Shown: piece after piece, positions 1 to 64,000 of the stretch | Position numbering within the stretch: the first letter of the stretch is position 1 | Layout: the number at the start of each line of letters is the position of its first letter | Assembly (NCBI RefSeq): GCF_028737215.1 | Contig: NZ_JAQZAM010000012.1 | Coordinates: forward strand, 124,001-188,000 | Direction of reading: 5' to 3' | Length of the DNA stretch: 64,000 nt | Origin: Actinomycetospora chibensis | GTDB lineage: Bacteria; Actinomycetota; Actinomycetes; Mycobacteriales; Pseudonocardiaceae | Notes under the pieces: model-generated | Databases searched by the model: none | What the model saw: the letters and a program-made list of their open reading frames with translations, nothing else | What the model was told of the DNA's origin: nothing | Made by a program: the position numbers and the translations under genes

Positions 1-567
1 CTGCGCGGTGACGGCCGGCTCGGCTGCCACGGCGGCTCGAACCTCTCCGGGATCGGCGGCACCATCCGGGTCGGCGAGATGTCCAAGCCCGAGCCGCTCC
101 GCCACCCACTGAAGATCAACCTCAACTGCGAGCTGAGCTGCAGCACCGCGCAGGAGGGGTACCGCTGGCCGGCCTTCCGGGCCGACGGGGCCTTCCAGGA
201 CGTCTACCGCGGCCCGGACCCGCGCGTGAACATGGGGACGCTCATGGGGCTGCCCCCCGACGCCGACCTGAGCTGGATCACCGAGCCCGACACCCGCAAG
301 ATCGCCGAGGCGTTCCGCGACTACGGCGCCTACGTCGTCGACGAGACGGGCGGCGAGCCCTCCAACGCCCTCAACGCCCAGGCCGGCGCGCAGGACGAGA
401 TCCCCAACATCGACTCGCGGCAGATGGTGCGGCTGTTCACCTCGCTGAGCATCGTCACGAACAGCACGGAGGCCACCCCCGGGGGCGGGGCCCTGGGCAC
501 CCCGCGCCGGGCGCCGTGCGCGCTGCCGTTCCCCGACGGCACCGGCGGGGCGCCACCCGGCTGCTGA
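1..567 (+). CDS. C-terminal part of an unrecognised, probably secreted protein (5' end outside window)
   Basis: The frame is open from base 1 to a TGA ending at 567, so this is the last 188 residues of a gene that begins upstream. The visible part starts with a Gly/Ser-rich stretch (GCHGGSNLSGIGGTIRVGE), then LRHPLKINLNCELSC, EGYRWPAFRADG and DYGAYVVDETGG. This type of sequence occurs in large secreted bacterial proteins without a firm function, and I do not assign one. Cysteines are frequent for an actinobacterial cytosolic protein, which fits export. The last 30 or so residues are Gly/Pro-rich. It converges on the nuclease gene at 574 with only six bases between stops. Confidence 0.75.
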   Translation: MRGDGRLGCHGGSNLSGIGGTIRVGEMSKPEPLRHPLKINLNCELSCSTAQEGYRWPAFRADGAFQDVYRGPDPRVNMGTLMGLPPDADLSWITEPDTRKIAEAFRDYGAYVVDETGGEPSNALNAQAGAQDEIPNIDSRQMVRLFTSLSIVTNSTEATPGGGALGTPRRAPCALPFPDGTGGAPPGC

Positions 568-573
568 TCCCCG

Positions 574-2555
<1,982 letters not shown>

Positions 2556-2739
2556 CCGTCCCCGACCAGGGTCGGATCGCCACCGAGGGTGAGCGGGCGG
2601 TGATGTTCCGTGATGGTGAACTCACCCACCGTGACAGCGCGCAAGGGGGTGGCGTGAGAAGTCCGTCACCGGGACGCTACTCCACGGACACCTCGATTCG
2701 CGGGTACGGTTGCGCCACGGAGTAGCGGAGGAGGGCGCC

Positions 2740-4542
2740 GTGACGACTGACGACGACCCCAGGGGCCGATCCGACCACGGCCGGGACCGCGGCGAGCGCG
2801 GCTCGGCGGACATGGCAGCACAGGTGCGCTTCCTCGAGGACGAGGTCGCGCTGTTGCGGCGCAAGCTGACCGAATCCCCACGGCACGCGCGCATCCTCGA
2901 ACAGCGACTCGGAGAGGCGCAGCAGCGCGTCTCCCAGCTGACCGAGCGCAACGACAAGCTCACCGAGACGCTCAAGGAGGCGCGCGCCCAGCTCGTCTCC
3001 CTCCGCGAGGAGGTCGACCGGCTCGCGCAGCCGCCGTCGAGCTACGGCGTCTTCCTGGTCGCCCACGAGGACTCGACCGTGGACGTGTTCACCTCCGGCC
3101 GCCGCATGCGCGTTGCGGTGTCGCCGGCGGTGGAGACCGCCGAACTGACCCGCGGGCAGTCCCTGCGGCTCAACGAGGCGCTCACCGTCGTGGAGGCGGG
3201 CGAGTACGAGCGCATCGGCGAGGTGTGCGCGCTGCGGGAGATCCTCACCGACGAGGACGGCAGCCGCACGCGGGCGCTGATCATCGGGCACGCCGACGAG
3301 GAGCGGGTCATCCACCTGGCCGACTCGCTGCTCGCACCGGGCGGGCCCGAGCTCAAGCCGGGCGATTCGCTCATGGTCGACTCCAAGGTCGGCTACGCGT
3401 ACGAGAAGGTGCCGAAGGCCGAGGTCGAGGAGCTCGTCCTCGAGGAGGTCCCCGACGTCGCCTACACCGACATCGGCGGTCTCTCGCGGCAGATCGACTC
3501 CATCCGCGACGCGGTGGAGCTGCCGTTCCTGCACGCGGACCTGTTCCGGACCTACCAGCTGCGCCCGCCCAAGGGCGTGCTGCTCTACGGCCCGCCCGGC
3601 TGCGGGAAGACGCTCATCGCCAAGGCGGTGGCGAACTCCCTGGCCAAGAAGGTCGCCGAGACCCGCGGTGAGGACAGCCGCGACGTCAAGGCCCACTTCC
3701 TGAACATCAAGGGCCCGGAGCTGCTCAACAAGTTCGTCGGCGAGACCGAGCGGCACATCCGGATGATCTTCCAGCGGGCGCGGGAGAAGGCGTCCGAGGG
3801 CACGCCGGTCATCGTGTTCTTCGACGAGATGGACTCGATCTTCCGTACCCGTGGTTCGGGCGTCAGCTCGGACGTCGAGACGACGATCGTGCCCCAGCTC
3901 CTCTCGGAGATCGACGGTGTGGAGGGGCTCGAGAACGTCATCGTCATCGGTGCCTCCAACCGCGAGGACATGATCGACCCCGCGATCCTGCGGCCGGGCC
4001 GGCTCGACGTGAAGATCAAGATCGAGCGTCCCGACGCGGAGTCGGCGATGGACATCTTCGGCAAGTACCTCATCGACGGGCTCCCGGTCCACGAGGAGGA
4101 CATCGCCGAGTTCGGCGGCAACCGCGCGGCGTGCCTCGAGGGCATGATCGAGCGGGTCGTCGAGCGGATGTACGCCGAGACCGACGACAACCGCTTCCTC
4201 GAGGTCACCTACGCCAACGGGGACAAGGAGGTCCTGTACTTCAAGGACTTCAACTCCGGCGCGGTGATCGAGAACATCGTGGGGCGGGCGAAGAAGGCCG
4301 CGATCAAGTCGCACCTGGAGTCGCAGCAGTCCGGTCTGCGCGTGCAGCACCTGCTGGACGCGGTGGTGGACGAGTTCGCCGAGTCGGAGGACCTGCCCAA
4401 CACGACCAACCCCGACGACTGGGCCCGGATCTCGGGCAAGAAGGGCGAGCGGATCGTCTACATCCGCACGCTCGTCACCGGCAAGGGCGCGGCGCAGGGC
4501 AAGGAGATCGACACGGCCTCGAACACCGGCCAGTACCTGTGA
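2740..4542 (+). CDS. arc: Proteasome-associated AAA ATPase ARC/Mpa
   Basis: A 600-residue unfoldase that recognises pupylated proteins and threads them into the 20S proteasome. Visible parts are an N-terminal coiled coil ([18 protein letters not shown] to LREEVDRL, about residues 25-90) that binds Pup, two OB-type domains, and one AAA module with Walker A GPPGCGKT (about 285), Walker [10 protein letters not shown] (about 360) and arginine-finger region [10 protein letters not shown]. The C-terminus is G-Q-Y-L, the tail that docks into the proteasome alpha ring. The GTG at 2740 has GGAGGAGG five bases upstream. An in-frame TTG at 2710 is less likely. The dop-pup-prcBA genes follow after two unrelated genes. 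Confidence 0.97.
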
Positions 4543-4571
4543 CACGAGAAGCTGTGTACGCCCAGTACCGG

Positions 4572-4577
4572 TAATCT
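4572..4577 (+). promoter_or_regulatory. Leaderless -10 element (TAATCT) of the hydrolase gene
   Basis: TAATCT ends six bases before the ATG at 4584 and there is no ribosome-binding site, matching other leaderless starts in this window. Confidence 0.45.
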
Positions 4578-4583
4578 CGGGTC

Positions 4584-5879
4584 ATGACCGACGAGCACAC
4601 CCGGCCGTCCCGCACCCCGGAGCGCACCCCCTCGAGGGATCGCAACGAGGTCCGCGGGGCGGCCGGCGTCGCGTCGGAGGCGATCGACATCGTGTCGCGC
4701 CCCGTCCAGGGCACGCACGAAGCCGTCGCGGGCACCGTCTTCGGCGCGCTGCGCAGGGTCGGGCTCGGCCCGGCGTCGCGGCCCGTGCAGGTGATGCACG
4801 ACGGCATCAGCTCGGGCGTCTACGCCGCGGTGCGCGGCATCTCCCACCTCGCCGGGCGCGGCATCGGCGTCGCCGCGGGCCTGGCCCGCCCCGGAGAGTG
4901 GCGCCCCATCACCGGCAACCCCACCGGCGCCGTGATCACCGGGGCCGTCAACGGGCTGGTCGGCGACCACATGGTGGCCCTCGACAACGACCTCGCCGTC
5001 CCGATGACGCTCTACACCTCGACGCTCGAAGACGAGCACGACGCGCTGCCCGCCGACCCCGAGGAGCTCCGCGCGGCCGTCGCCGACCACCCGGAGCGCG
5101 ACCTCGGCCGCCTCGTCCTGTTCGTCCACGGCCTCGGTGAGACCGAGCACGCCTGGCGGCTCTACGGCGAGGCGAGCGCGGGGGAGGGCTACGCCGAGCG
5201 GGTGGCGTCGGCGACCGGCGCGACGCCGCTGCTGCTGCGCTACAACTCCGGCCTGCGGATCGCCGACAACGGGGCCGCGCTCTCTCTGCTGCTCACCGAC
5301 CTCTGGCACCGGTGGCCCGCCGAGGTGCGCCGGCTCGACCTCGTCGGGCACTCGATGGGCGGGCTCCTGCTGCGCCACGCCTGCCACCACGCCGTCGAGA
5401 CCGGTCAGCCGTGGGTCGCCACGGTCCGGCGCATGGTCTACCTCGGCTCCCCGCACCGCGGTGCGCCGCTGGCCCACCGCGTCGACCAGCTCGCGTCCGG
5501 GCTCTCGCGATGGCCGCGCTCGGCCACCTGGGGCCAGTTCCTCGACCGGCGTTCCGCCGGCATCCGCGACCTCGTGGCCGGGGTGTCCGACGCCGAGGTG
5601 CCGCTGCTCGCGCACGCCTCGCACCACGCGGTGGCCGCCTGCGTCACCAGCTCCGAGTACCACCCGCTGGCCAACGCGCTGGGCGACCTGCTGGTGCCCG
5701 TCGACTCGGCGGGCGGCGCGATCGCCGACGTGCAGCCGCTGACGTCGTCGCACCACTTCCACCTGCTCAACGACCCGGACGTCCACGACCACCTGTTGCG
5801 CTGGCTCACGGCGGAGGACCTCGCGGACGACACTGCGGACGACACCGCGGACGATCCGGGCGAGGACGAGCCGGCGTGA
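4584..5879 (+). CDS. Alpha/beta hydrolase, lipase/PGAP1-like esterase
   Basis: A 431-residue hydrolase of the alpha/beta fold. The oxyanion/HG region is LVLFVHGLGETEHAWRLY (about 175-195), the nucleophile elbow is LVGHSMGGLLLRHA (about 253), and YLGSPHRGAPL follows as in PGAP1/LipB-type lipases. HHFHLLNDPDVHDHL near residue 395 supplies the catalytic His. The first 110 residues are a helical region with two related segments around SRPVQ (SRPVQGTHEAV and SRPVQVMHDGI). The C-terminus is an acidic DDTADDTADDTADD tail. No signal peptide is evident. It sits between arc and dop, with no known role in pupylation. Its stop overlaps the start of the next gene (GTGA), so the two are probably translated together. 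Confidence 0.8.
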   Translation: MTDEHTRPSRTPERTPSRDRNEVRGAAGVASEAIDIVSRPVQGTHEAVAGTVFGALRRVGLGPASRPVQVMHDGISSGVYAAVRGISHLAGRGIGVAAGLARPGEWRPITGNPTGAVITGAVNGLVGDHMVALDNDLAVPMTLYTSTLEDEHDALPADPEELRAAVADHPERDLGRLVLFVHGLGETEHAWRLYGEASAGEGYAERVASATGATPLLLRYNSGLRIADNGAALSLLLTDLWHRWPAEVRRLDLVGHSMGGLLLRHACHHAVETGQPWVATVRRMVYLGSPHRGAPLAHRVDQLASGLSRWPRSATWGQFLDRRSAGIRDLVAGVSDAEVPLLAHASHHAVAACVTSSEYHPLANALGDLLVPVDSAGGAIADVQPLTSSHHFHLLNDPDVHDHLLRWLTAEDLADDTADDTADDPGEDEPA

Positions 5880-7198
5880 CCGGGCCCGCCCCGTCGGAGG
5901 ACCCGGCGGCAGGGGCGGGGGAGGAGCGGACCGCCGGCCGGACCGGCAGCCGGACCGACAGCCAGACCCTCAGCAGGCGCGCGCACCGCGCCCGGCTGGT
6001 GGTGCTCGGTGCGCTGACCGCCGCCGCCCCGCTGTCGCTGGACACCTACCTGCCGGCCCTGCCCGCGCTCACCGCGGACCTCGCGACGACGCCGTCGATC
6101 GCCCAGCTCTCGCTGACCGCCTGCCTGGTCGGGCTGGCGCTCGGCCAGCTCGTCGCGGGCCCGCTGTCCGACGTGCTCGGACGGCGGCGCCCGATGCTCA
6201 TCGGGTCGGCGGGGTTCGCGGTCGCCTCGGTGCTCTGCGCGGTGGCGCCGAGCGTGGAGGTCCTGATCGCGCTGCGCCTGGCGCAGGGCCTGCTCGGAGC
6301 CGTGGGGATCGTCGTGGCGCGCGCCGTGGTCCGCGACACCAGCGACGCGACGTCGTCGGCGCGCTCGTTCGCCACGCTGATGCTCGTCTCCGGGGTGGCG
6401 CCCATCGTCGCGCCGGTGCTCGGCGGCCAGCTGCTGCGCGTGACGAGCTGGCGCGGTGTGTTCGTCGTGCTGGCCGTCTACGGGGCCCTCGCGGGCGTCG
6501 CGGTCCTGCTGCTGGTGCGCGAGTCGCTGCCCCGGTCGCGCCGCCGCTCGGGGAGCGCGGCGGCCACCGCGGCCTCGTTCCGCGTGCTGCTCTCCGACCG
6601 GCGGGTCCTGGCCTGCGTCCTGACCGCCGGCCTGCTCTTCGCGGCCATGTTCGCCTACATCTCGGGCTCGACCTTCGTGCTGCAGGAGCTCTACGGGCTC
6701 TCGCCGCAGGGGTTCTCGGGGGTGTTCGCGGCCAACTCGGTCGCCATCGTCACGTCGGTGCAGGTCGCGGGCCGTCTCGCGGGCTCGGGGCGGGTGCGCC
6801 CGGAGCGGCTGCTGGTCGTCGGGCTGGGCGTCGCGCTCACCGGCACGAGCGTGCTGCTGGCGTCGGCGCTGCTCGACGTGGGGCTCGCCGGGATCCTCGC
6901 GGGCCTCGTCGTCACGGTGATCGGCGTCGGGTTCGTCCTGCCGAACGCCACGACGCTCACCCTGGCCGACCACCCCGAGCACGCCGGGAGCGCGTCGGCG
7001 CTGCTCGGCACCGCCCAATTCCTGGTCGGGGCGGGTACGGCCCCGCTCGTCGGGATCGCCGGCGGCCGCTCCGCGGTGCCCATGGCGGCGACGATGGCAG
7101 GGGCGGTCGTGGCGGGCGCGGTGGTGTTCGCGGTCCTGTGGCGGACCCCGGAACGGGGCCCGGGGTCGGAGCAGGCCGCGCGCCCGTCGCACCCGTAG
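5876..7198 (+). CDS. MFS drug-efflux transporter, Bcr/CflA family
   Basis: A 440-residue transporter with twelve predicted membrane helices. The first helix motif [11 protein letters not shown], the loop 2-3 motif [12 protein letters not shown] and the motif C-like helix around [21 protein letters not shown] are typical of the Bcr/CflA drug:H+ antiporters. The GTG at 5876 overlaps the stop of the hydrolase gene and begins a natural cytosolic N-terminus of about 45 residues. The frame is open much further upstream, but that part is a shadow of the hydrolase. The substrate cannot be read from the sequence. The TAG stop (7196-7198) forms the first bases of the dop -10 hexamer. Confidence 0.88.
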
Positions 7199-7201
7199 GG
7201 T
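7196..7201 (+). promoter_or_regulatory. Leaderless -10 element of dop, overlapping the MFS stop codon
   Basis: TAGGGT uses the TAG stop of the upstream transporter as its first three bases and ends 7 bases before the dop ATG. This gives dop its own promoter even though it is tightly packed behind another gene. Confidence 0.55.
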
Positions 7202-7208
7202 CGAGTGC

Positions 7209-8726
7209 ATGACCGCGCGCCGCATCATGGGCACCGAGATCGAGTACGGCATCTCCGTCCCCGGCGACCCGGCGGCGAACCCGGTGATCACCTCGACCCA
7301 GATCGTGCTGGCCTACGCCGCAGCGGCCGACGTGCCCCGCGCACGCCGCGCACGCTGGGACTACGAGGTCGAATCGCCGCTGCGTGACGCCCGCGGGTTC
7401 GACCTCGGGCCGAGCGCGGGCCCGCCGCCGGACACCGGCGACCTCGACGACCTCGGCGCCGCGAACGTCATCCTCACCAACGGCGCCCGCCTCTACGTCG
7501 ACCACGCGCACCCGGAGTTCTCCGCTCCCGAGGTGACCACCCCGCGCGACGCCGTCATCTGGGACAAGGCGGGCGAGCGGGTCATGGAGGACGCCGCCGA
7601 GCGCGCCGCCACCGTCCCCGGCACCCCGCGCATCCAGCTCTACAAGAACAACATCGACGGCAAGGGCGCGAGCTACGGCTCGCACGAGAACTACCTCTGC
7701 GCCCGCCAGACGCCGTTCCCGACGATCATCACCGGTCTGACGCCGTTCTTCGCGTCGCGGCAGGTCGTCTGCGGCGCCGGCCGCGTCGGGCTCGGGGCGT
7801 CGGGCGACGAGGCGGGCTTCCAGCTCTCCCAGCGCGCCGACTACATCGAGGTCGAGGTCGGGCTGGAGACCACGCTCAAGCGCGGCATCATCAACACCCG
7901 CGACGAGCCCCACGCCGACGCCGACAAGTACCGCCGCCTGCACGTCATCATCGGAGACGCGACGCTGGCCGAGTACTCGACGTTCCTCAAGTGCGGCACC
8001 GCGGCACTCGTGCTCTCGATGATCGAGGGCGGGGTCCGCTTCGACGACCTGCGCCTGCTCGAGCCGGTGCGCTCGGTGCACCGCATCAGCCACGACCCGA
8101 CGCTGAAGACCGTCGTCGAGCTCTCCGACGGGCGCAAGATGACCGCGCTCGACCTCCAGCACGCCTACCTCGAGCGCGCCTGGAAGCACGAGGAGACCAC
8201 GCAGGACGGCGAGATCGACCCGATGACCCGCGAGGTGCTCGACATCTGGCAGCAGGTCCTCGACGACCTCAGCACCGACCCGCTGCGCTGCGCCGACCGC
8301 CTCGACTGGGTGGCCAAGCTCAACCTGCTGCAGAGCTACCAGCAGCGCGACAACCTGCCGTGGGACTCGCCGAAGCTGCACCTCATCGACCTGCAGTACG
8401 CCGACGTCCGCCAGGCCAAGGGTCTCTACAACCGCCTGGTCTCCCGCGGGTCGATCAAGCGGCTGGTCGACGAGGAGGCCGTCCGCGCCGCCGTCACCGC
8501 GCCGCCGGAGGACACGCGGGCCTACTTCCGCGGGCGGTGCCTCGAGCGCTACCCCGGCGAGGTGGCCGCGGCGTCCTGGGACTCGGTCATCTTCGACCTC
8601 GGACGCGAGTCACTGGTGCGGATCCCGACCCTGGAGCCCCTGCGCGGCACGCGCGGGCACGTCGGCGAGCTCATCGACAACTCCGCGGACGCCAGCGCGC
8701 TGGTCGAGGCCCTCACGCGGGGCTAG
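7209..8726 (+). CDS. dop: Pup deamidase/depupylase Dop
   Basis: A 505-residue member of the carboxylate-amine ligase-like Dop/PafA family. It deamidates the C-terminal Gln of Pup to Glu and removes Pup from substrates. The start [16 protein letters not shown] carries the nucleotide/Mg-binding Glu. The Dop-specific insertion (about residues 38-80, including [15 protein letters not shown]) distinguishes it from Paf[16 protein letters not shown] contains the catalytic Asp (Asp98 here), and [19 protein letters not shown] is the shared signature. The Pup gene 76 bases downstream ends in Gln, so Dop activity is needed here. Confidence 0.97.
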
Positions 8727-8762
8727 TGATCCGCGGTACGGGCGGATGTCGCTCTCGATGGG

Positions 8763-8768
8763 TAGGGT
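8763..8768 (+). promoter_or_regulatory. Probable -10 element of pup (TAGGGT)
   Basis: TAGGGT lies 34 bases before the pup ATG, so unlike its neighbours this transcript would carry a short leader with a good ribosome-binding site (GGGAGG at 8790-8795). Confidence 0.45.
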
Positions 8769-8802
8769 TCGACCTGCAGTACCGAGGACCCGGGAGGCAG
8801 CC

Positions 8803-8997
8803 ATGGCGCAGGAACAGACCCAGCGGCAGGGCGGGGGCGACGACGGCGGCGGCGGCGAGGACTCGACCGCCGCCGGCCAGGAGCGCCGCGAGAAGCTCGG
8901 TGAGGACGTCGACACGATCCTCGACGAGATCGACGACGTGCTCGAGGAGAACGCCGAGGACTTCGTCCGCGCCTACGTCCAGAAGGGTGGCCAGTAA
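8803..8997 (+). CDS. pup: Prokaryotic ubiquitin-like protein Pup
   Basis: A 64-residue modifier that is linked through its C-terminus to lysines of proteins destined for the proteasome. The N-terminal 25 residues are disordered and Gly/Gln-rich. The middle has the coiled-coil-forming Mpa-binding stretch ([21 protein letters not shown]), and the end is [10 protein letters not shown]. The terminal Gln means Dop must deamidate it before PafA can ligate it. The ATG at 8803 has GGGAGG upstream and matches the usual Pup length. An in-frame start at 8746 would add 19 unrelated residues. Confidence 0.97.
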
Positions 8998-9045
8998 CCT
9001 CCCGGCGGAGCCTCACGGCCCGCGCCGGAACTCCTGAGAACCCCG

Positions 9046-9083
9046 CCGCCCCCGCGGCCCGGTACGCCGGGTCTCGGGGGCGG
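9046..9083 (+). terminator. Strong GC hairpin between pup and prcB
   Basis: The outer stem is CCGCCCCCG (9046-9054) with CGGGGGCGG (9075-9083). After a 3/3 internal loop the inner stem is CCCGG/CCGGG around a TACG tetraloop. There is no long U-tract. It lies inside the pup-prcBA operon, so it could attenuate or process the transcript rather than end it. Confidence 0.6.
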
Positions 9084-9110
9084 TGTTCCATCACCCGGCA
9101 GCCCGCCCGA

Positions 9111-9150
9111 CAGCCCTCCCGACAGCCCCCGACAGCCCACCCGACCTGCC
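9111..9150 (+). repeat. Short CCGACAGCC repeats upstream of prcB
   Basis: Four imperfect copies of a ten-base unit (CCGACAGCCC-like) lie in the pup-prcB spacer. The function is unknown. They could have arisen by slippage. Confidence 0.5.
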
Positions 9151-9167
9151 TAGGAGCGCCCCCACCG

Positions 9168-10004
9168 ATGGAGCCCTCGTCGGCCCTGCACCCGGCCTAC
9201 TTCCAGGCCGGGACGGCCTCGTTCGTCGATTTCCTGCGCGAGGTCCGGCCCGACCTCCTGCCCGGGGCGAACGCCCGGCCGGTGACGGCCGAGCAGGCGG
9301 GGCACGTGACCGCCCCGCACGGCACGACGATCGTCGCGGCGGTCTACGACGGAGGCGTCGCGATCGCCGGCGACCGTCGCGCCACGATGGGCAACCTCAT
9401 CTCGTCACGGGACATGCAGAAGGTCTTCGTCACCGACGACTACTCGGCGGCGGGCATCGCGGGTACGGCCGGGCTGGCCGTCGAGGCGGTGCGGCTGTTC
9501 GCGGTCGAGCTGCAGCACTACGAGAAGCTCGAGGGCGTCCAACTCACCTTCGACGGCAAGGCGAACAAGCTCGCGGGCATGGTGCGCGGCAACCTCGGCG
9601 CGGCGATGCAGGGCCTGTCGTTCGTGCCGCTGTTCGTGGGCTACGACCTCGACGCGGCCGACCCCGCCCGCGCCGGGCGGATCGTCTCCTACGACGTCGT
9701 CGGCAGCCGCAACGAGGAGACCGACTACGCCGGCGTCGGCTCGGGGTCGCTGTTCGCGAAGTCCTCGCTGAAGAAGCGCCACGACCCCGCCGCGTCGGCC
9801 GCCGACTGTGTGCGCACCCTCGTCGAGGCGCTCTACGACGCCGCCGACGACGACAGCGCCACCGGTGGCCCGGACACCATCCGCGCGATCTACCCGGTCG
9901 TGGTCACCATCGACGCCGAGGGCGCCACGACGCTGCCCCAGGAGGAGACGGCCGCGGTCGCCGAGGCCGTCGTCGCCGGCCGCCGCGAGAAGCCCGGCGG
10001 CTGA
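9168..10004 (+). CDS. prcB: 20S proteasome beta subunit PrcB
   Basis: A 278-residue Ntn-hydrolase precursor forming the proteolytic inner rings. A propeptide of 52 residues ends at HG, and the mature protein starts [21 protein letters not shown], making Thr53 the autocatalytic nucleophile. The Asp of AGDRR and the Lys of MQKVF are the partners of the active Thr. [15 protein letters not shown] is the conserved late segment. Length and propeptide match other actinobacterial PrcB. AGGAG lies about ten bases before the ATG. prcA follows 55 bases later. Confidence 0.97.
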
Positions 10005-10059
10005 GCCGCACCCACCGCCACGCACCGCACCGCACCAGACCCCAGGAGCGCTCCCCGCC

Positions 10060-10869
10060 ATGACGATGCCTTTCTACGCGTCGGTCGACCAGCTGATGCG
10101 CGACCGCTCGGAGCTCGCGCGCAAGGGCATCGCGCGCGGGCGCAGCGTCGTCGTGCTGACCTTCGCCGGCGGCGTGCTGTTCGTGGCGGAGAACCGCTCG
10201 AACTCCCTGCGCAAGGTCTCCGAGATCTACGACTCGCTCGGGTTCGCCGCGGTCGGCCGCTACAACGAGTTCGAGAACCTGCGCACCGCCGGCATCCGCT
10301 TCGCCGACGTCCGCGGCTACTCCTACGACCGCCGTGACGTCTCCGGCCGCTCGCTGGCCAACGCCTACGCCCAGATCCTCGGGGCGAGCTTCATCGAGCA
10401 GCAGAAGCCCTTCGAGGTGGAGCTGTGCGTGGCCGAGGTCGGCGCGACGCCCGACCGCGACCAGATGTTCCGCATCACCTACGACGGGTCGATCTCCGAC
10501 GAGCCCCGCTTCGTGGTCATGGGCGGCACCACCGAGCCGATCAGCGCGGCGCTGCGCTCGTCGTACGAGCCGGACCTCGAGATGCGCGACGCGCTGCGCA
10601 TCGCCCTCGAGGCGCTGCAGGCCCAGAACGGGACCTCCTCGAGCGCCTCGTCCACCGAGCGCCTCGGTGTCGACTCGCTCGAGGTCGCCGTCCTCGACCG
10701 CGCCCGCCGCCCCCGTCGCACGTTCCGCCGGGTGACCGGCGCCGCCCTTGCGGCCCTGCTGCCCGGCGACGAGAGCCCCGCGGCCGAAGAGACCCCGGCC
10801 GGGGAGAACGGGGACACCGGCGCGGGCGACGAGGTCTCCGGCGCCGGCGGGGCCGACCCGCAGGCCTGA
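10060..10869 (+). CDS. prcA: 20S proteasome alpha subunit PrcA
   Basis: A 269-residue subunit of the outer gate-forming rings. It begins [20 protein letters not shown], where the N-terminal octapeptide closes the pore and the [12 protein letters not shown] helix is the family signature. It has [19 protein letters not shown] features ([20 protein letters not shown]). The last 30 residues are an acidic, Gly/Glu-rich tail, as in other PrcA proteins. The ATG at 10060 follows CAGGAG; a second Met two codons later is also possible. There is no catalytic Thr, as expected for alpha subunits. Confidence 0.96.
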
Positions 10870-10888
10870 GCGCGCTCGCGGTGTCGTG

Positions 10889-10926
10889 ACCCGTCACGTC
10901 GTCAGCAGGCGAGTCGGGTGACGGGT
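10889..10926. terminator. Possible bidirectional hairpin between prcA and the SRPBCC gene
   Basis: ACCCGTCAC (10889-10897) and GTGACGGGT (10918-10926) are inverted 9-base repeats with a 20-base loop, in the 99-base gap between convergent genes. The loop is long, so this is only a candidate. Confidence 0.35.
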
Positions 10927-10968
10927 GGGTGGCCGCCGGGGGCGGAGCGGGCCGATGGGTGACGTGGG

Positions 10969-11460
10969 TCAGCCCGTCGCTTCGCGGACGTCCGTCCCCT
11001 GCTCGGCGAACGCCTTGAAGTCCTGCATGTGCTGTCGCGACTGCTTGCGGAAGGCACCGCGCATGAGGAGCCCCACCAGTCGCATCGGCACGCCGCTGAA
11101 CCGGTACTCGTTCTCGCTCGCCCAGAGCGTCGTCTCCGGACCGGATTCGGTCAGCCGTTCGCGCGCCGCGCTCCACATGCCCTCGGCGACGATCTCGCGG
11201 TCGAAGTGGACGACGCTGTCTCTCGGGATCCCGTGCAGGTTCGCCGGTTCCCGTCGAGTGATGGTCTCGGTGCCCTCCGTCGTCTGATGCCCCGTCCGCA
11301 TCACGACGCGCGACTCGGTGCCGACCTGCCCGTGCACTCCGCTCAACGGCTCGTGCAGCACCAGGCCCCGCAGCCACTTCGGCAGGTGTGCGGGGTCGGC
11401 GAGCAGCTGGACCACCCTCTCCCTCGGCAGGGCGATCTCGATCGAGACGGTGTACTTCAT
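10969..11460 (-). CDS. SRPBCC (START/polyketide cyclase-like) protein
   Basis: A 163-residue single-domain protein of the helix-grip fold. It starts MKYTVSIEIALPRERVVQLLADPAHLPKW, the usual first strand and helix of SRPBCC proteins, and ends with a long helix (LLMRGAFRKQSRQHMQDFKAFAE). The fold has a cavity for hydrophobic ligands, but the ligand cannot be named. It lies alone on the minus strand, and its promoter region (11501-11525) is strikingly AT-rich for this genome, so expression may be strong or regulated independently of the proteasome genes. Confidence 0.8.
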   Translation of the reverse strand: MKYTVSIEIALPRERVVQLLADPAHLPKWLRGLVLHEPLSGVHGQVGTESRVVMRTGHQTTEGTETITRREPANLHGIPRDSVVHFDREIVAEGMWSAARERLTESGPETTLWASENEYRFSGVPMRLVGLLMRGAFRKQSRQHMQDFKAFAEQGTDVREATG

Positions 11461-11500
11461 GACGGAGCGCTCCGGGTTCCCTGGTCCAAGGATGCCCGGC

Positions 11501-11525
11501 TTATATTAGTCTATTCTTATACGGT
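11501..11525 (-). promoter_or_regulatory. AT-rich promoter/operator upstream of the SRPBCC gene
   Basis: About 23 bases of almost pure A/T with the small dyad TAG-A-CTA. On the minus strand it contains TATAAG twice and TAATAT. This is a local exception to a 73% GC background and looks like a sigma-A promoter with an operator. Confidence 0.45.
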
Positions 11526-11543
11526 CCGGCGACCGGCGGGCAC

Positions 11544-13103
11544 CTAGGGGCGCGGGATCTCCTCGCGCGACCGGTACACCGGCACCGGCTTGGGCGCGAT
11601 CCGGAAGACGAAGCGCTCGCTGTCGGGCTGCACCTCGCCGTCGGTGGCCAGCCCGACCGGCGGGCCCACCACGCGCACCGACAGCCGCGTCCTCGTGTTC
11701 GCCACGTAGACGCGGCTGCGGGCGAGGGTCCCGGCGAGGACCGAGATCATGAACCGGGTGCGGGAGAACGGCACGTCGGCGCGCAGGTAGCGGACGTCGA
11801 GCACCCGCGCGTCGAGACGCGGGCGGGACAGCGGTGCCATGCCGCGCGGCTGGTAGCCGCCGTTGCCGACGAAGAGGAGCCAGAGGCTCTGGCGGCGGCC
11901 GTCGAGCTCGACGACGAGCGGGGTCGCCTCGGCGAGGACCCGCACGAGGGCCATGGCCGCCGACGGCCACTTGCCCCACTGCTCCTCCCAGTCCTCGCGC
12001 AGCTTGACCATGTCGGGGTAGCCGCCGAGGCTCGCCGTGTTGACGAACGCGACCGTGCGCTCCTCGCCCTCGGCGGGGGTGATGTCGACGAGCCCGACGT
12101 CGACCAGCACCGCGTCGCCGTCGCGGGCGGCGGCCAGCGCCGAGGGCGAGTCGTCGATGCCGACGTCGCGGGCGAAGTGGTTGAGCGTGCCCTCGGGCAG
12201 GACGACCAGGGGCACGTGGCGGCGCTGGGCGAGCCCGGCCAGGGCCGCCACCGAGCCGTCGCCGCCGGCCACCCCGATCGCGCGGGTGGCGCTGCCGTCG
12301 ACCATCGGACGGTCGAGGGCGGCTTCCACCTCGACGACGAAGTCCTCGCCCGGCGTCGGGATGACGACCTGGGCCTTCGGGAGCACCGCGTGGATCTCGG
12401 CGTGCACCTCGGCGACCGGGTCCTCCTCGTCCTCGTCCCCGCCGACCCCCACCACGGGCGCCACGATCTGACCGAGGGTCTCGAGCGGGCCCGGGGTGCC
12501 GGCGGACCGGTTGGCGACGATCACGAGCCCCGCGCCGTCGCCCAGGGCCGGGGCACCGCCCGCGGGACGGGCCCGGGCCGGGGCGTGGCGCACCACGGGC
12601 CACCAGCGGCGCGTCAGCGTCGCGATGCCGGCGCCGAGCACCGCGCCGGCGGCCACGTCGGCGAAGGTCCGCTCGCCGAGGGACACCCGGGCGGACGACA
12701 CCCCGATCGCGAGCGGGGCCAGCGCCGCCCCGAGCACCGGCGACTCCATGGCCGCGCCGGTGACGAACGCCGTCGAGGACGCGGCGTGGGCCGACGGGAA
12801 GCGCCGAGACCACGGGCGGGAGCGGGGGAGCAGGGGCTTGGCCAGCGCGTGGGCGACGGTCGAGGTGGCGGCGGCGGCCAGGATCCCGCGGACCCCGGCG
12901 CGGCGCAGCGGCCCGCGGCCGGAGGCCACGAGGCCACCGGCCACGGCGGCCCAGATAAGGCCGCGGTCGGCGGTGCGGTCGAGGCGCTGGAGCCAGGAGG
13001 ACCAGGCGGGGGAGTCGGAGCGGGGAGCGGCCACGACCGGGAGCACGGCTGGAGTCACCACGGATGGGGTCACCACGGACGGGGTCACCACGGCTGGGGT
13101 CAC
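11544..13103 (-). CDS. PAP2-diacylglycerol kinase fusion with degenerate phosphatase motifs
   Basis: About 519 residues. An N-terminal PAP2 (phosphatidic acid phosphatase) domain with several membrane helices is followed by a DAGK-catalytic (lipid kinase) domain with [16 protein letters not shown] and VLPEGTLNHFARDVGI. The PAP2 domain keeps KPLLPRSRP but has PSAH instead of PSGH. In the third motif SARVSLGERTFAD, Arg replaces the catalytic His, so phosphatase activity is probably lost. The intact relative lies just upstream (13118-14710). Start uncertain: the N-terminus is a VVTPS/VVTPA repeat in which several GTG codons would serve. The GTG at 13103 lies 15 bases after the upstream stop. Confidence 0.8.
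   Translation of the reverse strand: MTPAVVTPSVVTPSVVTPAVLPVVAAPRSDSPAWSSWLQRLDRTADRGLIWAAVAGGLVASGRGPLRRAGVRGILAAAATSTVAHALAKPLLPRSRPWSRRFPSAHAASSTAFVTGAAMESPVLGAALAPLAIGVSSARVSLGERTFADVAAGAVLGAGIATLTRRWWPVVRHAPARARPAGGAPALGDGAGLVIVANRSAGTPGPLETLGQIVAPVVGVGGDEDEEDPVAEVHAEIHAVLPKAQVVIPTPGEDFVVEVEAALDRPMVDGSATRAIGVAGGDGSVAALAGLAQRRHVPLVVLPEGTLNHFARDVGIDDSPSALAAARDGDAVLVDVGLVDITPAEGEERTVAFVNTASLGGYPDMVKLREDWEEQWGKWPSAAMALVRVLAEATPLVVELDGRRQSLWLLFVGNGGYQPRGMAPLSRPRLDARVLDVRYLRADVPFSRTRFMISVLAGTLARSRVYVANTRTRLSVRVVGPPVGLATDGEVQPDSERFVFRIAPKPVPVYRSREEIPRP
13051..13103 (-). repeat. 15-bp tandem repeat at the start of the DAGK/PAP2 gene
   Basis: Three copies of GG[G/A]GTCACCACGGNN (13051, 13066, 13081) plus eight bases of a fourth. 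They encode VVTPS/VVTPA and offer multiple in-frame GTG starts. Confidence 0.8.
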
Positions 13104-13117
13104 GGGATGCGGCCGGA

Positions 13118-14710
13118 TCAGCGGGCGGTGGCGCGGTGCGGCCACAGCGCCTCGTCGCGGCGGTAGACCGGCACGGGATGGTCGGCCACCCGGTAGCGCA
13201 GGCGCCGTCCCTTGCCCACGACCTCGCCGTCGGCGGCCACCTCGACCGGTCCGTCCAGCAGCTCGATGTCCAGCGACCGCATGGCGCTCTCCTGGTAGAT
13301 CCGGTTGTGGCCGAGCACGCCGGTGGCCAGCGCCACGAAGGCGCGGGCACGGGCGAAGCGCCGGTCGGCGCGCAGGTAGCGGACCTCCAGCACACCGGTG
13401 TCGAGACGGGGCCGGTACGACGGCACCATCCCGGTCGGCACATAGGGCCCGTTGCCGACGAACAGCATCCACACCGACCGCTCCACCCCGTTGAGGCGGA
13501 CGCGGATGGGCCGGCTGCGCTTGAGCGTCACCAGCAGGGCGGCGACCGCCGACGGCCATTTGCGCCACCGCGGCTGCCACTTCTCGCGGAGCCGGACCAT
13601 CTCGGGATAGCCGCCGAACGCCGAGGTGTTGACGAAGACGACGCGCTGGGGTTCCTGGCGGCCCTCGACGTCGGCGTGGATGCGCAGCTCACCGAGGTCG
13701 ACGGCGACGGCCTCGCCCGCGCCCGTGGCGTCGATGGCCTCCTGGGTGTCGTAGACGCCGACGTCGCGCCCGAAGTGGTTGAGCGTCCCGGCGGGCACCA
13801 CGGCCAGGGGCAGGTCGAGGTCCTCGGCCACCCGCGCGGCAGCGGCCACGGAGCCGTCCCCGCCGGCGATGCCCAGCGCCCGCACCCCGGGCTGGAGGGC
13901 GGCGTCGGTCAGGGCCTCGGCCAGGTCGGCGTGCTCCTCGAGGCGCAGCACCCGGGCGCGGGGCAGCGCGTTCACCAGCTCGTCGTACGGGTCGACGCCG
14001 GCCTTGCCCGAGCGGCTGTTCACCATCACGACGAGGCCCTCGCCGTCCGGGAGGCTCGGCGCGCCGGCCACGGGGCGGGCGGCGGCCTCGTCGATGTCGC
14101 GCACCGGCAGCCAGCGCCGTGTGGCCAGCGCCACCCCGGCCCCGAGCGCCATCCCGGTGGCGACGTCGCTGGTCCAGTGCACGCCGACGTGGACGCGGGA
14201 GTACGCCACGGTCAGGGCCAGCGGCACGACCCACGTCGCGGCCTTCGGGCTCTCCATCGCCACGGCGGCGGCGAACGCGGCGGCCGAGGCGGCGTGGCCG
14301 GAGGGGAATGACGACGACGTCGGCGGGAAGTCCAGCGAGCGGTACTCGGGGAGCAGCTCCGCCGCGGGCCGTCGGCGGGGGACCAGGGGCTTGAGCACGC
14401 CGTTGGCCAGCAGACTCGCCCCCGTGATGGCCAGCGTGCCGCGCAGGGCGCCGCGGCGGGTGTGGCGCGTGCCGGCGGCGAGCACGGCGGCGACGCCGAA
14501 CCAGAGCTTGCTGTGGTTGGCCGACCTGGTCAGCGCGGCCAGCGCAGGGTCCGCGGCCGTGTAGGGCAGCCCGCCGATGGCGGTGGTGATCCGGCAGTCC
14601 TGCACGTTGACGTCCGCGAGGCGCCGCCGGCTGCCGCGCGCGCCCTGGCGTACCCGTCGTCCCACGCCGTGGGAGATGTCCGTTGCCAGTCCACGTACCG
14701 GGAGCGCCAC
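13118..14710 (-). CDS. PAP2-diacylglycerol kinase fusion, intact motifs
   Basis: A 530-residue bifunctional lipid enzyme. The PAP2 domain has all three motifs: [17 protein letters not shown] and [12 protein letters not shown], with Gly, His and the nucleophile His present. The C-terminal DAGK-catalytic domain has [20 protein letters not shown] and [15 protein letters not shown]. Such fusions could phosphorylate a lipid alcohol and dephosphorylate a lipid phosphate at the membrane. The substrate is unknown; phosphatidylinositol or isoprenoid intermediates are possible. The GTG at 14710 is divergent from pafA. With the next gene it forms a tandem duplicate pair. Confidence 0.85.
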
Positions 14711-14788
14711 GTGGCCGACCGTAGTGATCCGGTCGGGGAGACCCGGGACCCGGCCGCTCGAGGAGCATCACAGGGCCCCTCGAACGCT

Positions 14789-14794
14789 TAGGGT
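14789..14794 (+). promoter_or_regulatory. Leaderless -10 element of pafA (TAGGGT)
   Basis: TAGGGT ends 7 bases before the pafA ATG, and there is no Shine-Dalgarno sequence. It lies in the 91-base divergent spacer with the DAGK/PAP2 gene. Confidence 0.55.
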
Positions 14795-14801
14795 GGTGCG
14801 C

Positions 14802-16160
14802 ATGCAGCGGAGGATTTACGGGGTCGAGACCGAGTTCGGTGTCACCTGCACCTTCCACGGCCAGCGGCGCCTCTCGCCCGACGAGGTGGCCCGCTACCTG
14901 TTCCGCCGGGTCGTGTCGTGGGGGCGGTCGTCCAACGTCTTCCTGCGCAACGGCTCGCGCCTCTACCTCGACGTCGGCTCGCACCCGGAGTACGCCACCG
15001 CGGAGTGCGACTCGCTCACCCAGCTGGTCGCCCACGACAAGGCGGGGGAGCGGATCCTCGAGGATCTGCTGCTCGATGCCGAGCGGCGCCTGGCCGACGA
15101 GGGCATCGGCGGCGACATCTTCCTGTTCAAGAACAACACCGACTCCGCGGGCAACTCCTACGGCTGCCACGAGAACTACCTCGTCGGGCGCTCCGGGGAG
15201 TTCTCCCGCATCGCCGACGTGCTGCTGCCCTTCCTCGTGACCCGCCAGCTCATCGCCGGCGCCGGGAAGGTCCTGCAGACGCCGCGGGGCGCCGTGTTCT
15301 GCCTGTCCCAGCGCGCGGAGCACATCTGGGAGGGCGTGTCGTCGGCCACCACGCGCTCGCGCCCGATCATCAACACCCGCGACGAGCCGCACGCCGACGC
15401 CGAGCGCTACCGGCGCCTGCACGTCATCGTCGGCGACTCGAACATGAGCGAGGTCACCACGCTGCTCAAGGTGGGCACCACCCACCTCGTGCTCGAGATG
15501 ATCGAGCAGGGCGTGCAGTTCCGGGACTTCACCCTCGACAACCCGATCCGCGCCATCCGCGAGATCAGTCACGACCTCTCGGGGCGTCGCCCGGTGCGCC
15601 TGGCCGGCGGCCGGGAGGCCAGCGCGCTCGACATCCAGCGCGAGTACCACGCCCGCGCCGTCGAGCACGTCGCCCGGCGCGGCTCGGACCCGGTCACCGA
15701 CCGCGTGCTCGAGCTCTGGGGCCGGACGTTGGACGCCGTCGAGCGCCAGGACCTCTCCCTGATCGACCGTGAGATCGACTGGGCCATCAAGCACCGCCTG
15801 GTGCAGCGCTACCGCTCCAAGCACGACCTCGGCCTGTCGAGCCCCCGGGTGGCCCAGCTCGACCTCGCCTACCACGACATCCGTCGTGGTCGCGGCATCT
15901 TCGACCTGCTCCAGCGCAAGGACATGGTCGACCGTGTCACCGACGACGGCGAGATCGAGGCGGCCAAGGACACCCCGCCGCAGAGCACCCGCGCGAAGCT
16001 GCGCGGCGACTTCATCGCCGCCGCCCAGGCCGCCGGGAGAGATTTCACCGTGGATTGGGTCCACCTCAAACTGAACGACCAGGCCCAGCGAACCGTCCTC
16101 TGCAAGGACCCCTTCCGCGCCGTGGACGAACGTGTCGACCGACTGATCGCGACGTTGTAA
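14802..16160 (+). CDS. pafA: Pup-protein ligase PafA
   Basis: A 452-residue ligase that activates the C-terminal Glu of deamidated Pup with ATP and joins it to substrate lysines. It begins [15 protein letters not shown], with the nucleotide-binding Glu. Asp57 in [16 protein letters not shown] is the catalytic base. [19 protein letters not shown] is shared with Dop, and the Dop-specific loop is absent. The C-terminal domain ending [12 protein letters not shown] matches the family. Length equals that of mycobacterial PafA. It is separated from prcA by the three-gene minus-strand block. Confidence 0.97.
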
Positions 16161-16265
16161 CTGCGCTCACGTCGGCGGCGTGCGTCGGGGGCGCACGAGG
16201 TAACCCAGTACGCACTGCCCCAGCACGCACCGACCGACGACGCCCGAGGACGGCACGAGAACTCG

Positions 16266-18020
16266 ATGCAGCACCAGCCCCGCACCTCCCGCCTGCTACG
16301 CCCCGCGGCGGCGCCGAGCACGATGCACGACGCCGCGCCGGTGCCGGTCGACGCGTCCGTGGCCGGCACGGTGCTCGGTGGCCGGTACCGGATCGGCGAG
16401 TGCATCGGCTCCGGCGCGATGGGGGTCGTCTGGACGGCCTGGGACCGGCGACTGCGGCGCACCGTCGCCGTCAAGCAGCTCGCCGACGGCGGCCACCGCG
16501 ACCCCACCGAGGAGCGCGTCGCCCGGGCCCGCGCCATGCGCGAGGGCCGGATCGCGGCGCGCGTCGTGCACCCGCGCGCGATCGCGGTGTTCGACGTGGT
16601 CGAGGACGCGGGTCCGTGGCTGGTCATGGAGTACCTGCCGTCGCGCTCGCTCGCGGCGCTGATCGCCGAGCACGGGCCGCTCGATCCCGCCGAGGCGGCC
16701 TGGGTGGGCGCCCAGGTGGCCGACGCCCTGGGCGCCGTGCACGAGGCGGGCATCGTCCACGGCGACATCAAGCCCGGCAACGTCCTCATCACCGACGACG
16801 GCGTCGCGAAGATCACCGATTTCGGCGTCTCCCGGGCCACGTGGGACACGACGGCCACCGGCGGCGGCACCGTCGCGGGCACCCCGGGCTACTTCGCCCC
16901 GGAGGTCGCCCGGGGCGGGGACCCCACGCCGGCGTCCGACGTCTTCTCCCTCGGCGCCACGCTCTACGCCGCGGTCGAGAACGAGCTGGTGTGCGGGCAC
17001 CACGACAACACCCTCGCCGTGCTCCACGCCATGGCGGAGGGCAAGCTCCGCCCGGCCACCCGCGCCGGCGTGCTCGGACGTCCGCTCGCCGCGATGCTGC
17101 GCCTCGACCCCGCGCACCGGCCCGGCACCGGCGCCGTCGAGCGGGCCCTGCGCAGTCGCGGGACGGCACCTTTCGTCCCGGCGCCGCGCCGGGCCGAGGT
17201 GCCCGCCCCACGGGTCACCGGCACCGCCGAGGTGCCGGTGCCGGCTCCGCCGGTCGGAGAGCCGGGGCAGGACGCTCCCGCCGACGGGATGGCCGCCGTC
17301 CCGCCGGCCTCGCCCGTGGCCGGCCCGTCGGAGGTCGCCGCCGCCGGTGCCGTCGCCGGTCCCGTCGCCGCGCGTCCGGCCGATGGGCGTCCGACCGGCG
17401 TCCGGCCGGCCGACGTGCGCCCGCGACGGACCTCGCGGGGCGGCTCCGACCGCAGCCGTCCCTCGCGCTTCGGCTCCCGCCGGGTCGCCGTGGTGGCCGC
17501 GGCCTCGGGCGCCGTCCTGGCCGTCGGCGTCGGGGTGGCGGTCGCGGTCGGGACCGGCGGCCGGACGCCGCCGCCCGTCGCCGCGCCCGCGCAGCCCGCC
17601 CTGTCCTCGGAGGCGCCCGCGGACCCGGTCGGCGGCGGCGCCCCCGCGTCCCCGACGCCGACGCCGCGGGTCGCGGAGCCGCTGTCGCCGGTGGACCCGG
17701 CGGCGCCCGGCGATCCCGGGTCCGTGGTCGTGGACTACTACTCGTCGCTGCCCGGCGACATCGACGGCGCCTGGGAGGTGCTCTCGGACCGCGCCCGTGA
17801 CGAGTCGGGCGGCTACGACGAGTACCGCAGCTTCTGGTCCGGGATCCGCGAGGTCCGGGCGACGAACGTTGCCGTGCGGCGCGACACGGTCACCGCCGAG
17901 ATCGAGTTCACGACCTCGAGCGGGCGCACCAGCCGCGAGAGCTACCGCTTCGAGGTCGACCGCGACGACGACGGCCAGGTGCGGATCCAGCGGGCCCAGC
18001 GCAGCTCCGATTCCATCTAG
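16266..18020 (+). CDS. Membrane-anchored Ser/Thr protein kinase (PknB-like, non-RD)
   Basis: A 584-residue kinase. The catalytic domain spans about 35-295 with glycine loop GSGAMGVVW, Lys in VAVKQL, the catalytic loop VHGDIKPGNVL, DFG in ITDFGVSR, and GTPGYFAPEVA. The usual HRD is HGD, so it is a non-RD kinase whose activation may not need loop phosphorylation. A long Pro/Ala/Val linker leads to one transmembrane helix (about 405-428), then an extracellular domain (VVDYYSSLPGDIDGAWEVLSDRA), an NTF2-like fold common in actinobacterial kinases. It sits between pafA and pafBC, an unusual place. Confidence 0.88.
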   Translation: MQHQPRTSRLLRPAAAPSTMHDAAPVPVDASVAGTVLGGRYRIGECIGSGAMGVVWTAWDRRLRRTVAVKQLADGGHRDPTEERVARARAMREGRIAARVVHPRAIAVFDVVEDAGPWLVMEYLPSRSLAALIAEHGPLDPAEAAWVGAQVADALGAVHEAGIVHGDIKPGNVLITDDGVAKITDFGVSRATWDTTATGGGTVAGTPGYFAPEVARGGDPTPASDVFSLGATLYAAVENELVCGHHDNTLAVLHAMAEGKLRPATRAGVLGRPLAAMLRLDPAHRPGTGAVERALRSRGTAPFVPAPRRAEVPAPRVTGTAEVPVPAPPVGEPGQDAPADGMAAVPPASPVAGPSEVAAAGAVAGPVAARPADGRPTGVRPADVRPRRTSRGGSDRSRPSRFGSRRVAVVAAASGAVLAVGVGVAVAVGTGGRTPPPVAAPAQPALSSEAPADPVGGGAPASPTPTPRVAEPLSPVDPAAPGDPGSVVVDYYSSLPGDIDGAWEVLSDRARDESGGYDEYRSFWSGIREVRATNVAVRRDTVTAEIEFTTSSGRTSRESYRFEVDRDDDGQVRIQRAQRSSDSI

Positions 18021-18072
18021 GACCGACGAGACGCGCCGGGCACCGGCGTTCGAACACCTGCGCGAGGGGCCG

Positions 18073-18078
18073 TAGGCT
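18073..18078 (+). promoter_or_regulatory. Leaderless -10 element of pafB (TAGGCT)
   Basis: TAGGCT ends 7 bases before the pafB GTG, so pafBC can be transcribed independently of the kinase gene. Confidence 0.5.
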
Positions 18079-18085
18079 CCTGCGG

Positions 18086-19081
18086 GTGACGACCAGCCCG
18101 TCCGCGCGCGCCGAACGCCTGGTCAACCTCGTGCTCTGCCTGCTCTCGACGCGCCAGTTCCTCAGCGCCGAGCGCATCCGGGCCACGGTGCCGGGCTACG
18201 CGGACGTCGCCTCCGACGAGGCGTTCTTCCGGATGTTCGAGCGGGACAAGGCCGAGCTGCGCGAGCTCGGGGTGCCGCTGGAGACCGGGCGGTCCTCGAT
18301 GGCCGAGCCCGTCGACGGCTACCGGATCGCCCGGCGCGACTACGAGCTGCCCGACATCGACCTGGCTCCCGACGAGGCGACGGCGGTCGCGCTGGCCGCG
18401 CGGCTGTGGGACTCGCCGGCGCTGGCGGGAGCCGCACGCACGGCGCTGCAGAAGCTGCGGGCGGCGGGGATCGCGGTCGACCCGGACGCCGCGTCGGCGG
18501 TGCAGCCCCGGCTGCGGGCCACCGAGCCGGCGTTCGCGCCGCTGCTGGCCGCGAGCCGCGCCGGCCGCGTCGTCACCTTCTCCCACCGGTCGAACCCGTC
18601 CGCGGAGGCCCGGACGCGCACGGTCGAGCCGTGGGGTGTCGTGTCCTGGCGCGGCCGCTGGTACCTCGTCGGCCACGACCGCGACCGCGACGACGTCCGC
18701 TGCTTCCGGCTCTCGCGCATCGGCGACGACGTCCGGGCGACCGGGCCGCGCGGGGCCGTGACGCCGCCCCCGGACGTCGACCTCGTCGCGCTCGTCGCAG
18801 CTTCCGCAGGGCCGCCACCGCCCACCGGCCTGGCGCGCATCCGCCTCGCCCCGGGGCGCGCGGAAGGTCTGCGACGCGGCGCCCGACCCGACCCCGGCGG
18901 CGACCCGGACGTGGTGGAGATCGACCTCTCCCGCCTCGACACCGCGGCCCGCTGGGTCGCGGGCCACGGCCCCGACGCCGTCGTCCTCGAGCCCCCCGAG
19001 CTGCGGGACGCCGTGGTGGCGCTGCTGCGGGGGTCGCTGGACCGCGCCCCCGAGGCGGCCGACGCCGGGAGCCTGCGGTGA
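18086..19081 (+). CDS. pafB: WYL-domain transcription activator PafB
   Basis: A 331-residue regulator. The N-terminal winged helix (ERLVNLVLCLLSTRQFLSAERIRATV) is followed by a WYL domain containing VEPWGVVSWRGRWYLVGHDRDRDDVRCFRLSRI, then a C-terminal extension. In mycobacteria PafB and PafC act together as the LexA-independent DNA-damage activator; they are not part of pupylation itself. The GTG follows a TAGGCT -10 by 7 bases. The stop overlaps pafC (GTGA), consistent with equimolar production of a heterodimer. Confidence 0.95.
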   Translation: MTTSPSARAERLVNLVLCLLSTRQFLSAERIRATVPGYADVASDEAFFRMFERDKAELRELGVPLETGRSSMAEPVDGYRIARRDYELPDIDLAPDEATAVALAARLWDSPALAGAARTALQKLRAAGIAVDPDAASAVQPRLRATEPAFAPLLAASRAGRVVTFSHRSNPSAEARTRTVEPWGVVSWRGRWYLVGHDRDRDDVRCFRLSRIGDDVRATGPRGAVTPPPDVDLVALVAASAGPPPPTGLARIRLAPGRAEGLRRGARPDPGGDPDVVEIDLSRLDTAARWVAGHGPDAVVLEPPELRDAVVALLRGSLDRAPEAADAGSLR

Positions 19082-20061
19082 CCGCCGGGGTGGCCGAGCG
19101 GCTGCCGCGCCTGCTCACGCTCGTGCCCTACCTGCTCGCCCGGCCCGGGATCGCCGTGGCCGAGGCGGCCGCGGACTTCGGGGTCGCCGAGGCCCAGCTG
19201 CGGCGTGACCTCGAGCTGCTCTGGATGTGCGGGCTCCCGGGGTACGGGCCGGGCGACCTGGTCGACCTCTCGTTCGAGGGCGACACCGTCACCGTCACGT
19301 TCGACGCCGGCATGCGCCGCCCGCTGCGCCTGTCCGGCGACGAGGCCGCGACGCTCGCCGTCGCGCTGCGGGCGCTGGCCGACGCGCCCGGGGTGGTGGA
19401 CGCCGACGCGGTGCAGCGGGCGCTCGCGAAGATCGAGGACGCCGCGGGACGGGTCGGGGTCGAGGCCGCCGAGCCCGTCATGGGGGAGGGCGTCGCCGTC
19501 GGCCTGGGCCGCGCGCCGGGCGGGGCGGAGGACGCCGTGCGGCGCGGGGTCGAGACGGGCCGCGCGCTGCGCCTGACCTACTACTCGGCGTCCCGCGACG
19601 CCGTCGGCCGCCGCGTCGTCGACCCGATGCGCCTGCTGCTCGTCGACGCCTCGGTGTACCTGGAGGCGTGGTGCCGCCGCGCCGAGGGCGTGCGGCTCTT
19701 CCGCCTCGACCGCGTCGACGACGCGGAGGTCCTCGACGAACCCTCCGCCCCGCCGCCCGGGGCCCGCGGCCGCGAGGGGTCGGGGGAGGACCTGCTGCGC
19801 CCCGACGACGGCGCCCACGTCGCCGCCCTCGTGCTGCGCCCCGCCGCTCGCTGGGTGGCCGAGTACTACCCGGTCGAGGGCCTGCACGCGGACGCCGACG
19901 GCTCGGCCCGCCTGACCATGCGCTACGGCGACCGCGACTGGATGGTCCGCCTGCTGCTCGGCCTGGGCGACGCCGTCGAGGTCCTGGCGCCGCCGGACCT
20001 GGTCGAGGCCCGCCGCGCCCGGGCTCGGGAGGCCCTGGCGGTGTACGGCGAGGGCTCGTGA
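19078..20061 (+). CDS. pafC: WYL-domain transcription activator PafC
   Basis: A 327-residue partner of PafB. It begins VTAGVAERLPRLLTLVPYLLARPGIAVAEAA, a winged-helix domain, and contains the WYL region LRLTYYSASRDAVGRRVVDPMRLLLVDASVYLEAWCRRAEGVRLFRLDRV. The tryptophan-tyrosine-leucine motif is partly altered (VYLEAW), as is common in PafC. A C-terminal WCX-like domain follows (ARWVAEYYPVEGL). The GTG at 19078 overlaps the pafB stop by four bases. Confidence 0.94.
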   Translation: MTAGVAERLPRLLTLVPYLLARPGIAVAEAAADFGVAEAQLRRDLELLWMCGLPGYGPGDLVDLSFEGDTVTVTFDAGMRRPLRLSGDEAATLAVALRALADAPGVVDADAVQRALAKIEDAAGRVGVEAAEPVMGEGVAVGLGRAPGGAEDAVRRGVETGRALRLTYYSASRDAVGRRVVDPMRLLLVDASVYLEAWCRRAEGVRLFRLDRVDDAEVLDEPSAPPPGARGREGSGEDLLRPDDGAHVAALVLRPAARWVAEYYPVEGLHADADGSARLTMRYGDRDWMVRLLLGLGDAVEVLAPPDLVEARRARAREALAVYGEGS

Positions 20062-20065
20062 CGAA

Positions 20066-20125
20066 GATCAGAAGAGCGCGGTCCACCTCGACCTCCACCG
20101 TGAGGCGGACCGTGCGCTCCTGATC
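20066..20125 (+). terminator. Long imperfect hairpin downstream of pafC
   Basis: GATCA / GAGCGC / GGTCC / CCTC on the left arm (20066-20089) pairs in order with GAGG / GGACC / GCGCTC / TGATC on the right (20102-20125), broken by small bulges. It starts five bases after the pafC stop, so it very likely ends or processes the pafBC transcript before the tat genes. Confidence 0.7.
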
Positions 20126-20195
20126 TCCGGAGCCTGCCCGCGACACCGGCCCCTCACCGCGCCCGGGCGTTCACCGCAGGGTCACGACGCCGGGT

Positions 20196-20201
20196 TAGGG
20201 T
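20196..20201 (+). promoter_or_regulatory. Leaderless -10 element of the small membrane gene/tatA (TAGGGT)
   Basis: TAGGGT ends 7 bases before the GTG at 20209 and follows the pafC hairpin, so it would be the promoter of the tat operon. Confidence 0.5.
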
Positions 20202-20208
20202 CGGCGCC

Positions 20209-20442
20209 GTGCCGTACCTGTGGAGCATCGTCGCGGTGGTCGCTGCGATGGTCGTGCTCGGCCTGGTCGTGGTCGCCCTGCTCAAGCCCGTCAAGCGGTT
20301 CGCCCTCGTCGCGGGCGTCGCCCGGGAGCAGCTCGGTCGGGAGGCCGGGATGCTCAGGGCGCGCACGGCCGCACTGCGGGTCCGGCTCGAGCAGCGGCGC
20401 ACGCGTAGCATCAGCAGCACCGTGGAAGGAGCCACACCGTGA
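20209..20442 (+). CDS. Small single-pass membrane protein ahead of TatA
   Basis: A 77-residue protein with one strong N-terminal membrane helix (SIVAVVAAMVVLGLVVVALL) followed by a basic, amphipathic helical tail. The family is not recognised; similar small proteins occur before tatA in related actinomycetes, which I recall rather than can show here. The gene starts with GTG after a TAGGGT -10, and its stop overlaps the tatA start (GTGA), so it is co-translated with TatA. Confidence 0.7.
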   Translation: MPYLWSIVAVVAAMVVLGLVVVALLKPVKRFALVAGVAREQLGREAGMLRARTAALRVRLEQRRTRSISSTVEGATP

Positions 20443-20732
20443 GCGAATGGGTCATCATCGCGATCGTGGGCGTGGTGCTGCTCTTCAGCGCCAAGAAGCT
20501 CCCCGACATGGCACGCGGCCTCGGGCAGTCCATGCGCATCTTCAAGGCCGAGACCCGCGGGCTGAAGGAGGACGAGCAGGCCGCCAAGCCCGGGGAGGCC
20601 TCCGTCGAATCCCAGGCAGGCACGCCGCAGGCACCGGGTCGCGCGCTGGACGAGGGCTCGTCGGGCACGAACGGCGTCGCGCCCTCGTCGCCGGACGCCA
20701 CCCCGACCACGCGGCCCGGCTCCACCTCCTGA
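20439..20732 (+). CDS. tatA: Sec-independent translocase subunit TatA
   Basis: A 97-residue pore-forming subunit of the twin-arginine translocase. It has a short N-terminal membrane helix (VIIAIVGVVLLFSAKKLPDMAR), the FSAKKLPD hinge (TatA/E family has F-G-x-x-K-L-P; here Ser replaces Gly) and an amphipathic helix (GLGQSMRIFKAETRGLKED). The rest is a disordered, polar tail. GTG start overlaps the preceding stop. tatC follows after seven bases. Confidence 0.93.
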   Translation: MSEWVIIAIVGVVLLFSAKKLPDMARGLGQSMRIFKAETRGLKEDEQAAKPGEASVESQAGTPQAPGRALDEGSSGTNGVAPSSPDATPTTRPGSTS

Positions 20733-20739
20733 ACCCTCG

Positions 20740-21762
20740 ATGACTGCGTCCTCCGGGTCGCGTGCCCGGTGGTGGCGCGGTCTGCGCCGGCCCGGGTCAC
20801 GCCGTCGTGCCAATCCCGACGGCACGATGACGCTCGTCGAGCACATCTACGAGCTGCGACGACGCCTCGCGGTCGCGCTGCTGGCCGTCGCGATCGGCAC
20901 GGCGCTGGGCTTCTTCTGGTACACCGCCTACCCGTTCGGCCTGCCGTCGCTGGGACAGATCCTCACCGAGCCGTACTGCGCCCTGCCGCCGGAGAACCGC
21001 GTCCAGCTCGGGGGCGGGCAGGAGTGCCGCCTCGTCGCGTTCGGCGTGTTCGAGCAGTTCACCCTGCGCCTCAAGGTCGCCGCCACGGCCGGGGTCCTGA
21101 TGTCGAGCCCGATCTGGTTCGCCCAGCTCTGGGGCTTCATCACGCCGGGCCTGTACGCGAAGGAGAAGCGCTTCGCCTACACGTTCGTGAGCCTCGCGGT
21201 GGTGCTGTTCACCGCCGGCGCGGTGCTCGCGTACTTCGTCGTCACCCAGGCCCTGCAGTTCCTGTTCACCGTCGGCGGCGACATCCAGACCACGGTGCTG
21301 CGGGGCTCCGACTACTTCAGCCTGCTCATCGCCCTGCTGATCATCTTCGGGGTGAGCTTCGAGCTGCCGCTGCTGGTGGTCATGCTCAACCGCGTCGGGA
21401 TCGTCTCCTACGCCCAGCTCTCGAGCTGGCGGCGCGGGCTGATCTTCGGGCTGTTCGTGTTCGCCGCGCTCGCGACGCCGGGACAGGACCCGATCTCGAT
21501 GCTCGCGCTGGGCGTCTCGCTCGTCCTGTTGCTCGAGCTCTCCATCCAGGTCGCCCGGGTCCACGACAAGCGCGAGGCCCGGCGACGACTGGAGCAGGGC
21601 TGGGACGGCTTGGATCCCGACCAGCCGTCGCCGCTGGACGACCGCCTGGGCTCGTCGACGCCGGCCCCCGCGCCGGCTCCGCGCATCGAGCCGCTGCCCC
21701 CGCCGTCACCGGCCACCGATCGGGGCAGCGACGGCTCGGCCGACCGGTGGGACGCGACCTGA
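20740..21762 (+). CDS. tatC: Twin-arginine translocase subunit TatC
   Basis: A 340-residue receptor for twin-arginine signal peptides, with six membrane helices. Conserved features are MTLVEHIYELRRRLAVALL at the start of the first helix, the long periplasmic loop with EQFTLRLKVA, and FGVSFELPLLVVMLNRVGIVS. The C-terminal 80 residues are a charged and Pro-rich cytosolic tail. The first 25 residues are basic and extra to the family core; a start at the internal ATG (20827) would remove them. Confidence 0.94.
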   Translation: MTASSGSRARWWRGLRRPGSRRRANPDGTMTLVEHIYELRRRLAVALLAVAIGTALGFFWYTAYPFGLPSLGQILTEPYCALPPENRVQLGGGQECRLVAFGVFEQFTLRLKVAATAGVLMSSPIWFAQLWGFITPGLYAKEKRFAYTFVSLAVVLFTAGAVLAYFVVTQALQFLFTVGGDIQTTVLRGSDYFSLLIALLIIFGVSFELPLLVVMLNRVGIVSYAQLSSWRRGLIFGLFVFAALATPGQDPISMLALGVSLVLLLELSIQVARVHDKREARRRLEQGWDGLDPDQPSPLDDRLGSSTPAPAPAPRIEPLPPPSPATDRGSDGSADRWDAT

Positions 21763-21798
21763 CGAATTCCTCGCCCGTGTGACGTCGTCGGGGGGGGT

Positions 21799-21819
21799 CT
21801 CGGGGGCGGAGCCCCCGAG
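21799..21819 (+). terminator. Perfect 9-bp GC hairpin between tatC and helY
   Basis: CTCGGGGGC (21799-21807), loop GGA, GCCCCCGAG (21811-21819). No U-tract, as is usual in high-GC actinobacteria. It probably separates tatAC from helY. Confidence 0.6.
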
Positions 21820-21839
21820 TCTTGTGACACTGTGGAGGC

Positions 21840-24674
21840 GTGGCCACTCGCTCTCCTGCCGAGGCCTACGAGCAGGCTCGCACCCGCTCCTCGCACCCCC
21901 AGCTCTCGCAGTTCGCCGCCGAGCTGTCGTTCGAGCTCGACGACTTCCAGCGGCAGTCCTGCCTGGCCCTCGAGCAGGGGCACGGCGTCCTGGTCTGCGC
22001 GCCGACGGGCGCGGGCAAGACGGTCGTGGGCGAGTTCGCGGTGCACCTCGCCCTGGCCCGCGGCCAGAAGTGCTTCTACACGACGCCGATCAAGGCGCTG
22101 TCGAACCAGAAGTACACCGACCTCGTCGAGCGCCACGGCGCCGACGCGGTCGGCCTGCTGACCGGCGACGCGGCGATCAACGGCTCGGCCCCGGTGGTGG
22201 TCATGACCACCGAGGTGCTGCGCAACATGCTCTACGCGGAGTCGCCGGCGCTCGAGGGTCTCGCCTACGTCGTCATGGACGAGGTGCACTACCTCGCCGA
22301 CCGCTTCCGCGGCGCGGTGTGGGAGGAGGTCATCCTCCACCTGCCCCAGCACGTGCAGATCGCGTCGCTGTCGGCGACGGTGAGCAACGCCGAGGAGTTC
22401 GGCGACTGGCTCGTCACCGTCCGCGGCGACACCACCGTCGTGGTCGACGAGACCCGCCCGGTGCCTCTGTGGCAGCACATGATCGTCGGGCACCGGATGT
22501 TCGACCTGTTCGCCGAGGAACGGCGCGGCGGCACGACGGCGCTCAAGGTCGACCCGACGCTCGTGCGGGCCGTCGCCGAGATCGATCGCGGGCCCTCGGT
22601 CCGTGGGGGCCGCGCCCGGTCCGGGCCGCCCGGCCGTGGCGGACGCCCGGGTGACCGTCGTGGCGGACCGGCACGCTCCGGACCGCCGGGGCGCGGCGGG
22701 GGATCGGGCTTCCGGCCCCCGTCGCGCGTGGACGTCATCGAGCGCCTCGACGCCGCCGGGCTCCTGCCGGCGATCACGTTCATCTTCAGCCGGGCCGGGT
22801 GCGACGCCGCGGTGACGCAGTGCGTGCGCTCCGGGCTGCGACTGACGGGCCCGGACGACGTGGCGGTCATCCGCGAGGTCGTCGAGCGCAAGACCGCGGG
22901 CCTGCCCGAGGCCGACCTCGACGTCCTGGGCTACTGGGAGTGGCGCGACGGCCTCGAGCGCGGCGTCGCGGCCCACCACGCGGGCATGCTGCCGGCGTTC
23001 AAGGAGACCGTCGAGGAGCTGTTCGTCCGCGGCCTCGTGCGGGCGGTGTTCGCCACCGAGACGCTCGCGCTGGGCATCAACATGCCGGCGCGGACGGTCG
23101 TGCTCGAGAAGCTCGTCAAGTACAACGGCGAGGCCCACGTCGAGCTGACGCCGGGGGAGTACACCCAGCTCACCGGCCGGGCGGGCCGCCGCGGGATCGA
23201 CGTCGAGGGCCACGCGGTGGTGCTCTGGGTGCCCGGCGTCGACCCCGAACAGGTCGCCGGCCTCGCCTCGACCCGCACGTACCCGCTGCGCTCCTCGTTC
23301 CGCCCCGGCTACAACATGGCGGTCAACCTCGTCGACCGCGTCGGGGTCGAGAGCGCCCGCGAGCTGCTCGAGCAGTCGTTCGCCCAGTTCCAGGCCGACC
23401 GCAGCGTCGTCGGGCTGGCCAAGCGCCTCGAGCGCAACCGCGAGGCCCTCGCCGGCTACGCCGAGGCCGCGGGCGGGCACTCCGGCCACGAGGGCGACTT
23501 CCGGTCCTTCGCGGAGTACATGGACCTGCGCCGCCGGGTGACCGAGCGCGAGAAGCTGCTGTCACGCCAGGGCCGGTCGGAGCAGAAGGCCGAGGCCGCG
23601 GCGTCGCTCGAGGCGCTCAAGCCAGGGGACGTCATCGCCGTCCCGGGCGGCAAGCGCGCCGGGCTGGCCGTCGTGCTCGACCCGGGCGTCGACCGCAGCC
23701 CCCGCGACCAGGAGCCGCGCCCGCTCGTCCTCACCGAGGACCGGTGGGCCGGGCGCCTCTCGCTCGCCGACTTCCCCGAGCCCGTCGCGGCACTCGGCAC
23801 GATGAAGCTGCCGCGCAAGATGGACCACCGTGTCCCGCGGCTGCGCCGCGACCTCGCCAACGCGCTGCGCGAGACCGGGATCGAGCCGCCGACGCGCTCG
23901 GGGTCGGCCCGCCGCCGCAGGGGCGCCGAGAACGAGGACCCCGAGCTCGCGTCGCTGCGCCGCGCACTGCGCGCCCACCCGTGCCACGGGCTCGCCGACC
24001 GGGAGGACCGCTCGCGGTGGTTCGAGCGCTACCAGCGCCTCGAGCGCGAGACCGAGCAGCTCCAGGACCGGGTGCGCTCGACGACGCACTCGCTCGCCCG
24101 GACGTTCGACCGCATCCGCGGGCTGCTCGGCGAGCGCGGCTACCTCGACGACGAGGTCGTCACCGAGAACGGGCGCCGGCTCTCGCGGCTGTGGGGGGAG
24201 TCCGACCTCCTCGTCGCCGAGTGCCTGCGCCACGGCGTCTGGCGCGGGCTCGGCCCGGCGGAGATCGCGGCGGTGGCGTCGTCGCTGGTCTACGACAGCC
24301 GCCGGGACGACGGCGGCGTGCCGCGCGTGCCCGAGGACGCGACGTCGGCGGTCGAGCAGACGGTGGCCCTGTGGCACGACCTCGTCGCCGACGAGCGCCG
24401 CCACCGCCTCGACCGCACCCGCGAGCCCGACCTCGGCTTCGCCTGGCCGGTGCACCGGTGGGTGCGCGGCGACTCGCTCGCGGTCGTGCTCGCCGGGGCC
24501 ACGTCGCACGGCACCGAGCTGTCCGCGGGAGACTTCGTGCGCTGGTGCCGACAGGTCGTCGACCTGCTCGACCAGATCCGCGCCGTCGCCGGCAACGACG
24601 ACACCGTGGGTCGGGCCGCGGGCGACGCGGTCCGTGCCATCCGGCGCGGTGTCGTCGCCGTGGGGGAGGGCTAG
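21840..24674 (+). CDS. helY: DEVH-box Ski2/Mtr4-like RNA helicase HelY
   Basis: A 944-residue superfamily 2 helicase. Walker A is VCAPTGAGKT, motif II DEVHYL, motif III SLSATVSN and motif VI QLTGRAGRRGID. A low-complexity Arg-Gly-Gly insert (about residues 247-295, SGPPGRGG repeated) interrupts the core between the two RecA domains. The C-terminal part (from about 640) has the DSHCT domain of Ski2-type helicases. Probably in RNA processing. It starts with GTG; GGAGG lies only one base upstream, so initiation may be leaderless. It follows tatC as in mycobacteria. Confidence 0.93.
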   Translation: MATRSPAEAYEQARTRSSHPQLSQFAAELSFELDDFQRQSCLALEQGHGVLVCAPTGAGKTVVGEFAVHLALARGQKCFYTTPIKALSNQKYTDLVERHGADAVGLLTGDAAINGSAPVVVMTTEVLRNMLYAESPALEGLAYVVMDEVHYLADRFRGAVWEEVILHLPQHVQIASLSATVSNAEEFGDWLVTVRGDTTVVVDETRPVPLWQHMIVGHRMFDLFAEERRGGTTALKVDPTLVRAVAEIDRGPSVRGGRARSGPPGRGGRPGDRRGGPARSGPPGRGGGSGFRPPSRVDVIERLDAAGLLPAITFIFSRAGCDAAVTQCVRSGLRLTGPDDVAVIREVVERKTAGLPEADLDVLGYWEWRDGLERGVAAHHAGMLPAFKETVEELFVRGLVRAVFATETLALGINMPARTVVLEKLVKYNGEAHVELTPGEYTQLTGRAGRRGIDVEGHAVVLWVPGVDPEQVAGLASTRTYPLRSSFRPGYNMAVNLVDRVGVESARELLEQSFAQFQADRSVVGLAKRLERNREALAGYAEAAGGHSGHEGDFRSFAEYMDLRRRVTEREKLLSRQGRSEQKAEAAASLEALKPGDVIAVPGGKRAGLAVVLDPGVDRSPRDQEPRPLVLTEDRWAGRLSLADFPEPVAALGTMKLPRKMDHRVPRLRRDLANALRETGIEPPTRSGSARRRRGAENEDPELASLRRALRAHPCHGLADREDRSRWFERYQRLERETEQLQDRVRSTTHSLARTFDRIRGLLGERGYLDDEVVTENGRRLSRLWGESDLLVAECLRHGVWRGLGPAEIAAVASSLVYDSRRDDGGVPRVPEDATSAVEQTVALWHDLVADERRHRLDRTREPDLGFAWPVHRWVRGDSLAVVLAGATSHGTELSAGDFVRWCRQVVDLLDQIRAVAGNDDTVGRAAGDAVRAIRRGVVAVGEG

Positions 24675-24677
24675 GCC

Positions 24678-25766
24678 GTGAGCACGCCGCCGGAGGAGCC
24701 GAGCCGGCCGGAGTCGCCCTGGGCGCCGCCCGCGGCGGAGAGCTCGGGGGCGGGGCGGCCAGCCGCGGACGACCCGAGGGCGGACAGCGCGGAGCCGGAC
24801 GGTCCGGAGCAGGACGATCCGGGGAGTTCGGGCCCGGCCACCCGGGACGACACCCCGCCCGAGGGGCTGCCCGGGCCGACGGGCCCGACGACCGCCGGCG
24901 AGCCGAGCCCGTGGGCGCCCCCCGGTGGCCCGGCGCCGCAGCAGCAACCCGGCGGGCCGCACGCCGGGCCGGCCGAGCAGCCCTGGGCCCCGCCGTCCGG
25001 CCAGCCCACGGGATACGGCCAGCCCACGGGATACGGCCAGCCCACGGGATACGGCCAGCCGAGCTACGGGCAGCAGTCGCGCTACGGGCAGCAGCCGGGC
25101 TACGGGCAGCAGCCGGGCTACGGCCAGCAGCCGAGCTATGGCCAGCCGGGCTATGGGCAGCAGCCCGGGTACGGCCGGACCGGGTACGGCCAGACCGGCC
25201 AGCAGACCGCCTGGGGTCAGCCGGGACAGGGGCAGCAGCAGGGATACCCGCCCCAGCAGGGCTACGGCCAGCACCAGGGTGACGGCCCCCAGCCCGGCTA
25301 CGGCCCGACCGGCTACGTCCAGCAGCCCGCACCCGGCCCCGGACCGAACCCGACGTCGGTGTGGGCGGCGCCCGGCAACGCGACGGGCTGGGGCCGGCCC
25401 GGTCCGGGCTGGGGCGGTCCGTACCCGCCGCAGCCCCGCAAGCCCTTCCCCTGGAAGGCGGTGGGCCTGGTCGTCGCGGCCCTCATCGTGATCGCGCTGA
25501 TCGTGCTGGGGCTGCTGGCGTTCGTCGTCGGGCCGCGGTTCGCCCGGGTCGACGTCCTCGACGCGGACTCGGTGACGCAGGGCGTCACGCGGGTGGTCAC
25601 GGAGGACTGGCGCCGCCAGATCACCGGGGTCACGTGCCCGTCGGACCAGGAGGTGCGGCCCGGGGCGACGTTCACCTGCTCGGCGACCGTCGACGGCCGG
25701 CCCGCCCAGGTGCCCGTCTCGATCATCGACGCGAGCGGCACCTACTCGGTCGGGCAACCACGCTGA
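24678..25766 (+). CDS. Membrane protein with Gly-Tyr-Gln-rich N-terminus and DUF4333 domain
   Basis: 362 residues. The first 245 are disordered. About residues 110-215 form a low-complexity Q/G/Y/P region with many GYGQQ and GYGQPT units. One transmembrane helix follows ([22 protein letters not shown]), then an extracytoplasmic DUF4333 domain with a Cys pair ([23 protein letters not shown]) likely to form a disulfide. This topology puts the Tyr/Gln-rich region in the cytosol. The function is unknown. It starts four bases after helY and ends overlapping the next gene (TGATG). Confidence 0.82.
25002..25055 (+). repeat. 18-bp exact tandem repeat encoding QPTGYG (three copies)
   Basis: CAGCCCACGGGATACGGC is repeated exactly at 25002, 25020 and 25038, within a longer degenerate GYGQ-coding array. 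Exact identity suggests recent duplication. Confidence 0.9.
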
Positions 25767-26179
25767 TGGCGACGCTCGACGACGTCCGCCGTCTCGCGCT
25801 GGCCCTGCCGCGCACCGACGAGGCGGTGTCGTGGGGCTCGGCGCACTGGCGGGTGTCGAAGAAGGGCTTCGTCTGGGAGCGACCGCTGCGCCGCTCCGAC
25901 GAGGCGGCCCTCGAAGCCGCGGGCGTGCCGCTGCCCGAGGGCGACGTGCTCGGCGTGCGGGTGGCCGATCTCGGCGTCAAGGAGGCGCTGATCGCCGACG
26001 ACCCGGCCGTCTACTTCACGACGCCGCACTTCGACGGCTTCCCCGCGGTGCTCGTGCGTCTGGAGCGGATCGGGGTCGACGAGCTGCGCGAGCTGGTGGA
26101 GGACGCCTGGGTCGACCGCGCGCCGAAGACCGTCGCCAAGGCCTGGCTCGCCGAGCAGGGCCGCGGCCAGGACGGCTGA
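25766..26179 (+). CDS. MmcQ/YjbR family protein
   Basis: A 137-residue single-domain protein. It begins [41 protein letters not shown], the start of the YjbR double-wing fold, and ends LVEDAWVDRAPKTVAKAWLAEQ, the typical last helix. Members are called MmcQ/YjbR or CyaY-like and some bind DNA, but no cellular role is firm. ATG overlaps the stop of the DUF4333 gene (TGATG), so it is translationally coupled. Confidence 0.85.
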   Translation: MATLDDVRRLALALPRTDEAVSWGSAHWRVSKKGFVWERPLRRSDEAALEAAGVPLPEGDVLGVRVADLGVKEALIADDPAVYFTTPHFDGFPAVLVRLERIGVDELRELVEDAWVDRAPKTVAKAWLAEQGRGQDG

Positions 26180-26187
26180 TCCGCCCC

Positions 26188-27159
26188 CTACTCGCCCCGC
26201 AGCGCCGCGACCAGCCGGTCGACCGAGCCGGTGAGGTTCCAGCGCTCGGCGAGGGCGGCGAGCGCGTCCGGGTCCGCGGGCTCGTGGGGCAGGGTGCGCC
26301 GCTCGCCGGTCCAGTCGATGGGGGCGTCGGGGGCGACGCGGACGACCTCGGGCGCCACGACGAGGTACTCGCCGGCCCGCGCCATCTTCGCGCGCACGGC
26401 CGAGGACATGCGGGTGTCGGAGCGGTCGAGCACCGCGGAGATCATCTCGTCCCACGAGCCGAACTTCGAGACCACCTGCGCCGCGGTCTTCTCCCCGATG
26501 CCGGCCACGCCGGGCAGGCCGTCCGAGGGGTCGCCCCGCAGCATCGCCATCTCGGCGTAGCCGTCCCCGGCACGGGCGAGGGGCACCCCGTAGCGGGCGG
26601 CGACGTCCTCCGGCCCGTAGAGCTCGTACTTCGACACCCCGCGGGCGATGTAGACGATGCGGGTCGGGGTGGGCTCGTCGCGGACGAGCTGCAGCAGGTC
26701 CCGGTCGCCGCTGACCACCTCGATCGCGTCGGTGGTCTCGGTGGCGCACAGCGTGCCGATGACGTCGTCGGCCTCGTAGCCCTCGGCCCCCGCGGTCGGG
26801 ATCCCGGCGGCGGCGAGCGCCTGCAGGATGATCTCGACCTGCGGCCCGAGTTCGGGCGGCGCGGCCTCGGCGTCCGGGGCGCCGCCGACGGGGGAGGACG
26901 GGTCGCCCATCGAGGGGTCGACGCGGTGGGCCTTGTACGACGGGATCGCGCGCACGCGGAACGCCGGGCGCCAGTCGCGGTCGAGGCACGCGATCACGGC
27001 ACCGGGGCGACGTTCGCGGACCAGGCGGGCGACCATGTCGCAGAACCCGCGGGCCGCGTTCACCGGCGTGCCGTCCTGCGCGGTCAGGGTGGCCGGGACC
27101 CCGTAGAAGGCCCGGAACCACAGGCTGGCCGAGTCGAGCAGCATCACCGGCGCGTCCAT
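26188..27159 (-). CDS. Stand-alone 5'-3' exonuclease (PolA N-terminal type)
   Basis: A 323-residue FEN/PolA-like exonuclease without a polymerase domain. It starts APVMLLDSASLWFRAFYG, has the metal-binding acid YEADDVIGTL, VVSGDRDLLQLV and LRGDPSDGLPGVAGIGEKTA, with the helix-hairpin-helix. All carboxylates of the metal site appear present. Such proteins remove RNA primers or flaps during replication and repair. A segment at about 85-105 (GGAPDAEAAPPE) is a disordered insertion. It converges on the yjbR-like gene. Confidence 0.9.
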   Translation of the reverse strand: MDAPVMLLDSASLWFRAFYGVPATLTAQDGTPVNAARGFCDMVARLVRERRPGAVIACLDRDWRPAFRVRAIPSYKAHRVDPSMGDPSSPVGGAPDAEAAPPELGPQVEIILQALAAAGIPTAGAEGYEADDVIGTLCATETTDAIEVVSGDRDLLQLVRDEPTPTRIVYIARGVSKYELYGPEDVAARYGVPLARAGDGYAEMAMLRGDPSDGLPGVAGIGEKTAAQVVSKFGSWDEMISAVLDRSDTRMSSAVRAKMARAGEYLVVAPEVVRVAPDAPIDWTGERRTLPHEPADPDALAALAERWNLTGSVDRLVAALRGE

Positions 27160-27186
27160 GAGCGGCAGCTTCCCACCTGGCGCGGC

Positions 27187-27238
27187 GCGCTCGTGCGCGC
27201 CTGCCCGTGTCCCGACACGGACGAGCGCGCACGAGCGC
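27187..27238. terminator. Very strong two-part inverted repeat
   Basis: A perfect 14-bp outer stem (GCGCTCGTGCGCGC, 27187-27200, with GCGCGCACGAGCGC, 27225-27238) encloses a 7-bp inner stem (CCGTGTC, 27205-27211, with GACACGG, 27214-27220). It lies between two minus-strand genes, after the DUF2339 stop, and is the strongest hairpin of the window. Confidence 0.75.
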
Positions 27239-27251
27239 GACGGAACGGGCC

Positions 27252-29222
27252 TCACGCCTCCGACGGGCCTGCCGAGCCGCCCGAGCCAGGCGCACCGTCC
27301 GCACCGGACGCTCCCGGTGCGGCGATGACGGCCTTGGCGTAGCGCGACCCGGCCGCGAGCAGGACGAGCCCGGCGCCGAGGAACGCCGCGACGCGGGCGA
27401 GGCCGTCGAGGGCGGTGAGGTCGAAGGTCACGAGCTTCACCACCGCGGCGATCACCAGCACGCCGCCGAGCACCCGCGAGAGCGAGTCCTTCAGGCCCCG
27501 CGCGAGCAGGACCAGCGCGATCGCGGTCCACGAGACCGTCACGAGGACGTGCCCGACGAGGAACGCGTCGCGGGTGGGCGAGATCAGCAGCGCCGCGGTC
27601 ACGACCGCACCGGCCGCCCCGTAGAGCGCGACGACCCCGAGCAGGCCGGCAGCCGTCGCGGCCCGGCCGCGGTCGCGCAGCCACCCGAGCCGCCCCAGGG
27701 CGACCAGGCCGACCAGGGCGACGGCGGAGAGCAGGAGGTAGACGACGAGGGCCGCGGCGAGCTCGCCGACCGCACCCGCCGTGACGGCGCCGCCCGGCAG
27801 GGTGACGACGAACGGGCGAGCGGGGAAGCTCGCGACGAGCTCCATCGGCGCGTCCTGCCCGAGCGCGACGAGACCCCCGACGAGGCCCAGCACGGCGGCG
27901 GCGAGCAGCGGGCCGGCCCGGCGGGTCACGGCCGCGGCGACGCCGAGCACGAGGGCCTCGGCGAGCAGGGGGAGCGACAGCGGGCCGGAGCCCATCGCGA
28001 GGACGGTCGCGACCAGCAGCGCGCCGGTGGCGCCGGCCCCCGCGACGAGCGCGAGCGCGCGGTACCCGGCCTCCGGCGCGGCAGCTCCACGGCGCTGCGT
28101 GCCGTCCGCTCCGGCAGGGACGACGCGGTCGAACCCGACCACGGCGAGCAGTAGGGCGACCGCGACACCGCCGGCGACGAGGGTGCCGGGGATGCGGGCC
28201 AGGCCGATGCTGACGAGCAGGACCGGCAGCACCGGCGCCCCGAGCACGGCGGTGGCGGCCACCCGGCCGGAGGTGCCGAGCAGGACGGCCGAGACGCCGC
28301 CGGCGACCAGGACCGCGAGCACCGCCACGGTCGTCGCGAGGTGGGTGTCGGGGGCACCGAGGAGCAGCCGGATCGCGGCGCCGAGGGCCGCGAGGGTCGA
28401 GACGACGGCGGCGGTCGTCGCGACGGCGAGCCAGGTGCGACGGCGGGCGACGAGCACGGCGGCGACCTGGGCACCGAGCACGAGGGCGACGAGCGTGGGC
28501 GTCGGCCCGCCGACGACCAGGGGAGCGGCCAGCCCGGCGGCGACCAGCACGCCGAGGGCGAGGCCCTGGTGGCGCCAGTGGTCGGCCAGCACCAGCCCGC
28601 CGGCGGTGACCGCCAGGGCGAACGGGGCGCCGAGGGCGAGGGGGAGGAGCCCGAAGAGGGCGACGGCGGCGGCCACGGTGAGGAAGAGCGCCGCCACGCC
28701 GGTCGCGGCGAGGGCGACCGCGGCGGACGGTACCTCGGCGTCGCCGGCCCGGCGCCGCACGCGCACCCCGATCCCGACCAGGGCCAGGCCGAGCAGGGCG
28801 CCGCCGATCACCCGCGCCTCGGGACCGAACCAGCCGCGCCCGGCGGCGAGGACGAGCAGCAGCACGACGCCGAGCACCGTCGTCGCCGCGCCGGTGACCG
28901 CGAGCAGCTTCGCCGGCGACCAGGCGGCGCGGGGGGCCCGGGGCGGACGGGGGAGCCGGGGGGCGGGGCGAGCCGGCGGTGACGGCGGCCCCCAGCCCGC
29001 GGGCGGCGGGGCCCACGCGACCGGCGGGGCCCACGCGACCGGCGGGGCCCAGGGCCCGGGCGGCGGGGGAGCCGGCACGGACGCCGACGCCGGGGCGGTC
29101 GTTCGCGGGGCGCTCTGCAGCGTCAGGAGGGTCGTGCGGATGCGGTCCACCTCGCGGGCCACGCCCGCGAGGTCGTCACCGAGGCGGACGACGAGCGCGT
29201 CCTGCGGCACCGGGGTGTTCAT
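27252..29222 (-). CDS. DUF2339 polytopic membrane protein
   Basis: 656 residues. A short N-terminal helix (ALVVRLGDDLAGVAREVDRIRTTLLTL) is followed by a Pro/Ala-rich linker with WAPPVAWAPPVAWAPP repeats. Some 18-20 hydrophobic helices then fill the rest, starting about residue 100. This is the architecture of DUF2339 proteins, whose function is unknown. Base composition is extremely GC-rich because of Ala/Leu/Val codons. Charged residues are sparse except in short loops such as VRVRRRAGDAEVPS. It has no close operon partner. Confidence 0.82.
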   Translation of the reverse strand: MNTPVPQDALVVRLGDDLAGVAREVDRIRTTLLTLQSAPRTTAPASASVPAPPPPGPWAPPVAWAPPVAWAPPPAGWGPPSPPARPAPRLPRPPRAPRAAWSPAKLLAVTGAATTVLGVVLLLVLAAGRGWFGPEARVIGGALLGLALVGIGVRVRRRAGDAEVPSAAVALAATGVAALFLTVAAAVALFGLLPLALGAPFALAVTAGGLVLADHWRHQGLALGVLVAAGLAAPLVVGGPTPTLVALVLGAQVAAVLVARRRTWLAVATTAAVVSTLAALGAAIRLLLGAPDTHLATTVAVLAVLVAGGVSAVLLGTSGRVAATAVLGAPVLPVLLVSIGLARIPGTLVAGGVAVALLLAVVGFDRVVPAGADGTQRRGAAAPEAGYRALALVAGAGATGALLVATVLAMGSGPLSLPLLAEALVLGVAAAVTRRAGPLLAAAVLGLVGGLVALGQDAPMELVASFPARPFVVTLPGGAVTAGAVGELAAALVVYLLLSAVALVGLVALGRLGWLRDRGRAATAAGLLGVVALYGAAGAVVTAALLISPTRDAFLVGHVLVTVSWTAIALVLLARGLKDSLSRVLGGVLVIAAVVKLVTFDLTALDGLARVAAFLGAGLVLLAAGSRYAKAVIAAPGASGADGAPGSGGSAGPSEA

Positions 29223-29358
29223 GGCACGGAGCCTGGCCTTCCGCGAGCCGCCCGCCCAGGGGAGGACTACTCAGTCCGGACGATGAGTGTCGCGTGGCGC
29301 CCGCGACGAGCGGGCACAGGCCGGTTGCCGATTCCCGCGTACCGAGAGGAGACCCACC

Positions 29359-29565
29359 ATGGGTGACATCGCGAGCAAGCTCGACAAGGAGTACGAGACC
29401 AAGTCCGCGCAGGAGATCGCCGACGCACCCGTCGCCGCCCTGCAGGGCGTCAGCGAGAGCGACGCCGAGAAGCTCAAGGAAGCGTTCAACATCAAGACCG
29501 TGCGCGACCTGGGCACGAACAAGTACTTCCTCTGGGCGCAGGCGTTCGCGAAGCTCGCCGAGTGA
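29359..29565 (+). CDS. Small helix-hairpin-helix-like protein
   Basis: 68 residues, acidic and all-helical. The segment IADAPVAALQGVSESDAEKLKEAFNIKTVRDLGTNKYFLWAQAFAKL looks like a single helix-hairpin-helix module (Gly-Val-Ser turn, then the IKTVRDL helix) of the DUF4332/RuvA-like kind. Small proteins like this are common in actinobacteria with no assigned role. The ATG at 29359 has GAGAGGAGA upstream; an in-frame upstream start at 29287 lacks one. Confidence 0.75.
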   Translation: MGDIASKLDKEYETKSAQEIADAPVAALQGVSESDAEKLKEAFNIKTVRDLGTNKYFLWAQAFAKLAE

Positions 29566-29624
29566 TCCCGCGGGTGCGCCCCGGCGACCTGACCGGGGCG
29601 CACCCCGCACGGTCCGGCCTGTCC

Positions 29625-29630
29625 TAGGCT
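29625..29630 (+). promoter_or_regulatory. Leaderless -10 element of the M24 peptidase gene (TAGGCT)
   Basis: TAGGCT ends 8 bases before the ATG at 29639, with no ribosome-binding site. Confidence 0.5.
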
Positions 29631-29638
29631 CGGCGACC

Positions 29639-30748
29639 ATGAGCAGCACCCTCGCGTCCGACCGCGTGACGGCCCGGCTCGAGCGCGCCCGGGCCGCCGC
29701 CCGGCAGGCCGGGGTCGACGCCCTGGTGATCACGCCGGGGCCCGATCTCCAGTACCTCACGGGCGTCGTCAAGCACTCCCACGAACGGCTCTCGGCCCTG
29801 CTGCTGCCCGTCGACGGCGACGCCGCGTTCGTCGTCCCGACGTTGGAGCGCCCCGGCCTCGACGGCACCGCCGTCGACGCGATGGAGACCCTGACCTGGA
29901 CCGACGGCGTCGACCCGCACGCCCTGGCCGCCTCCCGTCTCGGCGGCGCCCGGCGCGTCGCGGTGGTCGCCGACATGCCGGCCCTGCACGTCCTCGGCCT
30001 GCGTGACGCCCTGCCACAGGCCTCGCTCGAGCTGGCGACGCCGGTGCTGCGCGAGCTGCGCATGCGCAAGGACGACGTGGAGGTCGACGCCCTGCGCCGC
30101 GCGGGCGCGGCCATCGACGCCGTGCACGCCCGCGTCCCGGGCTGGCTCGTGGCCGGGCGCACCGAGGCCGAGGTCGGTGCGGACATCACCGCGGCGATCC
30201 TCGAGGAGGGCCACGCCGAGGCGGCGTTCGTGATCGTGGGCTCCGGGCCCAACGGCGCGAGCCCGCACCACGAGGTGTCCGACCGGATGATCCAGGCCGG
30301 CGACGTCGTCGTCGTCGACATCGGCGGGCCGCTGCCGGACGGCTACAACTCCGACTCCACGCGCACCTACGTGGTGGGGGAGCCCGGCGACGAGGTCCGC
30401 GACGTGTACGCGGTGCTCCAGCGCGCCCAGGCGGCGGCGGTCGCCGCGGCGCGCCCCGGCGTCACCGCCGAGAGCGTCGACGAGGCCGCCCGCGCGATCA
30501 TCCGGGACGCCGGGCACGGCGAGTACTTCGTGCACCGCACCGGGCACGGCATCGGTCTCGAGGTGCACGAGGAGCCCTACATCGTGGCCGGCAACGACCT
30601 CGTCCTCGAGCCGGGCATGGCGTTCAGCATCGAGCCGGGGATCTACTTCCCGGGGCGCTGGGGTGCCCGCATCGAGGACATCGTCGTGGTCACCGACGAC
30701 GGCTGCGAGCCGGTGAACCGGCAGCCCCACGACCTGCTCTCGTGCTGA
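29639..30748 (+). CDS. M24 metallopeptidase, Xaa-Pro aminopeptidase type
   Basis: A 369-residue pita-bread aminopeptidase. The N-terminal creatinase-like domain (about 1-130) is followed by the catalytic domain. Metal ligands are in VVVVDIGGPLPDGYNSDSTRTY (two Asp), HRTGHGIGLEVHEEP (His) and the Glu residues of MAFSIEPGIYFPGRWGARIEDIVVV. These are the five conserved ligands of a dinuclear site, with the HxGHGIG motif of prolidases. It has no signal peptide, so it probably works on cytosolic proline peptides. The lnt gene overlaps its end. Confidence 0.92.
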   Translation: MSSTLASDRVTARLERARAAARQAGVDALVITPGPDLQYLTGVVKHSHERLSALLLPVDGDAAFVVPTLERPGLDGTAVDAMETLTWTDGVDPHALAASRLGGARRVAVVADMPALHVLGLRDALPQASLELATPVLRELRMRKDDVEVDALRRAGAAIDAVHARVPGWLVAGRTEAEVGADITAAILEEGHAEAAFVIVGSGPNGASPHHEVSDRMIQAGDVVVVDIGGPLPDGYNSDSTRTYVVGEPGDEVRDVYAVLQRAQAAAVAAARPGVTAESVDEAARAIIRDAGHGEYFVHRTGHGIGLEVHEEPYIVAGNDLVLEPGMAFSIEPGIYFPGRWGARIEDIVVVTDDGCEPVNRQPHDLLSC

Positions 30749-32319
30749 CGACCCACCCCGAGCCCGCCCGGACGGCACCCGCACGATCGGTTCGGGGCGC
30801 CCTCTGGCTGCGTCTCCTGGGCGCGGTCGTGGCGGGGCTCCTGCTCTACGTCGCGTTCCCGCCGTTCGGCGCCTGGTGGGCCGCGCCGCTGGGTCTCGCT
30901 CTGGTCGTCGCCGTCGTCGACGGGTGCCGGGTGCGGAGCGCGTTCGGGCTCGGGGCGCTGGTCGGCGTCGCCTACCAGCTGCCGCTGCTGCACTGGACCG
31001 GCGAGTACGTCGGCGCCGTCTGGCTGCTCCTGCTCGTCGCCCTCGTCGTGGTGGTCGCCGTCCCGGTGGCGCTGTTCCCGCTCGTGACGCGTCTGCCCGG
31101 CGCGCCGGTGTGGGTGGCGTGCGTCTGGGTGGCGGGCGAGGCCCTCATCGAGCGGTGGCCCTTCGACGGTTTCCCCTGGGCCAAGGTCGCGTTCGGCCAG
31201 CCCGGCGGGCTGTTCTCCCCGCTGGCCTCGCTCGGCGGCGCGCCGCTGGTGAGCGTCGCCGTGGCGCTGACCGGGGCCGGCCTGTGGGCCCTCGTGCGCG
31301 CGCTGCGACCCCCGCGGCGTCCCCGCGCCGCGGCCGGCGCCCTGGTCGCGGTCCTGCTCGGGCCCCTCGCGGGCCTCGCGACCCTGCCGTCGGTGCGCGC
31401 CGACGCCCCGGGCCCGGCGATCACGGTGGCGGCCGTCCAGGGCAACGTCCCGCGCGCGGGACTCGACTTCAACGCCCAGCGCCGGGCGGTGCTCGACAAC
31501 CACGTCGCGCAGACCCGCCGTCTCGCCGACGACGTCCGCGCAGGCCGGGCCCCCCGCCCCGACCTGGTGATCTGGCCGGAGAACGCCTCGGACATCGACC
31601 CGATCCGCAACGCCGACGCCGCCCGGGAGATCCGGGCCGTGACCGACGAGATCGGGGTGCCGGTGGTGGTCGGCGCCGTGCTCTCCGGCACCCGCGGCCC
31701 GGACGGGACGCTGGTCCGGGGGCCGCGCAACGCCTCGATCGTCTGGGTGCCGGGCCAGGGTCCCGGCACGACGTACGTGAAGCGCCACATCCTCCCGTTC
31801 GGCGAGTACATCCCGCTGCGCGGCGTCGCCGAGCTCGTCTCGCCGCTGGTCGACCGCGTCACCGACTTCGAGCCCGGCACCGGCACGGGCGTGCTGCCCA
31901 CCGGCCCGGCCCGGCTCGGTGTCGTGACCTGCTACGAGGTCGTGTTCGACGACTCCGTGCGCGACGCCGTCCGGGGCGGGGCCGACCTGCTCACGGTGCC
32001 CACCAACAACGCGACCTTCGGGTACAGCGACATGACCTACCAGCAGCAGGGGATGTCGCGGCTGCGCGCGATCGAGCACGACCGCGCCGTCGTCATCGCG
32101 GCGACGAGCGGGCAGAGCGCGATCGTGGCGCCCGACGGGACGCTCGTCGCCCGCACCGGGCCGTTGTTCACGCCCGGGCTGCTCGTCGAGACCGTGCCGC
32201 TGCGGACCACGACGACGCTCGCCACGCGGCTGGGCCCCGCTCCCGAGTGGGTGCTGGTCGCGCTGGGCCTCGCCGCGGTGGCCGTGGGGCTGGTGCGGCG
32301 CCGGCGGGACGCCGCGTGA
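30742..32319 (+). CDS. lnt: Apolipoprotein N-acyltransferase
   Basis: A 525-residue membrane enzyme that N-acylates the N-terminal cysteine of lipoproteins. Six to eight membrane helices (residues 15-215) precede a periplasmic nitrilase-like domain. The catalytic triad appears as Glu in WPENASDI, Lys in KRHILPFGEYIP and Cys in VVTCYEVVFDD. A last helix (EWVLVALGLAAVAVGLV) anchors the end. The GTG start overlaps the M24 gene by seven bases, and the stop overlaps ppm1 (GTGA). In M. tuberculosis the two activities are fused; here they are separate but coupled. Confidence 0.94.
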   Translation: MLTTHPEPARTAPARSVRGALWLRLLGAVVAGLLLYVAFPPFGAWWAAPLGLALVVAVVDGCRVRSAFGLGALVGVAYQLPLLHWTGEYVGAVWLLLLVALVVVVAVPVALFPLVTRLPGAPVWVACVWVAGEALIERWPFDGFPWAKVAFGQPGGLFSPLASLGGAPLVSVAVALTGAGLWALVRALRPPRRPRAAAGALVAVLLGPLAGLATLPSVRADAPGPAITVAAVQGNVPRAGLDFNAQRRAVLDNHVAQTRRLADDVRAGRAPRPDLVIWPENASDIDPIRNADAAREIRAVTDEIGVPVVVGAVLSGTRGPDGTLVRGPRNASIVWVPGQGPGTTYVKRHILPFGEYIPLRGVAELVSPLVDRVTDFEPGTGTGVLPTGPARLGVVTCYEVVFDDSVRDAVRGGADLLTVPTNNATFGYSDMTYQQQGMSRLRAIEHDRAVVIAATSGQSAIVAPDGTLVARTGPLFTPGLLVETVPLRTTTTLATRLGPAPEWVLVALGLAAVAVGLVRRRRDAA

Positions 32320-33089
32320 CGGGACCGCGTCCGGACGGGGCCGACGTGCTGGTCACCGTCCCCACGTACAACGAGCGCGAGAGCCTGCCCGGCCTCGTCA
32401 CGCGACTGCTCGACACCCTGCCCGCGCTCCGGATCCTCGTCGTCGACGACGGCAGCCCCGACGGCACCGGGACGCTCGCCGAGTCGATCGCCGCGACCGA
32501 CGCCCGCGTCCGGGTGCACCACCACGCGCCGCGGGCCGGTCTCGGCGCGGCGTACGTGGACGCGTTCAGCACGGTGCTCGACGGCGGGTGCGACGGCTTC
32601 GCCGAGGGCGTCGGGTGGATCGTGCAGATGGACGCCGACGGGTCGCACGCCCCGGAGGAGCTGCCCCGTCTGCTGGCGGCGGCCCGGGACGCCGACGTCG
32701 TGCTCGGGTCCCGCTACGTGCCCGGCGGCGGGACGGAGGGCTGGGCGTGGCACCGGCGCCTGCTCTCGCGCGCCGGCAACGTCTACTCGCGCCGGGCGCT
32801 GCGGCTCTCGCTGCACGACGTCACCGGCGGCTATCGCTGCTTCCGGCGCGGCGCACTGGCCGAGGTGGGCATGGCGACGGTCGCCTCGGAGGGCTATTGC
32901 TTCCAGGTCGACGTCGCGTTCCGGGTGCAGCGGGCGGGGATGCGGGTGCGCGAGGTCCCGATCACGTTCGTCGAGCGCGCCCACGGCGAGTCGAAGATGA
33001 GCGGCGCCGTCGTCCGCGAGGCGCTGTGGCGGATCACGTCCTGGGCCGTGCGCGACCGGGCGCGACGTCGGCGGGCCCGCCCACGCTGA
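32316..33089 (+). CDS. ppm1: Polyprenol monophosphomannose synthase (Ppm1)
   Basis: A 257-residue GT2 glycosyltransferase that moves mannose from GDP-mannose to polyprenyl phosphate. The product feeds lipoglycan and protein mannosylation. VTVPTYNERESLPGLV, VVDDGSPDGTG and IVQMDADGSHAPEELPRLL are the GT2 motifs, with DAD as the metal-binding triad. GSRYVPGGGTEGWAWHRRLLSRAGN and YCFQVDVAFR are typical of DPM1-like synthases. GTG at 32316 overlaps lnt, which in some species helps localise Ppm1. Confidence 0.94.
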   Translation: MTGPRPDGADVLVTVPTYNERESLPGLVTRLLDTLPALRILVVDDGSPDGTGTLAESIAATDARVRVHHHAPRAGLGAAYVDAFSTVLDGGCDGFAEGVGWIVQMDADGSHAPEELPRLLAAARDADVVLGSRYVPGGGTEGWAWHRRLLSRAGNVYSRRALRLSLHDVTGGYRCFRRGALAEVGMATVASEGYCFQVDVAFRVQRAGMRVREVPITFVERAHGESKMSGAVVREALWRITSWAVRDRARRRRARPR

Positions 33090-33117
33090 AGACCAGCATC
33101 AGGAGCGAACAGGCGAA

Positions 33118-33149
33118 AGGGCCGCCCCGGCGGATGCCGGAACGGCCCT
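33118..33149. terminator. Bidirectional hairpin between ppm1 and rbpA
   Basis: AGGGCCG (33118-33124) pairs with CGGCCCT (33143-33149), with an inner CCGG/CCGG pair. It lies between convergent genes and serves both strands; AAAGG precedes and a short palindrome TCACGATCTCGTGA follows. Confidence 0.6.
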
Positions 33150-33166
33150 CACGATCTCGTGAGCGC

Positions 33167-33511
33167 TCAGGCGCTCTCGGAGCGGCGCTCCTTGAGCAGG
33201 CCCAGACGCTCGTCGAGCAGCTCCTCGAGCTCGGGCACCGAACGGCGCTCGAGCAGCATGTCCCAGTGGGTACGCGGAGGCTTGGACTTCTTCTGCTCGG
33301 GCTCGGTGCCGTCGATCCGCTTGCCCTCGTCGCCGTGGAGGCGGCACTCCCAGGTCACGGGCGCCTCGGCGTCGTCCGAGAACGGCACCTCGAAGTCGTG
33401 GCCCTTGGGGCAGCGGTAGGCGAAGGAACGACGGGGGGCGAGGTCGTGGTCGCGGTCGGTCTCGTAGCTGACAGCGCCGAGACGGCTGCCACGGAGGACG
33501 CGGTCGGCCAT
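33167..33511 (-). CDS. rbpA: RNA polymerase-binding protein RbpA
   Basis: A 114-residue actinobacterial transcription factor that binds group I/II sigma factors and RNA polymerase and stabilises the open complex. It shows the N-terminal tail (ADRVLRGSRLGAVSYETDR), the zinc-like core with Cys in RCPKGHDFEVPF and WECRLHG, the basic linker (PEQKKSKPPRTHWDMLLERR) that contacts DNA, and the sigma-interacting domain (VPELEELLDERLGLLKERR). The ATG follows a GGAAAGGA site. A SigR/SigH-type promoter lies about 65 bases upstream, matching known thiol-stress control in Streptomyces. Confidence 0.97.
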   Translation of the reverse strand: MADRVLRGSRLGAVSYETDRDHDLAPRRSFAYRCPKGHDFEVPFSDDAEAPVTWECRLHGDEGKRIDGTEPEQKKSKPPRTHWDMLLERRSVPELEELLDERLGLLKERRSESA

Positions 33512-33576
33512 GATGGTGTCCTTTCCTCGACTGCAAGTGCACCCGAGGACGCACGGCCTTCGGGCACGCGTGGGTC

Positions 33577-33603
33577 AACGCCGCACCACCACGGTTCGTT
33601 CCC
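33577..33603 (-). promoter_or_regulatory. SigR/SigH-type promoter of rbpA
   Basis: On the minus strand GGGAAC (33603-33598) and GTT (33579-33577) are separated by exactly 18 bases. This is the consensus of thiol-oxidative-stress sigma factors of the SigR/SigH class. Transcription would start near 33570, giving a leader of about 60 bases. Confidence 0.75.
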
Positions 33604-33733
33604 GTGATGCCCGCCGTTCACCCCGCGCGTGACCCGACTCACGGGTGCACACCGGCTACGGAATACCCCGACCGGCGCGCCTCCACACGGTATCGGGTCG
33701 TGCGCGATGAATTGCGTGCCATCCGGATCTCGG

Positions 33734-34567
33734 TCAGGCCGGCGCGGTCCACGCCCCCCGGGTGACGAGCACGTCGCGCAGCAGATCGGGCCGGTCGGTC
33801 ATGAGCCCGTCGACCCCGAGGTCGAGCAGGCGGTGCATCTCCGAGGTCCGGTCGACCGTCCAGACGTGCACCTCGATCCCGAGCGCGTGCGCCGTGGCGA
33901 CCATCGCGGGGTCGATCACCGTGAGGGAGCCGAAGCGCACCGGCAGCTGCGCCAGATCGCCGTGCACGCGGAGCACGCGGTCCAGCGGGCGCCGGAGCAG
34001 CGACGGCGCCACGGCCCGTCCCCGCAGCCGCAGCGCCGAGCGGCTCGCGAGCCCGGTGACGACGCGGTCGCCGAACCGTGCCCGGACCGCCTGCAGGCGG
34101 CTCTCGTCCATGCTCGCGACGGCCACCCGCTCGGCCACGTCGTCGCGTTCGAGCAGACGGAGCATCGGCGCGAGGCTGCCCGGAGCCTTGAGGTCGACGT
34201 TGAACCGCGTCTCCGGCAGCGCCTCGAGCACCTCCTCGAGGCGCGGCAGCGGCTCGCGCCCGCGCAGCCGCACGCCGGCGAGGTCGGCCCAGGGCATCGT
34301 GCGCAGCACCCCGGGATGGCCCGCGACGCGGCGCAGGGTGGCGTCGTGGTGCACGACGAGGACGCCGTCCGCGGTGGCGTGGACGTCGGTCTCGACGTGG
34401 GTGTAGCCCTCGTCGACCGCCCTCCGGAACGCGGCCAGCGAGTTCTCCAGGCCCTCGAGCTCGCCGATGTGCCAGCCGCGGTGCGCGAACGCGCGCGGGG
34501 TCCGCCCGGCCAGGTACGGGTGCTGCGCCGGGGTCACGTCCGCGGAGTCTGCCCGGTCGCCGGCCAT
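33734..34567 (-). CDS. Glycerophosphodiester phosphodiesterase
   Basis: A 277-residue TIM-barrel GDPD. AFAHRGWHIGELEGLENSLAAFRRAVDEGYTHVETDVHATADGVLVVHHDATLRR holds, in separate segments, the HRG, E-N, ExD and H residues that build the metal-dependent active site. VDLKAP and VHVWTVDR are later strands, and VDGLMTDRPDLL closes the barrel. It hydrolyses glycerophosphodiesters to glycerol-3-phosphate and an alcohol. No signal peptide is visible, so it probably acts inside the cell. The ATG at 34567 is preferred; the frame is open to 34648. Confidence 0.92.
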   Translation of the reverse strand: MAGDRADSADVTPAQHPYLAGRTPRAFAHRGWHIGELEGLENSLAAFRRAVDEGYTHVETDVHATADGVLVVHHDATLRRVAGHPGVLRTMPWADLAGVRLRGREPLPRLEEVLEALPETRFNVDLKAPGSLAPMLRLLERDDVAERVAVASMDESRLQAVRARFGDRVVTGLASRSALRLRGRAVAPSLLRRPLDRVLRVHGDLAQLPVRFGSLTVIDPAMVATAHALGIEVHVWTVDRTSEMHRLLDLGVDGLMTDRPDLLRDVLVTRGAWTAPA

Positions 34568-34654
34568 CCTGCGCAGCGCATCCACTCCGGGCCTGACCCA
34601 TGACACGTTTCGGTGGGGCCGCAGGCCACCGTGGAGGCGTTCGTGCACATGCAG

Positions 34655-34660
34655 TAGTCT
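34655..34660 (+). promoter_or_regulatory. Probable -10 (TAGTCT) of the Gly/Ser-rich gene
   Basis: TAGTCT is 31 bases before the ATG at 34692; GGGGAG (about 34680-34685) is the ribosome-binding site. Confidence 0.4.
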
Positions 34661-34691
34661 CGGCGATCACGCTGGGCTGAGGGGAGCGCAG

Positions 34692-35543
34692 ATGCCGAAG
34701 GGGTCGGGGGGTGAGCCCTCCTGGTGGTCGTCCGGGTCCGTCCCCGACGACCTCCCGAGCTGGGCCCGCCGCGGCCTCGACGAGGCCCCCGAGGAGCTCG
34801 CACCCTCGCCGCCGCCCCCGCCGTCCCGGCACCGCCGTCGCGGCGCTGCTGCCGCCCCGGTGGCGACCGGTGGCGCGCACCGTCTCCGGGGCTGGGGGCT
34901 GGCCGCCGCCTCGGTCGCCGCGGCCGCCGCCGTGGTCCCGCTGGCGGTCTCGACGCTGGCGAACAACGGCGAGAACACCGCCCTGCCGCGCGTCGGCACC
35001 TTCCCTGTCGTCGCCCCGGGCACGCTCCCGGGCGGAGCCGTGCCCCCCGGAACGAGCACCCGCGGCCCGCAGCCAGGGTCGCCGGCCGACGCCTCGGTGC
35101 TCCCGCCGCTGCAGGACCCGAGCGTGGCGCTCGCCGAACCCCCGCGCACCGTCACCGTCGCGCCGCGGGTGCTGGCCCGCGACGCCGAGGACGAGACCAC
35201 GACGCCGTCGACGCGCCGTACCACGACGACCTCCGCGGCCGAGGATGACGAGACCACGGCCGGTGGCAGCAGTGGCGAGACCCGGACCCCCCGTGACGCC
35301 GACGACGACGAGGGCTCGGGGGGTGGCTCCGGCTCGGACAGGGGCTCCGGCTCGGGTGGCTCGGGGGGCTCCGGCTCGGGTGGCTCGGGTGGCTCCGGCG
35401 GCGGCTCGGGTGGCTCCGGCGGCGGGTCCGGCAGCGGCGGCGGGTCCGGCTCCCGCGGTGGCGGGATCGTCGGCGGGGTCGGGGACGCCGTCGGCGGTGT
35501 CGTGAACGGCGTCGGTCGCGCCACCAACCGCGTGCTCGGCTGA
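34692..35543 (+). CDS. Single-pass membrane protein with Gly/Ser-rich tail
   Basis: 283 residues, no recognised domain. The N-terminal 55 residues are polar and Pro-rich (WWSSGSVPDDLPSWARRGLDE). A membrane helix follows (GLAAASVAAAAAVVPLAVSTLA), then a Pro/Thr-rich extracytoplasmic region. A GSGG-type low-complexity stretch lies at about residues 210-260, and a short glycine helix GGVGDAVGGVVNGVGRATNRVLG ends the protein. The tail could be a flexible cell-surface spacer. The nucleotides of the GSGG region form a degenerate repeat array (GGCTCGGGTGGCTCC-like). Confidence 0.7.
   Translation: MPKGSGGEPSWWSSGSVPDDLPSWARRGLDEAPEELAPSPPPPPSRHRRRGAAAAPVATGGAHRLRGWGLAAASVAAAAAVVPLAVSTLANNGENTALPRVGTFPVVAPGTLPGGAVPPGTSTRGPQPGSPADASVLPPLQDPSVALAEPPRTVTVAPRVLARDAEDETTTPSTRRTTTTSAAEDDETTAGGSSGETRTPRDADDDEGSGGGSGSDRGSGSGGSGGSGSGGSGGSGGGSGGSGGGSGSGGGSGSRGGGIVGGVGDAVGGVVNGVGRATNRVLG
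35330..35460 (+). repeat. Degenerate GGCTCCGG-type repeats encoding Gly/Ser
   Basis: Short units such as GGTGGCTCCGGC and GGCTCGGGTGGC recur with variation for about 130 bases in the 3' part of the gene. Slippage is likely to change its length. Confidence 0.7.
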
Positions 35544-35562
35544 GAGGCTCGCAGGTCGCGAC

Positions 35563-36987
35563 TCAGCCCGCCGACGGCTTCTCCGGCAGGTCGGGGCGCT
35601 CGACGCCCTCGCCGAGCGCCGCGGCGTAGAGGTCCCCGTCGGCCTCGATGCGCGCCAGCACGTCGGCGGGGGAGAAGGTCAGCTCCCGGACCTCGGTGGC
35701 CGCGGTCACCTCGTCCCACGTCAGCGGCGTGGACACCGTCGGCGCACCGTTCGCCGCGCGGGCACGCATCGAGTACGGCGCGACGGTGGTCTTCGCCGTG
35801 TTGTTCTGGCTCCAGTCGACGAAGATCTTCCCGCGCCGCCGGTCCTTGGCCATGATCGCGGTGACCGAGCGCGGGGTCTCGCGGGCCAGGAGCTCGGCGA
35901 CGTTCTTCGCGTAGGCGGACGTGCGCCCCGGGTCGTCGACCCGCACCGCGGCACTGACCTGCATGCCCTTGCTGCCGCTGGTCTTCGGGCAGGGCGTGAG
36001 CCCGTCGGCGGCGAGGACGCCGCGCAGACGCTCGGCCAGGCGCGCGCAGTCGACCACCGTGGTGCCCTCGCCGGGGTCGAGGTCGAACACCAGCTCGTCG
36101 GGCGGCTGCACGACGTCGTCCTCGTCGACCCGCCACTGCGGCACGTGCAGCTCGAGGACCGCCAGGTTGGCGAGGTAGACCAGCGTGGCGAGCTCCTCGA
36201 CCACCACGAAGTTGGCCGTCGTCGTGCCCCGGCTGCTCCCGGGGGTCGGGACCTCGACGCTGCGCAGCCACTCCGGCGCCTTGGCTCCCGCGTTCTTCTC
36301 GTAGAACGACGGGGCGGAGATGCCGTCGGGGAAGCGGCGCAGCGTCAGGGGCCGGCCGGCGAGGTGCGGGAGAATCGTGTCGGCGACCCGGGCGTAGTAG
36401 TCGATCACCGAGGCCTTGGGGACGTAGGGGTAGAGCTCCTTGTCGAGGTTGGACAGCCGCAGCGACCGGCCGCCGACCGCGACCCGCGGGGACTGCGCCG
36501 CCTTGTTCCGCGCGGGCGCGGCGGCGTCGGACTTCCGGCGCTGGACGAGCCAGTCCTTCTCGTCGTGGTCGCTCCGGTCCGGCTTGAAGAACACGAATCG
36601 GCCGTCCACCCGCTCGCCGTGCAGCGTCACCGCGACCTCGGTGTCGGACCACTTCTCGACCTCGTAGTGCCCGGCGTCCCAGATCGTCATGGCCCCGCCG
36701 CCGTACTCGCCGGCAGGGATCTCGCCGTGGAACTCCAGGTACTCCAGCGGGTGGTCCTCGGTGTGCACCGCGAGCCGGGGCGCCCCGGGCTTGTCGGGCA
36801 GGCCCCGGGGCACCGCCCAGCAGACGAGCACTCCGTCGCGCTCGAAGCGGACGTCGTAGTGCAGGCGGCGCGCGTGGTGCTCCTGGATCACGAAGCGCTC
36901 CCCGGCGGGGGTTTCCCCGACCTCTCCGAACGGCTCCGGCGTGCGCTCCGGATCCCGCTTCGCGTTGTACTCGGAGAGGTCGGGCAC
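35563..36987 (-). CDS. LigD-type protein: 3'-phosphoesterase plus NHEJ polymerase domains, no ligase
   Basis: 474 residues. The N-terminal 3'-phosphoesterase domain carries FVIQEHHARRLHYDVRFE with the metal-binding H-x-A-x-x-L-H-Y-D, and LEFHGEIPAGEYGGG. It joins an AEP-type polymerase domain (from about 185) with VIDYYARVADTILPHLAGRPLTLRRFP, VFDLDPGEGT (metal Asp pair) and TSGSKGMQV. There is no ligase domain, so a separate ATP-dependent ligase and a Ku protein are needed elsewhere for end joining. Order PE-POL is unlike the M. tuberculosis POL-PE-LIG arrangement. Confidence 0.9.
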   Translation of the reverse strand: MPDLSEYNAKRDPERTPEPFGEVGETPAGERFVIQEHHARRLHYDVRFERDGVLVCWAVPRGLPDKPGAPRLAVHTEDHPLEYLEFHGEIPAGEYGGGAMTIWDAGHYEVEKWSDTEVAVTLHGERVDGRFVFFKPDRSDHDEKDWLVQRRKSDAAAPARNKAAQSPRVAVGGRSLRLSNLDKELYPYVPKASVIDYYARVADTILPHLAGRPLTLRRFPDGISAPSFYEKNAGAKAPEWLRSVEVPTPGSSRGTTTANFVVVEELATLVYLANLAVLELHVPQWRVDEDDVVQPPDELVFDLDPGEGTTVVDCARLAERLRGVLAADGLTPCPKTSGSKGMQVSAAVRVDDPGRTSAYAKNVAELLARETPRSVTAIMAKDRRRGKIFVDWSQNNTAKTTVAPYSMRARAANGAPTVSTPLTWDEVTAATEVRELTFSPADVLARIEADGDLYAAALGEGVERPDLPEKPSAG

Positions 36988-36996
36988 GGGGGATAT

Positions 36997-38091
36997 CTAC
37001 CCGACCTCGCGGTCCTGGTGCACCCCGGTCGTGGTGAACCCGAAGAACGCGAACATCGCCGTGGCGACGTCCGGACCCGTGGGGTCGGCGTACTTCTCCC
37101 CGGCGCGGCCCCCGGACCACTCGTGGCCCATGCCGTGCACCGTCCACGACTCCGCGAGCACCCGGCCGCCCGGCTCGGACCAGCGCTCCCGCGTCCAGCC
37201 GCGCCCACCCTCGGTGCGCCCGGTCTCGCGGACGTGCTCGGTGGCGCCCTTCGCGACGAGCGCCGCCCGCACCACCGCCTCGCCGTTGCCGGCCGCGACG
37301 GTGCGATCGGCGTCGCCGTGCACGACGATCAGCGGAACCGGACCGGCGTCGGTCACCGTCCTGGGCGGGCTGGACATCGCCGCGAACGCCGAGCCCACGT
37401 CGCGCGCCGCGCCGTGGGGGAGCCCCGAGTGCACCCCGGCCCCGCAGAACAGGTCCGGGTAGGTCGCCGTCATCACCGCGGCCATCGCCGCGCCCGCGGA
37501 GAACCCGGCGACGGCGATGCGCGCCGGGTCGACGCCGTGCTGCGCGGTCACCGCGCGGGTGACGGCGGCGATCATCGCGGGCTCGCCGGCGTCGCGCGCC
37601 TGGTCGCCGGGACGGAACCAGTTCCAGTAGCCCATCGCGTTCGCCGAGCGCGACTGCTCCGGGTAGGCGACGACCACCCCAGCTCGTTCGGCCGCCTCGT
37701 CCATCCCGGTGCAGGCGGCGAACGCGTCGGCGTCCTGGGTGCCGCCGTGCAGCATCACGAGCAGCGGCGCGCCGAGGGTGGGGGCACCGGTGGGGACGTA
37801 GAGGCGGTAGGCCAGGCCACCGGCCGAGCCGCGGGTGACGGTGCCGGGCGCGCGGTCGGACGTCCGGGCGCCGGCGCCACGGGGTCCGGGCATCGTGAAT
37901 CCGGCCGGCATCGTGAATCCGGCCGGCATCGAGCCCCTGCTCGTGGGCAGGCCGCCGCCGAGGCGCTCCTGCAGGGCGGAGGTGGCCTCCATGAGCCGGC
38001 CGGAGCGCATCAGGCGCGCGGCCTCGCTCGTCCCGTTCACCGCCGTCCCGGCGCGCAGGGTCTCGCGGATCAGCTTGGCGGTACGGAACAC
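36997..38091 (-). CDS. PHB-depolymerase-family esterase
   Basis: A 364-residue alpha/beta hydrolase of the Esterase_PHB type. The oxyanion loop is PLLVMLHGGTQDADAFA, the nucleophile IAVAGFSAGAAMAAVM (Ser), the Asp in VPLIVVHGDADRTV and the His in TVHGMGHEWSGG. HSGLPHGAARDV is characteristic of extracellular PHB-depolymerase relatives. The first 60 residues are helical, not a clear signal peptide, and contain two copies of MPAGFT. The small RHH gene lies 20 bases upstream on the same strand, suggesting one operon. Confidence 0.86.
   Translation of the reverse strand: MFRTAKLIRETLRAGTAVNGTSEAARLMRSGRLMEATSALQERLGGGLPTSRGSMPAGFTMPAGFTMPGPRGAGARTSDRAPGTVTRGSAGGLAYRLYVPTGAPTLGAPLLVMLHGGTQDADAFAACTGMDEAAERAGVVVAYPEQSRSANAMGYWNWFRPGDQARDAGEPAMIAAVTRAVTAQHGVDPARIAVAGFSAGAAMAAVMTATYPDLFCGAGVHSGLPHGAARDVGSAFAAMSSPPRTVTDAGPVPLIVVHGDADRTVAAGNGEAVVRAALVAKGATEHVRETGRTEGGRGWTRERWSEPGGRVLAESWTVHGMGHEWSGGRAGEKYADPTGPDVATAMFAFFGFTTTGVHQDREVG
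37891..37926 (-). repeat. Two exact 18-bp direct repeats in the esterase gene
   Basis: CATCGTGAATCCGGCCGG occurs at 37891 and 37909 and encodes repeated MPAGFT residues; a third, shortened start follows. Confidence 0.85.
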
Positions 38092-38111
38092 AGTGCCTCC
38101 AGGGACAGCGG

Positions 38112-38513
38112 TCAGACGATGCGGGACCCGAGCGCCGACTTGACGGCCCGGCTCGCACGGAACGCCCCGAGCACCTCGACCGAGGCGATCGTGGCCAGCG
38201 CGAGCTCGGGCGTGACGTCGTCGGCGACGGTGGCGAGCCCCAGCACCCGGATGTGCACCTGCTCGCCCCGGTCACGCATCGCCTCCAGCTCACGGCGGGA
38301 GAAGTGCTGCGTGCCGAGCACGAGGGTGCGGCGCGCGACCGTGTGCTCGATCGCGGGGGCGCTCGCCGTGAGCTGGTTGCGCACGGCGGTGCGGATGAAG
38401 TCGGTGCGGTTGGTGAAGTGTCCTTCCTGCACCAGGAGGTCGATCCGGCCGAGGTCGACCGGCCCGAGGTTCACGGTGATCTTCTCGGTACGGTCCGGCT
38501 CACCGGCCATCAT
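38112..38513 (-). CDS. Ribbon-helix-helix (CopG-like) regulator
   Basis: 133 residues. KITVNLGPVDLGRIDLLVQEGHFTNRTDFIRTAVRNQL is an N-terminal ribbon-helix-helix DNA-binding domain. The rest (about residues 55-133) is a helical domain I do not recognise. The ATG at 38513 has GGGGAGGG just upstream; another ATG follows directly. It is followed by the PHB-depolymerase-like esterase, so it may control that gene or polymer-related genes. Not a toxin-antitoxin antitoxin by context, since no toxin gene is adjacent. Confidence 0.78.
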   Translation of the reverse strand: MMAGEPDRTEKITVNLGPVDLGRIDLLVQEGHFTNRTDFIRTAVRNQLTASAPAIEHTVARRTLVLGTQHFSRRELEAMRDRGEQVHIRVLGLATVADDVTPELALATIASVEVLGAFRASRAVKSALGSRIV

Positions 38514-38616
38514 GCCCTCCCCACGCCATCCATGTGGATGGTGCACGGAGGGCGGGGCGCGCGCAAGTCCGCGTCGCGGGTGCAGGGATTCTCGACACGA
38601 CCGCACCCGGTCTGGG

Positions 38617-38622
38617 TAGCGT
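38617..38622 (+). promoter_or_regulatory. Leaderless -10 element of the UGSC operon (TAGCGT)
   Basis: TAGCGT ends 7 bases before the GTG at 38630, matching the leaderless pattern elsewhere. No ribosome-binding site is seen. Confidence 0.4.
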
Positions 38623-38629
38623 GCCGTCC

Positions 38630-40078
38630 GTGCCCACGACGGTGTCCGCCCCCGTCCCCGACGACGGGCTCGTCGTGGTGGTCAAGCAGGACTGCCCGAC
38701 CTGCCAGCTGGTCGCTCCGGTGCTCGGGGACCTCGACGCGACCGTCTACAGCCAGGACGACCCAACGTTCCCGGACGGCGTCGCCGTCGTCGACGACACC
38801 GGCCTCGACGCGAGCCTCGCACTGGGCATCGACGTGGTCCCGACGCTGCTGCGCCGCCGGGGCGGCGCCGAGACCGACCGCGCCGAGGGCTGGGACCGGG
38901 CGCGCTGGCGCGAGCTGTCCGGCGTCGCCGGCCTCGGCGCGGAGCTCACCGACTGGAAGCCGGGCTGCGGCTCGCGCACCCACGATCCGGCGGTGGCCGA
39001 GGAGCTGCTGGTGCGCACCCGCGGGCACGAACTGCACGCCCGGCGCGTGGAGCTCGCCGGGCTCGAGGACGAGGCCGAGGCGCTCTACGACCGCGGCTGG
39101 ACCGACGGGCTCCCGGTGGTGGCGCCGACGCCGGCGCGCGTGCTGCGGATGCTGGCCGGGACGTCACGGGCGCCCGACGAGGTCGTCGCCACCGTGCCGC
39201 CGAACCTCGTGCCGGCGACCGTCGAGAAGGTCGCCATCAACGCCGTCCTCGCGGGCTGCCGCCCCGAGTACCTCCCCGTGGTGCTCGCCGCCGTCGAGGC
39301 CGCCTGCGCCGAGGAGTTCAACGCCCACGGCCTGCTCGCCACCACGTGGGGCGCCGCGCCGGCCGTCCTGGTCCACGGCCCGATCGCGTGCCGGATCGGG
39401 GTCAACACCGGGGGCAACGCGCTGGGGCAGGGCACCCGGGCGAACTCAACGATCGGGCGCGCGCTGCAGCTGGTGATCCGCAACGTCGGTGGCGGGCGTC
39501 CCGGCGAGGTCGACCGCGCGACCCTGGGCCAGCCCGGCAAGGTGGGGCTCTGCTTCGCCGAGGACGAGCAGCGCTCGCCGTGGGAGCCGCTCTCGGTCTC
39601 GCGCGGGGTCCCGGCGGGGGCCTCGGCGGTGACGGTGTTCGCCGCCGAGGGCGCCCACGGCGTCGTCGACCAGATCTCGCGGACGCCCGAGTCGCTGGCG
39701 CGGTCGCTCGCCCGGGGGCTGCGCGGCGTCGGGCACCCCAAGCTCGCGCCCGGGTTCGACGCGGTGCTCGTGGTCGTCCCCGAGCACACCGCGGTCTTCG
39801 CCGAGGCGGGCTGGGACCGGGCCCGCCTGCACGCCGAGCTCGACGAGCTGCTCCTGCTGGCGCCCGAGGAGATCGCGCGCGGCGCCGACGGCATCGACGA
39901 GGGCATGCCGGCGCCACGGCACCGGCCGCTGGGGCCGCGTCCGAAGTTCCGTCCCGGCGGGCTGATGATCGCCGTCGCCGGCGGGGGAGCGGGGAAGTTC
40001 TCCGCCGTCCTCGGCGGCTGGGTCGGCGGCCCCGGCGGCAGCACGCCCGTCACCCGCGTCATCGAGGAGGACCCGTGA
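38630..40078 (+). CDS. Thioredoxin-fold protein with UGSC-associated domain
   Basis: 482 residues. The N-terminal 105 residues look like a thioredoxin fold: KQDCPTCQLVAP gives a CxxC pair (Cys22, Cys25), and GIDVVPTLL the cis-proline. KPGCGSRTHDP carries a further Cys. The large C-terminal domain (YDRGWTDGLPVVAPTPARVLRML, PPNLVPATVEKVAINAVLAGCRPEYLPVVLAA, CRIGVNTGGNALGQG) is found next to UGSC proteins. Predicted cytosolic redox partner of the selenoprotein with which it is translationally coupled (GTGA overlap at 40075). GTG at 38630 chosen because the thioredoxin fold starts soon after and a -10 lies before it. Confidence 0.78.
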   Translation: MPTTVSAPVPDDGLVVVVKQDCPTCQLVAPVLGDLDATVYSQDDPTFPDGVAVVDDTGLDASLALGIDVVPTLLRRRGGAETDRAEGWDRARWRELSGVAGLGAELTDWKPGCGSRTHDPAVAEELLVRTRGHELHARRVELAGLEDEAEALYDRGWTDGLPVVAPTPARVLRMLAGTSRAPDEVVATVPPNLVPATVEKVAINAVLAGCRPEYLPVVLAAVEAACAEEFNAHGLLATTWGAAPAVLVHGPIACRIGVNTGGNALGQGTRANSTIGRALQLVIRNVGGGRPGEVDRATLGQPGKVGLCFAEDEQRSPWEPLSVSRGVPAGASAVTVFAAEGAHGVVDQISRTPESLARSLARGLRGVGHPKLAPGFDAVLVVVPEHTAVFAEAGWDRARLHAELDELLLLAPEEIARGADGIDEGMPAPRHRPLGPRPKFRPGGLMIAVAGGGAGKFSAVLGGWVGGPGGSTPVTRVIEEDP

Positions 40079-40611
40079 GCTCCCTGATCGTCCTGGACCC
40101 CACCGACGAGGCACGCCCCGCCGCCCGCACCGTCGGGCCGCGTCCCGACGACCTCGCCGGGCGCACCGTCGGGCTGCTCGACATCTCGAAGCCCCGCGGC
40201 GAGGTCTTCCTCGACCGCCTGGAGACCCTGCTCGCCGAGCGGGGCGCGGCGGTCCGGCGCTACGCCAAGCCGACCTTCACCCGCCCCGCGCCCGCCGACC
40301 TGCGCGCGGAGATCGCCGCCGAGTGCGACGTGGTGATCGAGGCCCTCGCCGATTGAGGCTCGTGCACGTCGTGCAGTGTGCACGACCTCGCCGCCCTCGA
40401 GGCCGACGGCGTGACGGCCACGTTCGTCGCGTCCACGGAGTTCGTCTCCGCCACCGACGCGCAGGCGCGCGCCCTCGGCTTCGCCGGCGTGCCGGCGGTC
40501 TACGTCGCCCACCCGATCCAGGACCGCACCGACGCGGAGATGGCCGCGCTCGCCGACGAGGCGCTGCCGCGGGTCCTCGCAGCGGTCACCGGGGACACCG
40601 CGGGCCCCTGA
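40075..40611 (+). CDS. UGSC-family selenoprotein (in-frame TGA = selenocysteine)
   Basis: 178 residues if TGA at 40354-40356 is read as selenocysteine (residue 94). Before it: IAAECDVVIEALAD; after it: G-S-C-T-S-C-S-V-H-D-L, so the motif is U-G-S-C exactly. The frame stays open for 85 further codons (VTATFVASTEFVSATDAQARALGF, then VPAVYVAHPIQD), which is the conserved C-terminal half of the UGSC family. The family is known to have Cys or Sec at this site. A SECIS-like hairpin starts at the TGA. A standard gene caller would report a 93-residue protein and perhaps a 77-residue fragment from 40378. Redox chemistry is likely; substrate unknown. Confidence 0.9.
40354..40389 (+). promoter_or_regulatory. 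Bacterial SECIS element with Sec UGA codon
   Basis: Directly at the UGA, GAGG (40355-40358) pairs with CCTC (40386-40389). After a bulged C, TCGTGCAC (40360-40367) pairs with GTGCACGA (40378-40385). The apical loop is ten bases, 40368-40377. Position and size match SelB-binding bacterial SECIS hairpins. Confidence 0.85.
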
Positions 40612-40669
40612 AGGACGGGGCGACGGACCCCGGTGCGGTGTCCCGGGGCGGGCGTGGTTGCCTGACCCG

Positions 40670-41605
40670 ATGGCACCGGTGGGGTGGCGGCCACGCGTCC
40701 GCCGGCCGATGACCGGCCGGGTGGCGCCGTCGTGGCGGCGCCTGCGCGAGACCCGGCGGCTCTACCGCGCCCGCCACGGTGACCACCTCGCCGCCGCGGT
40801 CACGTTCTTCACCGTGCTCGCCCTCGTGCCGCTGCTGATGCTCGCGGTGTCCGTGGTCGGGTTCGTGCTGTCCTCGAGCCAGAGCGTGTTCGCCCAGGTG
40901 GAGAGCCTCCTCGCGGTGGCCCTGCCCCAGCCGGTGAGCGTGGAGGTCGTCGACGTCGTCCACGTCGTCGTGGCCGAGCGCGGGACCCTCGGCGCGCTCG
41001 CACTGGCGGCCGCGGCGATCTCCGGCTGGAGCTGGATCAGCCACCTGCGCGACGCCGTGACCGCGCTGCTGGGACGGCCGTGCCCGGAGCACCGGCTGCG
41101 CCACGCGGTCTCGGACGTCGGTGCGCTGCTGGGCATCGGCGTCGCGCTGGCCGTCTCGTTCGCGCTGGCGTCGCTGACCGGCGTCCTGGGGAGGCGGCTG
41201 CTCGACCTCCTGGGCCTGACCAGCACCCTCGGCGCCCGGGCGCTGCTGGCGGTCGGGTCGATCGCGATCGGGCTGGCCGCGAACTGGCTCGTCGTCGCGT
41301 GGTGCCTGGCCCACCTGCCGCGCCCGGCGCGGGCCCTGCGCCCGCTGCTGCCGGCGGCGGCGGTCGCCGCGGTGGGACTCGTCGTCCTGCAACAGATCGG
41401 TGGTCTGTACTTCCGTCTGATCGGCACCTCACCCGCGGTGGCGGCGCTGGGCGCCCTGGTCGGCTTCCTGCTGATCGTCTATCTCGTGGTCCGTTGGTTG
41501 TTCCTGGTCACGGTGTGGACCGACACCCGCGCACCGGAATCCGTCTCGGACCGCAGCGAGGCCGGCCGCACCGGGATCGAGCTCGTGGCCGATCTGGTCG
41601 GGTGA
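40670..41605 (+). CDS. YihY/virulence factor BrkB family membrane protein
   Basis: 311 residues, with about six membrane helices. RARHGDHLAAAVTFFTVLALVPLLMLAVSVVGFVL is the conserved first helix region (the family motif is HAAALTYY-like), and ISGWSWISHLRDAVTALLG, LGLTSTLGARALLAVGSIAIG and IGGLYFRLIGTSPAVAALGALVGFLLIVYLV are later family segments. Function is not established despite old names such as ribonuclease BN. The ATG at 40670 is used; a TTG four codons earlier and an ATG at 40709 are alternatives. It may or may not be expressed with the UGSC operon, 58 bases upstream. Confidence 0.86.
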   Translation: MAPVGWRPRVRRPMTGRVAPSWRRLRETRRLYRARHGDHLAAAVTFFTVLALVPLLMLAVSVVGFVLSSSQSVFAQVESLLAVALPQPVSVEVVDVVHVVVAERGTLGALALAAAAISGWSWISHLRDAVTALLGRPCPEHRLRHAVSDVGALLGIGVALAVSFALASLTGVLGRRLLDLLGLTSTLGARALLAVGSIAIGLAANWLVVAWCLAHLPRPARALRPLLPAAAVAAVGLVVLQQIGGLYFRLIGTSPAVAALGALVGFLLIVYLVVRWLFLVTVWTDTRAPESVSDRSEAGRTGIELVADLVG

Positions 41606-41737
41606 CATGACGGGGTCCTCGACGACCCCTGACCGACCCGCCATCCCTCGGGTGGCGTACGGAACATCGGATTCCCGGTGCTCTCGGGTTCACGGCGGGC
41701 ATACGCTGCTCCGCGAGATCCGGGAGGAGGCACCCAG

Positions 41738-43105
41738 ATGACCGTCGGCGCGGACGCCGGAATCGCGCATCGTGAGGCCGTGGACGCCGTGCGGCGGGGG
41801 CTCGCGGAGCTCCCCCCGGACGCCCCGGTGCGGCTGCGCAAGAAGACCTCGAACCTGTTCCGCTTCCGGGACGGCGGCGGTGCTCGCAGGGGGCTCGCCG
41901 TCGACGGGCTGGACCGCGTGCTGTCGGTCGACCCGGTGGCCCGTACCGCGGACGTGGCCGGGATGACGACCTATTCCGACCTCGTCGCCGCCACCCTCCC
42001 GCACGGGCTGATGCCGCTGGTGGTCCCGCAGCTCAAGACGATCACCCTCGGCGGCGCCGTCGTCGGGCTCGGCATCGAGTCGACGTCGTTCCGCGACGGC
42101 CTGCCGCACGAGTCCGTGATCGAGGCCGACGTCCTCACCGGCACCGGCGAGATCCTCTCGACCGTCGACCACCCCGATCTCCTCGCCGGCCTGCCCAACT
42201 CCTACGGCACGCTCGGGTACGCGCTGCGACTGCGCATCGAGCTCGCCCCGGTCCGCCCGTTCGTGCGGCTGCGCCACGTCCGATTCGGGACCGCCGAGGC
42301 GACCGCGACCGCGCTCGCCGAGATCACCGCGACCGGGCGGTGGGCGGGGGAGCGGGTGGACTTCTGCGACGGCACCGTGTTCTCCCCCCACGAGCACTAC
42401 CTCTCGCTCGGCGAGATGGTGGACAGCGCGCCGTACCTCTCGGACTACACCGGGCAGGGGATCTACTACCGGTCGATCCAGGCACGCGACACGGACTACC
42501 TGACGATCCACGACTACCTGTGGCGCTGGGACACCGACTGGTTCTGGTGCTCGCGGGCCCTCGGCGTGCAGAACCCGACGGTGCGGCGCCTGTGGCCGTC
42601 GCGCTATCGCCGCTCCGACGTCTACCGCCGTCTCGTCGCCCTGGACCGTCGCCTCGGCCTGTCGCAGGCGATCGCCCGCCGCAACGGGGCCGCCGGCGTC
42701 GAGCCGATCATCCAGGACGTCGAGGTGCCGGTCGACCGGCTCCCGGGTTTCCTCGAGTTCTTCCATCGGGAAATCGGCATCAGTCCGGTGTGGTTGTGCC
42801 CGTTGAAACAGCGTGACGGGCGTGCGTGGCCGCTCTACCCCCTGGCCCCGGACACCACCTACGTCAACGTCGGGTTCTGGTCCGACGCCGAGCTGGCGCC
42901 CGGCATGGCGCCCGACCATCACAATCGCCGCATCGAGCAGGTCCTGATGGCCCTGGACGGCCACAAGTCGCTGTACTCCACTGCGAGCTACACCCGCGAT
43001 GAGTTCGACGCGCTGTACGGGGGAGCGACGTACCGCGAGCTCAAGGCGCGGTACGACCCGGACGGTCGCCTCCCCGACCTCTACACCAAGACCGTGACGG
43101 GCTGA
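41738..43105 (+). CDS. tmsA: FAD-binding oxidoreductase for 10-methyl fatty acids (TmsA/BfaA-like)
   Basis: A 455-residue FAD-dependent oxidoreductase of the VAO/DHCR24-like type. FAD-binding signature: VDPVARTADVAGMTTYSDLVAATLPHG, then KTITLGGAVVGLGIESTSFRDGL (FAD pyrophosphate loop), then SVIEADVLTGTGEIL. The C-terminal part ends in YDPDGRLPDLYTKTV. It is followed, 11 bases on, by a cyclopropane-synthase-like methyltransferase. In actinobacteria this pair makes 10-methylstearic (tuberculostearic) acid; the oxidoreductase reduces the 10-methylene intermediate. GGGAGGAGG precedes the ATG; TACGCT (about 41703) may be the -10. Confidence 0.82.
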   Translation: MTVGADAGIAHREAVDAVRRGLAELPPDAPVRLRKKTSNLFRFRDGGGARRGLAVDGLDRVLSVDPVARTADVAGMTTYSDLVAATLPHGLMPLVVPQLKTITLGGAVVGLGIESTSFRDGLPHESVIEADVLTGTGEILSTVDHPDLLAGLPNSYGTLGYALRLRIELAPVRPFVRLRHVRFGTAEATATALAEITATGRWAGERVDFCDGTVFSPHEHYLSLGEMVDSAPYLSDYTGQGIYYRSIQARDTDYLTIHDYLWRWDTDWFWCSRALGVQNPTVRRLWPSRYRRSDVYRRLVALDRRLGLSQAIARRNGAAGVEPIIQDVEVPVDRLPGFLEFFHREIGISPVWLCPLKQRDGRAWPLYPLAPDTTYVNVGFWSDAELAPGMAPDHHNRRIEQVLMALDGHKSLYSTASYTRDEFDALYGGATYRELKARYDPDGRLPDLYTKTVTG

Positions 43106-43116
43106 GGAGGACAGAC

Positions 43117-44355
43117 GTGCAGGTCGCCGAGTTGTTCCGACCGGTACTGGGGGACGAGGCCCCGGTCGCCATCCGCGCCTACGACGGCAGCGCCTCGACG
43201 CCGTCGGCCGCCGATCCGGTGGCCACCGTCGACGTCCGCAGCGAGACCGCGCTCGCGTACCTCGCCGCCTCGCCGAACAGCCTGGGGCTGGCCCGGGCCT
43301 ACGTCTCCGGCCACCTCGACGTCGAGGGCAGCCTGTACCAGGCGCTGACGGCGATGAGCGAGCTGACGGTCTCCGACGTCACCCCGTCGACGCTGCTGAG
43401 GATGGCGGCGCGCATGGCGCCGCTGCGCTTCCGCCACCGCGTCGCGCCGCCGCCCGAGGAGCACCGCCAGCGCGGACGGCGGCACTCCAAGGACCGCGAC
43501 TCGACCGCGATCGAGCACCACTACGACGTCTCCAACCGCTTCTACGAGTTGGTGCTGGGCCCCTCGATGGCCTACACCTGCGCCGTCTACCCGTCGGAGA
43601 CCGCGACCCTCGAGGACGCGCAGTTCACCAAGCACGCGCTGGTCGCCGAGAAGCTCGACCTCCAGCCCGGGATGCGGCTGCTCGACGTCGGCTGCGGCTG
43701 GGGCCAGATGGCGATGCACGCCGCCGAGCACCACGGCGTGCAGGCGCTCGGCGTCACCCTCTCGCGGGACCAGGCCACCTGGGCGCAGAAGGAGGTCGCG
43801 CGGCGGGGGCTCGGCGACCTCGTCGAGATCCGGCACTCCGACTACCGCGACGTGTCCGAGGGCGACTTCGACGCGGTCAGCTCGATCGGACTCACCGAGC
43901 ACATCGGGCGCCGCAACATCTCGTCGTACTTCCGGTTCCTCTACGCGAAGCTGCGGCCGGGCGGGCGCCTGCTCAACCACTGCATCACCCGGCCCGATCA
44001 CCACCACCGCGCCGCGGCCGACCCGTTCATCGACCGCTACGTCTTTCCGGACGGCGAGCTGCTGCCGATCGGCTGGCTGATCTCGCGGATGAACGCGGCC
44101 GGCTTCGAGATCCGTCACGAGGAGAACCTGCGGGAGCACTACTCCCGGACGCTCGCCGGGTGGTCGGCGAACCTCGAGGAGCACTGGGACGCCTGCGTCG
44201 AGGAGGCCGGCGAGGGACGGGCCCGGGTGTGGAGGCTCTACATGCCCGCGTGCCAGGTCGGGTTCGACGTGAACAACATCCAGCTGCACCAGGTGCTGGG
44301 CATCAAGCTCGGCCCCGACGCCCGCTCCGGCTTCCCGCTGCGTCCCGCGTACTGA
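43117..44355 (+). CDS. tmsB: SAM-dependent fatty acid C10-methyltransferase (TmsB/BfaB-like)
   Basis: A 412-residue cyclopropane-fatty-acid-synthase-family enzyme. The N-terminal domain is about 130 residues. The catalytic half has AIEHHYDVSNRFYELVLGPSMAYTCAVY, motif I MRLLDVGCGWGQMAMHAAEHHG, GVTLSRDQATWAQ and IGLTEHIGRRN, with the Glu and His of the bicarbonate site. It transfers a methylene/methyl group to the double bond of oleoyl phospholipids. With tmsA upstream it makes 10-methyl branched lipids. The 3' end overlaps the convergent sigma factor gene by 53 bases. Confidence 0.84.
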   Translation: MQVAELFRPVLGDEAPVAIRAYDGSASTPSAADPVATVDVRSETALAYLAASPNSLGLARAYVSGHLDVEGSLYQALTAMSELTVSDVTPSTLLRMAARMAPLRFRHRVAPPPEEHRQRGRRHSKDRDSTAIEHHYDVSNRFYELVLGPSMAYTCAVYPSETATLEDAQFTKHALVAEKLDLQPGMRLLDVGCGWGQMAMHAAEHHGVQALGVTLSRDQATWAQKEVARRGLGDLVEIRHSDYRDVSEGDFDAVSSIGLTEHIGRRNISSYFRFLYAKLRPGGRLLNHCITRPDHHHRAAADPFIDRYVFPDGELLPIGWLISRMNAAGFEIRHEENLREHYSRTLAGWSANLEEHWDACVEEAGEGRARVWRLYMPACQVGFDVNNIQLHQVLGIKLGPDARSGFPLRPAY

Positions 44356-44956
44356 AGATCCCGCGCGGCGGGGTGTCGTCGGGCCCGGCCCGGTCGTCGG
44401 GTTCGTTGAGCACGCCGCGCAGCTTGGCGACCGCGCGGTGCTGGGCGACCCGCACCGCGCCGGGCGTCGAGCCGACGGCGAGCGCGGTCTCCTCGGCGGA
44501 GAGGCCGACGACCACCCGCAGGACCAGGATCTCGCGCTGCTTGGGCGGCAGCTGCGCGAGCAGGGCGCGCATCTCGGCGCTCGCCGACGCCTCGAGCGCG
44601 TGCTGCTCGGGACCCGCGGCGTCGGTGAAGCCCTCGGGGACGTCGTCGGTGGGCTCGGAGCGGTCGCGGCCCGCGTGGCGGTGGGCGTCGACCACCTTGT
44701 GCGCGGCGATGCCGTAGACGAAGGCGAGGAACGGCTTCCCCTGGTCGGTGTAGGTCGGCAGCGATTTCAGGACGGCCAGGCAGACCTCCTGGGCGACGTC
44801 GTCCGCAGCCATCCCGGAACGCTCGGTGCCCAGCCGGGAGCGGCAGTAGCGCACGACCAGGGGGCGCAGGATCACCAGCAGTTGGTTGAGCGCGGCCTTG
44901 TCGCCGGCCACCACCGCAGCGACCAGCCGGTCGATCTCGTCGGACTCCTCGGTCAC
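44303..44956 (-). CDS. sigD: ECF sigma factor, SigD-like
   Basis: 217 residues. Region 2: LVAAVVAGDKAALNQLLVILRPLVVRYCRSRLG, DDVAQEVCLAVLKSLPTY and FLAFVYGIAAHKVVDAHRHAGRD. Region 4: RALLAQLPPKQREILVLRVVVGLSAEETALAVGSTPGAVRVAQHRAVAKLR. The match is to actinobacterial SigD rather than to stress-type SigE/SigH. The C-terminal tail of about 40 residues runs into the tmsB end on the opposite strand. The GTG at 44956 is the only start that keeps the N-terminal ESDEIDRL helix. No anti-sigma factor gene is adjacent. Confidence 0.88.
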   Translation of the reverse strand: MTEESDEIDRLVAAVVAGDKAALNQLLVILRPLVVRYCRSRLGTERSGMAADDVAQEVCLAVLKSLPTYTDQGKPFLAFVYGIAAHKVVDAHRHAGRDRSEPTDDVPEGFTDAAGPEQHALEASASAEMRALLAQLPPKQREILVLRVVVGLSAEETALAVGSTPGAVRVAQHRAVAKLRGVLNEPDDRAGPDDTPPRGIFSTRDAAGSRSGRRGRA

Positions 44957-45227
44957 GGGCTACTCCGCCGCCCGCTCCGCGGTGCCCCCACCGCCGCGCG
45001 TCCCACACGTCCCCCCACGTCGACTGAACGTGACCGGCGATCACTCTCCGGAGATACGGAGTCCGTCACGCGATCCGGTCGTGTCCTCACCGTGCTCGAT
45101 GCGCCGCGAGCTGTGAAGGAGGCGCGCGGTCGGCGGCGCCACGAACCGGTCAGCGGCCGATCGGTCGTGTCCGATGCGTCGTGTGCGCGCCATCACCGGT
45201 CGGTTGGCTCCGACGAGCGGATCTCGA
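44957..45227. other. 271-base intergenic region upstream of sigD
   Basis: Holds the sigD promoter and the 3' flank of the TetR gene. A small hairpin (CTCCG-GAGATA-CGGAG, about 45046-45061) and several GGTCG/CGGTC repeats are the only structures seen. No coding sequence is supported. Confidence 0.5.
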
Positions 45228-45890
45228 TCACGAGGCGGGACGCCGGCGGTCGGGCGCCAGCACGGCCTCGCACATGGCGTCGCCGACCCAGTCCTCGTAC
45301 TGCTCGCCGGTCCAGCCGCGCCCGCCGGTGAGGAGATGCCAGATCTCGACGCTGTTGAGCGTCCACAGGCGGTCGCGGGCGACGTCCTCGGCGAGGCCGG
45401 GGGAGAGGGCCCCGAGCTCGACCACGCGACCGACGACCATGCCGGTGCCGATCAGGCGTTCCTGGTCGGTGGTCGCCCGCAGGGCCACGAGGTCCGGGTC
45501 GCCGGAGAGCGCGCCCGCGCCGATCTGCAGCGCCAGCGGCCCGAGGCGGTCCAGCAGCGACCGCCCGAGTCGCGCGTAGCCCCGCAGGAACGCCGCCGGG
45601 TCGGGATCGGCGTACAGCGCGCGCACCTCGGGCCGCTCGGCCAACGGGACGTCCTGCGCGTCGCCGGCGAGGACGAGGTCGTAGCCCTCCTTGAGCAGCG
45701 CGGCCTTCGTCCCGAACCCGTTGTAGACCGTCTGCGCCGACACACCCGCGGCCTTCGCCACCGAGGCCACCGACGTCGTGGCGTACCCCTGGGCCACGAA
45801 CTGCTCGACGGCGGTCAGGGCGATGTGCTGGCGCGTCAGGGCGGCCCGGCGCTCGCGGCCGGAGGCGTCGTACCGACGACGTGCCGACAT
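45228..45890 (-). CDS. TetR-family transcription regulator
   Basis: 220 residues. The N-terminal helix-turn-helix is TRQHIALTAVEQFVAQGYATTSVASVAKAAGVSAQTVYNGFGTKAALLKEGYD, the TetR signature; the rest is an all-helical ligand domain with no recognisable family. ATG at 45890 (SARRRYDASG) chosen; a longer frame to 45935 has no site. It is divergent from the DUF1772 gene, with a palindromic operator and overlapping promoter in the 62-base spacer, so it probably represses that gene and itself. Confidence 0.88.
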   Translation of the reverse strand: MSARRRYDASGRERRAALTRQHIALTAVEQFVAQGYATTSVASVAKAAGVSAQTVYNGFGTKAALLKEGYDLVLAGDAQDVPLAERPEVRALYADPDPAAFLRGYARLGRSLLDRLGPLALQIGAGALSGDPDLVALRATTDQERLIGTGMVVGRVVELGALSPGLAEDVARDRLWTLNSVEIWHLLTGGRGWTGEQYEDWVGDAMCEAVLAPDRRRPAS

Positions 45891-45895
45891 TTCGT

Positions 45896-45930
45896 TTGAC
45901 TCCAACCCAAATAGAGTTAGTCTCACTCTA
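45896..45930 (+). promoter_or_regulatory. Promoter with TetR operator between the divergent genes
   Basis: TTGACT (45896-45901), 16 bases, TAGTCT (45918-45923). A 19-base inverted repeat TAGAGT-N7-ACTCTA (45912-45930) covers the -10. GGGAGGA precedes the ATG at 45953. Confidence 0.65.
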
Positions 45931-45952
45931 ACCAAAGAGTGGGAGGACGGCG

Positions 45953-46480
45953 ATGACCGACACGACGACCATCCGTTCCCGGATCCTCGGGGGAGTCGGC
46001 ACCCGGGCCGACTGGCGCCGCCCGCACCTCGTGGCCCTCACGGCGCTGACGGCGTACTCCACGGGCGTCGGCTGGCAGGCCCAGGCGGTGTCGTATCCGC
46101 TGTTCCGGGACGTGCCGCCCGAAGACTTCCTCGCCTACCACGCGCAGTACAACGAGGCGATCCCGATCGTCGTCATCGTGCCCGGCTTCCTGACGTTCCT
46201 CGCTTGCGCGGCGTTCCCGTGGACACGGCCGGCCGACGTGCCGCGCGGACTGGCGGGCATCGTCGCGGCCAGCGGGCTCGTGTCGCTGGTGTCGACGGTC
46301 GCGTGGGCGATCCCGAGGCACGACCGTCTCGACCGGATCGGTCAGGACGAGGCGACCATCGCGAGCCTCCTCGACGCGAACCTCGTGCGTTCCCTGGCGC
46401 TCACGGCGGGCGCGGTGGCGCTGATGGTGGCGACCGCCCGGAGCGGCCGGGCCTCCCGCATCACCCGCTCGATCCGATAA
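45953..46480 (+). CDS. DUF1772-like integral membrane protein
   Basis: 175 residues with four probable membrane helices. GVGWQAQAVSYPLFRDVPPEDFLAYHAQYNEAIPIVVIVPGFLTFLA is the motif of the DUF1772/anthrone-oxygenase-like superfamily; a conserved His and Asn lie in AYHAQYNEAI. Its role here is unknown. The regulation is visible: it is divergent from a TetR gene and carries an operator over its promoter. No partner enzyme is adjacent. Confidence 0.75.
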   Translation: MTDTTTIRSRILGGVGTRADWRRPHLVALTALTAYSTGVGWQAQAVSYPLFRDVPPEDFLAYHAQYNEAIPIVVIVPGFLTFLACAAFPWTRPADVPRGLAGIVAASGLVSLVSTVAWAIPRHDRLDRIGQDEATIASLLDANLVRSLALTAGAVALMVATARSGRASRITRSIR

Positions 46481-46488
46481 TCGACATT

Positions 46489-46569
46489 ATGTCATTTCGA
46501 CAGGAGGAGCCCGTCCCGCTCCTCCGGCCCACGGCCCTCATGTCATTTCGTCGGAAGGAGCCCGTCGCG
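46489..46569 (+). repeat. Two 30-base direct repeats (ATGTCATTTCG type), period 51
   Basis: 46489-46518 and 46540-46569 match at 26 of 30 positions, both beginning ATGTCATTTCG and both with GGAGCCCGTC. A palindrome GACATTATGTC (46483-46493) overlaps the first. The translated units read MSFRQEEPV and MSFRRKEPV, but a real gene is doubtful. Confidence 0.6.
46503..46525 (+). terminator. Possible terminator hairpin after the DUF1772 gene
   Basis: GGAGGAG (46503-46509), nine-base loop, CTCCTCC (46519-46525), lying 23 bases after the stop codon. Confidence 0.4.
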
Positions 46570-46646
46570 GTGGACCATCCCCTCGTGCCCGATTGATCGT
46601 TACGATCCAGCCCCATCCGCACCGGGCGTCGAGGGGGCACTCACGG

Positions 46647-48782
46647 GTGGACGGCAGCGAGTTCGGGCGGTACCGCCTCGAGCGTCTCATCGGCTCCGGT
46701 GGGATGGGTGACGTCTACCAGGCGGTCGACACGGAGCGGGACCGTGTCGTCGCGCTCAAGCTGCTCCCGCCGTTGTTCAGCGGCAGCGCCGAGTTCCAGG
46801 AGCGCTTCCGCCGCGAGTCCCGCGTGGCCGCCCGGCTCCGCGACCCGCACATCATCCCGATCCACGACTTCGGGGAGATCGACTCCCGCCTCTACATTGA
46901 CATGCGCCTGGTCGACAGCGGGCGGACCGTCGCGACGCTGCTGCGCGAGGAGGGCGCCCTGCCCCCGGAGCGCGCGGTCCACCTGGTGGGCCAGATCGCG
47001 GAGGCGCTCGACGCCGCGCACGGCGACGGGCTGATCCACCGGGACATCAAACCGTCCAACGTGCTGATCACCGACCGTGACTTCGTCTACGTCATGGACT
47101 TCGGCATCGCGCACTCCGTGGGCCAGACGGCGTTCGGTCTGACGATGTCGGGCTCCACCGTCGGCACGATCGACTACATGGCCCCGGAGCGGTTCACCAA
47201 CGGCCCGGTCGACACGCGGGTGGACGTCTACGCGCTCGGGTGCCTGCTCTACCAGTGCCTCACCGGCCGGACGCCCTTCGAGGGCTCCGAGGCCCCGGCA
47301 CTCATGTACGCCCACGTCCACGTCGATCCCCCGCGTCCGAGCACCGCCGTCCCGGGTCTCCCGGACGCCCTGGACGAGGTCGTCGTGACCGCGATGGCGA
47401 AGGACCCGGCGGACCGCTACCCCACCACCGGCGAGCTCGGCGACGCGGCGCGTGCCGCGCTGGGCGGCACGGCGACCGCGCCCCCGCGGCCCGTCCCCAC
47501 CACCGAGCGGGTTACCGTGGTCACGCCCCGGAGCACCCTCCCCGAGGTGGAGGCCGGAGACGGCCCACCGACCGGCCCGCCCACCGATCCACCCCTGGAC
47601 CCACCCACCGAGCAGCAGTCCTCGACGCCCGCCCCGGCTGCGGTGTCCGACGCCGGCGGCGCCGCGCCGCCCGAGGGCCCCCGCACCGGCGACACTGGCA
47701 CCGGCCTCAGGGCGTGGGTCACCCGCCCGGGCTCCCGGGCGATCGTCGTCCTCGCGGGGTCCGCCGTCGTCGTCCTGGCGCTGCTCGCCGTGCTGCTCGT
47801 GGCGATCCGGGGCTCCGGCGATCCCGGGACCGGAGCCGTCGGAGCCCCGCCCGGTGCCGCCGCGGTGGCGGCGAGCAGCGGGACGGCGTGGGTGGTCGGC
47901 TCGGTCCCGACGCCGCGCACGCCCGGCTCGCTGACGGTGGCGCCGGGCGGGCGGGTCGCCTACGTCGCGAACCGCGACCCCCGGGTGGTCACGGTGGTCG
48001 ACCTGGCCGCGGGGGCGGCGGTCGACACGATCCCGGTGCCCGCTGCTCCCCCGCGCTTCATCGCCTTCTCCGTCGACGGCGCCCGCGCCTACATCAGCGC
48101 CTACACCGACGACGACGCGGTCAACGTGGTGCAGGTCGTGGACACCGCCACCCGCGACGTCGTCGCCGTCGTCCCGGTCGACCGCCGCCCCTACGCCCTC
48201 GCCGCCGCGCCGGACGGCCGGACGGTGTGGGTGCCGAGCCACGACGACGCCACGATCGACCTCCTCGACACCACGACCAACACGATCACCGGGCGCCTCC
48301 CGGTCGCCGCGAACCCGCACTGGGTGGCGTTCAGCGCCGACCGCGCCTACGTCGCCAACCACGAGTCCAACCTCGTCACGGTGATGGACGCGGGCACCGG
48401 CGCCACGCTCGCGACCGTCCCCGTCGGCCTCAGCCCGCACGCGCTCGCCCCCTCCCCCGACGGCGCGCGGGTGGCGGTCGCGAACTACGACGACGCCAGC
48501 GTGTCGATCGTCGACACGGCCACCGACCGCGTGGTCGCCACGCCGGTCGTGGGCGCGGGCCCCCAGTACGTCAGCTACGCCGCCGACGGCCGCCACCTCT
48601 ACACCGCGAACGTCCAGGACGGCACGGTGTCGGTGGTGGACACTGCGACGTCTCGCACCACCGCGACCGTCCCGGTCTGCAGCTCGCCGACGAGCGTCGT
48701 CATGGCCCCGCCGGCCAACTCGACCGCCCGCGTGACCTGCCTCGACGAGGCCCGCCTCGCCGTGCTCGGGATCGGCAGCTGA
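46647..48782 (+). CDS. Ser/Thr protein kinase with extracellular YVTN beta-propeller
   Basis: About 711 residues. Cytosolic kinase domain (about 10-275): IGSGGMGDVYQA, VALKLL, LIHRDIKPSNVLI (an RD kinase), VMDFGIA, STVGTIDYMAPERF. A Pro/Thr linker leads to one membrane helix (AIVVLAGSAVVVLALLAVLLVAI, about 370-392). The outer part is a seven-bladed-type propeller of YVTN repeats (RVAYVANRDPRVVTVVDLA; RAYISAYTDD; HLYTANVQDGTVSVVDTA), likely a sensor of a surface ligand. GTG at 46647 has GAGGGGG upstream; a TTG 18 codons earlier is possible. Confidence 0.9.
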   Translation: MDGSEFGRYRLERLIGSGGMGDVYQAVDTERDRVVALKLLPPLFSGSAEFQERFRRESRVAARLRDPHIIPIHDFGEIDSRLYIDMRLVDSGRTVATLLREEGALPPERAVHLVGQIAEALDAAHGDGLIHRDIKPSNVLITDRDFVYVMDFGIAHSVGQTAFGLTMSGSTVGTIDYMAPERFTNGPVDTRVDVYALGCLLYQCLTGRTPFEGSEAPALMYAHVHVDPPRPSTAVPGLPDALDEVVVTAMAKDPADRYPTTGELGDAARAALGGTATAPPRPVPTTERVTVVTPRSTLPEVEAGDGPPTGPPTDPPLDPPTEQQSSTPAPAAVSDAGGAAPPEGPRTGDTGTGLRAWVTRPGSRAIVVLAGSAVVVLALLAVLLVAIRGSGDPGTGAVGAPPGAAAVAASSGTAWVVGSVPTPRTPGSLTVAPGGRVAYVANRDPRVVTVVDLAAGAAVDTIPVPAAPPRFIAFSVDGARAYISAYTDDDAVNVVQVVDTATRDVVAVVPVDRRPYALAAAPDGRTVWVPSHDDATIDLLDTTTNTITGRLPVAANPHWVAFSADRAYVANHESNLVTVMDAGTGATLATVPVGLSPHALAPSPDGARVAVANYDDASVSIVDTATDRVVATPVVGAGPQYVSYAADGRHLYTANVQDGTVSVVDTATSRTTATVPVCSSPTSVVMAPPANSTARVTCLDEARLAVLGIGS

Positions 48783-48799
48783 GCGGGTCGGCCGCACTG

Positions 48800-48825
48800 T
48801 CGGGAGATCGAAGTGGCGAGCCCCT
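48800..48825 (+). repeat. Dispersed intergenic repeat, copy A
   Basis: TCGGGAGATCGAAGTGGCGAGCCCC-type sequence just after the kinase stop; related copies lie at 53484-53510 (minus orientation) and 53601-53626. Confidence 0.55.
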
Positions 48826-49589
48826 CAGGACCGCCGCAGGCGCTGCAGGAGCGGGATCGCCGCGATCTTCTCCTCGGTCAGCTCGTCCCAGACGATGCGG
48901 CCGGGGTGACGCACCTCGCGGGTGCAGGTGACGAGGCGGTCGGGCGTGACGAGGAGGTCGAGGCGGACGTCGTGGTCGGTCACGGGGATCGCCCCGAGGG
49001 CGACGACCTGCTGCTCGTGCACCGTCGTCACCACCGGGGTGTCCGGCGCGACGAGCCCGGCCTCGCCGGCGACGGCGAACTCGAGGTCGGAGAACCCGCC
49101 GCCCTTGCCGAGGCGTGCGCCGTCCTCCGCGACGGCCACGCAGCCGGTGACGACGAGGTCGACCGGCTCGAGGTCCTCGACGGCCACCGTGCGCCCGGAC
49201 CGCGAGGCGCCCTTGATCGACGACGCCTTGCGCGGGGTGTCGTCGAGGTCGTCGGGGTCGAGCAGGAAGAACGGTGCCTCCTCGGCGAGGCGCGGCACCG
49301 CCATGTAGACGGTCTTGCCGTCCTCGAGCGCGCGCTGGCGCACGGGCCACTGCGCGGAGTCCGGGTTGCACTTCAGCGTGCGCGCCTGCTTCCAGACGTC
49401 GGTCTCCCGCAGTCGCTGCGCGGCCGCCTCGGCGCCGACGAAGTTCGGGATGCGGCCATGCGCCCCCGGGAACCGCGCGATCTTCCCGTCGCGCAGGGCG
49501 TCCCACACGCGCTGACGGACGGCGTGCTTCGCCTCGACGATCTCCGCCGGTCCCCCGGCGTCCGCGTCGTGCCGTCGGGTCCGTGCCAC
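48825..49589 (-). CDS. 5-formyltetrahydrofolate cyclo-ligase family protein
   Basis: 254 residues. VEAKHAVRQRVWDALRDGKIARFPGAHGRIPNF and AAQRLRETDVWKQART start the protein; TVYMAVPRLAEEAPFF and LVVTGCVAVAEDGARLGKGGGFSDLEFAVA are the substrate/Mg-ATP regions, with GKGGGFSDLE the family signature (GRGGGYYD in the canonical enzyme). It is longer than the usual cyclo-ligase (about 190), resembling the MTHFSD/COG0212 subgroup. Role in folate one-carbon salvage is probable but not certain. GTG at 49589. Confidence 0.82.
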   Translation of the reverse strand: MARTRRHDADAGGPAEIVEAKHAVRQRVWDALRDGKIARFPGAHGRIPNFVGAEAAAQRLRETDVWKQARTLKCNPDSAQWPVRQRALEDGKTVYMAVPRLAEEAPFFLLDPDDLDDTPRKASSIKGASRSGRTVAVEDLEPVDLVVTGCVAVAEDGARLGKGGGFSDLEFAVAGEAGLVAPDTPVVTTVHEQQVVALGAIPVTDHDVRLDLLVTPDRLVTCTREVRHPGRIVWDELTEEKIAAIPLLQRLRRS

Positions 49590-49618
49590 GGCGACACCGT
49601 ACGGCCCGGTGCCGGGGA

Positions 49619-50986
49619 TCAGCCCGTCGCGCGGTCGATCGCCCCGGTGATCGCAGCGACCGACCGGCTGATGTCCTCGGGCGTCGTCGACCAGTTCGAC
49701 ACCGAGAAGCGCACGGCCGGGCGGTCGGCCCACACGGTGGTGCCGACCCAGCAGGTGCCGTCGCGCGCGACGGCCCGGGAGAGCTCGCCGGGGTCGACGT
49801 CGCGGGGACGGAAGAGCACCTGGTTGAGCTCGACGTCGGCGAGGACCTCGATGCCGGGATGGCGTCCCAGCTCCTCGGCGGCCTGCCGGGCGAGGGCGCA
49901 GCAGCGTTCGACGAGGTCGGCGACGCCGCGGCGCCCGAGGCTGCGCACCGCCGCGTACACCGGGAGCGCACGGTGGCGCCGCGAGCTCTCCGGGGTCCGG
50001 CCGGACGGGTCCTGGGCGTCCACCGCCAGGTAGGCGGCGGAGAGGCTCAGCGCGCGGGTCAGCGCCGCCGGATCGCGGACGATCGCCAGCCCCGAGTCGT
50101 AGGGGACGTTGAGCCACTTGTGGGCATCGACGGCCCACGAGTGGGCGCGCGCGACGCCGGCGACGAGGTGCCGGCGCGACGGCGCGGCCGCGGCCCACAG
50201 CCCGAACGCCCCGTCGACGTGCAGCCAGGCCTGCTCGCGGGCGTGCACGACGTCGGCGATGGCCTCGAGCGGGTCGCACGCGCCGGTGTCGACCTGCCCG
50301 GCCTGGGCGCAGACGAGCACCGGGCCGTCGACGGCGGCGAGGAGGTCCCGGAGCAGGTCGGGACGCATCCGGCCCTGGTCGTCGGCCGGCACCCGGACCG
50401 CCCGGTCCGAGCCGAACCCCAGCAGCCGCAGGGCCTGCAGCACCGTGGAGTGGACCTTGCCGCCGGCCAGCACGGTCGGCACCGGCGCTCCGGCCAGCCC
50501 GTCGGCGCCGACGTCCCATCCCTTCGCGTCGAGCAGGGCGTGGCGGGCCGCGGCCAGGCACGAGACGTTCGCCATCTGGGCGCCGGTGACGAATCCGATC
50601 GCCGCGTCGGGCGGGAGCCCGAGCAGGTCGAGCACCCACCGCGTCGTGACCGCCTCGACCGCGGCCGCGGCCGGCGACATCACGGCGGCGGCGGCGTTCT
50701 GGTCGGTCGCGGAGACCATCCAGTCCGCGCCGAGCGCGGCGGGCAGCGCGCCGCCGGTGACGAACCCGAAGTAGCGCGGGCCCCCGGACGCCACGAGGCC
50801 GGGCTCGAGGGCGGCGGCGAGCTCGTCGAGCACCTGCGTGGCCGGCAGGCCCTCGGGCGGCAAGGGCCCGTCGAGGCGGGCGCGCATCGCGTCGGCGTCG
50901 ACCGGGAGCCCGACGGGACGGTCGGGCAGCGAGGCCAGCCACTCCCCCGCGAACCGGCGGGCCCGGTCGAGGCTGTCGTCCCACAC
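49619..50986 (-). CDS. PLP-dependent group II decarboxylase family protein
   Basis: 455 residues. SGGPRYFGFVTGGALPAALGADWMVSATDQNA is the start of the large domain; VHSTVLQALRLLGFG, AWLHVDGAFGLWAAA (Asp binding the pyridine N) and SWAVDAHKWLNVPYDSGLAIV (the PLP lysine) are the active-site motifs of the aromatic-amino-acid/glutamate decarboxylase group. The C-terminal VGTTVWADRPAVRFSVSNWSTT domain completes the fold. The amino-acid substrate cannot be stated. No start exists between the DUF998 stop and the GTG at 50986, which fixes the start. Downstream of the DUF998 gene by 17 bases. Confidence 0.85.
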   Translation of the reverse strand: MWDDSLDRARRFAGEWLASLPDRPVGLPVDADAMRARLDGPLPPEGLPATQVLDELAAALEPGLVASGGPRYFGFVTGGALPAALGADWMVSATDQNAAAAVMSPAAAAVEAVTTRWVLDLLGLPPDAAIGFVTGAQMANVSCLAAARHALLDAKGWDVGADGLAGAPVPTVLAGGKVHSTVLQALRLLGFGSDRAVRVPADDQGRMRPDLLRDLLAAVDGPVLVCAQAGQVDTGACDPLEAIADVVHAREQAWLHVDGAFGLWAAAAPSRRHLVAGVARAHSWAVDAHKWLNVPYDSGLAIVRDPAALTRALSLSAAYLAVDAQDPSGRTPESSRRHRALPVYAAVRSLGRRGVADLVERCCALARQAAEELGRHPGIEVLADVELNQVLFRPRDVDPGELSRAVARDGTCWVGTTVWADRPAVRFSVSNWSTTPEDISRSVAAITGAIDRATG

Positions 50987-51003
50987 CTCGCGGGACGGTA
51001 CGG

Positions 51004-51660
51004 CTACTCGGGCCGGGCGACCACGGATCGCCGGGCGTGCGCCAGCGCCCAGATCCCGAGCAGGGCGACCACCAGGACCTCGGCCAGGGCGAGGCCCCGC
51101 TCGAGCAGGCCCAGCGGCACCGCGCGCCACCACGGGACGCCCGTGACGCCGCGCAGGCCGATGGCCCCGACGATCGGCAGGAACGACGCCAGCGCGAGCC
51201 AGGATCCCCACCGCACGCCGATCCGCAAGGGCCGGGCGGACCGATCGCCGCGGTGGCGGCGGGCGAGCAGCAGGGCACCGAGCGGCAGGGCGATGAACGC
51301 CACGAGGCTCGCGTACCGGTGGATGTAGCCCGAGACGCTCGGCCCGATCGACCAGTTCGTCTTCTCGAACGCGACGACGAGCAGCAGGCCGACGCACCAC
51401 GCGCCGATCAGCACCGACGGCAGGGAGCGGGCGGGCGTCAGACGCGCGGCGACCAGGGCCGCGAGCACGCCCGCCGAGCCGAGCGCGAGGACGACCACCG
51501 CGACGTCGAAGAGCCAGCCGCCCGGCAGGAGCGCGTACTCGCTGATCGTCCGGCGGACGGGGTCGACCGCCGACGAGGGACCCACCAGGTGCATGGCCCC
51601 GATGACGAGGAGCGCCAGGGCCACGGCGGCCACACCCAGCCGCGCCCCGGACCGCACCAT
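51004..51660 (-). CDS. DUF998 integral membrane protein
   Basis: 218 residues, about six membrane helices. HLVGPSSAVDPVRRTISEYALLPGGWLFDVAVVVLALGSAGVL is the typical DUF998 N-terminal half (TISEYAL motif). Small Arg-rich loops link the helices. The function is unknown. It lies upstream of the PLP decarboxylase on the same strand with a short gap, so the two may be co-transcribed, e.g. enzyme and associated membrane protein, which is inference only. Confidence 0.78.
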   Translation of the reverse strand: MVRSGARLGVAAVALALLVIGAMHLVGPSSAVDPVRRTISEYALLPGGWLFDVAVVVLALGSAGVLAALVAARLTPARSLPSVLIGAWCVGLLLVVAFEKTNWSIGPSVSGYIHRYASLVAFIALPLGALLLARRHRGDRSARPLRIGVRWGSWLALASFLPIVGAIGLRGVTGVPWWRAVPLGLLERGLALAEVLVVALLGIWALAHARRSVVARPE

Positions 51661-51757
51661 CGTCTCCGCCTCGCGAGGCGGCGTCGTCCACGTCGTCGGC
51701 GTCGTCACGTGGTGTCCAACGTCGGCGGCGCGCGGTGCGTTCCGATCACCGTCCCGA

Positions 51758-52657
51758 TCACGGCCGGAGCCCGGCGCCGGACGGGTCGAGCGGCCCGGCG
51801 GCGCCGAAGCCGTCGGCGAGGCCCACGCACCGCTCGCCGGAGAACAGGCCGGCCCGGTAGTGCAGGCCGTCCGCCGCGGCGTCGACGGCGAGCACGACGT
51901 CGTAGGTCCGCGGGTGGGCGACCTCGTCGACGTACTGCACCTCCCACGCGGCCGCCGCGAGTTCCTCGGGCGGCCCGCCCTCGGGGTCGCCGAGGCGCCC
52001 GGACTGCCACGCCGCGACCGCATCGGCGTACCAGGACAGGATCGCGACGTTGTTCACGTGCCGGTTGGTGTCGACGTCGTCGATGCGCGAGGCCAGCCGG
52101 TGCACGGCCGGATAGCGGGTGCGGTCGCGGCGGGCCGCCTCCGGGCGCGGGGCGGCGGCCCGGCCCGGCTCGTCGATCACCATCGACGCGAGGTCGGCAC
52201 GCAGCTCGTCCGGGAGCTCGCTCGGCCCCGACCTCGTGGCCACGACGGTCACCGAGTCGGCCACGGCGACGCAGCGGTCGCCGGCGAACACCCCGTAGCC
52301 GTAGGAGAACGACGACCCGCCGATGCGCCGGACGCCGAGCCCGATCCGGTACCCGGCCCCGCGGGGGACCGGCGCGAGGGCGCGGAGGCGCTGGGCGGCG
52401 AGCACGATCCGGAAGCGACCGCCGCCGTCCTGGACGAGCGCCCGGAAGCGCGGCAGCTCGGCGTGGACGCGCGCCTCCTCGAGCCATCGGGTCAGCGCCA
52501 CCGTCGTCACGCGCCGGTCGCCGCCGAGGTCGGAGTAGCGCGGGGTGACCGGGCGCAGGACCGGGAACGCCGCGAGGTCGGTGAGACCCCCGCCGTCCCC
52601 GGCCAGCGACGGACCGGCGGTCGGGAGGACCAGTGCGTGCTCGGCCATGGCGACCAT
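51758..52657 (-). CDS. Double hot-dog acyl thioesterase-like protein
   Basis: 299 residues. Two hot-dog folds follow each other: RYSDLGGDRRVTTVALTRWLEEARVH (first) and SRIDDVDTNRHVNNVAILSWYADAVA (second, with the D-x-x-x-H-x-N motif of FatA/4-hydroxybenzoyl-CoA thioesterases). It probably hydrolyses acyl-CoA or acyl-ACP. The second domain keeps the catalytic-type Asn and His; the first does not, so it may be structural. ATG at 52657 has GGGGAG seven bases upstream; further Met codons at 52648 and 52666 exist. Confidence 0.8.
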   Translation of the reverse strand: MVAMAEHALVLPTAGPSLAGDGGGLTDLAAFPVLRPVTPRYSDLGGDRRVTTVALTRWLEEARVHAELPRFRALVQDGGGRFRIVLAAQRLRALAPVPRGAGYRIGLGVRRIGGSSFSYGYGVFAGDRCVAVADSVTVVATRSGPSELPDELRADLASMVIDEPGRAAAPRPEAARRDRTRYPAVHRLASRIDDVDTNRHVNNVAILSWYADAVAAWQSGRLGDPEGGPPEELAAAAWEVQYVDEVAHPRTYDVVLAVDAAADGLHYRAGLFSGERCVGLADGFGAAGPLDPSGAGLRP

Positions 52658-52737
52658 GCTCCCCATCGCGCGCGGACCGGACGACGCGGCACCGCCCGGA
52701 TCACATGTGACGACCGCCCCCGGGGCACCCGGGCGAG

Positions 52738-53340
52738 GTGACCGACTACCCGCCCGGGTTCTTCGACCGCGCCGACACCGGCGACGACGCCCGCTTCTAC
52801 GGCCCCCCGCGGCTGGTACAGCACATCGACGACGAGGCGATCGCCGCGGTCGGCGCGTACTACGACGAGGTCGGCGTCACCGGGGACGTCCTGGACCTCA
52901 TGAGCTCGTGGGTCTCGCACCTGCGCACCCGCCCGCGGCACCTCACCGTGCTCGGGATGAACGCCGCCGAGCTCGAGGCCAACCCGATGGCGGACGCGAG
53001 GGTCGTGCGGGACCTCAACGCCGACCCGGCGCTGCCCTTCGGCGACGCCGCCTTCGACACCGCGATCTGCACGGTCTCGGTCGACTACCTCGTGGCGCCG
53101 GTCGGGGTGTGCGCCGAGGTCGCCCGCGTGCTGCGGCCCGGCGGGACGTTCGCGCTGACCTTCTCGAACCGCTGCTTCCCCACGAAGGCGGTCCGCGGCT
53201 GGCTCGCCGCCGACGACGAGGGGCGCGCGGCGATCGTCGCGTCCTACCTGCGCGACGCCGGCGGCTTCGACGAGCCGGTCGCCCAGCGCCGCCCGTCCCG
53301 TGGGGACCCGGTGATCGCGGTGCACGCCGTCCGGCGGTAG
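52738..53340 (+). CDS. SAM-dependent methyltransferase-like protein
   Basis: 200 residues, class I Rossmann-like fold. Motif I is GDVLDLMSSWVSHL, an unusual version without the usual Gly-x-Gly. LTVLGMNAAELEANP (acidic loop replaced), LPFGDAAFDTAICTVSVDYL and VARVLRPGGTFALTFSNRC are the later motifs. It resembles the small-methyltransferase family often annotated as S-adenosylmethionine-dependent of unknown substrate. The altered motif I is seen in this subgroup, which suggests atypical cofactor binding. Confidence 0.78.
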   Translation: MTDYPPGFFDRADTGDDARFYGPPRLVQHIDDEAIAAVGAYYDEVGVTGDVLDLMSSWVSHLRTRPRHLTVLGMNAAELEANPMADARVVRDLNADPALPFGDAAFDTAICTVSVDYLVAPVGVCAEVARVLRPGGTFALTFSNRCFPTKAVRGWLAADDEGRAAIVASYLRDAGGFDEPVAQRRPSRGDPVIAVHAVRR

Positions 53341-53483
53341 AGCACGGCGAGCACCGCCCGTGCCACCGGATGCCCTCGGGCGCGAGCGGAATCTCGGACG
53401 CGAGCCTCGCGAGGGGCACGTCGCGCATGATCGACGGGCGGGCGCGCCCGCCGAACGTGCCCGTCGTGCGGCGTGACCCACAC

Positions 53484-53510
53484 GGGTGCTCGCCGAGTTC
53501 GATCTCTCGA
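53484..53510 (-). repeat. Dispersed intergenic repeat, copy B
   Basis: Read on the minus strand: TCGAGAGATCGAACTCGGCG then AGCACCC, similar to the copies at 48800 and 53601. Confidence 0.55.
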
Positions 53511-53600
53511 GCGTGTCGTCAGCGCGGTGGCACGTTCGGCAGGTACCACAGGCCCGCGCGCCGGCCGACCGTGTGCCCGTCGCGCGAACACCGGCGACGA

Positions 53601-53626
53601 TGTCGAGAGATCGAGGTGGAGAGCCC
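53601..53626 (+). repeat. Dispersed intergenic repeat, copy C
   Basis: TCGAGAGATCGAGGTGGAGA then GCCCC, about 80% identical to copy A over 26 bases and inverted relative to copy B. Confidence 0.55.
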
Positions 53627-53630
53627 CGCG

Positions 53631-54437
53631 TCACTCCCCCGACGCGGCGAGCCGCTCCAGGACCGCGCGGGACCCCTCGTCGGCGGGGACGAACGACTCC
53701 AGCGAGAGCTCGTCGAGCGTGACGTCCCAGGCCGCGCCGAAGTGCGTGATCGTCGAGTAGAGGCGCAGCTCGCCCTCGGGGTGGTCGAGGTGCAGCGGGA
53801 GCATGACGTGCGCCGCGCGGGCCGCCGGACCGCCCTGCGGGGGCGGGGGCGCGAACTCCGCGAGCTCCTCGCGCAGCGCGACGAGGCGCGGGTCGCCCGT
53901 GAGGTCGGCGAGGCGTTCCAGGCGGTGGAGCAGGTGCCCGGCCCACTCGGAGAGGTTGCGCACGTGGGGCGCGAGGCCGTCGGGACGCAGGCTCAGGCGG
54001 TAGATGTTCACCGGTGGGGCGAGCACCGCGGGGTCGAGGACGGACAGCAGGGCACCGACGGCGCGGTTGGCCATCACCACGTCGCCGCACCGGTCGACGA
54101 CGAGCGCCGGGAACGGTTCGTGGCCTGCGAGGAGGTGCTCCAGCGCCCCGCGCACCGCCTCGAGACCCCGCGCGTCGAGCCGGGACTCCGCGTAGGTCGG
54201 GGCGAAGCCTGCGGCGAGGAGCAGGGTGTTGCGCTCGCGCAACGGGACCTCCAGGTGCTCGCACAGGTCGATCAGCAGCTCCCGGCTGGCCCGGGCCCGC
54301 CCGGTCTCGACGAAGCTCAGGTGGCGGGTGGAGACGCCCACGTCGAGGGCGAGGTCCATCTGGCTGCGGCGGCGCCGGGTGCGCCAGCCGCGCAGCAGGT
54401 CGCCGGGGCCGGGGCGGGCGTCGAGCGTGCTGGTCAC
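53631..54437 (-). CDS. XRE/MmyB-like transcription regulator
   Basis: 268 residues. The helix-turn-helix is LLRGWRTRRRRSQMDLALDVGVSTRHLSFVETGRARASRELLIDLCEHL, the Cro/C1 type. The C-terminal half (LVVDRCGDVVMANRAVGALLSVLDPAVLAPPVNIYRLSLRPDGLAP) is the MmyB-like PAS-type ligand domain, with FAPPPPQGG and later helices. GTG at 54437 is chosen. It is divergent from a small membrane protein, with a perfect palindrome in the spacer, so autoregulation and control of that gene are likely. Confidence 0.88.
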   Translation of the reverse strand: MTSTLDARPGPGDLLRGWRTRRRRSQMDLALDVGVSTRHLSFVETGRARASRELLIDLCEHLEVPLRERNTLLLAAGFAPTYAESRLDARGLEAVRGALEHLLAGHEPFPALVVDRCGDVVMANRAVGALLSVLDPAVLAPPVNIYRLSLRPDGLAPHVRNLSEWAGHLLHRLERLADLTGDPRLVALREELAEFAPPPPQGGPAARAAHVMLPLHLDHPEGELRLYSTITHFGAAWDVTLDELSLESFVPADEGSRAVLERLAASGE

Positions 54438-54473
54438 GAGGCCGACCGTAGGACGGCCCCCGCACCGGAGACC

Positions 54474-54490
54474 ATGACCTGCGAGGTCAT
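54474..54490. promoter_or_regulatory. Perfect palindromic operator of the XRE regulator
   Basis: ATGACCT-GCG-AGGTCAT, 17 bases, lies between the two divergent starts (54437 and 54556). An AGGTCAT half-site is typical of MmyB-type operators. Confidence 0.7.
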
Positions 54491-54555
54491 CGACGCGGCT
54501 ACCGGCGCCGCCGCAGGGTTCTCCCCGACGCATCCAGCGACCGGAGGAGACACCG

Positions 54556-54942
54556 ATGACCACGACCACCGCCCTCGCCACCCGACTCGACCTGCGCGCC
54601 GTCCTGCGCCTCGACGCCGTGGCCTCCGGCGCCCTCGGCCTCGCCGCCGCGGCCGGGGCCGGCGTGCTCGACACGCTGCTCGGCCTGCCCGCCGGCCTGC
54701 TCCTCGGCGTCGGCGTGTTCCTCGTCGTCTACGCCGCGGGGCTCGTCGCCCTGGCGGGACGGACGGTGATCCCCCGCCCGGCGACCTGGGTCGTCGTGCT
54801 CGGCAACTCCGCCTGGGTGCTCGCGAGCCTCGGCCTCGTCGTCGGCGCGTGGGACCGCCTCACGATGCTCGGCGTGGTCATCGTGCTCGCCCAGGCAGCG
54901 GCCGTCGCGGTGTTCGCCGACCTCCAGTACGCGCGGCGGTGA
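54556..54942 (+). CDS. Small four-helix integral membrane protein
   Basis: 128 residues. Four hydrophobic segments: SGALGLAAAAGAGVLDTLLG, GVFLVVYAAGLVALAG, WVVVLGNSAWVLASLGLVVGAW and LGVVIVLAQAAAVAVFADLQ. The sequence RLDAVASGALGLAAAAG, followed by VVLGNSAWVLASL, occurs in small actinobacterial proteins with no assigned function. GGAGGAGA lies before the ATG. The gene is likely controlled by the divergent XRE regulator, and its last 65 bases overlap the convergent DUF2071 gene. Confidence 0.75.
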   Translation: MTTTTALATRLDLRAVLRLDAVASGALGLAAAAGAGVLDTLLGLPAGLLLGVGVFLVVYAAGLVALAGRTVIPRPATWVVVLGNSAWVLASLGLVVGAWDRLTMLGVVIVLAQAAAVAVFADLQYARR

Positions 54943-55687
54943 GAGCCGGAGGAGAAGGGACCGCCGGGCGCCGCCAGGGCCGCGGGAGACCGAAGCGCAC
55001 GGACACCCCGGGCGAGGCGGCGACGTGGTCCGGCGGGCGCCCGGCGAGCTCCGGGAAACCCGCCCGGGCCAGCAGCGTGTCGTCGAGCTCGAGCAGCTCG
55101 GCGCGGTGCAGCGGCCAGGGCTCGTGGACGTTCGGGACGTACCAGTCGACGCCGAGGTGACGCTCGTGCAGTCCCCACCGGGCGGTGAGGAACTCCTCGA
55201 GCGGGCCGGACGCCATCGGCTCCCCCACCCGCAGCCGGACCAGGCTCGGGTGGGGTCGGCTCGTCTCGTAGACGCGGTCCGGGCCGTCCTCGATCCGCAT
55301 CGTCGCCCACCGGTACGGCAGCCCGAACGCGGCGCGGGCCCCGGCGACGACCGCGAGCCGGGTGGCGTCGAGGCTGCGGAAGACGATGCCGCGCACCCCG
55401 CGGTCGTCGACGGTGTAGAGCCGCACGTTGGTCTCGGGGAAGGTCCCCAGCCACGGGATCGACGGCCCGCGCATCACCCCGGCACCCACCATCCGGAAGG
55501 GCACGAGCCCGACCCAGGTGACACCGTCGCGGACGTCGGGGCGCACCCCGGGCGGGAGCAGCGGCGCCACCTCCGCCGGGTCGACCGCCCAGTGCAGGAA
55601 CGCCACGTCGCACCAGCGCTGGGTCATCATCGTCGGCCCGGTGTAGCCCGGGGCCTCGCGCATCACGGGCTCGACGGGTGGGGTCAT
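54878..55687 (-). CDS. DUF2071 (YqjF-like) protein
   Basis: 269 residues. TQRWCDVAFLHWAVDPAEVAPLLPPGVRPD is the family start. WVGLVPFRMVGAGVMRGPSIPWLGTFPETNVRLYTVDDRGVRGIVFRSLDA and GLPYRWATMRIE are the conserved strands. The last 40 residues are basic and unlike the family, and the gene runs 65 bases into the convergent membrane gene at its 3' end. Function unknown; the fold is acetoacetate-decarboxylase-like. Confidence 0.82.
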   Translation of the reverse strand: MTPPVEPVMREAPGYTGPTMMTQRWCDVAFLHWAVDPAEVAPLLPPGVRPDVRDGVTWVGLVPFRMVGAGVMRGPSIPWLGTFPETNVRLYTVDDRGVRGIVFRSLDATRLAVVAGARAAFGLPYRWATMRIEDGPDRVYETSRPHPSLVRLRVGEPMASGPLEEFLTARWGLHERHLGVDWYVPNVHEPWPLHRAELLELDDTLLARAGFPELAGRPPDHVAASPGVSVRFGLPRPWRRPAVPSPPALTAARTGGRRTPRRPLPGRAR

Positions 55688-55785
55688 GCCCCCGTCATCC
55701 CCGGTGCGGAGGCGCGGCAACCCGGGAACATCGCCGACCACCGCGGGGGTTGCTCTCCGAGAGGAGTCGAGTCGAGGAGGTCGTC

Positions 55786-56574
55786 GTGGCGCTGACCATG
55801 TTCGGTGGGCCGCTGTCCCGCAAGGTGCCGGAGACGCGGACGTTCACCGTCGAGGGACCCGCCCACTCGCTGCTGCTCGAGCCGTTCACGCGGCGCGTGC
55901 GCGCGGAGGTGGACGGGGTGACGGTGCTCGACACGGTCCGCGGGGCGCTGCTGTTCGAGACCGGCCTGCCGCCCCAGCTCTACGTGCCCGAGGAGGATCT
56001 GCGCACCGACCTCCTGGAGGCCAGCGACACCACGACCCACTGCCCGTTCAAGGGCGACGCGACCTACCGCAGCCTGCGGGTCGGCGACCGCGTGGTCCCC
56101 GACGCGGTGTGGGCCTACCCCACCCCGATCGCCGAGTCGTCGTGGCTGGCCGGGCGCGCCGTGCTGGCCCCCGGGGCGGCCGATCGCTGGCTCGACGAGG
56201 ACGACGAGGTCCTCGGGCACCTGCCCGACCCGTACCACCGCGTGAACCTGCGGAACACCAGCCGCCACGTCACCGCCGCCACCGCCGACGGCGTGGCCGT
56301 GGCCGACGCGGCCGGGGGCGTCCTGCTGGGCGAGACGGGCCTGGTCGACCGCTTCTACATCGCGCGCGACTCCCTGGCCGCCACGCTGGAGCCCAGCGAG
56401 AAGCGCACCGTGTGCCCCTACAAGGGCCGGGCCACGTACTACTCGCTGCGCCTGGAGGACGGGCGCGTGCTCACCGACGCGGCGTGGTCCTACGAGGCGC
56501 CCACCGACGAGTCGCGGGCGATCAAGGACCTCGTGAGCCTCGCGCACGACGACCTGGTGGTCACGGCGAGCTGA
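55786..56574 (+). CDS. Tandem DUF427 protein
   Basis: 262 residues, two copies of the DUF427 fold. The first has RVRAEVDGVTVLDTVRGALLFETGLPPQLYVPEEDL and THCPFKGDATYRSLRVG; the second has RHVTAATADGVAVADAAGGVLLGETG and TVCPYKGRATYYSLRLEDGRV. The C-P-[FY]-K-G-x-A motif with Cys and Lys is kept in both and may be catalytic, but the family has no known reaction. GTG at 55786 has GAGGAGG six bases upstream. Ends overlapping the DinB-like gene by 14 bases. Confidence 0.84.
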   Translation: MALTMFGGPLSRKVPETRTFTVEGPAHSLLLEPFTRRVRAEVDGVTVLDTVRGALLFETGLPPQLYVPEEDLRTDLLEASDTTTHCPFKGDATYRSLRVGDRVVPDAVWAYPTPIAESSWLAGRAVLAPGAADRWLDEDDEVLGHLPDPYHRVNLRNTSRHVTAATADGVAVADAAGGVLLGETGLVDRFYIARDSLAATLEPSEKRTVCPYKGRATYYSLRLEDGRVLTDAAWSYEAPTDESRAIKDLVSLAHDDLVVTAS

Positions 56575-57130
56575 GCTCCCCCGGCTCGGCCTCCTGCGCG
56601 GCGTCGCGCAGCACCTGCGCCTGCCCCGCGTAGCGCGCGGTCTCGGTGATCAGGTGCAGCAGGATCCAGCGGAGCTCGATGTGTCCGCGCCGGTCGTCAC
56701 GCACGGCGTCGTCGAGGGACTCGGAGCCGGCCAGCGCGTCACGGCCGCGCTCGCACACCTCGAGGTAGGAGCCGACGACGTCCTCGGGCTGCTCCACGTC
56801 GGCGAAGCGGAAGCCCGGGTCGGGGTCGTCGACGTAGCTCGGCGCGTGCGCCGTCGGGTTGCCGCGCTCCCCCCATCGCTCGACGAGCCACGTGCGCTCG
56901 AGCTCGGTGAGGTGCTTGACGATCCCCAGCAGGCTCGAGCCCCGCTCGGCGGGGATGCGCCTGCGCAGCGACATCTCGTCCAGCCCGTCGAGGGCCAGGA
57001 CGACCAGCGCCCGGAAGTAGTCGAGCCATCCCTCCAGCGCTTCGCGCTCGTCGGCCACCTCCGGTGGCGTGGGTCGGCGTTGCAGGGGTGCCTGGAACCG
57101 CACCGGCTCTCCCGGGGTCGCATCGTTCAC
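56561..57130 (-). CDS. DinB/DUF664-like four-helix protein, metal ligands altered
   Basis: 189 residues. LLGIVKHLTELERTWLVERWG and LLHLITETARYAGQAQVLRD are the conserved helices of DUF664/DinB-like metalloproteins (the family has H-L-x-x-x-E-x-x-R-H-x-G-H). Here the ARHxGH pair reads ARYAGQ, so two His ligands are replaced by Tyr and Gln. The first helix His (KHL) remains. Metal binding may thus be lost or use other residues. GTG at 57130 chosen over 57139 by ribosome-site spacing. Confidence 0.72.
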   Translation of the reverse strand: MNDATPGEPVRFQAPLQRRPTPPEVADEREALEGWLDYFRALVVLALDGLDEMSLRRRIPAERGSSLLGIVKHLTELERTWLVERWGERGNPTAHAPSYVDDPDPGFRFADVEQPEDVVGSYLEVCERGRDALAGSESLDDAVRDDRRGHIELRWILLHLITETARYAGQAQVLRDAAQEAEPGELSSP

Positions 57131-57189
57131 ACCTGACACACCCTCTGTCGTCAGCCGAGTGCAGATCGTTACACCCCGAGACTCCTCGA

Positions 57190-57657
57190 CTACTCCTCGA
57201 CCAGACGCTCCAGCGCCGGCAGCGCGGCCTCGAGGGCCGCGCGCTGCTGGGCGTCGAGCCGGTCGAGACGCTGCGCCAGCGAGGCCGTCCGCTCCGTGCG
57301 GATGTGCCGGATGGCCTGGTGCCCCTGATCGGAGAGGTGGATCAGGGCCGACCGCGCGTCCTGGGGGTCCGGCGTCCGGATGAGCAGGCCGGCCTCGTCG
57401 AGCGCCGCCAGCACCCGGCTCATGGTCGGCGGGGTGACCGCCTCCCGCCGCGCCAGCTCGGAGAGCCGCAGCGGCGCGGCGTCCTCCAGCGTCGCGAGCA
57501 CCGACGTCTGCAGCGGCGGCAGGGCCGCGTTCGAGTCGACGCGGATGCGGCGGTTGAGACGTCCGACGGCCAGCCGCAGGCGCGAAGGGAGGTCAGGGTC
57601 GGACGAACCGGACCAACCGGTCGTGTCGTCCTGCGTCCCGGTCGCGGAAGTGGACAT
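57190..57657 (-). CDS. MarR-family transcription regulator
   Basis: 155 residues. Winged helix: LQTSVLATLEDAAPLRLSELARREAVTPPTMSRVLAALDEAGLLIRTPDPQDARSALIHLSDQGH, with the D-x-R wing (DPQDARS). Dimerisation helices flank it. The ligand is unknown. It lies between the DinB-like gene and coaA on the same strand; it may control its neighbours, but no clear palindrome was identified at its start. Confidence 0.86.
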   Translation of the reverse strand: MSTSATGTQDDTTGWSGSSDPDLPSRLRLAVGRLNRRIRVDSNAALPPLQTSVLATLEDAAPLRLSELARREAVTPPTMSRVLAALDEAGLLIRTPDPQDARSALIHLSDQGHQAIRHIRTERTASLAQRLDRLDAQQRAALEAALPALERLVEE

Positions 57658-57740
57658 ACCTCATCGTCCCATCCCCGCGCCCGGGACGGGCGAAGTGTTG
57701 CCGTCCGTCACGGCCGTGTCACCCCGATGGGCCACCCGGG

Positions 57741-58673
57741 TCACAGCTTTCGGAGCCGGATGCGCCGCACGGTGTGGTCGCCACCCTTGGTGAGGACGAG
57801 GTCCGCGCGGGAGCGGGTGGGGGCGATGTTCTCGCGCAGGTTCGGCCCGTTGATCTCGTCCCACAGGGTCGCCGCCTGCGCCCGGGCCGCGGTCTCGTCC
57901 ATCTCGGCGTAGCGCCGGAAGTACGACGCGGGGTCGCGGAACGCCGTCTCCCGCAGGGCCAGGAAGCGCTCGACGTACCACCGGCGCACGTCGGTGGGGT
58001 GCGCGTCCACGTAGATGGAGAAGTCGATGAGGTCCGACACCGCGAGCGCGCTCGCCCGCTCGCCGGTCTGCGGGGCCGGCTGCAGCACGTTGAGGCCCTC
58101 GAGGACGAGGATGTCGGGGCGCGCGACGACCCGGTGCTCGTCGAGGACGTCGTAGGTCAGGTGCGAGTACGTCGGCACGGGCACCTCGGGCTTGCCCGCC
58201 TTGATGTCGGAGACGAACCGCAGGAGCGCGCGCCGGTCGTAGGACTCCGGGAAGCCCTTGCGCCGCATCAGCCCGCGCCGTTCCAGCTCGGCGTTGGACA
58301 GCAGGAAGCCGTCGGTGGTCACCAGCGCGACGTTCGGGTGGTCCTCCCAGCGCGCGAGAAGCAGCCGCAACAGCCGGGCCGTCGTCGACTTGCCGACCGA
58401 GACCGACCCCGCGATCCCGATCACGAACGGGGTCGCCTGCTCGTCCTGGCGCAGGAACTGCCGGTAGGCGTCGAGCAGGCCCGTCGTGGCCCGGACGTGC
58501 AGGTCGAGCAGGCGCGAGACGGGCAGATAGACCTCGCGCACGTCGTCGAGGTCGACGGGGTCGCCCAGGGAGCGCAGCTCCTCGAGCTCCTCGGCGGTGA
58601 GCGGCACGGCGCTGGTGTCGCTCAGCTGCGACCAGGAGTCCCGGTCGAAGTCGACGAACGGGCTCCCGCTCAC
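57741..58673 (-). CDS. coaA: Pantothenate kinase CoaA
   Basis: A 310-residue type I pantothenate kinase, the first enzyme of coenzyme A synthesis. P-loop [17 protein letters not shown] (about residue 95), then [36 protein letters not shown] and [13 protein letters not shown], with all canonical substrate residues. Length equals the type I enzyme. GTG at 58673 starts the conserved [16 protein letters not shown] segment; the frame is open to 58745. Confidence 0.96.
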
Positions 58674-58772
58674 GTCACGTTCCCCGCTCCGGGCTCGCCG
58701 CACATGGCGCGCCATTGTTCTCGCCCGCGCCCCGTGCCGCGCCACCGCCTGCGGCGCAGGTCACCGTCCGGA

Positions 58773-59525
58773 TCAGGAGCGCATCTGCGCGGTCGAGGTC
58801 AGCGCGTACTCCACGACGCACACCTCGGGCGGCAGGCCGAGCACGTGGACCACCGCCGCGGCCACGTGCTCGGGCGTCAGGCCCTGGGCGTGCATGCGCT
58901 CGCGGAACGCGGCGACGTCCTCGCGCCCGGCCCCGTCGTCCGCCACGAGGTCGCCCGCCATGAGGTCGGTGGCCACGAAGCCCGGGGCGACGGTGGTGAC
59001 GCGCACGCCCCGTGCTCCCGCCTCGCGGCGCAGCGTCTCGTCGACGGCGTGTGCGGCGTGCTTGCTCGCCGCGTAGACCCCGCCGGCGGCCGAGGGCACG
59101 CGCCGCCCGGACATCGAGGAGATCGTCACCCAGCTCGCGCCCTCACCGAGGTGGGGCAGCGCCGCCCGCGCGGTGGCGAGCAGGCCGTGCACGTTGACGT
59201 CGAAGACCTCGCGCCAGCGCTCCGGGTCGGTCGCCCCGATCGCCCCGAGGTGCATGGTCCCGGCCGCGGCGACCACGCCGTCGAGGCCGCCGAGGTCCGC
59301 GGCCAGGCGGTCCACGGCGTCGGTCAGCGCCGCGGCGTCGGTGACGTCCGCGACACCGACCGCCGCGGCCTCCCCGAGCTCGTCGGCGAGCCCCGCAAGG
59401 CGCTCGGCCCGCCGCGCCACCAGCCCGACCCGCGCACCGGCGGCGACGGCGGCGCGCGCCGCGGCCTCGCCGATGCCCGAGGACGCGCCCGTCACCACGA
59501 CCCGCCGACCGTCCAGGGAAGCCAC
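58773..59525 (-). CDS. Short-chain dehydrogenase/reductase
   Basis: 250 residues, classical SDR. NADP-binding VVVTGASSGIGEAAARAA (TGxxxGIG) with Arg in the following strand; VVAAAGTMHL (NNAG-like, here AAAG), catalytic Ser in VTISSMSGRRVP and Y-x-x-x-K in GVYAASKHAA, where the Tyr and Lys are present. Substrate unknown. GTG at 59525; the gene is divergent from the PPOX gene, starts about 67 bases apart. Confidence 0.88.
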   Translation of the reverse strand: MASLDGRRVVVTGASSGIGEAAARAAVAAGARVGLVARRAERLAGLADELGEAAAVGVADVTDAAALTDAVDRLAADLGGLDGVVAAAGTMHLGAIGATDPERWREVFDVNVHGLLATARAALPHLGEGASWVTISSMSGRRVPSAAGGVYAASKHAAHAVDETLRREAGARGVRVTTVAPGFVATDLMAGDLVADDGAGREDVAAFRERMHAQGLTPEHVAAAVVHVLGLPPEVCVVEYALTSTAQMRS

Positions 59526-59592
59526 GGGATCACCGTAGGCCGGGACGCCCACGACGTCGGTGCGGGCTGGGCACGCGGCTACGCTCGTCGGT

Positions 59593-60057
59593 GTGGTGAA
59601 CGTGGCGACGAACGACCGGGTGGGGCGCGAGGAGCTCGACGCGTTCCTGCGCACCCGACACAAGGCGATCGTGGTGACGCGTCGCTCCGACGGCGGTGAC
59701 CAGACCTCCCCGGTGACGCTGGGCATCGACGCGGAGGGCCGCCTGCTCGTGTCGACCTACCCCGAGCGGGCGAAGGTGACCAACGTGCGCCGCGACCCCC
59801 GGGTGGCGATGTGCGTGCTCTCCGACGACTTCGACGGCCCCTGGGTGCACGTCGAGGGCACCGCCGAGGTGCTCGACCTGCCCGACGCGCTCGAGCCGCT
59901 CGTCGAGTACTTCCGCTCGATCTCGGGTGAGCACTCCGACTGGGACTCCTACCGCGAGGCGATGGCCCGCCAGGGCAAGAGCGTGATCCGGTTGACGGTG
60001 CAGCGGTGGGGCCCCATCGCCACGGGCGGGTTCCCCGCCCGGTTGGCCGGAAGCTGA
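59593..60057 (+). CDS. PPOX-class F420-dependent (flavin-fold) protein
   Basis: 154 residues, split-beta-barrel fold. LDAFLRTRHKAIVVTRRSDGGDQTSPVTLGIDAEGRLLVSTYPERAKVTNVRRDPRVAMCVLSDDFDGPWVHVEGTAEVLD is the pattern of the TIGR03618-type F420-binding family in actinobacteria, which reduce unsaturated substrates or act on quinones. The cofactor cannot be proved here. GTG at 59593 (alternatively 59596 or 59602) lies 7 bases after TACGCT, again a leaderless pattern. Confidence 0.83.
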   Translation: MVNVATNDRVGREELDAFLRTRHKAIVVTRRSDGGDQTSPVTLGIDAEGRLLVSTYPERAKVTNVRRDPRVAMCVLSDDFDGPWVHVEGTAEVLDLPDALEPLVEYFRSISGEHSDWDSYREAMARQGKSVIRLTVQRWGPIATGGFPARLAGS

Positions 60058-60075
60058 CGGGGGACCCGGTACTCC

Positions 60076-61431
60076 GTGGACGTCCTCCTGTCGGTGCTCG
60101 GACTCGTCGGGTTCGTCGCCGTCACCTTCGGCACCGCGATCTTCGTGGCCGCCGAGTTCTCCCTGACCAGCCTCGAGCGCAGCCAGATCGACAATCATGT
60201 CGACGAGGTCGGCGACCGGCGCTCGAAGATCGTGCAGCGCGCGCACCGCAACCTGTCGTTCGAGCTCTCCGGGGCCCAGCTCGGGATCACCATCACCACG
60301 CTGATCACCGGCTACCTCTCCGAGCCCGCGATCGCGACCCTGATCTCCCCGCTGCTCGAGGACCTCGGCCTGCCGCCCGGTGCCGCGGGCGGGACGGCCT
60401 CGGTGATCGCGCTCGTCTTCGCGACCGCGCTGTCGATGGTGTTCGGCGAGCTGGTGCCCAAGAACCTCGCCATCGCCCGCCCGATGGGCACCGCGCGGAT
60501 GGTGGCCGGCCTCCAGTCCGGGTTCTCGCGGGTGCTGTCGTTCTTCATCACCGGGCTCAACGGCTCGGCCAACTGGATCGTGCGGCGCCTCGGCGTCGAG
60601 CCCGCCGAGGAGCTGCGCTCGGCGCGCTCGCCCCAGGAGCTCGGCTCGCTCCTCACCACCAGTGCCCAGCAGGGCACGATCGACGAGGGCACGGCCGAGG
60701 TCATGGCCCGCTCCCTGCGGGTGGGTGAGCGTCGCGCCGACGAGCTGATGACCCCGCGGGTGCGGGTCGAGTCGCTGTCCCAGGACGCGACGGTCGACGA
60801 CATGCTCGCGGCCACGGTGCGCACCGGCTTCTCGCGCTTCCCCGTCGTCGACCGCGACCTCGACGACATCCGCGGCGTCGTCCACGTCAAGCAGGCGTTC
60901 TCCGAGCCCCGCAACCGGCGCGCGACCACCAAGCTGCGTAACCTCATGCGCACCGCCACCACCGTCCCCGACTCCCTGGACGGCGACGAGCTGCTCGACC
61001 GTCTGCGCGGGGCCGGGCTCCAGATGGCACTGGTGGTCGACGAGTACGGGGGCACCGCGGGCATCGTCACGCTCGAGGACCTCGTCGAGGAGATCGTCGG
61101 CGACGTCCGCGACGAGCACGACCGCGGCGAGGCGGCCCGGGTGCGCGACGAGGGCGAGGACAGCTGGATCGTCTCCGGGATGCTGCGCTCCGACGAGATG
61201 GCCGAGGTCGTCGGCTGGTCGTTCCCGGAGAGCGAGGTCTACGAGACGCTCGCGGGCTACATCACCGCGGAGCTCCAGCGGCTGGCCCACGTCGGCGACG
61301 CGGTCACGCTCGACGACTGGCAGCTAATCGTCACGCGCGTCGACGGACGACGTATCGCCGAGGTCCGCGTGGTGCGACCACCCAAGGTGCCCGCCGCGGT
61401 CGCCGTGAGCGGCGAGGAGGCCTCCCCGTGA
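60076..61431 (+). CDS. CNNM/CBS-domain transporter-like protein (HlyC/CorC family)
   Basis: 451 residues. Four membrane helices form the DUF21/CNNM domain (AAEFSLTSLERSQIDNHV, ELSGAQLGITITTLITGYLSEPAI, SMVFGELVPKNLAIARP), followed by a CBS pair (LMTPRVRVESLSQDATVDDML to VHVKQAF, then MALVVDEYGGTAGIVTLEDLVEEIVGD) and a C-terminal CorC_HlyC transporter-associated domain. Such proteins are linked to Mg/Co export; direct transport is unproven. It starts with GTG and overlaps its paralogue by four bases. Confidence 0.9.
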   Translation: MDVLLSVLGLVGFVAVTFGTAIFVAAEFSLTSLERSQIDNHVDEVGDRRSKIVQRAHRNLSFELSGAQLGITITTLITGYLSEPAIATLISPLLEDLGLPPGAAGGTASVIALVFATALSMVFGELVPKNLAIARPMGTARMVAGLQSGFSRVLSFFITGLNGSANWIVRRLGVEPAEELRSARSPQELGSLLTTSAQQGTIDEGTAEVMARSLRVGERRADELMTPRVRVESLSQDATVDDMLAATVRTGFSRFPVVDRDLDDIRGVVHVKQAFSEPRNRRATTKLRNLMRTATTVPDSLDGDELLDRLRGAGLQMALVVDEYGGTAGIVTLEDLVEEIVGDVRDEHDRGEAARVRDEGEDSWIVSGMLRSDEMAEVVGWSFPESEVYETLAGYITAELQRLAHVGDAVTLDDWQLIVTRVDGRRIAEVRVVRPPKVPAAVAVSGEEASP

Positions 61432-62609
61432 GCGACGGCGTCGCCCTGCTCCTGATGTTCGCCCTGCTCGGGGCGAACGCGTTCTTCGTCGGCGCGGAGT
61501 TCTCGCTGATCTCCGCGCGCCGCGACCGTCTCGAGGCCCTGCATGCCGAGGGCGCCGCCGGCGCCGGGACCGTGCTGCGCGCCTCCGAGCACCTCTCGAT
61601 GATGCTGGCCGCCGCCCAGCTGGGCATCACGATCTGCTCGCTGGCGCTGGGCTCGCTCGGGGAGCCGGCGGTGGCCCACCAGCTCGAGGTCGTCCTCGAG
61701 CCGATCGGCGTCCCGTCGTTCCTGATCCACCCGATCGCGTTCGTGATCGCGCTGACGATCGTGACGATCCTGCACATCGTGATCGGCGAGATGGTGCCCA
61801 AGAACATCGCCATCGCCGGGCCCGAGCGCACCTCGCTGTGGCTCGTGCCCGCGCTCGTCGCCTTCCTCAAGGTCACGCGCCCGGTGATCGTGGTGCTGAA
61901 CTGGGTCGCGAACCACATCCTCAAGGCCTTCGGCGTGACGCCGGTGGACGAGCGCGAGTCGGCCTACACCCCGCAGGAGATCGCCGGGATGCTCTCGGAG
62001 TCCCGCGCCGAGGGCCTGCTCGACGCGTCGCAGACCCGCCGACTGACCCAGGCGCTGAGCTCGGCGGAGCACACCGTCGCCGACGTGCTGATCCCGCTGG
62101 ACCGGGTCACCGTGCTGCCCCCGCACCCCACGGTCGGCGCCGTGGAGGAGGCCGTGGCCCGCACCGGGTTCTCGCGCTTCCCCGTGCAGGCGCCGACCGC
62201 ACCCGACGCGCACCCGCGCCTGGGCACCGACGCCATGGAGCCGGGCACCACCCCGATCACGCCGGAGGGGGAGAACCCCGACCACGCACCGGTCGTCGAG
62301 CTCGCGGGGTACCTGCACGTCAAGGACGTGCTCGACCTCGGCGACGGCGACGGCGACGGGGCCTCGGACGACGAGGCCGCCGGCCGCCCGGTGCCGTCCG
62401 ACCGCGTGCGGGCCCTCCCGGAGATCTCGCTGTCGGCGCCGGTGGACGAGGCGCTGGCGGCCCTGCGGCGCGAGGGCTCGCACCTCGCCCGCGCGGTGGA
62501 CTCCGAGGGCTCCACGGTCGGGCTCGTGGCCATGGAGGACCTCGTCGAGGAGTACGTCGGCACGGTCCGCGACAGCACGCACGTGACGCGGTCGGGGGCG
62601 CGCTCGTGA
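61428..62609 (+). CDS. Second CNNM/CBS protein lacking the CorC_HlyC domain
   Basis: 393 residues, paralogue of the upstream gene. CNNM domain: FFVGAEFSLISARRDRLEAL, AAAQLGITICSLALGSLGEPAVA, IVIGEMVPKNIAIAGPERTSLW. CBS domains follow, with a 70-residue insertion rich in Asp/Gly (LGDGDGDGASDDEAAGRP). The C-terminal transporter-associated domain is absent and the protein ends after EDLVEEYVGTV. The two probably work as a pair, as in other actinobacterial tandem genes. ATGA/GTGA overlaps at both ends show tight coupling. Confidence 0.88.
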   Translation: MSDGVALLLMFALLGANAFFVGAEFSLISARRDRLEALHAEGAAGAGTVLRASEHLSMMLAAAQLGITICSLALGSLGEPAVAHQLEVVLEPIGVPSFLIHPIAFVIALTIVTILHIVIGEMVPKNIAIAGPERTSLWLVPALVAFLKVTRPVIVVLNWVANHILKAFGVTPVDERESAYTPQEIAGMLSESRAEGLLDASQTRRLTQALSSAEHTVADVLIPLDRVTVLPPHPTVGAVEEAVARTGFSRFPVQAPTAPDAHPRLGTDAMEPGTTPITPEGENPDHAPVVELAGYLHVKDVLDLGDGDGDGASDDEAAGRPVPSDRVRALPEISLSAPVDEALAALRREGSHLARAVDSEGSTVGLVAMEDLVEEYVGTVRDSTHVTRSGARS

Positions 62610-63580
62610 CCTCCCCGGAGATGCGGCGCGAGGTCCTGGTCGTCGGCGGCGGCATCAGCGGGATCGCCTGCGCCCGCGCGCTCGCGGCCGCCGGGACGCC
62701 GGCCCGGGTGCTGGAGCGCTCCCACCGCGTCGGTGGCCGGATGGCGGCGCGACCGCTGCCCGACGGGGCCGAGCACGTCGTCGACCTCGGCGCCGCCTAC
62801 TTCACCGCGCGCGACGACGAGTTCGTCGCCGTCGTCGAGGACTGGCAGCGGCGCGGGCTCGCGGTGCCGTGGACCGACACCCTCGCGGCCCGGGGCGAGG
62901 ACGGCACGTGGTCGTCGACGTCCGGTCCGCAGCGGTGGTCCGCGCCTGGCGGCCTGCGCTCGCTGGTGGCCGATCTCGCCGAGGGGGTCACGGTGAGCAC
63001 CGGCCACTCGGTGTCGTCGGTGACGCCCGGCCCGGCGGTGGACGGGAAGGCGGCGTGCGCCGTCGTGCTCGCCATGCCCGACCCGCAGGCCGCCCGCCTG
63101 CTCCATCCCGCCCTGCGCGCGAGCGCGGCCGTCGCCGAGCGGGCCTGGAACCCCGTCGTCTCGGTGGCCCTGGGCTACGGGCACCGCGGCTGGGAGCGCC
63201 TGCCGGCGGCGTTCGTCAACGGCCACCCCGACGTCGACCTGATCGCCGACGACGGCGACCGCCGCGGCGACGGCGCCCCGGTGCTCGTCGCGCACTCCAC
63301 CGCGGAGCGGGCGCGGCGGCACCTCGACGACCCCGACGGCGCGATCGGCCCGGTCGTCGCCGCGGTGACGGAGCTGCTCGGCCTGGACGACGCGCCGGCC
63401 TGGACCCACGCGCACCGCTGGACGTACGCGAGCCCCGCGCAGCCGCGCGAGGAGGAGTTCTCCCTCGACGACGACCTCATCGGGCTCTGCGGCGACGGGT
63501 GGGGCAGCCCGAAGGTCGAGACGGCCTGGCGCTCGGGCACCCTGCTCGGCCGGGCGATCGCGGTCCGCGTGTCCTGCTGA
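62606..63580 (+). CDS. Renalase-like FAD-dependent amine oxidase family protein
   Basis: 324 residues. FAD-binding VLVVGGGISGIACARALAAAGTPARVLERSHRVGGRM at the N-terminus. HVVDLGAAYFTARDDEFVAVV, GLRSLVADLAEGVTV, and the closing IGLCGDGWGSPKVETAWRSGTLLGRAI match the renalase/NAD(P)-FAD protein family, which oxidises wrongly reduced NAD(P)H forms in some bacteria. GTG overlaps the upstream stop. Function assignment rests on the family, not on activity. Confidence 0.82.
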   Translation: MTSPEMRREVLVVGGGISGIACARALAAAGTPARVLERSHRVGGRMAARPLPDGAEHVVDLGAAYFTARDDEFVAVVEDWQRRGLAVPWTDTLAARGEDGTWSSTSGPQRWSAPGGLRSLVADLAEGVTVSTGHSVSSVTPGPAVDGKAACAVVLAMPDPQAARLLHPALRASAAVAERAWNPVVSVALGYGHRGWERLPAAFVNGHPDVDLIADDGDRRGDGAPVLVAHSTAERARRHLDDPDGAIGPVVAAVTELLGLDDAPAWTHAHRWTYASPAQPREEEFSLDDDLIGLCGDGWGSPKVETAWRSGTLLGRAIAVRVSC

Positions 63581-63729
63581 GCGGCCCCTGTGCGGCCCCT
63601 GAGCGGCCACCGACCGGTCGTCGTCGCGTCGTGGCACCCGGTCGTCGCGCCGCGTGACCGCCGGCCGCGGGGTTCCACCCGTCCGCCGTCGGGGAGGCAA
63701 CCCGGCCTGGTCGGCACGTCCGGTTCGTC

Positions 63730-63735
63730 TACTCT
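63730..63735 (+). promoter_or_regulatory. Probable -10 (TACTCT) of the structured leader
   Basis: TACTCT ends about 5 bases before the start of the CACGGAACGG helix at 63740, so transcription would begin at the 5' edge of the structure. Confidence 0.45.
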
Positions 63736-63739
63736 CGCT

Positions 63740-63839
63740 CACGGAACGGTTACGAGAAGGTCACGGCGCTCCCCAACGACGGACCTTCGCTCCCCGACCG
63801 GCAGCACCGACCCCGACGGTGTCGCCAGGCCGTTCCGTG
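63740..63839 (+). promoter_or_regulatory. Structured leader, candidate c-di-AMP (ydaO-type) riboswitch
   Basis: CACGGAACGG (63740-63749) pairs perfectly with CCGTTCCGTG (63830-63839), closing a 100-base domain. Inside are GGTTACGAGAAGGTCACGG, ACCTTCGCTCCCCGACCGG and CACCGACCCCGACGGTGTCG, which recall the actinobacterial ydaO/yuaA element. That riboswitch often precedes cell-wall hydrolase genes. Recognised by pattern, not by search. Confidence 0.55.
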
Positions 63840-63854
63840 ATCGGAAGGCAGAAC

Positions 63855-64000
63855 GTGACACGGCAACGCTCCCCCTGGGGCCGTGACGCTGAGGCTGGCA
63901 CGAGCCGACGCGAGCCCCGGACGGTCCCCTTCGTCATGCCCGAGGGCGCCGTCCGCGGCGCGTCGCGCCACCGCTCCCCCGCCCGCTCCGCGATGCGCCA
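63855..64000 (+). CDS. 5' end of a gene, perhaps a secreted cell-wall hydrolase (truncated by window end)
   Basis: GTG at 63855 has GGAAGG six bases upstream. The first 48 residues (starting VTRQRSPWGRDAEAGTSRRE) are Arg/Ser/Pro-rich with no membrane helix yet, as in the long basic N-termini of actinobacterial M23 peptidases. The frame is open to the window edge. The cell-wall hydrolase guess comes mainly from the leader element. Confidence 0.45.
   Translation, partial: MTRQRSPWGRDAEAGTSRREPRTVPFVMPEGAVRGASRHRSPARSAMR

What the first reader, a model, noticed from the sequence alone, without database searches (positions are those of the whole stretch)
40075..40611. UGSC-family selenoprotein: an in-frame TGA encodes selenocysteine
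Seen: frame stays open across TGA (40354-40356) with 93 codons before and 84 after plus stop, and the TGA lies exactly where the family motif U-G-S-C-T-S-C-S-V-H-D puts its first residue. Established: the UGSC protein family takes its name from a Sec/Cys-G-S-C motif. Inference: this is a functional selenoprotein that standard annotation would split or truncate. A premature stop followed by an accidental open frame would not preserve the family's C-terminal half.
Basis: partly seen in the sequence, partly recalled or inferred. Interest (0 to 1): 0.95.

Follow-up and report, generated by a model that had tools for sequence, protein, structure and literature searches.

The report
UGSC selenoprotein with thioredoxin partner
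An in-frame TGA codon in this bacterial gene likely encodes selenocysteine, making it one more member of the already known UGSC selenoprotein family; the fresher part is its neighbour, a gene for a thioredoxin-domain protein that overlaps it, matches no Pfam or NCBIfam family, and in seven more distant genomes carries an in-frame TGA too.

Summary
The open frame alone proves little at 75% GC (106 of 869 TGAs do as well). Conservation does: dN/dS after the TGA is low, 95 of 96 subfamily loci (window's gene included) have TGA there and the other has TAG in a genome whose tRNA-Sec anticodon is CTA, a hairpin downstream is conserved with compensatory changes, and the genome carries selA, selB, selC and selD. 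Less expected: the gene overlaps an upstream gene for a thioredoxin-domain protein without a family model; the pair is kept together widely; in seven genomes that partner has its own in-frame TGA plus hairpin at an otherwise invariant Cys. UGSC is predicted to have a Rossmann-like fold and shows remote, moderate profile similarity to glycine/proline reductase selenoprotein B (GRDB), suggesting a GrdB-like selenoenzyme with a dedicated thioredoxin reductant (inferred).

The parts
40075..40611 (+). UGSC-family (seleno)protein gene, GTG start, TGA stop at 40609-40611, 178 residues when the internal TGA is read through
40354..40356 (+). in-frame TGA, predicted selenocysteine codon (residue 94)
40368..40386 (+). 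SECIS-like hairpin: 8-bp stem 40368-40375/40379-40386, loop 40376-40378 (GTG); the loop starts 19 nt after the TGA
   Evidence: 97.4% of cells paired in 58 distinct 39-mers, changes on both sides at two pairs
38621..40078 (+). partner gene, 485 aa, N-terminal thioredoxin domain plus a conserved large region without a family model; its stop codon overlaps the UGSC start (GTGA)
   Evidence: the start at 38621 follows database protein P0002 of 485 aa, the mechanical ORF starts at 38534
38693..38704 (+). CPTC redox motif of the partner's thioredoxin domain
38966..38968 (+). Cys codon of the partner's PGCGS motif; TGA at this place in seven other genomes
40064..40070 (+). GAGGAGG, likely ribosome-binding site of the UGSC gene inside the partner's 3' end
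   Evidence: sequence only

Best explanation
The TGA at 40354-40356 likely encodes selenocysteine, so 40075-40611 is predicted to make a full-length UGSC-family selenoprotein, likely translated together with the overlapping upstream thioredoxin-domain gene. Step 1 (genes shown, function predicted): SelA, SelD and tRNA-Sec are encoded and would supply Sec-tRNA; SelB would be recruited by the hairpin whose loop starts 19 nt after the UGA and insert Sec at residue 94. Step 2 (predicted structure): Sec94 sits before a helix in a Rossmann-like alpha/beta domain, with Cys97 and Cys100 close by in the chain. Step 3 (inferred): by analogy with glycine/proline reductase selenoprotein B, Sec94 attacks a small substrate, Cys97 or Cys100 resolves a selenenylsulfide, and the partner's CPTC thioredoxin domain, with its third invariant PG-Cys/Sec-GS site, re-reduces it. 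The substrate is not known. The confidence given is for step 1; for step 3 I would say about 0.45.
For: Family scores over curated cut-offs. Codon at the site in 110 loci: 103 TGA, 2 TAG, 4 TGC, 1 TGT; in the 96 with the GSC[TA][ST]C motif 95 TGA and 1 TAG (the window's gene and some genomes fetched twice are included; 58 distinct 39-mers). The TAG genome (G074) has a tRNA-Sec family match of 64.2 bits with anticodon CTA next to selA, and both of its UGSC copies carry TAG. Cys at the site in the near relatives P0124 and P0125. Hairpin: 97.4% of cells paired against at most 58.8% when slid; both sides change at pair (18,30) in 3 sequences and at (21,27) in 1; Ser codon AGT in 55 of 58 at the loop against 133 of 2180 Ser codons in partner genes. 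Sec genes in the genome and a second TGA gene with molybdopterin oxidoreductase domains between selA/selB and tRNA-Sec. All 19 of 100 genomes (the window's included) with a TGA or TAG UGSC copy have a tRNA-Sec match of 64 bits or more, against 51 of the other 81, p = 0.0006 without correction for kinship; selA over its cut-off in 18 of the 19, 52 of the other 81. In Actinomycetospora chiangmaiensis SelA, SelB and SelD were detected by proteomics at low abundance and formate removal depended on selenium (PMC7176365, passages). Gene pair. GRDB profile similarity. Models.
Against: No protein-level proof of Sec in this gene. In the window's own sequence the minimum-energy fold takes another register than the conserved hairpin. 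P0122 (Trp), P0123 (Arg), P0137 (Ser) and P0209 (Gly) have sense codons other than Cys at the site; P0122 and P0123 are 67% and 60% identical and come from contigs of 930 and 978 bases. G003 has the gene and tRNA-Sec but no selA over the cut-off (83% complete, 640 contigs). The genome match of selB is only just over its cut-off. The GRDB link is moderate: HHalign probability 84.7% with the pooled GRDB alignment, but 22% and 14% with its two halves and 30% with the motif masked, and no PF07355 row by hmmscan. The partner's thioredoxin as reductant is inference; no complex was modelled, and the neighbourhood gave no substrate clue.
Confidence: 0.9

Rival explanations
1. The TGA is a genuine premature stop (pseudogene or sequencing error) and only the 93-residue N-terminal half is made.
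For: In GC-rich DNA long frames stay open by chance: 106 of 869 TGAs do as well. Database gene calls end there in 94 of 120 listed proteins.
Against: dN/dS after the TGA is 0.04-0.14 against 10 loci of the genus; a stop stands at the same codon in all 96 loci with this motif among the 110 read, once as TAG with a CTA tRNA-Sec; the hairpin covaries; the invariant residues Cys97, Asp104, Phe123, His146 and Pro147 lie after it.
Confidence: 0.03
2. The TGA is read through as another amino acid (such as Trp or Arg by a near-cognate tRNA) and the protein works without selenium.
For: P0122, P0123 and P0209 have Trp, Arg and Gly at the site.
Against: Of the 26 longer proteins listed 21 have Cys; Sec genes and hairpin are present; the TAG/CTA switch in G074 follows tRNA-Sec.
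Confidence: 0.03
3. The protein is a selenoprotein, but a general thiol-disulfide oxidoreductase of thioredoxin-like fold, as suggested in 2008, not a GrdB-like substrate reductase. (This rival agrees with the Sec step and differs in step 3.)
For: [quoted passage not shown] UxxC motif; the partner has a thioredoxin domain.
Against: The AlphaFold2 model (pLDDT 92.5) is a Rossmann-like alpha/beta domain and the 50 VIA rows shown include receiver, B12-binding, lumazine synthase and periplasmic-binding chains; profile similarity to GRDB with the two Sec residues aligned is weakened but not lost when the motif is masked. A listing without thioredoxins does not exclude that fold.
Confidence: 0.35
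4. The partner and UGSC act separately and are adjacent only by shared ancestry of the gene order. (Agrees with the Sec step.)
For: No joint structure or interaction was tested.
Against: A partner homologue in 57 of 57 loci over 9 kb outside the genus, recorded as Actinomycetota, Gammaproteobacteria, Deltaproteobacteria and Acidobacteria, with no other neighbour family in more than 15 of the 57 among the 16 largest clusters printed, frames overlapping the two genes apart; GTGA start/stop overlap in the window; a partner homologue matched in all 110 loci, also in the Cys subfamilies.
Confidence: 0.15

Closest known systems
UGSC family (seleno)protein, NCBIfam NF041046 / Pfam PF24696 (UGSC-containing protein of PMC2398784)
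   Same: Scores over both curated cut-offs, invariant [U/C]GSC, Sec at the first motif position, SECIS-like hairpin.
   Different: Nothing that would set it apart; one more member, in Actinomycetospora.
Glycine/sarcosine/betaine reductase selenoprotein B and PrdB-like proteins (GRDB, PF07355)
   Same: Profile alignment over 105 columns puts Sec94 on the GRDB Sec, followed by a helix and a GIPT-like strand; score 44.0 against at most 20.8 in 30 column-shuffled controls.
   Different: No PF07355 row by hmmscan; UGSC is 178 aa and pairs with a thioredoxin-domain partner, while the 20 GRDB loci searched (2-4 kb each) hold no partner match better than E 0.6.
UAG-decoded selenoproteins of Geodermatophilaceae (reported in ref. 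56 of PMC5330540, passage)
   Same: G074 has TAG in both UGSC genes and a tRNA-Sec with CTA.
   Different: The window's own gene uses TGA; G074's family name is not given by the tools, so the assignment is inferred.
VPGUxxT family thioredoxin-like selenoprotein (NF041383) and GOS_B/GOS_C (NF041374, NF045500), compared with the partner
   Same: A PG-U motif, or a thioredoxin-like fold with Sec, by Table 1 of PMC13188914 and section 7 of PMC2398784.
   Different: The partner and two of its TGA forms gave no NF041383, NF041374 or NF045500 row at E up to 10; the tool's filters drop most matches above about 0.1.

Membership tests
UGSC family (NF041046, PF24696) | score over the curated cut-off | tested here: met
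   156.7 bits (cut-off 125) and 162.7 bits (cut-off 25)
UGSC family (NF041046, PF24696) | [U/C]-G-S-C motif | tested here: met
   positions 94-97 invariant in the 53 members aligned, with TGA shown as C
bacterial selenoprotein | selA, selB, selC, selD in the genome | tested here: met
   selB only just over its cut-off as a genome match (242.4 against 242.25), 255.6 bits as a protein, next to selA
bacterial selenoprotein | SECIS-like hairpin after the codon with G/U in the apical loop | tested here: met
   (conserved structure; function in SelB binding not tested; the rule for the loop is recalled)
bacterial selenoprotein | selenium present in the protein | not testable with these tools
   needs Se-75 labelling or mass spectrometry
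GRDB (PF07355) | hmmscan match over the gathering score | tested here: not met
   no PF07355 row for the window's protein and none among the 23 families found for 53 members at E up to 10
GRDB-like mechanism (works like, not member) | remote profile similarity with the Sec residues aligned | tested here: inconclusive
   probability 84.7%, score 44.0; 30% and 32.1 with the motif masked; controls at most 20.8; halves 22% and 14%
thioredoxin-fold proteins (for UGSC) | thioredoxin fold | tested here: inconclusive
   model is Rossmann-like; no thioredoxin row in the 50 shown
thioredoxin fold (for the partner's residues 8-102) | fold of thioredoxin with CxxC | tested here: met
NCBIfam thioredoxin TIGR01068 (for the partner) | score over the curated cut-off | tested here: not met
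   12.2 bits against 96.8

The most novel reading that the evidence does not exclude
UGSC and its overlapping partner form one two-subunit selenoenzyme: a GrdB-related substrate-reducing subunit plus a dedicated reductant carrying a thioredoxin domain and a second PG-[Cys/Sec]-GS redox site. The partner is an undescribed selenoprotein family, and in a group of apparently marine Acidimicrobiales-type bacteria both subunits of the operon carry selenocysteine.
Probability: 0.5. Interest if true: 0.62.

Novelty: new member of a known kind. Interest (0 to 1): 0.42.

Why it matters
The gene itself adds one clear member to a selenoprotein family described by 2008, still without an assigned function in the 2026 review passages seen, and cut at the TGA in 94 of the 120 database proteins listed. 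What could move the field is the partner: a gene kept beside UGSC across phyla that gives the family a first testable reductant and, in seven genomes, a second Sec site. With the GRDB similarity it turns 'UGSC, function unknown' into a concrete question: which bond does this two-gene reductase break?

Full report
OBSERVATION. 40075-40611 reads as one frame through TGA 40354-40356: 93 codons before, 84 after, stop at 40609-40611. At 74.6% GC such a frame is not rare: 106 of 869 TGAs, counted in six frames, do as well. The product scores 156.7 bits against NF041046 (cut-off 125) and 162.7 against PF24696 (cut-off 25), on both sides of the TGA. dN/dS against 10 loci of the genus (8 genomes, two of them read twice) is 0.04-0.14 over 77 codons after the TGA; before it, it is 0.18-0.28 in nine and zero in the nearest, L048, whose value after is 0.04. 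L022 is the window's own gene and was left out of that range. The source is an Actinomycetospora: the nearest named locus is A. callitridis (97%), and G017, told to be of the same genus, holds a contig of the same length as that record; the species is not told.

CODON. Over 110 loci (30, 80) the codon at the Sec position is TGA 103, TAG 2, TGC 4, TGT 1. In the 96 loci with the motif GSC[TA][ST]C after it, it is TGA 95 times and TAG once; the script picked them among loci with a stop there, but the listing shows no sense codon with this motif. The window's gene and several genomes reached twice are in the count: 58 distinct 39-mers remain. The TAG case, G074, has two UGSC copies, both TAG; its tRNA-Sec family match of 64.2 bits lies next to selA and has anticodon CTA, which ARAGORN labels tRNA-Pyl. 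Sec at UAG with such tRNAs, UGSC-motif proteins included, is reported for Geodermatophilaceae (PMC5330540, passages). In the protein database 2518 proteins passed the E-value among 7993 scored and 120 are listed. Of these 94 are at most 120 aa and all 94 end in ALAD, just before the TGA. Of the other 26, 21 have Cys at the site (P0124 and P0125 are the nearest), one each Trp (P0122), Arg (P0123), Ser (P0137) and Gly (P0209), and P0139 lacks the motif. The contigs of P0122 and P0123 are under 1 kb.

SECIS. Nucleotides 15-22 and 26-33 counted from the TGA (40368-40375, 40379-40386) form a hairpin with loop GTN. In 58 distinct 39-mers 97.4% of cells pair, at most 58.8% if slid by 1-3; pair (18,30) is G-C 34, G-T 21, A-T 3, pair (21,27) C-G 57, T-A 1; breaks are at (16,32) in 7, (22,26) in 3 and (15,33) in 2. 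The loop codon is AGT in 55 and TGT in 3 of 58, while AGT is 133 of 2180 Ser codons in the partner genes. The window's own minimum-energy fold takes another register (-25 kcal/mol, z -2.45), which is against the simplest picture.

MACHINERY. tRNA-Sec 73.3 bits with anticodon TCA, selA 393 bits, selB 255.6 bits as a protein, on contig C31, where a gene with molybdopterin oxidoreductase domains and its own in-frame TGA also lies (formate dehydrogenase is inferred); selD 392.5 bits on the window's contig C3. Across 100 genomes, the window's included, 22 have a UGSC match, 17 over the cut-off; 19 have a copy with TGA or TAG (G007's match is cut short), 3 (G043, G058, G087) only copies without a stop. 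I took 64 bits as the mark of a real tRNA-Sec, because the next score is 51.5 (the family's own cut-off, 47, is passed by 75 of 100): 70 of 100 pass, 19 of the 19, 51 of the other 81, p = 0.0006 without correction for kinship. selA is over its cut-off in 70 of 100, in 18 of the 19 and 52 of the other 81; the exception is G003, 83% complete. G087, with Cys only, has no selA match. In A. chiangmaiensis SelA, SelB and SelD were seen by proteomics at low abundance and formate removal depended on selenium (PMC7176365, passages).

MECHANISM. The UGSC model (pLDDT 92.5) is Rossmann-like with Sec94 between strand 86-92 and helix 95-110. Profile comparison with 17 GRDB/PrdB-like sequences, from 17 of the 20 loci fetched, gives 84.7% probability and score 44.0 over 105 columns with the Sec positions aligned; masking the motif leaves 32.1 (30%), 30 column-shuffled controls reach 20.8, the partner alignment as a negative control 17.7; the two halves of the GRDB set alone give 22% and 14%. 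I infer a GrdB-like selenoenzyme re-reduced by the partner; only the parts are shown, not the reaction. I hold Sec at the TGA at 0.9 and this mechanism at about 0.45.

LITERATURE. UGSC-containing protein is one of the major families of PMC2398784 (passages and section 7), with a fusion to 'Unknown_1', and is listed in PMC5029168, PMC9312934 and PMC13188914 (passages; of the last also section 7 parts 1 and 2). So the finding itself is a known kind. None of the passages and sections I saw describes the partner as a selenoprotein, but Unknown_1 or GOS_A could be it.

Noticed in passing
L096:4874-4876, L113:4856-4858, and L205-L209: The UGSC partner gene itself has an in-frame TGA at the PG-U-GS site, with a conserved hairpin after it, in seven genomes.
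   Followed up: yes
L034, L044, L163 (G074): Both UGSC genes of this genome have TAG at the Sec position and its tRNA-Sec has anticodon CTA, labelled tRNA-Pyl by ARAGORN.
   Followed up: yes
L166 (G002:C1:733112-736070) and the like in G004, G006, G008, G010, G011, G012, G015: Other genomes of the genus hold two divergent UGSC-like genes about 2.5 kb apart, each with one TGA; in L166 partner-type matches lie beside them. Absent from the window's genome.
   Followed up: partly
L172 (G088:C9:37688-38368): tRNA-Sec lies just downstream of the UGSC gene, with selA about 4.5 kb away on the other side.
   Followed up: no
L030 and L171 (G021): The partner gene next to UGSC matches only in pieces, in two frames and without residues 183-378; broken or misassembled.
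   Followed up: no
L211-L230: GRDB-family (PF07355) matches are found in 73 of 198 genomes of the order searched; 19 of the 20 loci fetched carry an in-frame TGA at TAT/TST-U-GTGTRC or VP-U-PVCH type motifs.
   Followed up: partly
G177:C22:58682-59812, G188:C4:28923-30005, G233:C22, G239:C136, G251:C15, G277:C1 and others: Some lower-scoring partner-domain paralogues also show one or more stops inside the match.
   Followed up: no
L070: A contig filed under a Bifidobacterium breve MAG carries UGSC and neighbours clustering with those of Actinomycetota/Ilumatobacteraceae MAG loci; likely mislabelled.
   Followed up: no
window 34055-34145: ARAGORN calls a tRNA-Ala (anticodon AGC) inside long open frames of both strands; it may be a false call.
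   Followed up: no
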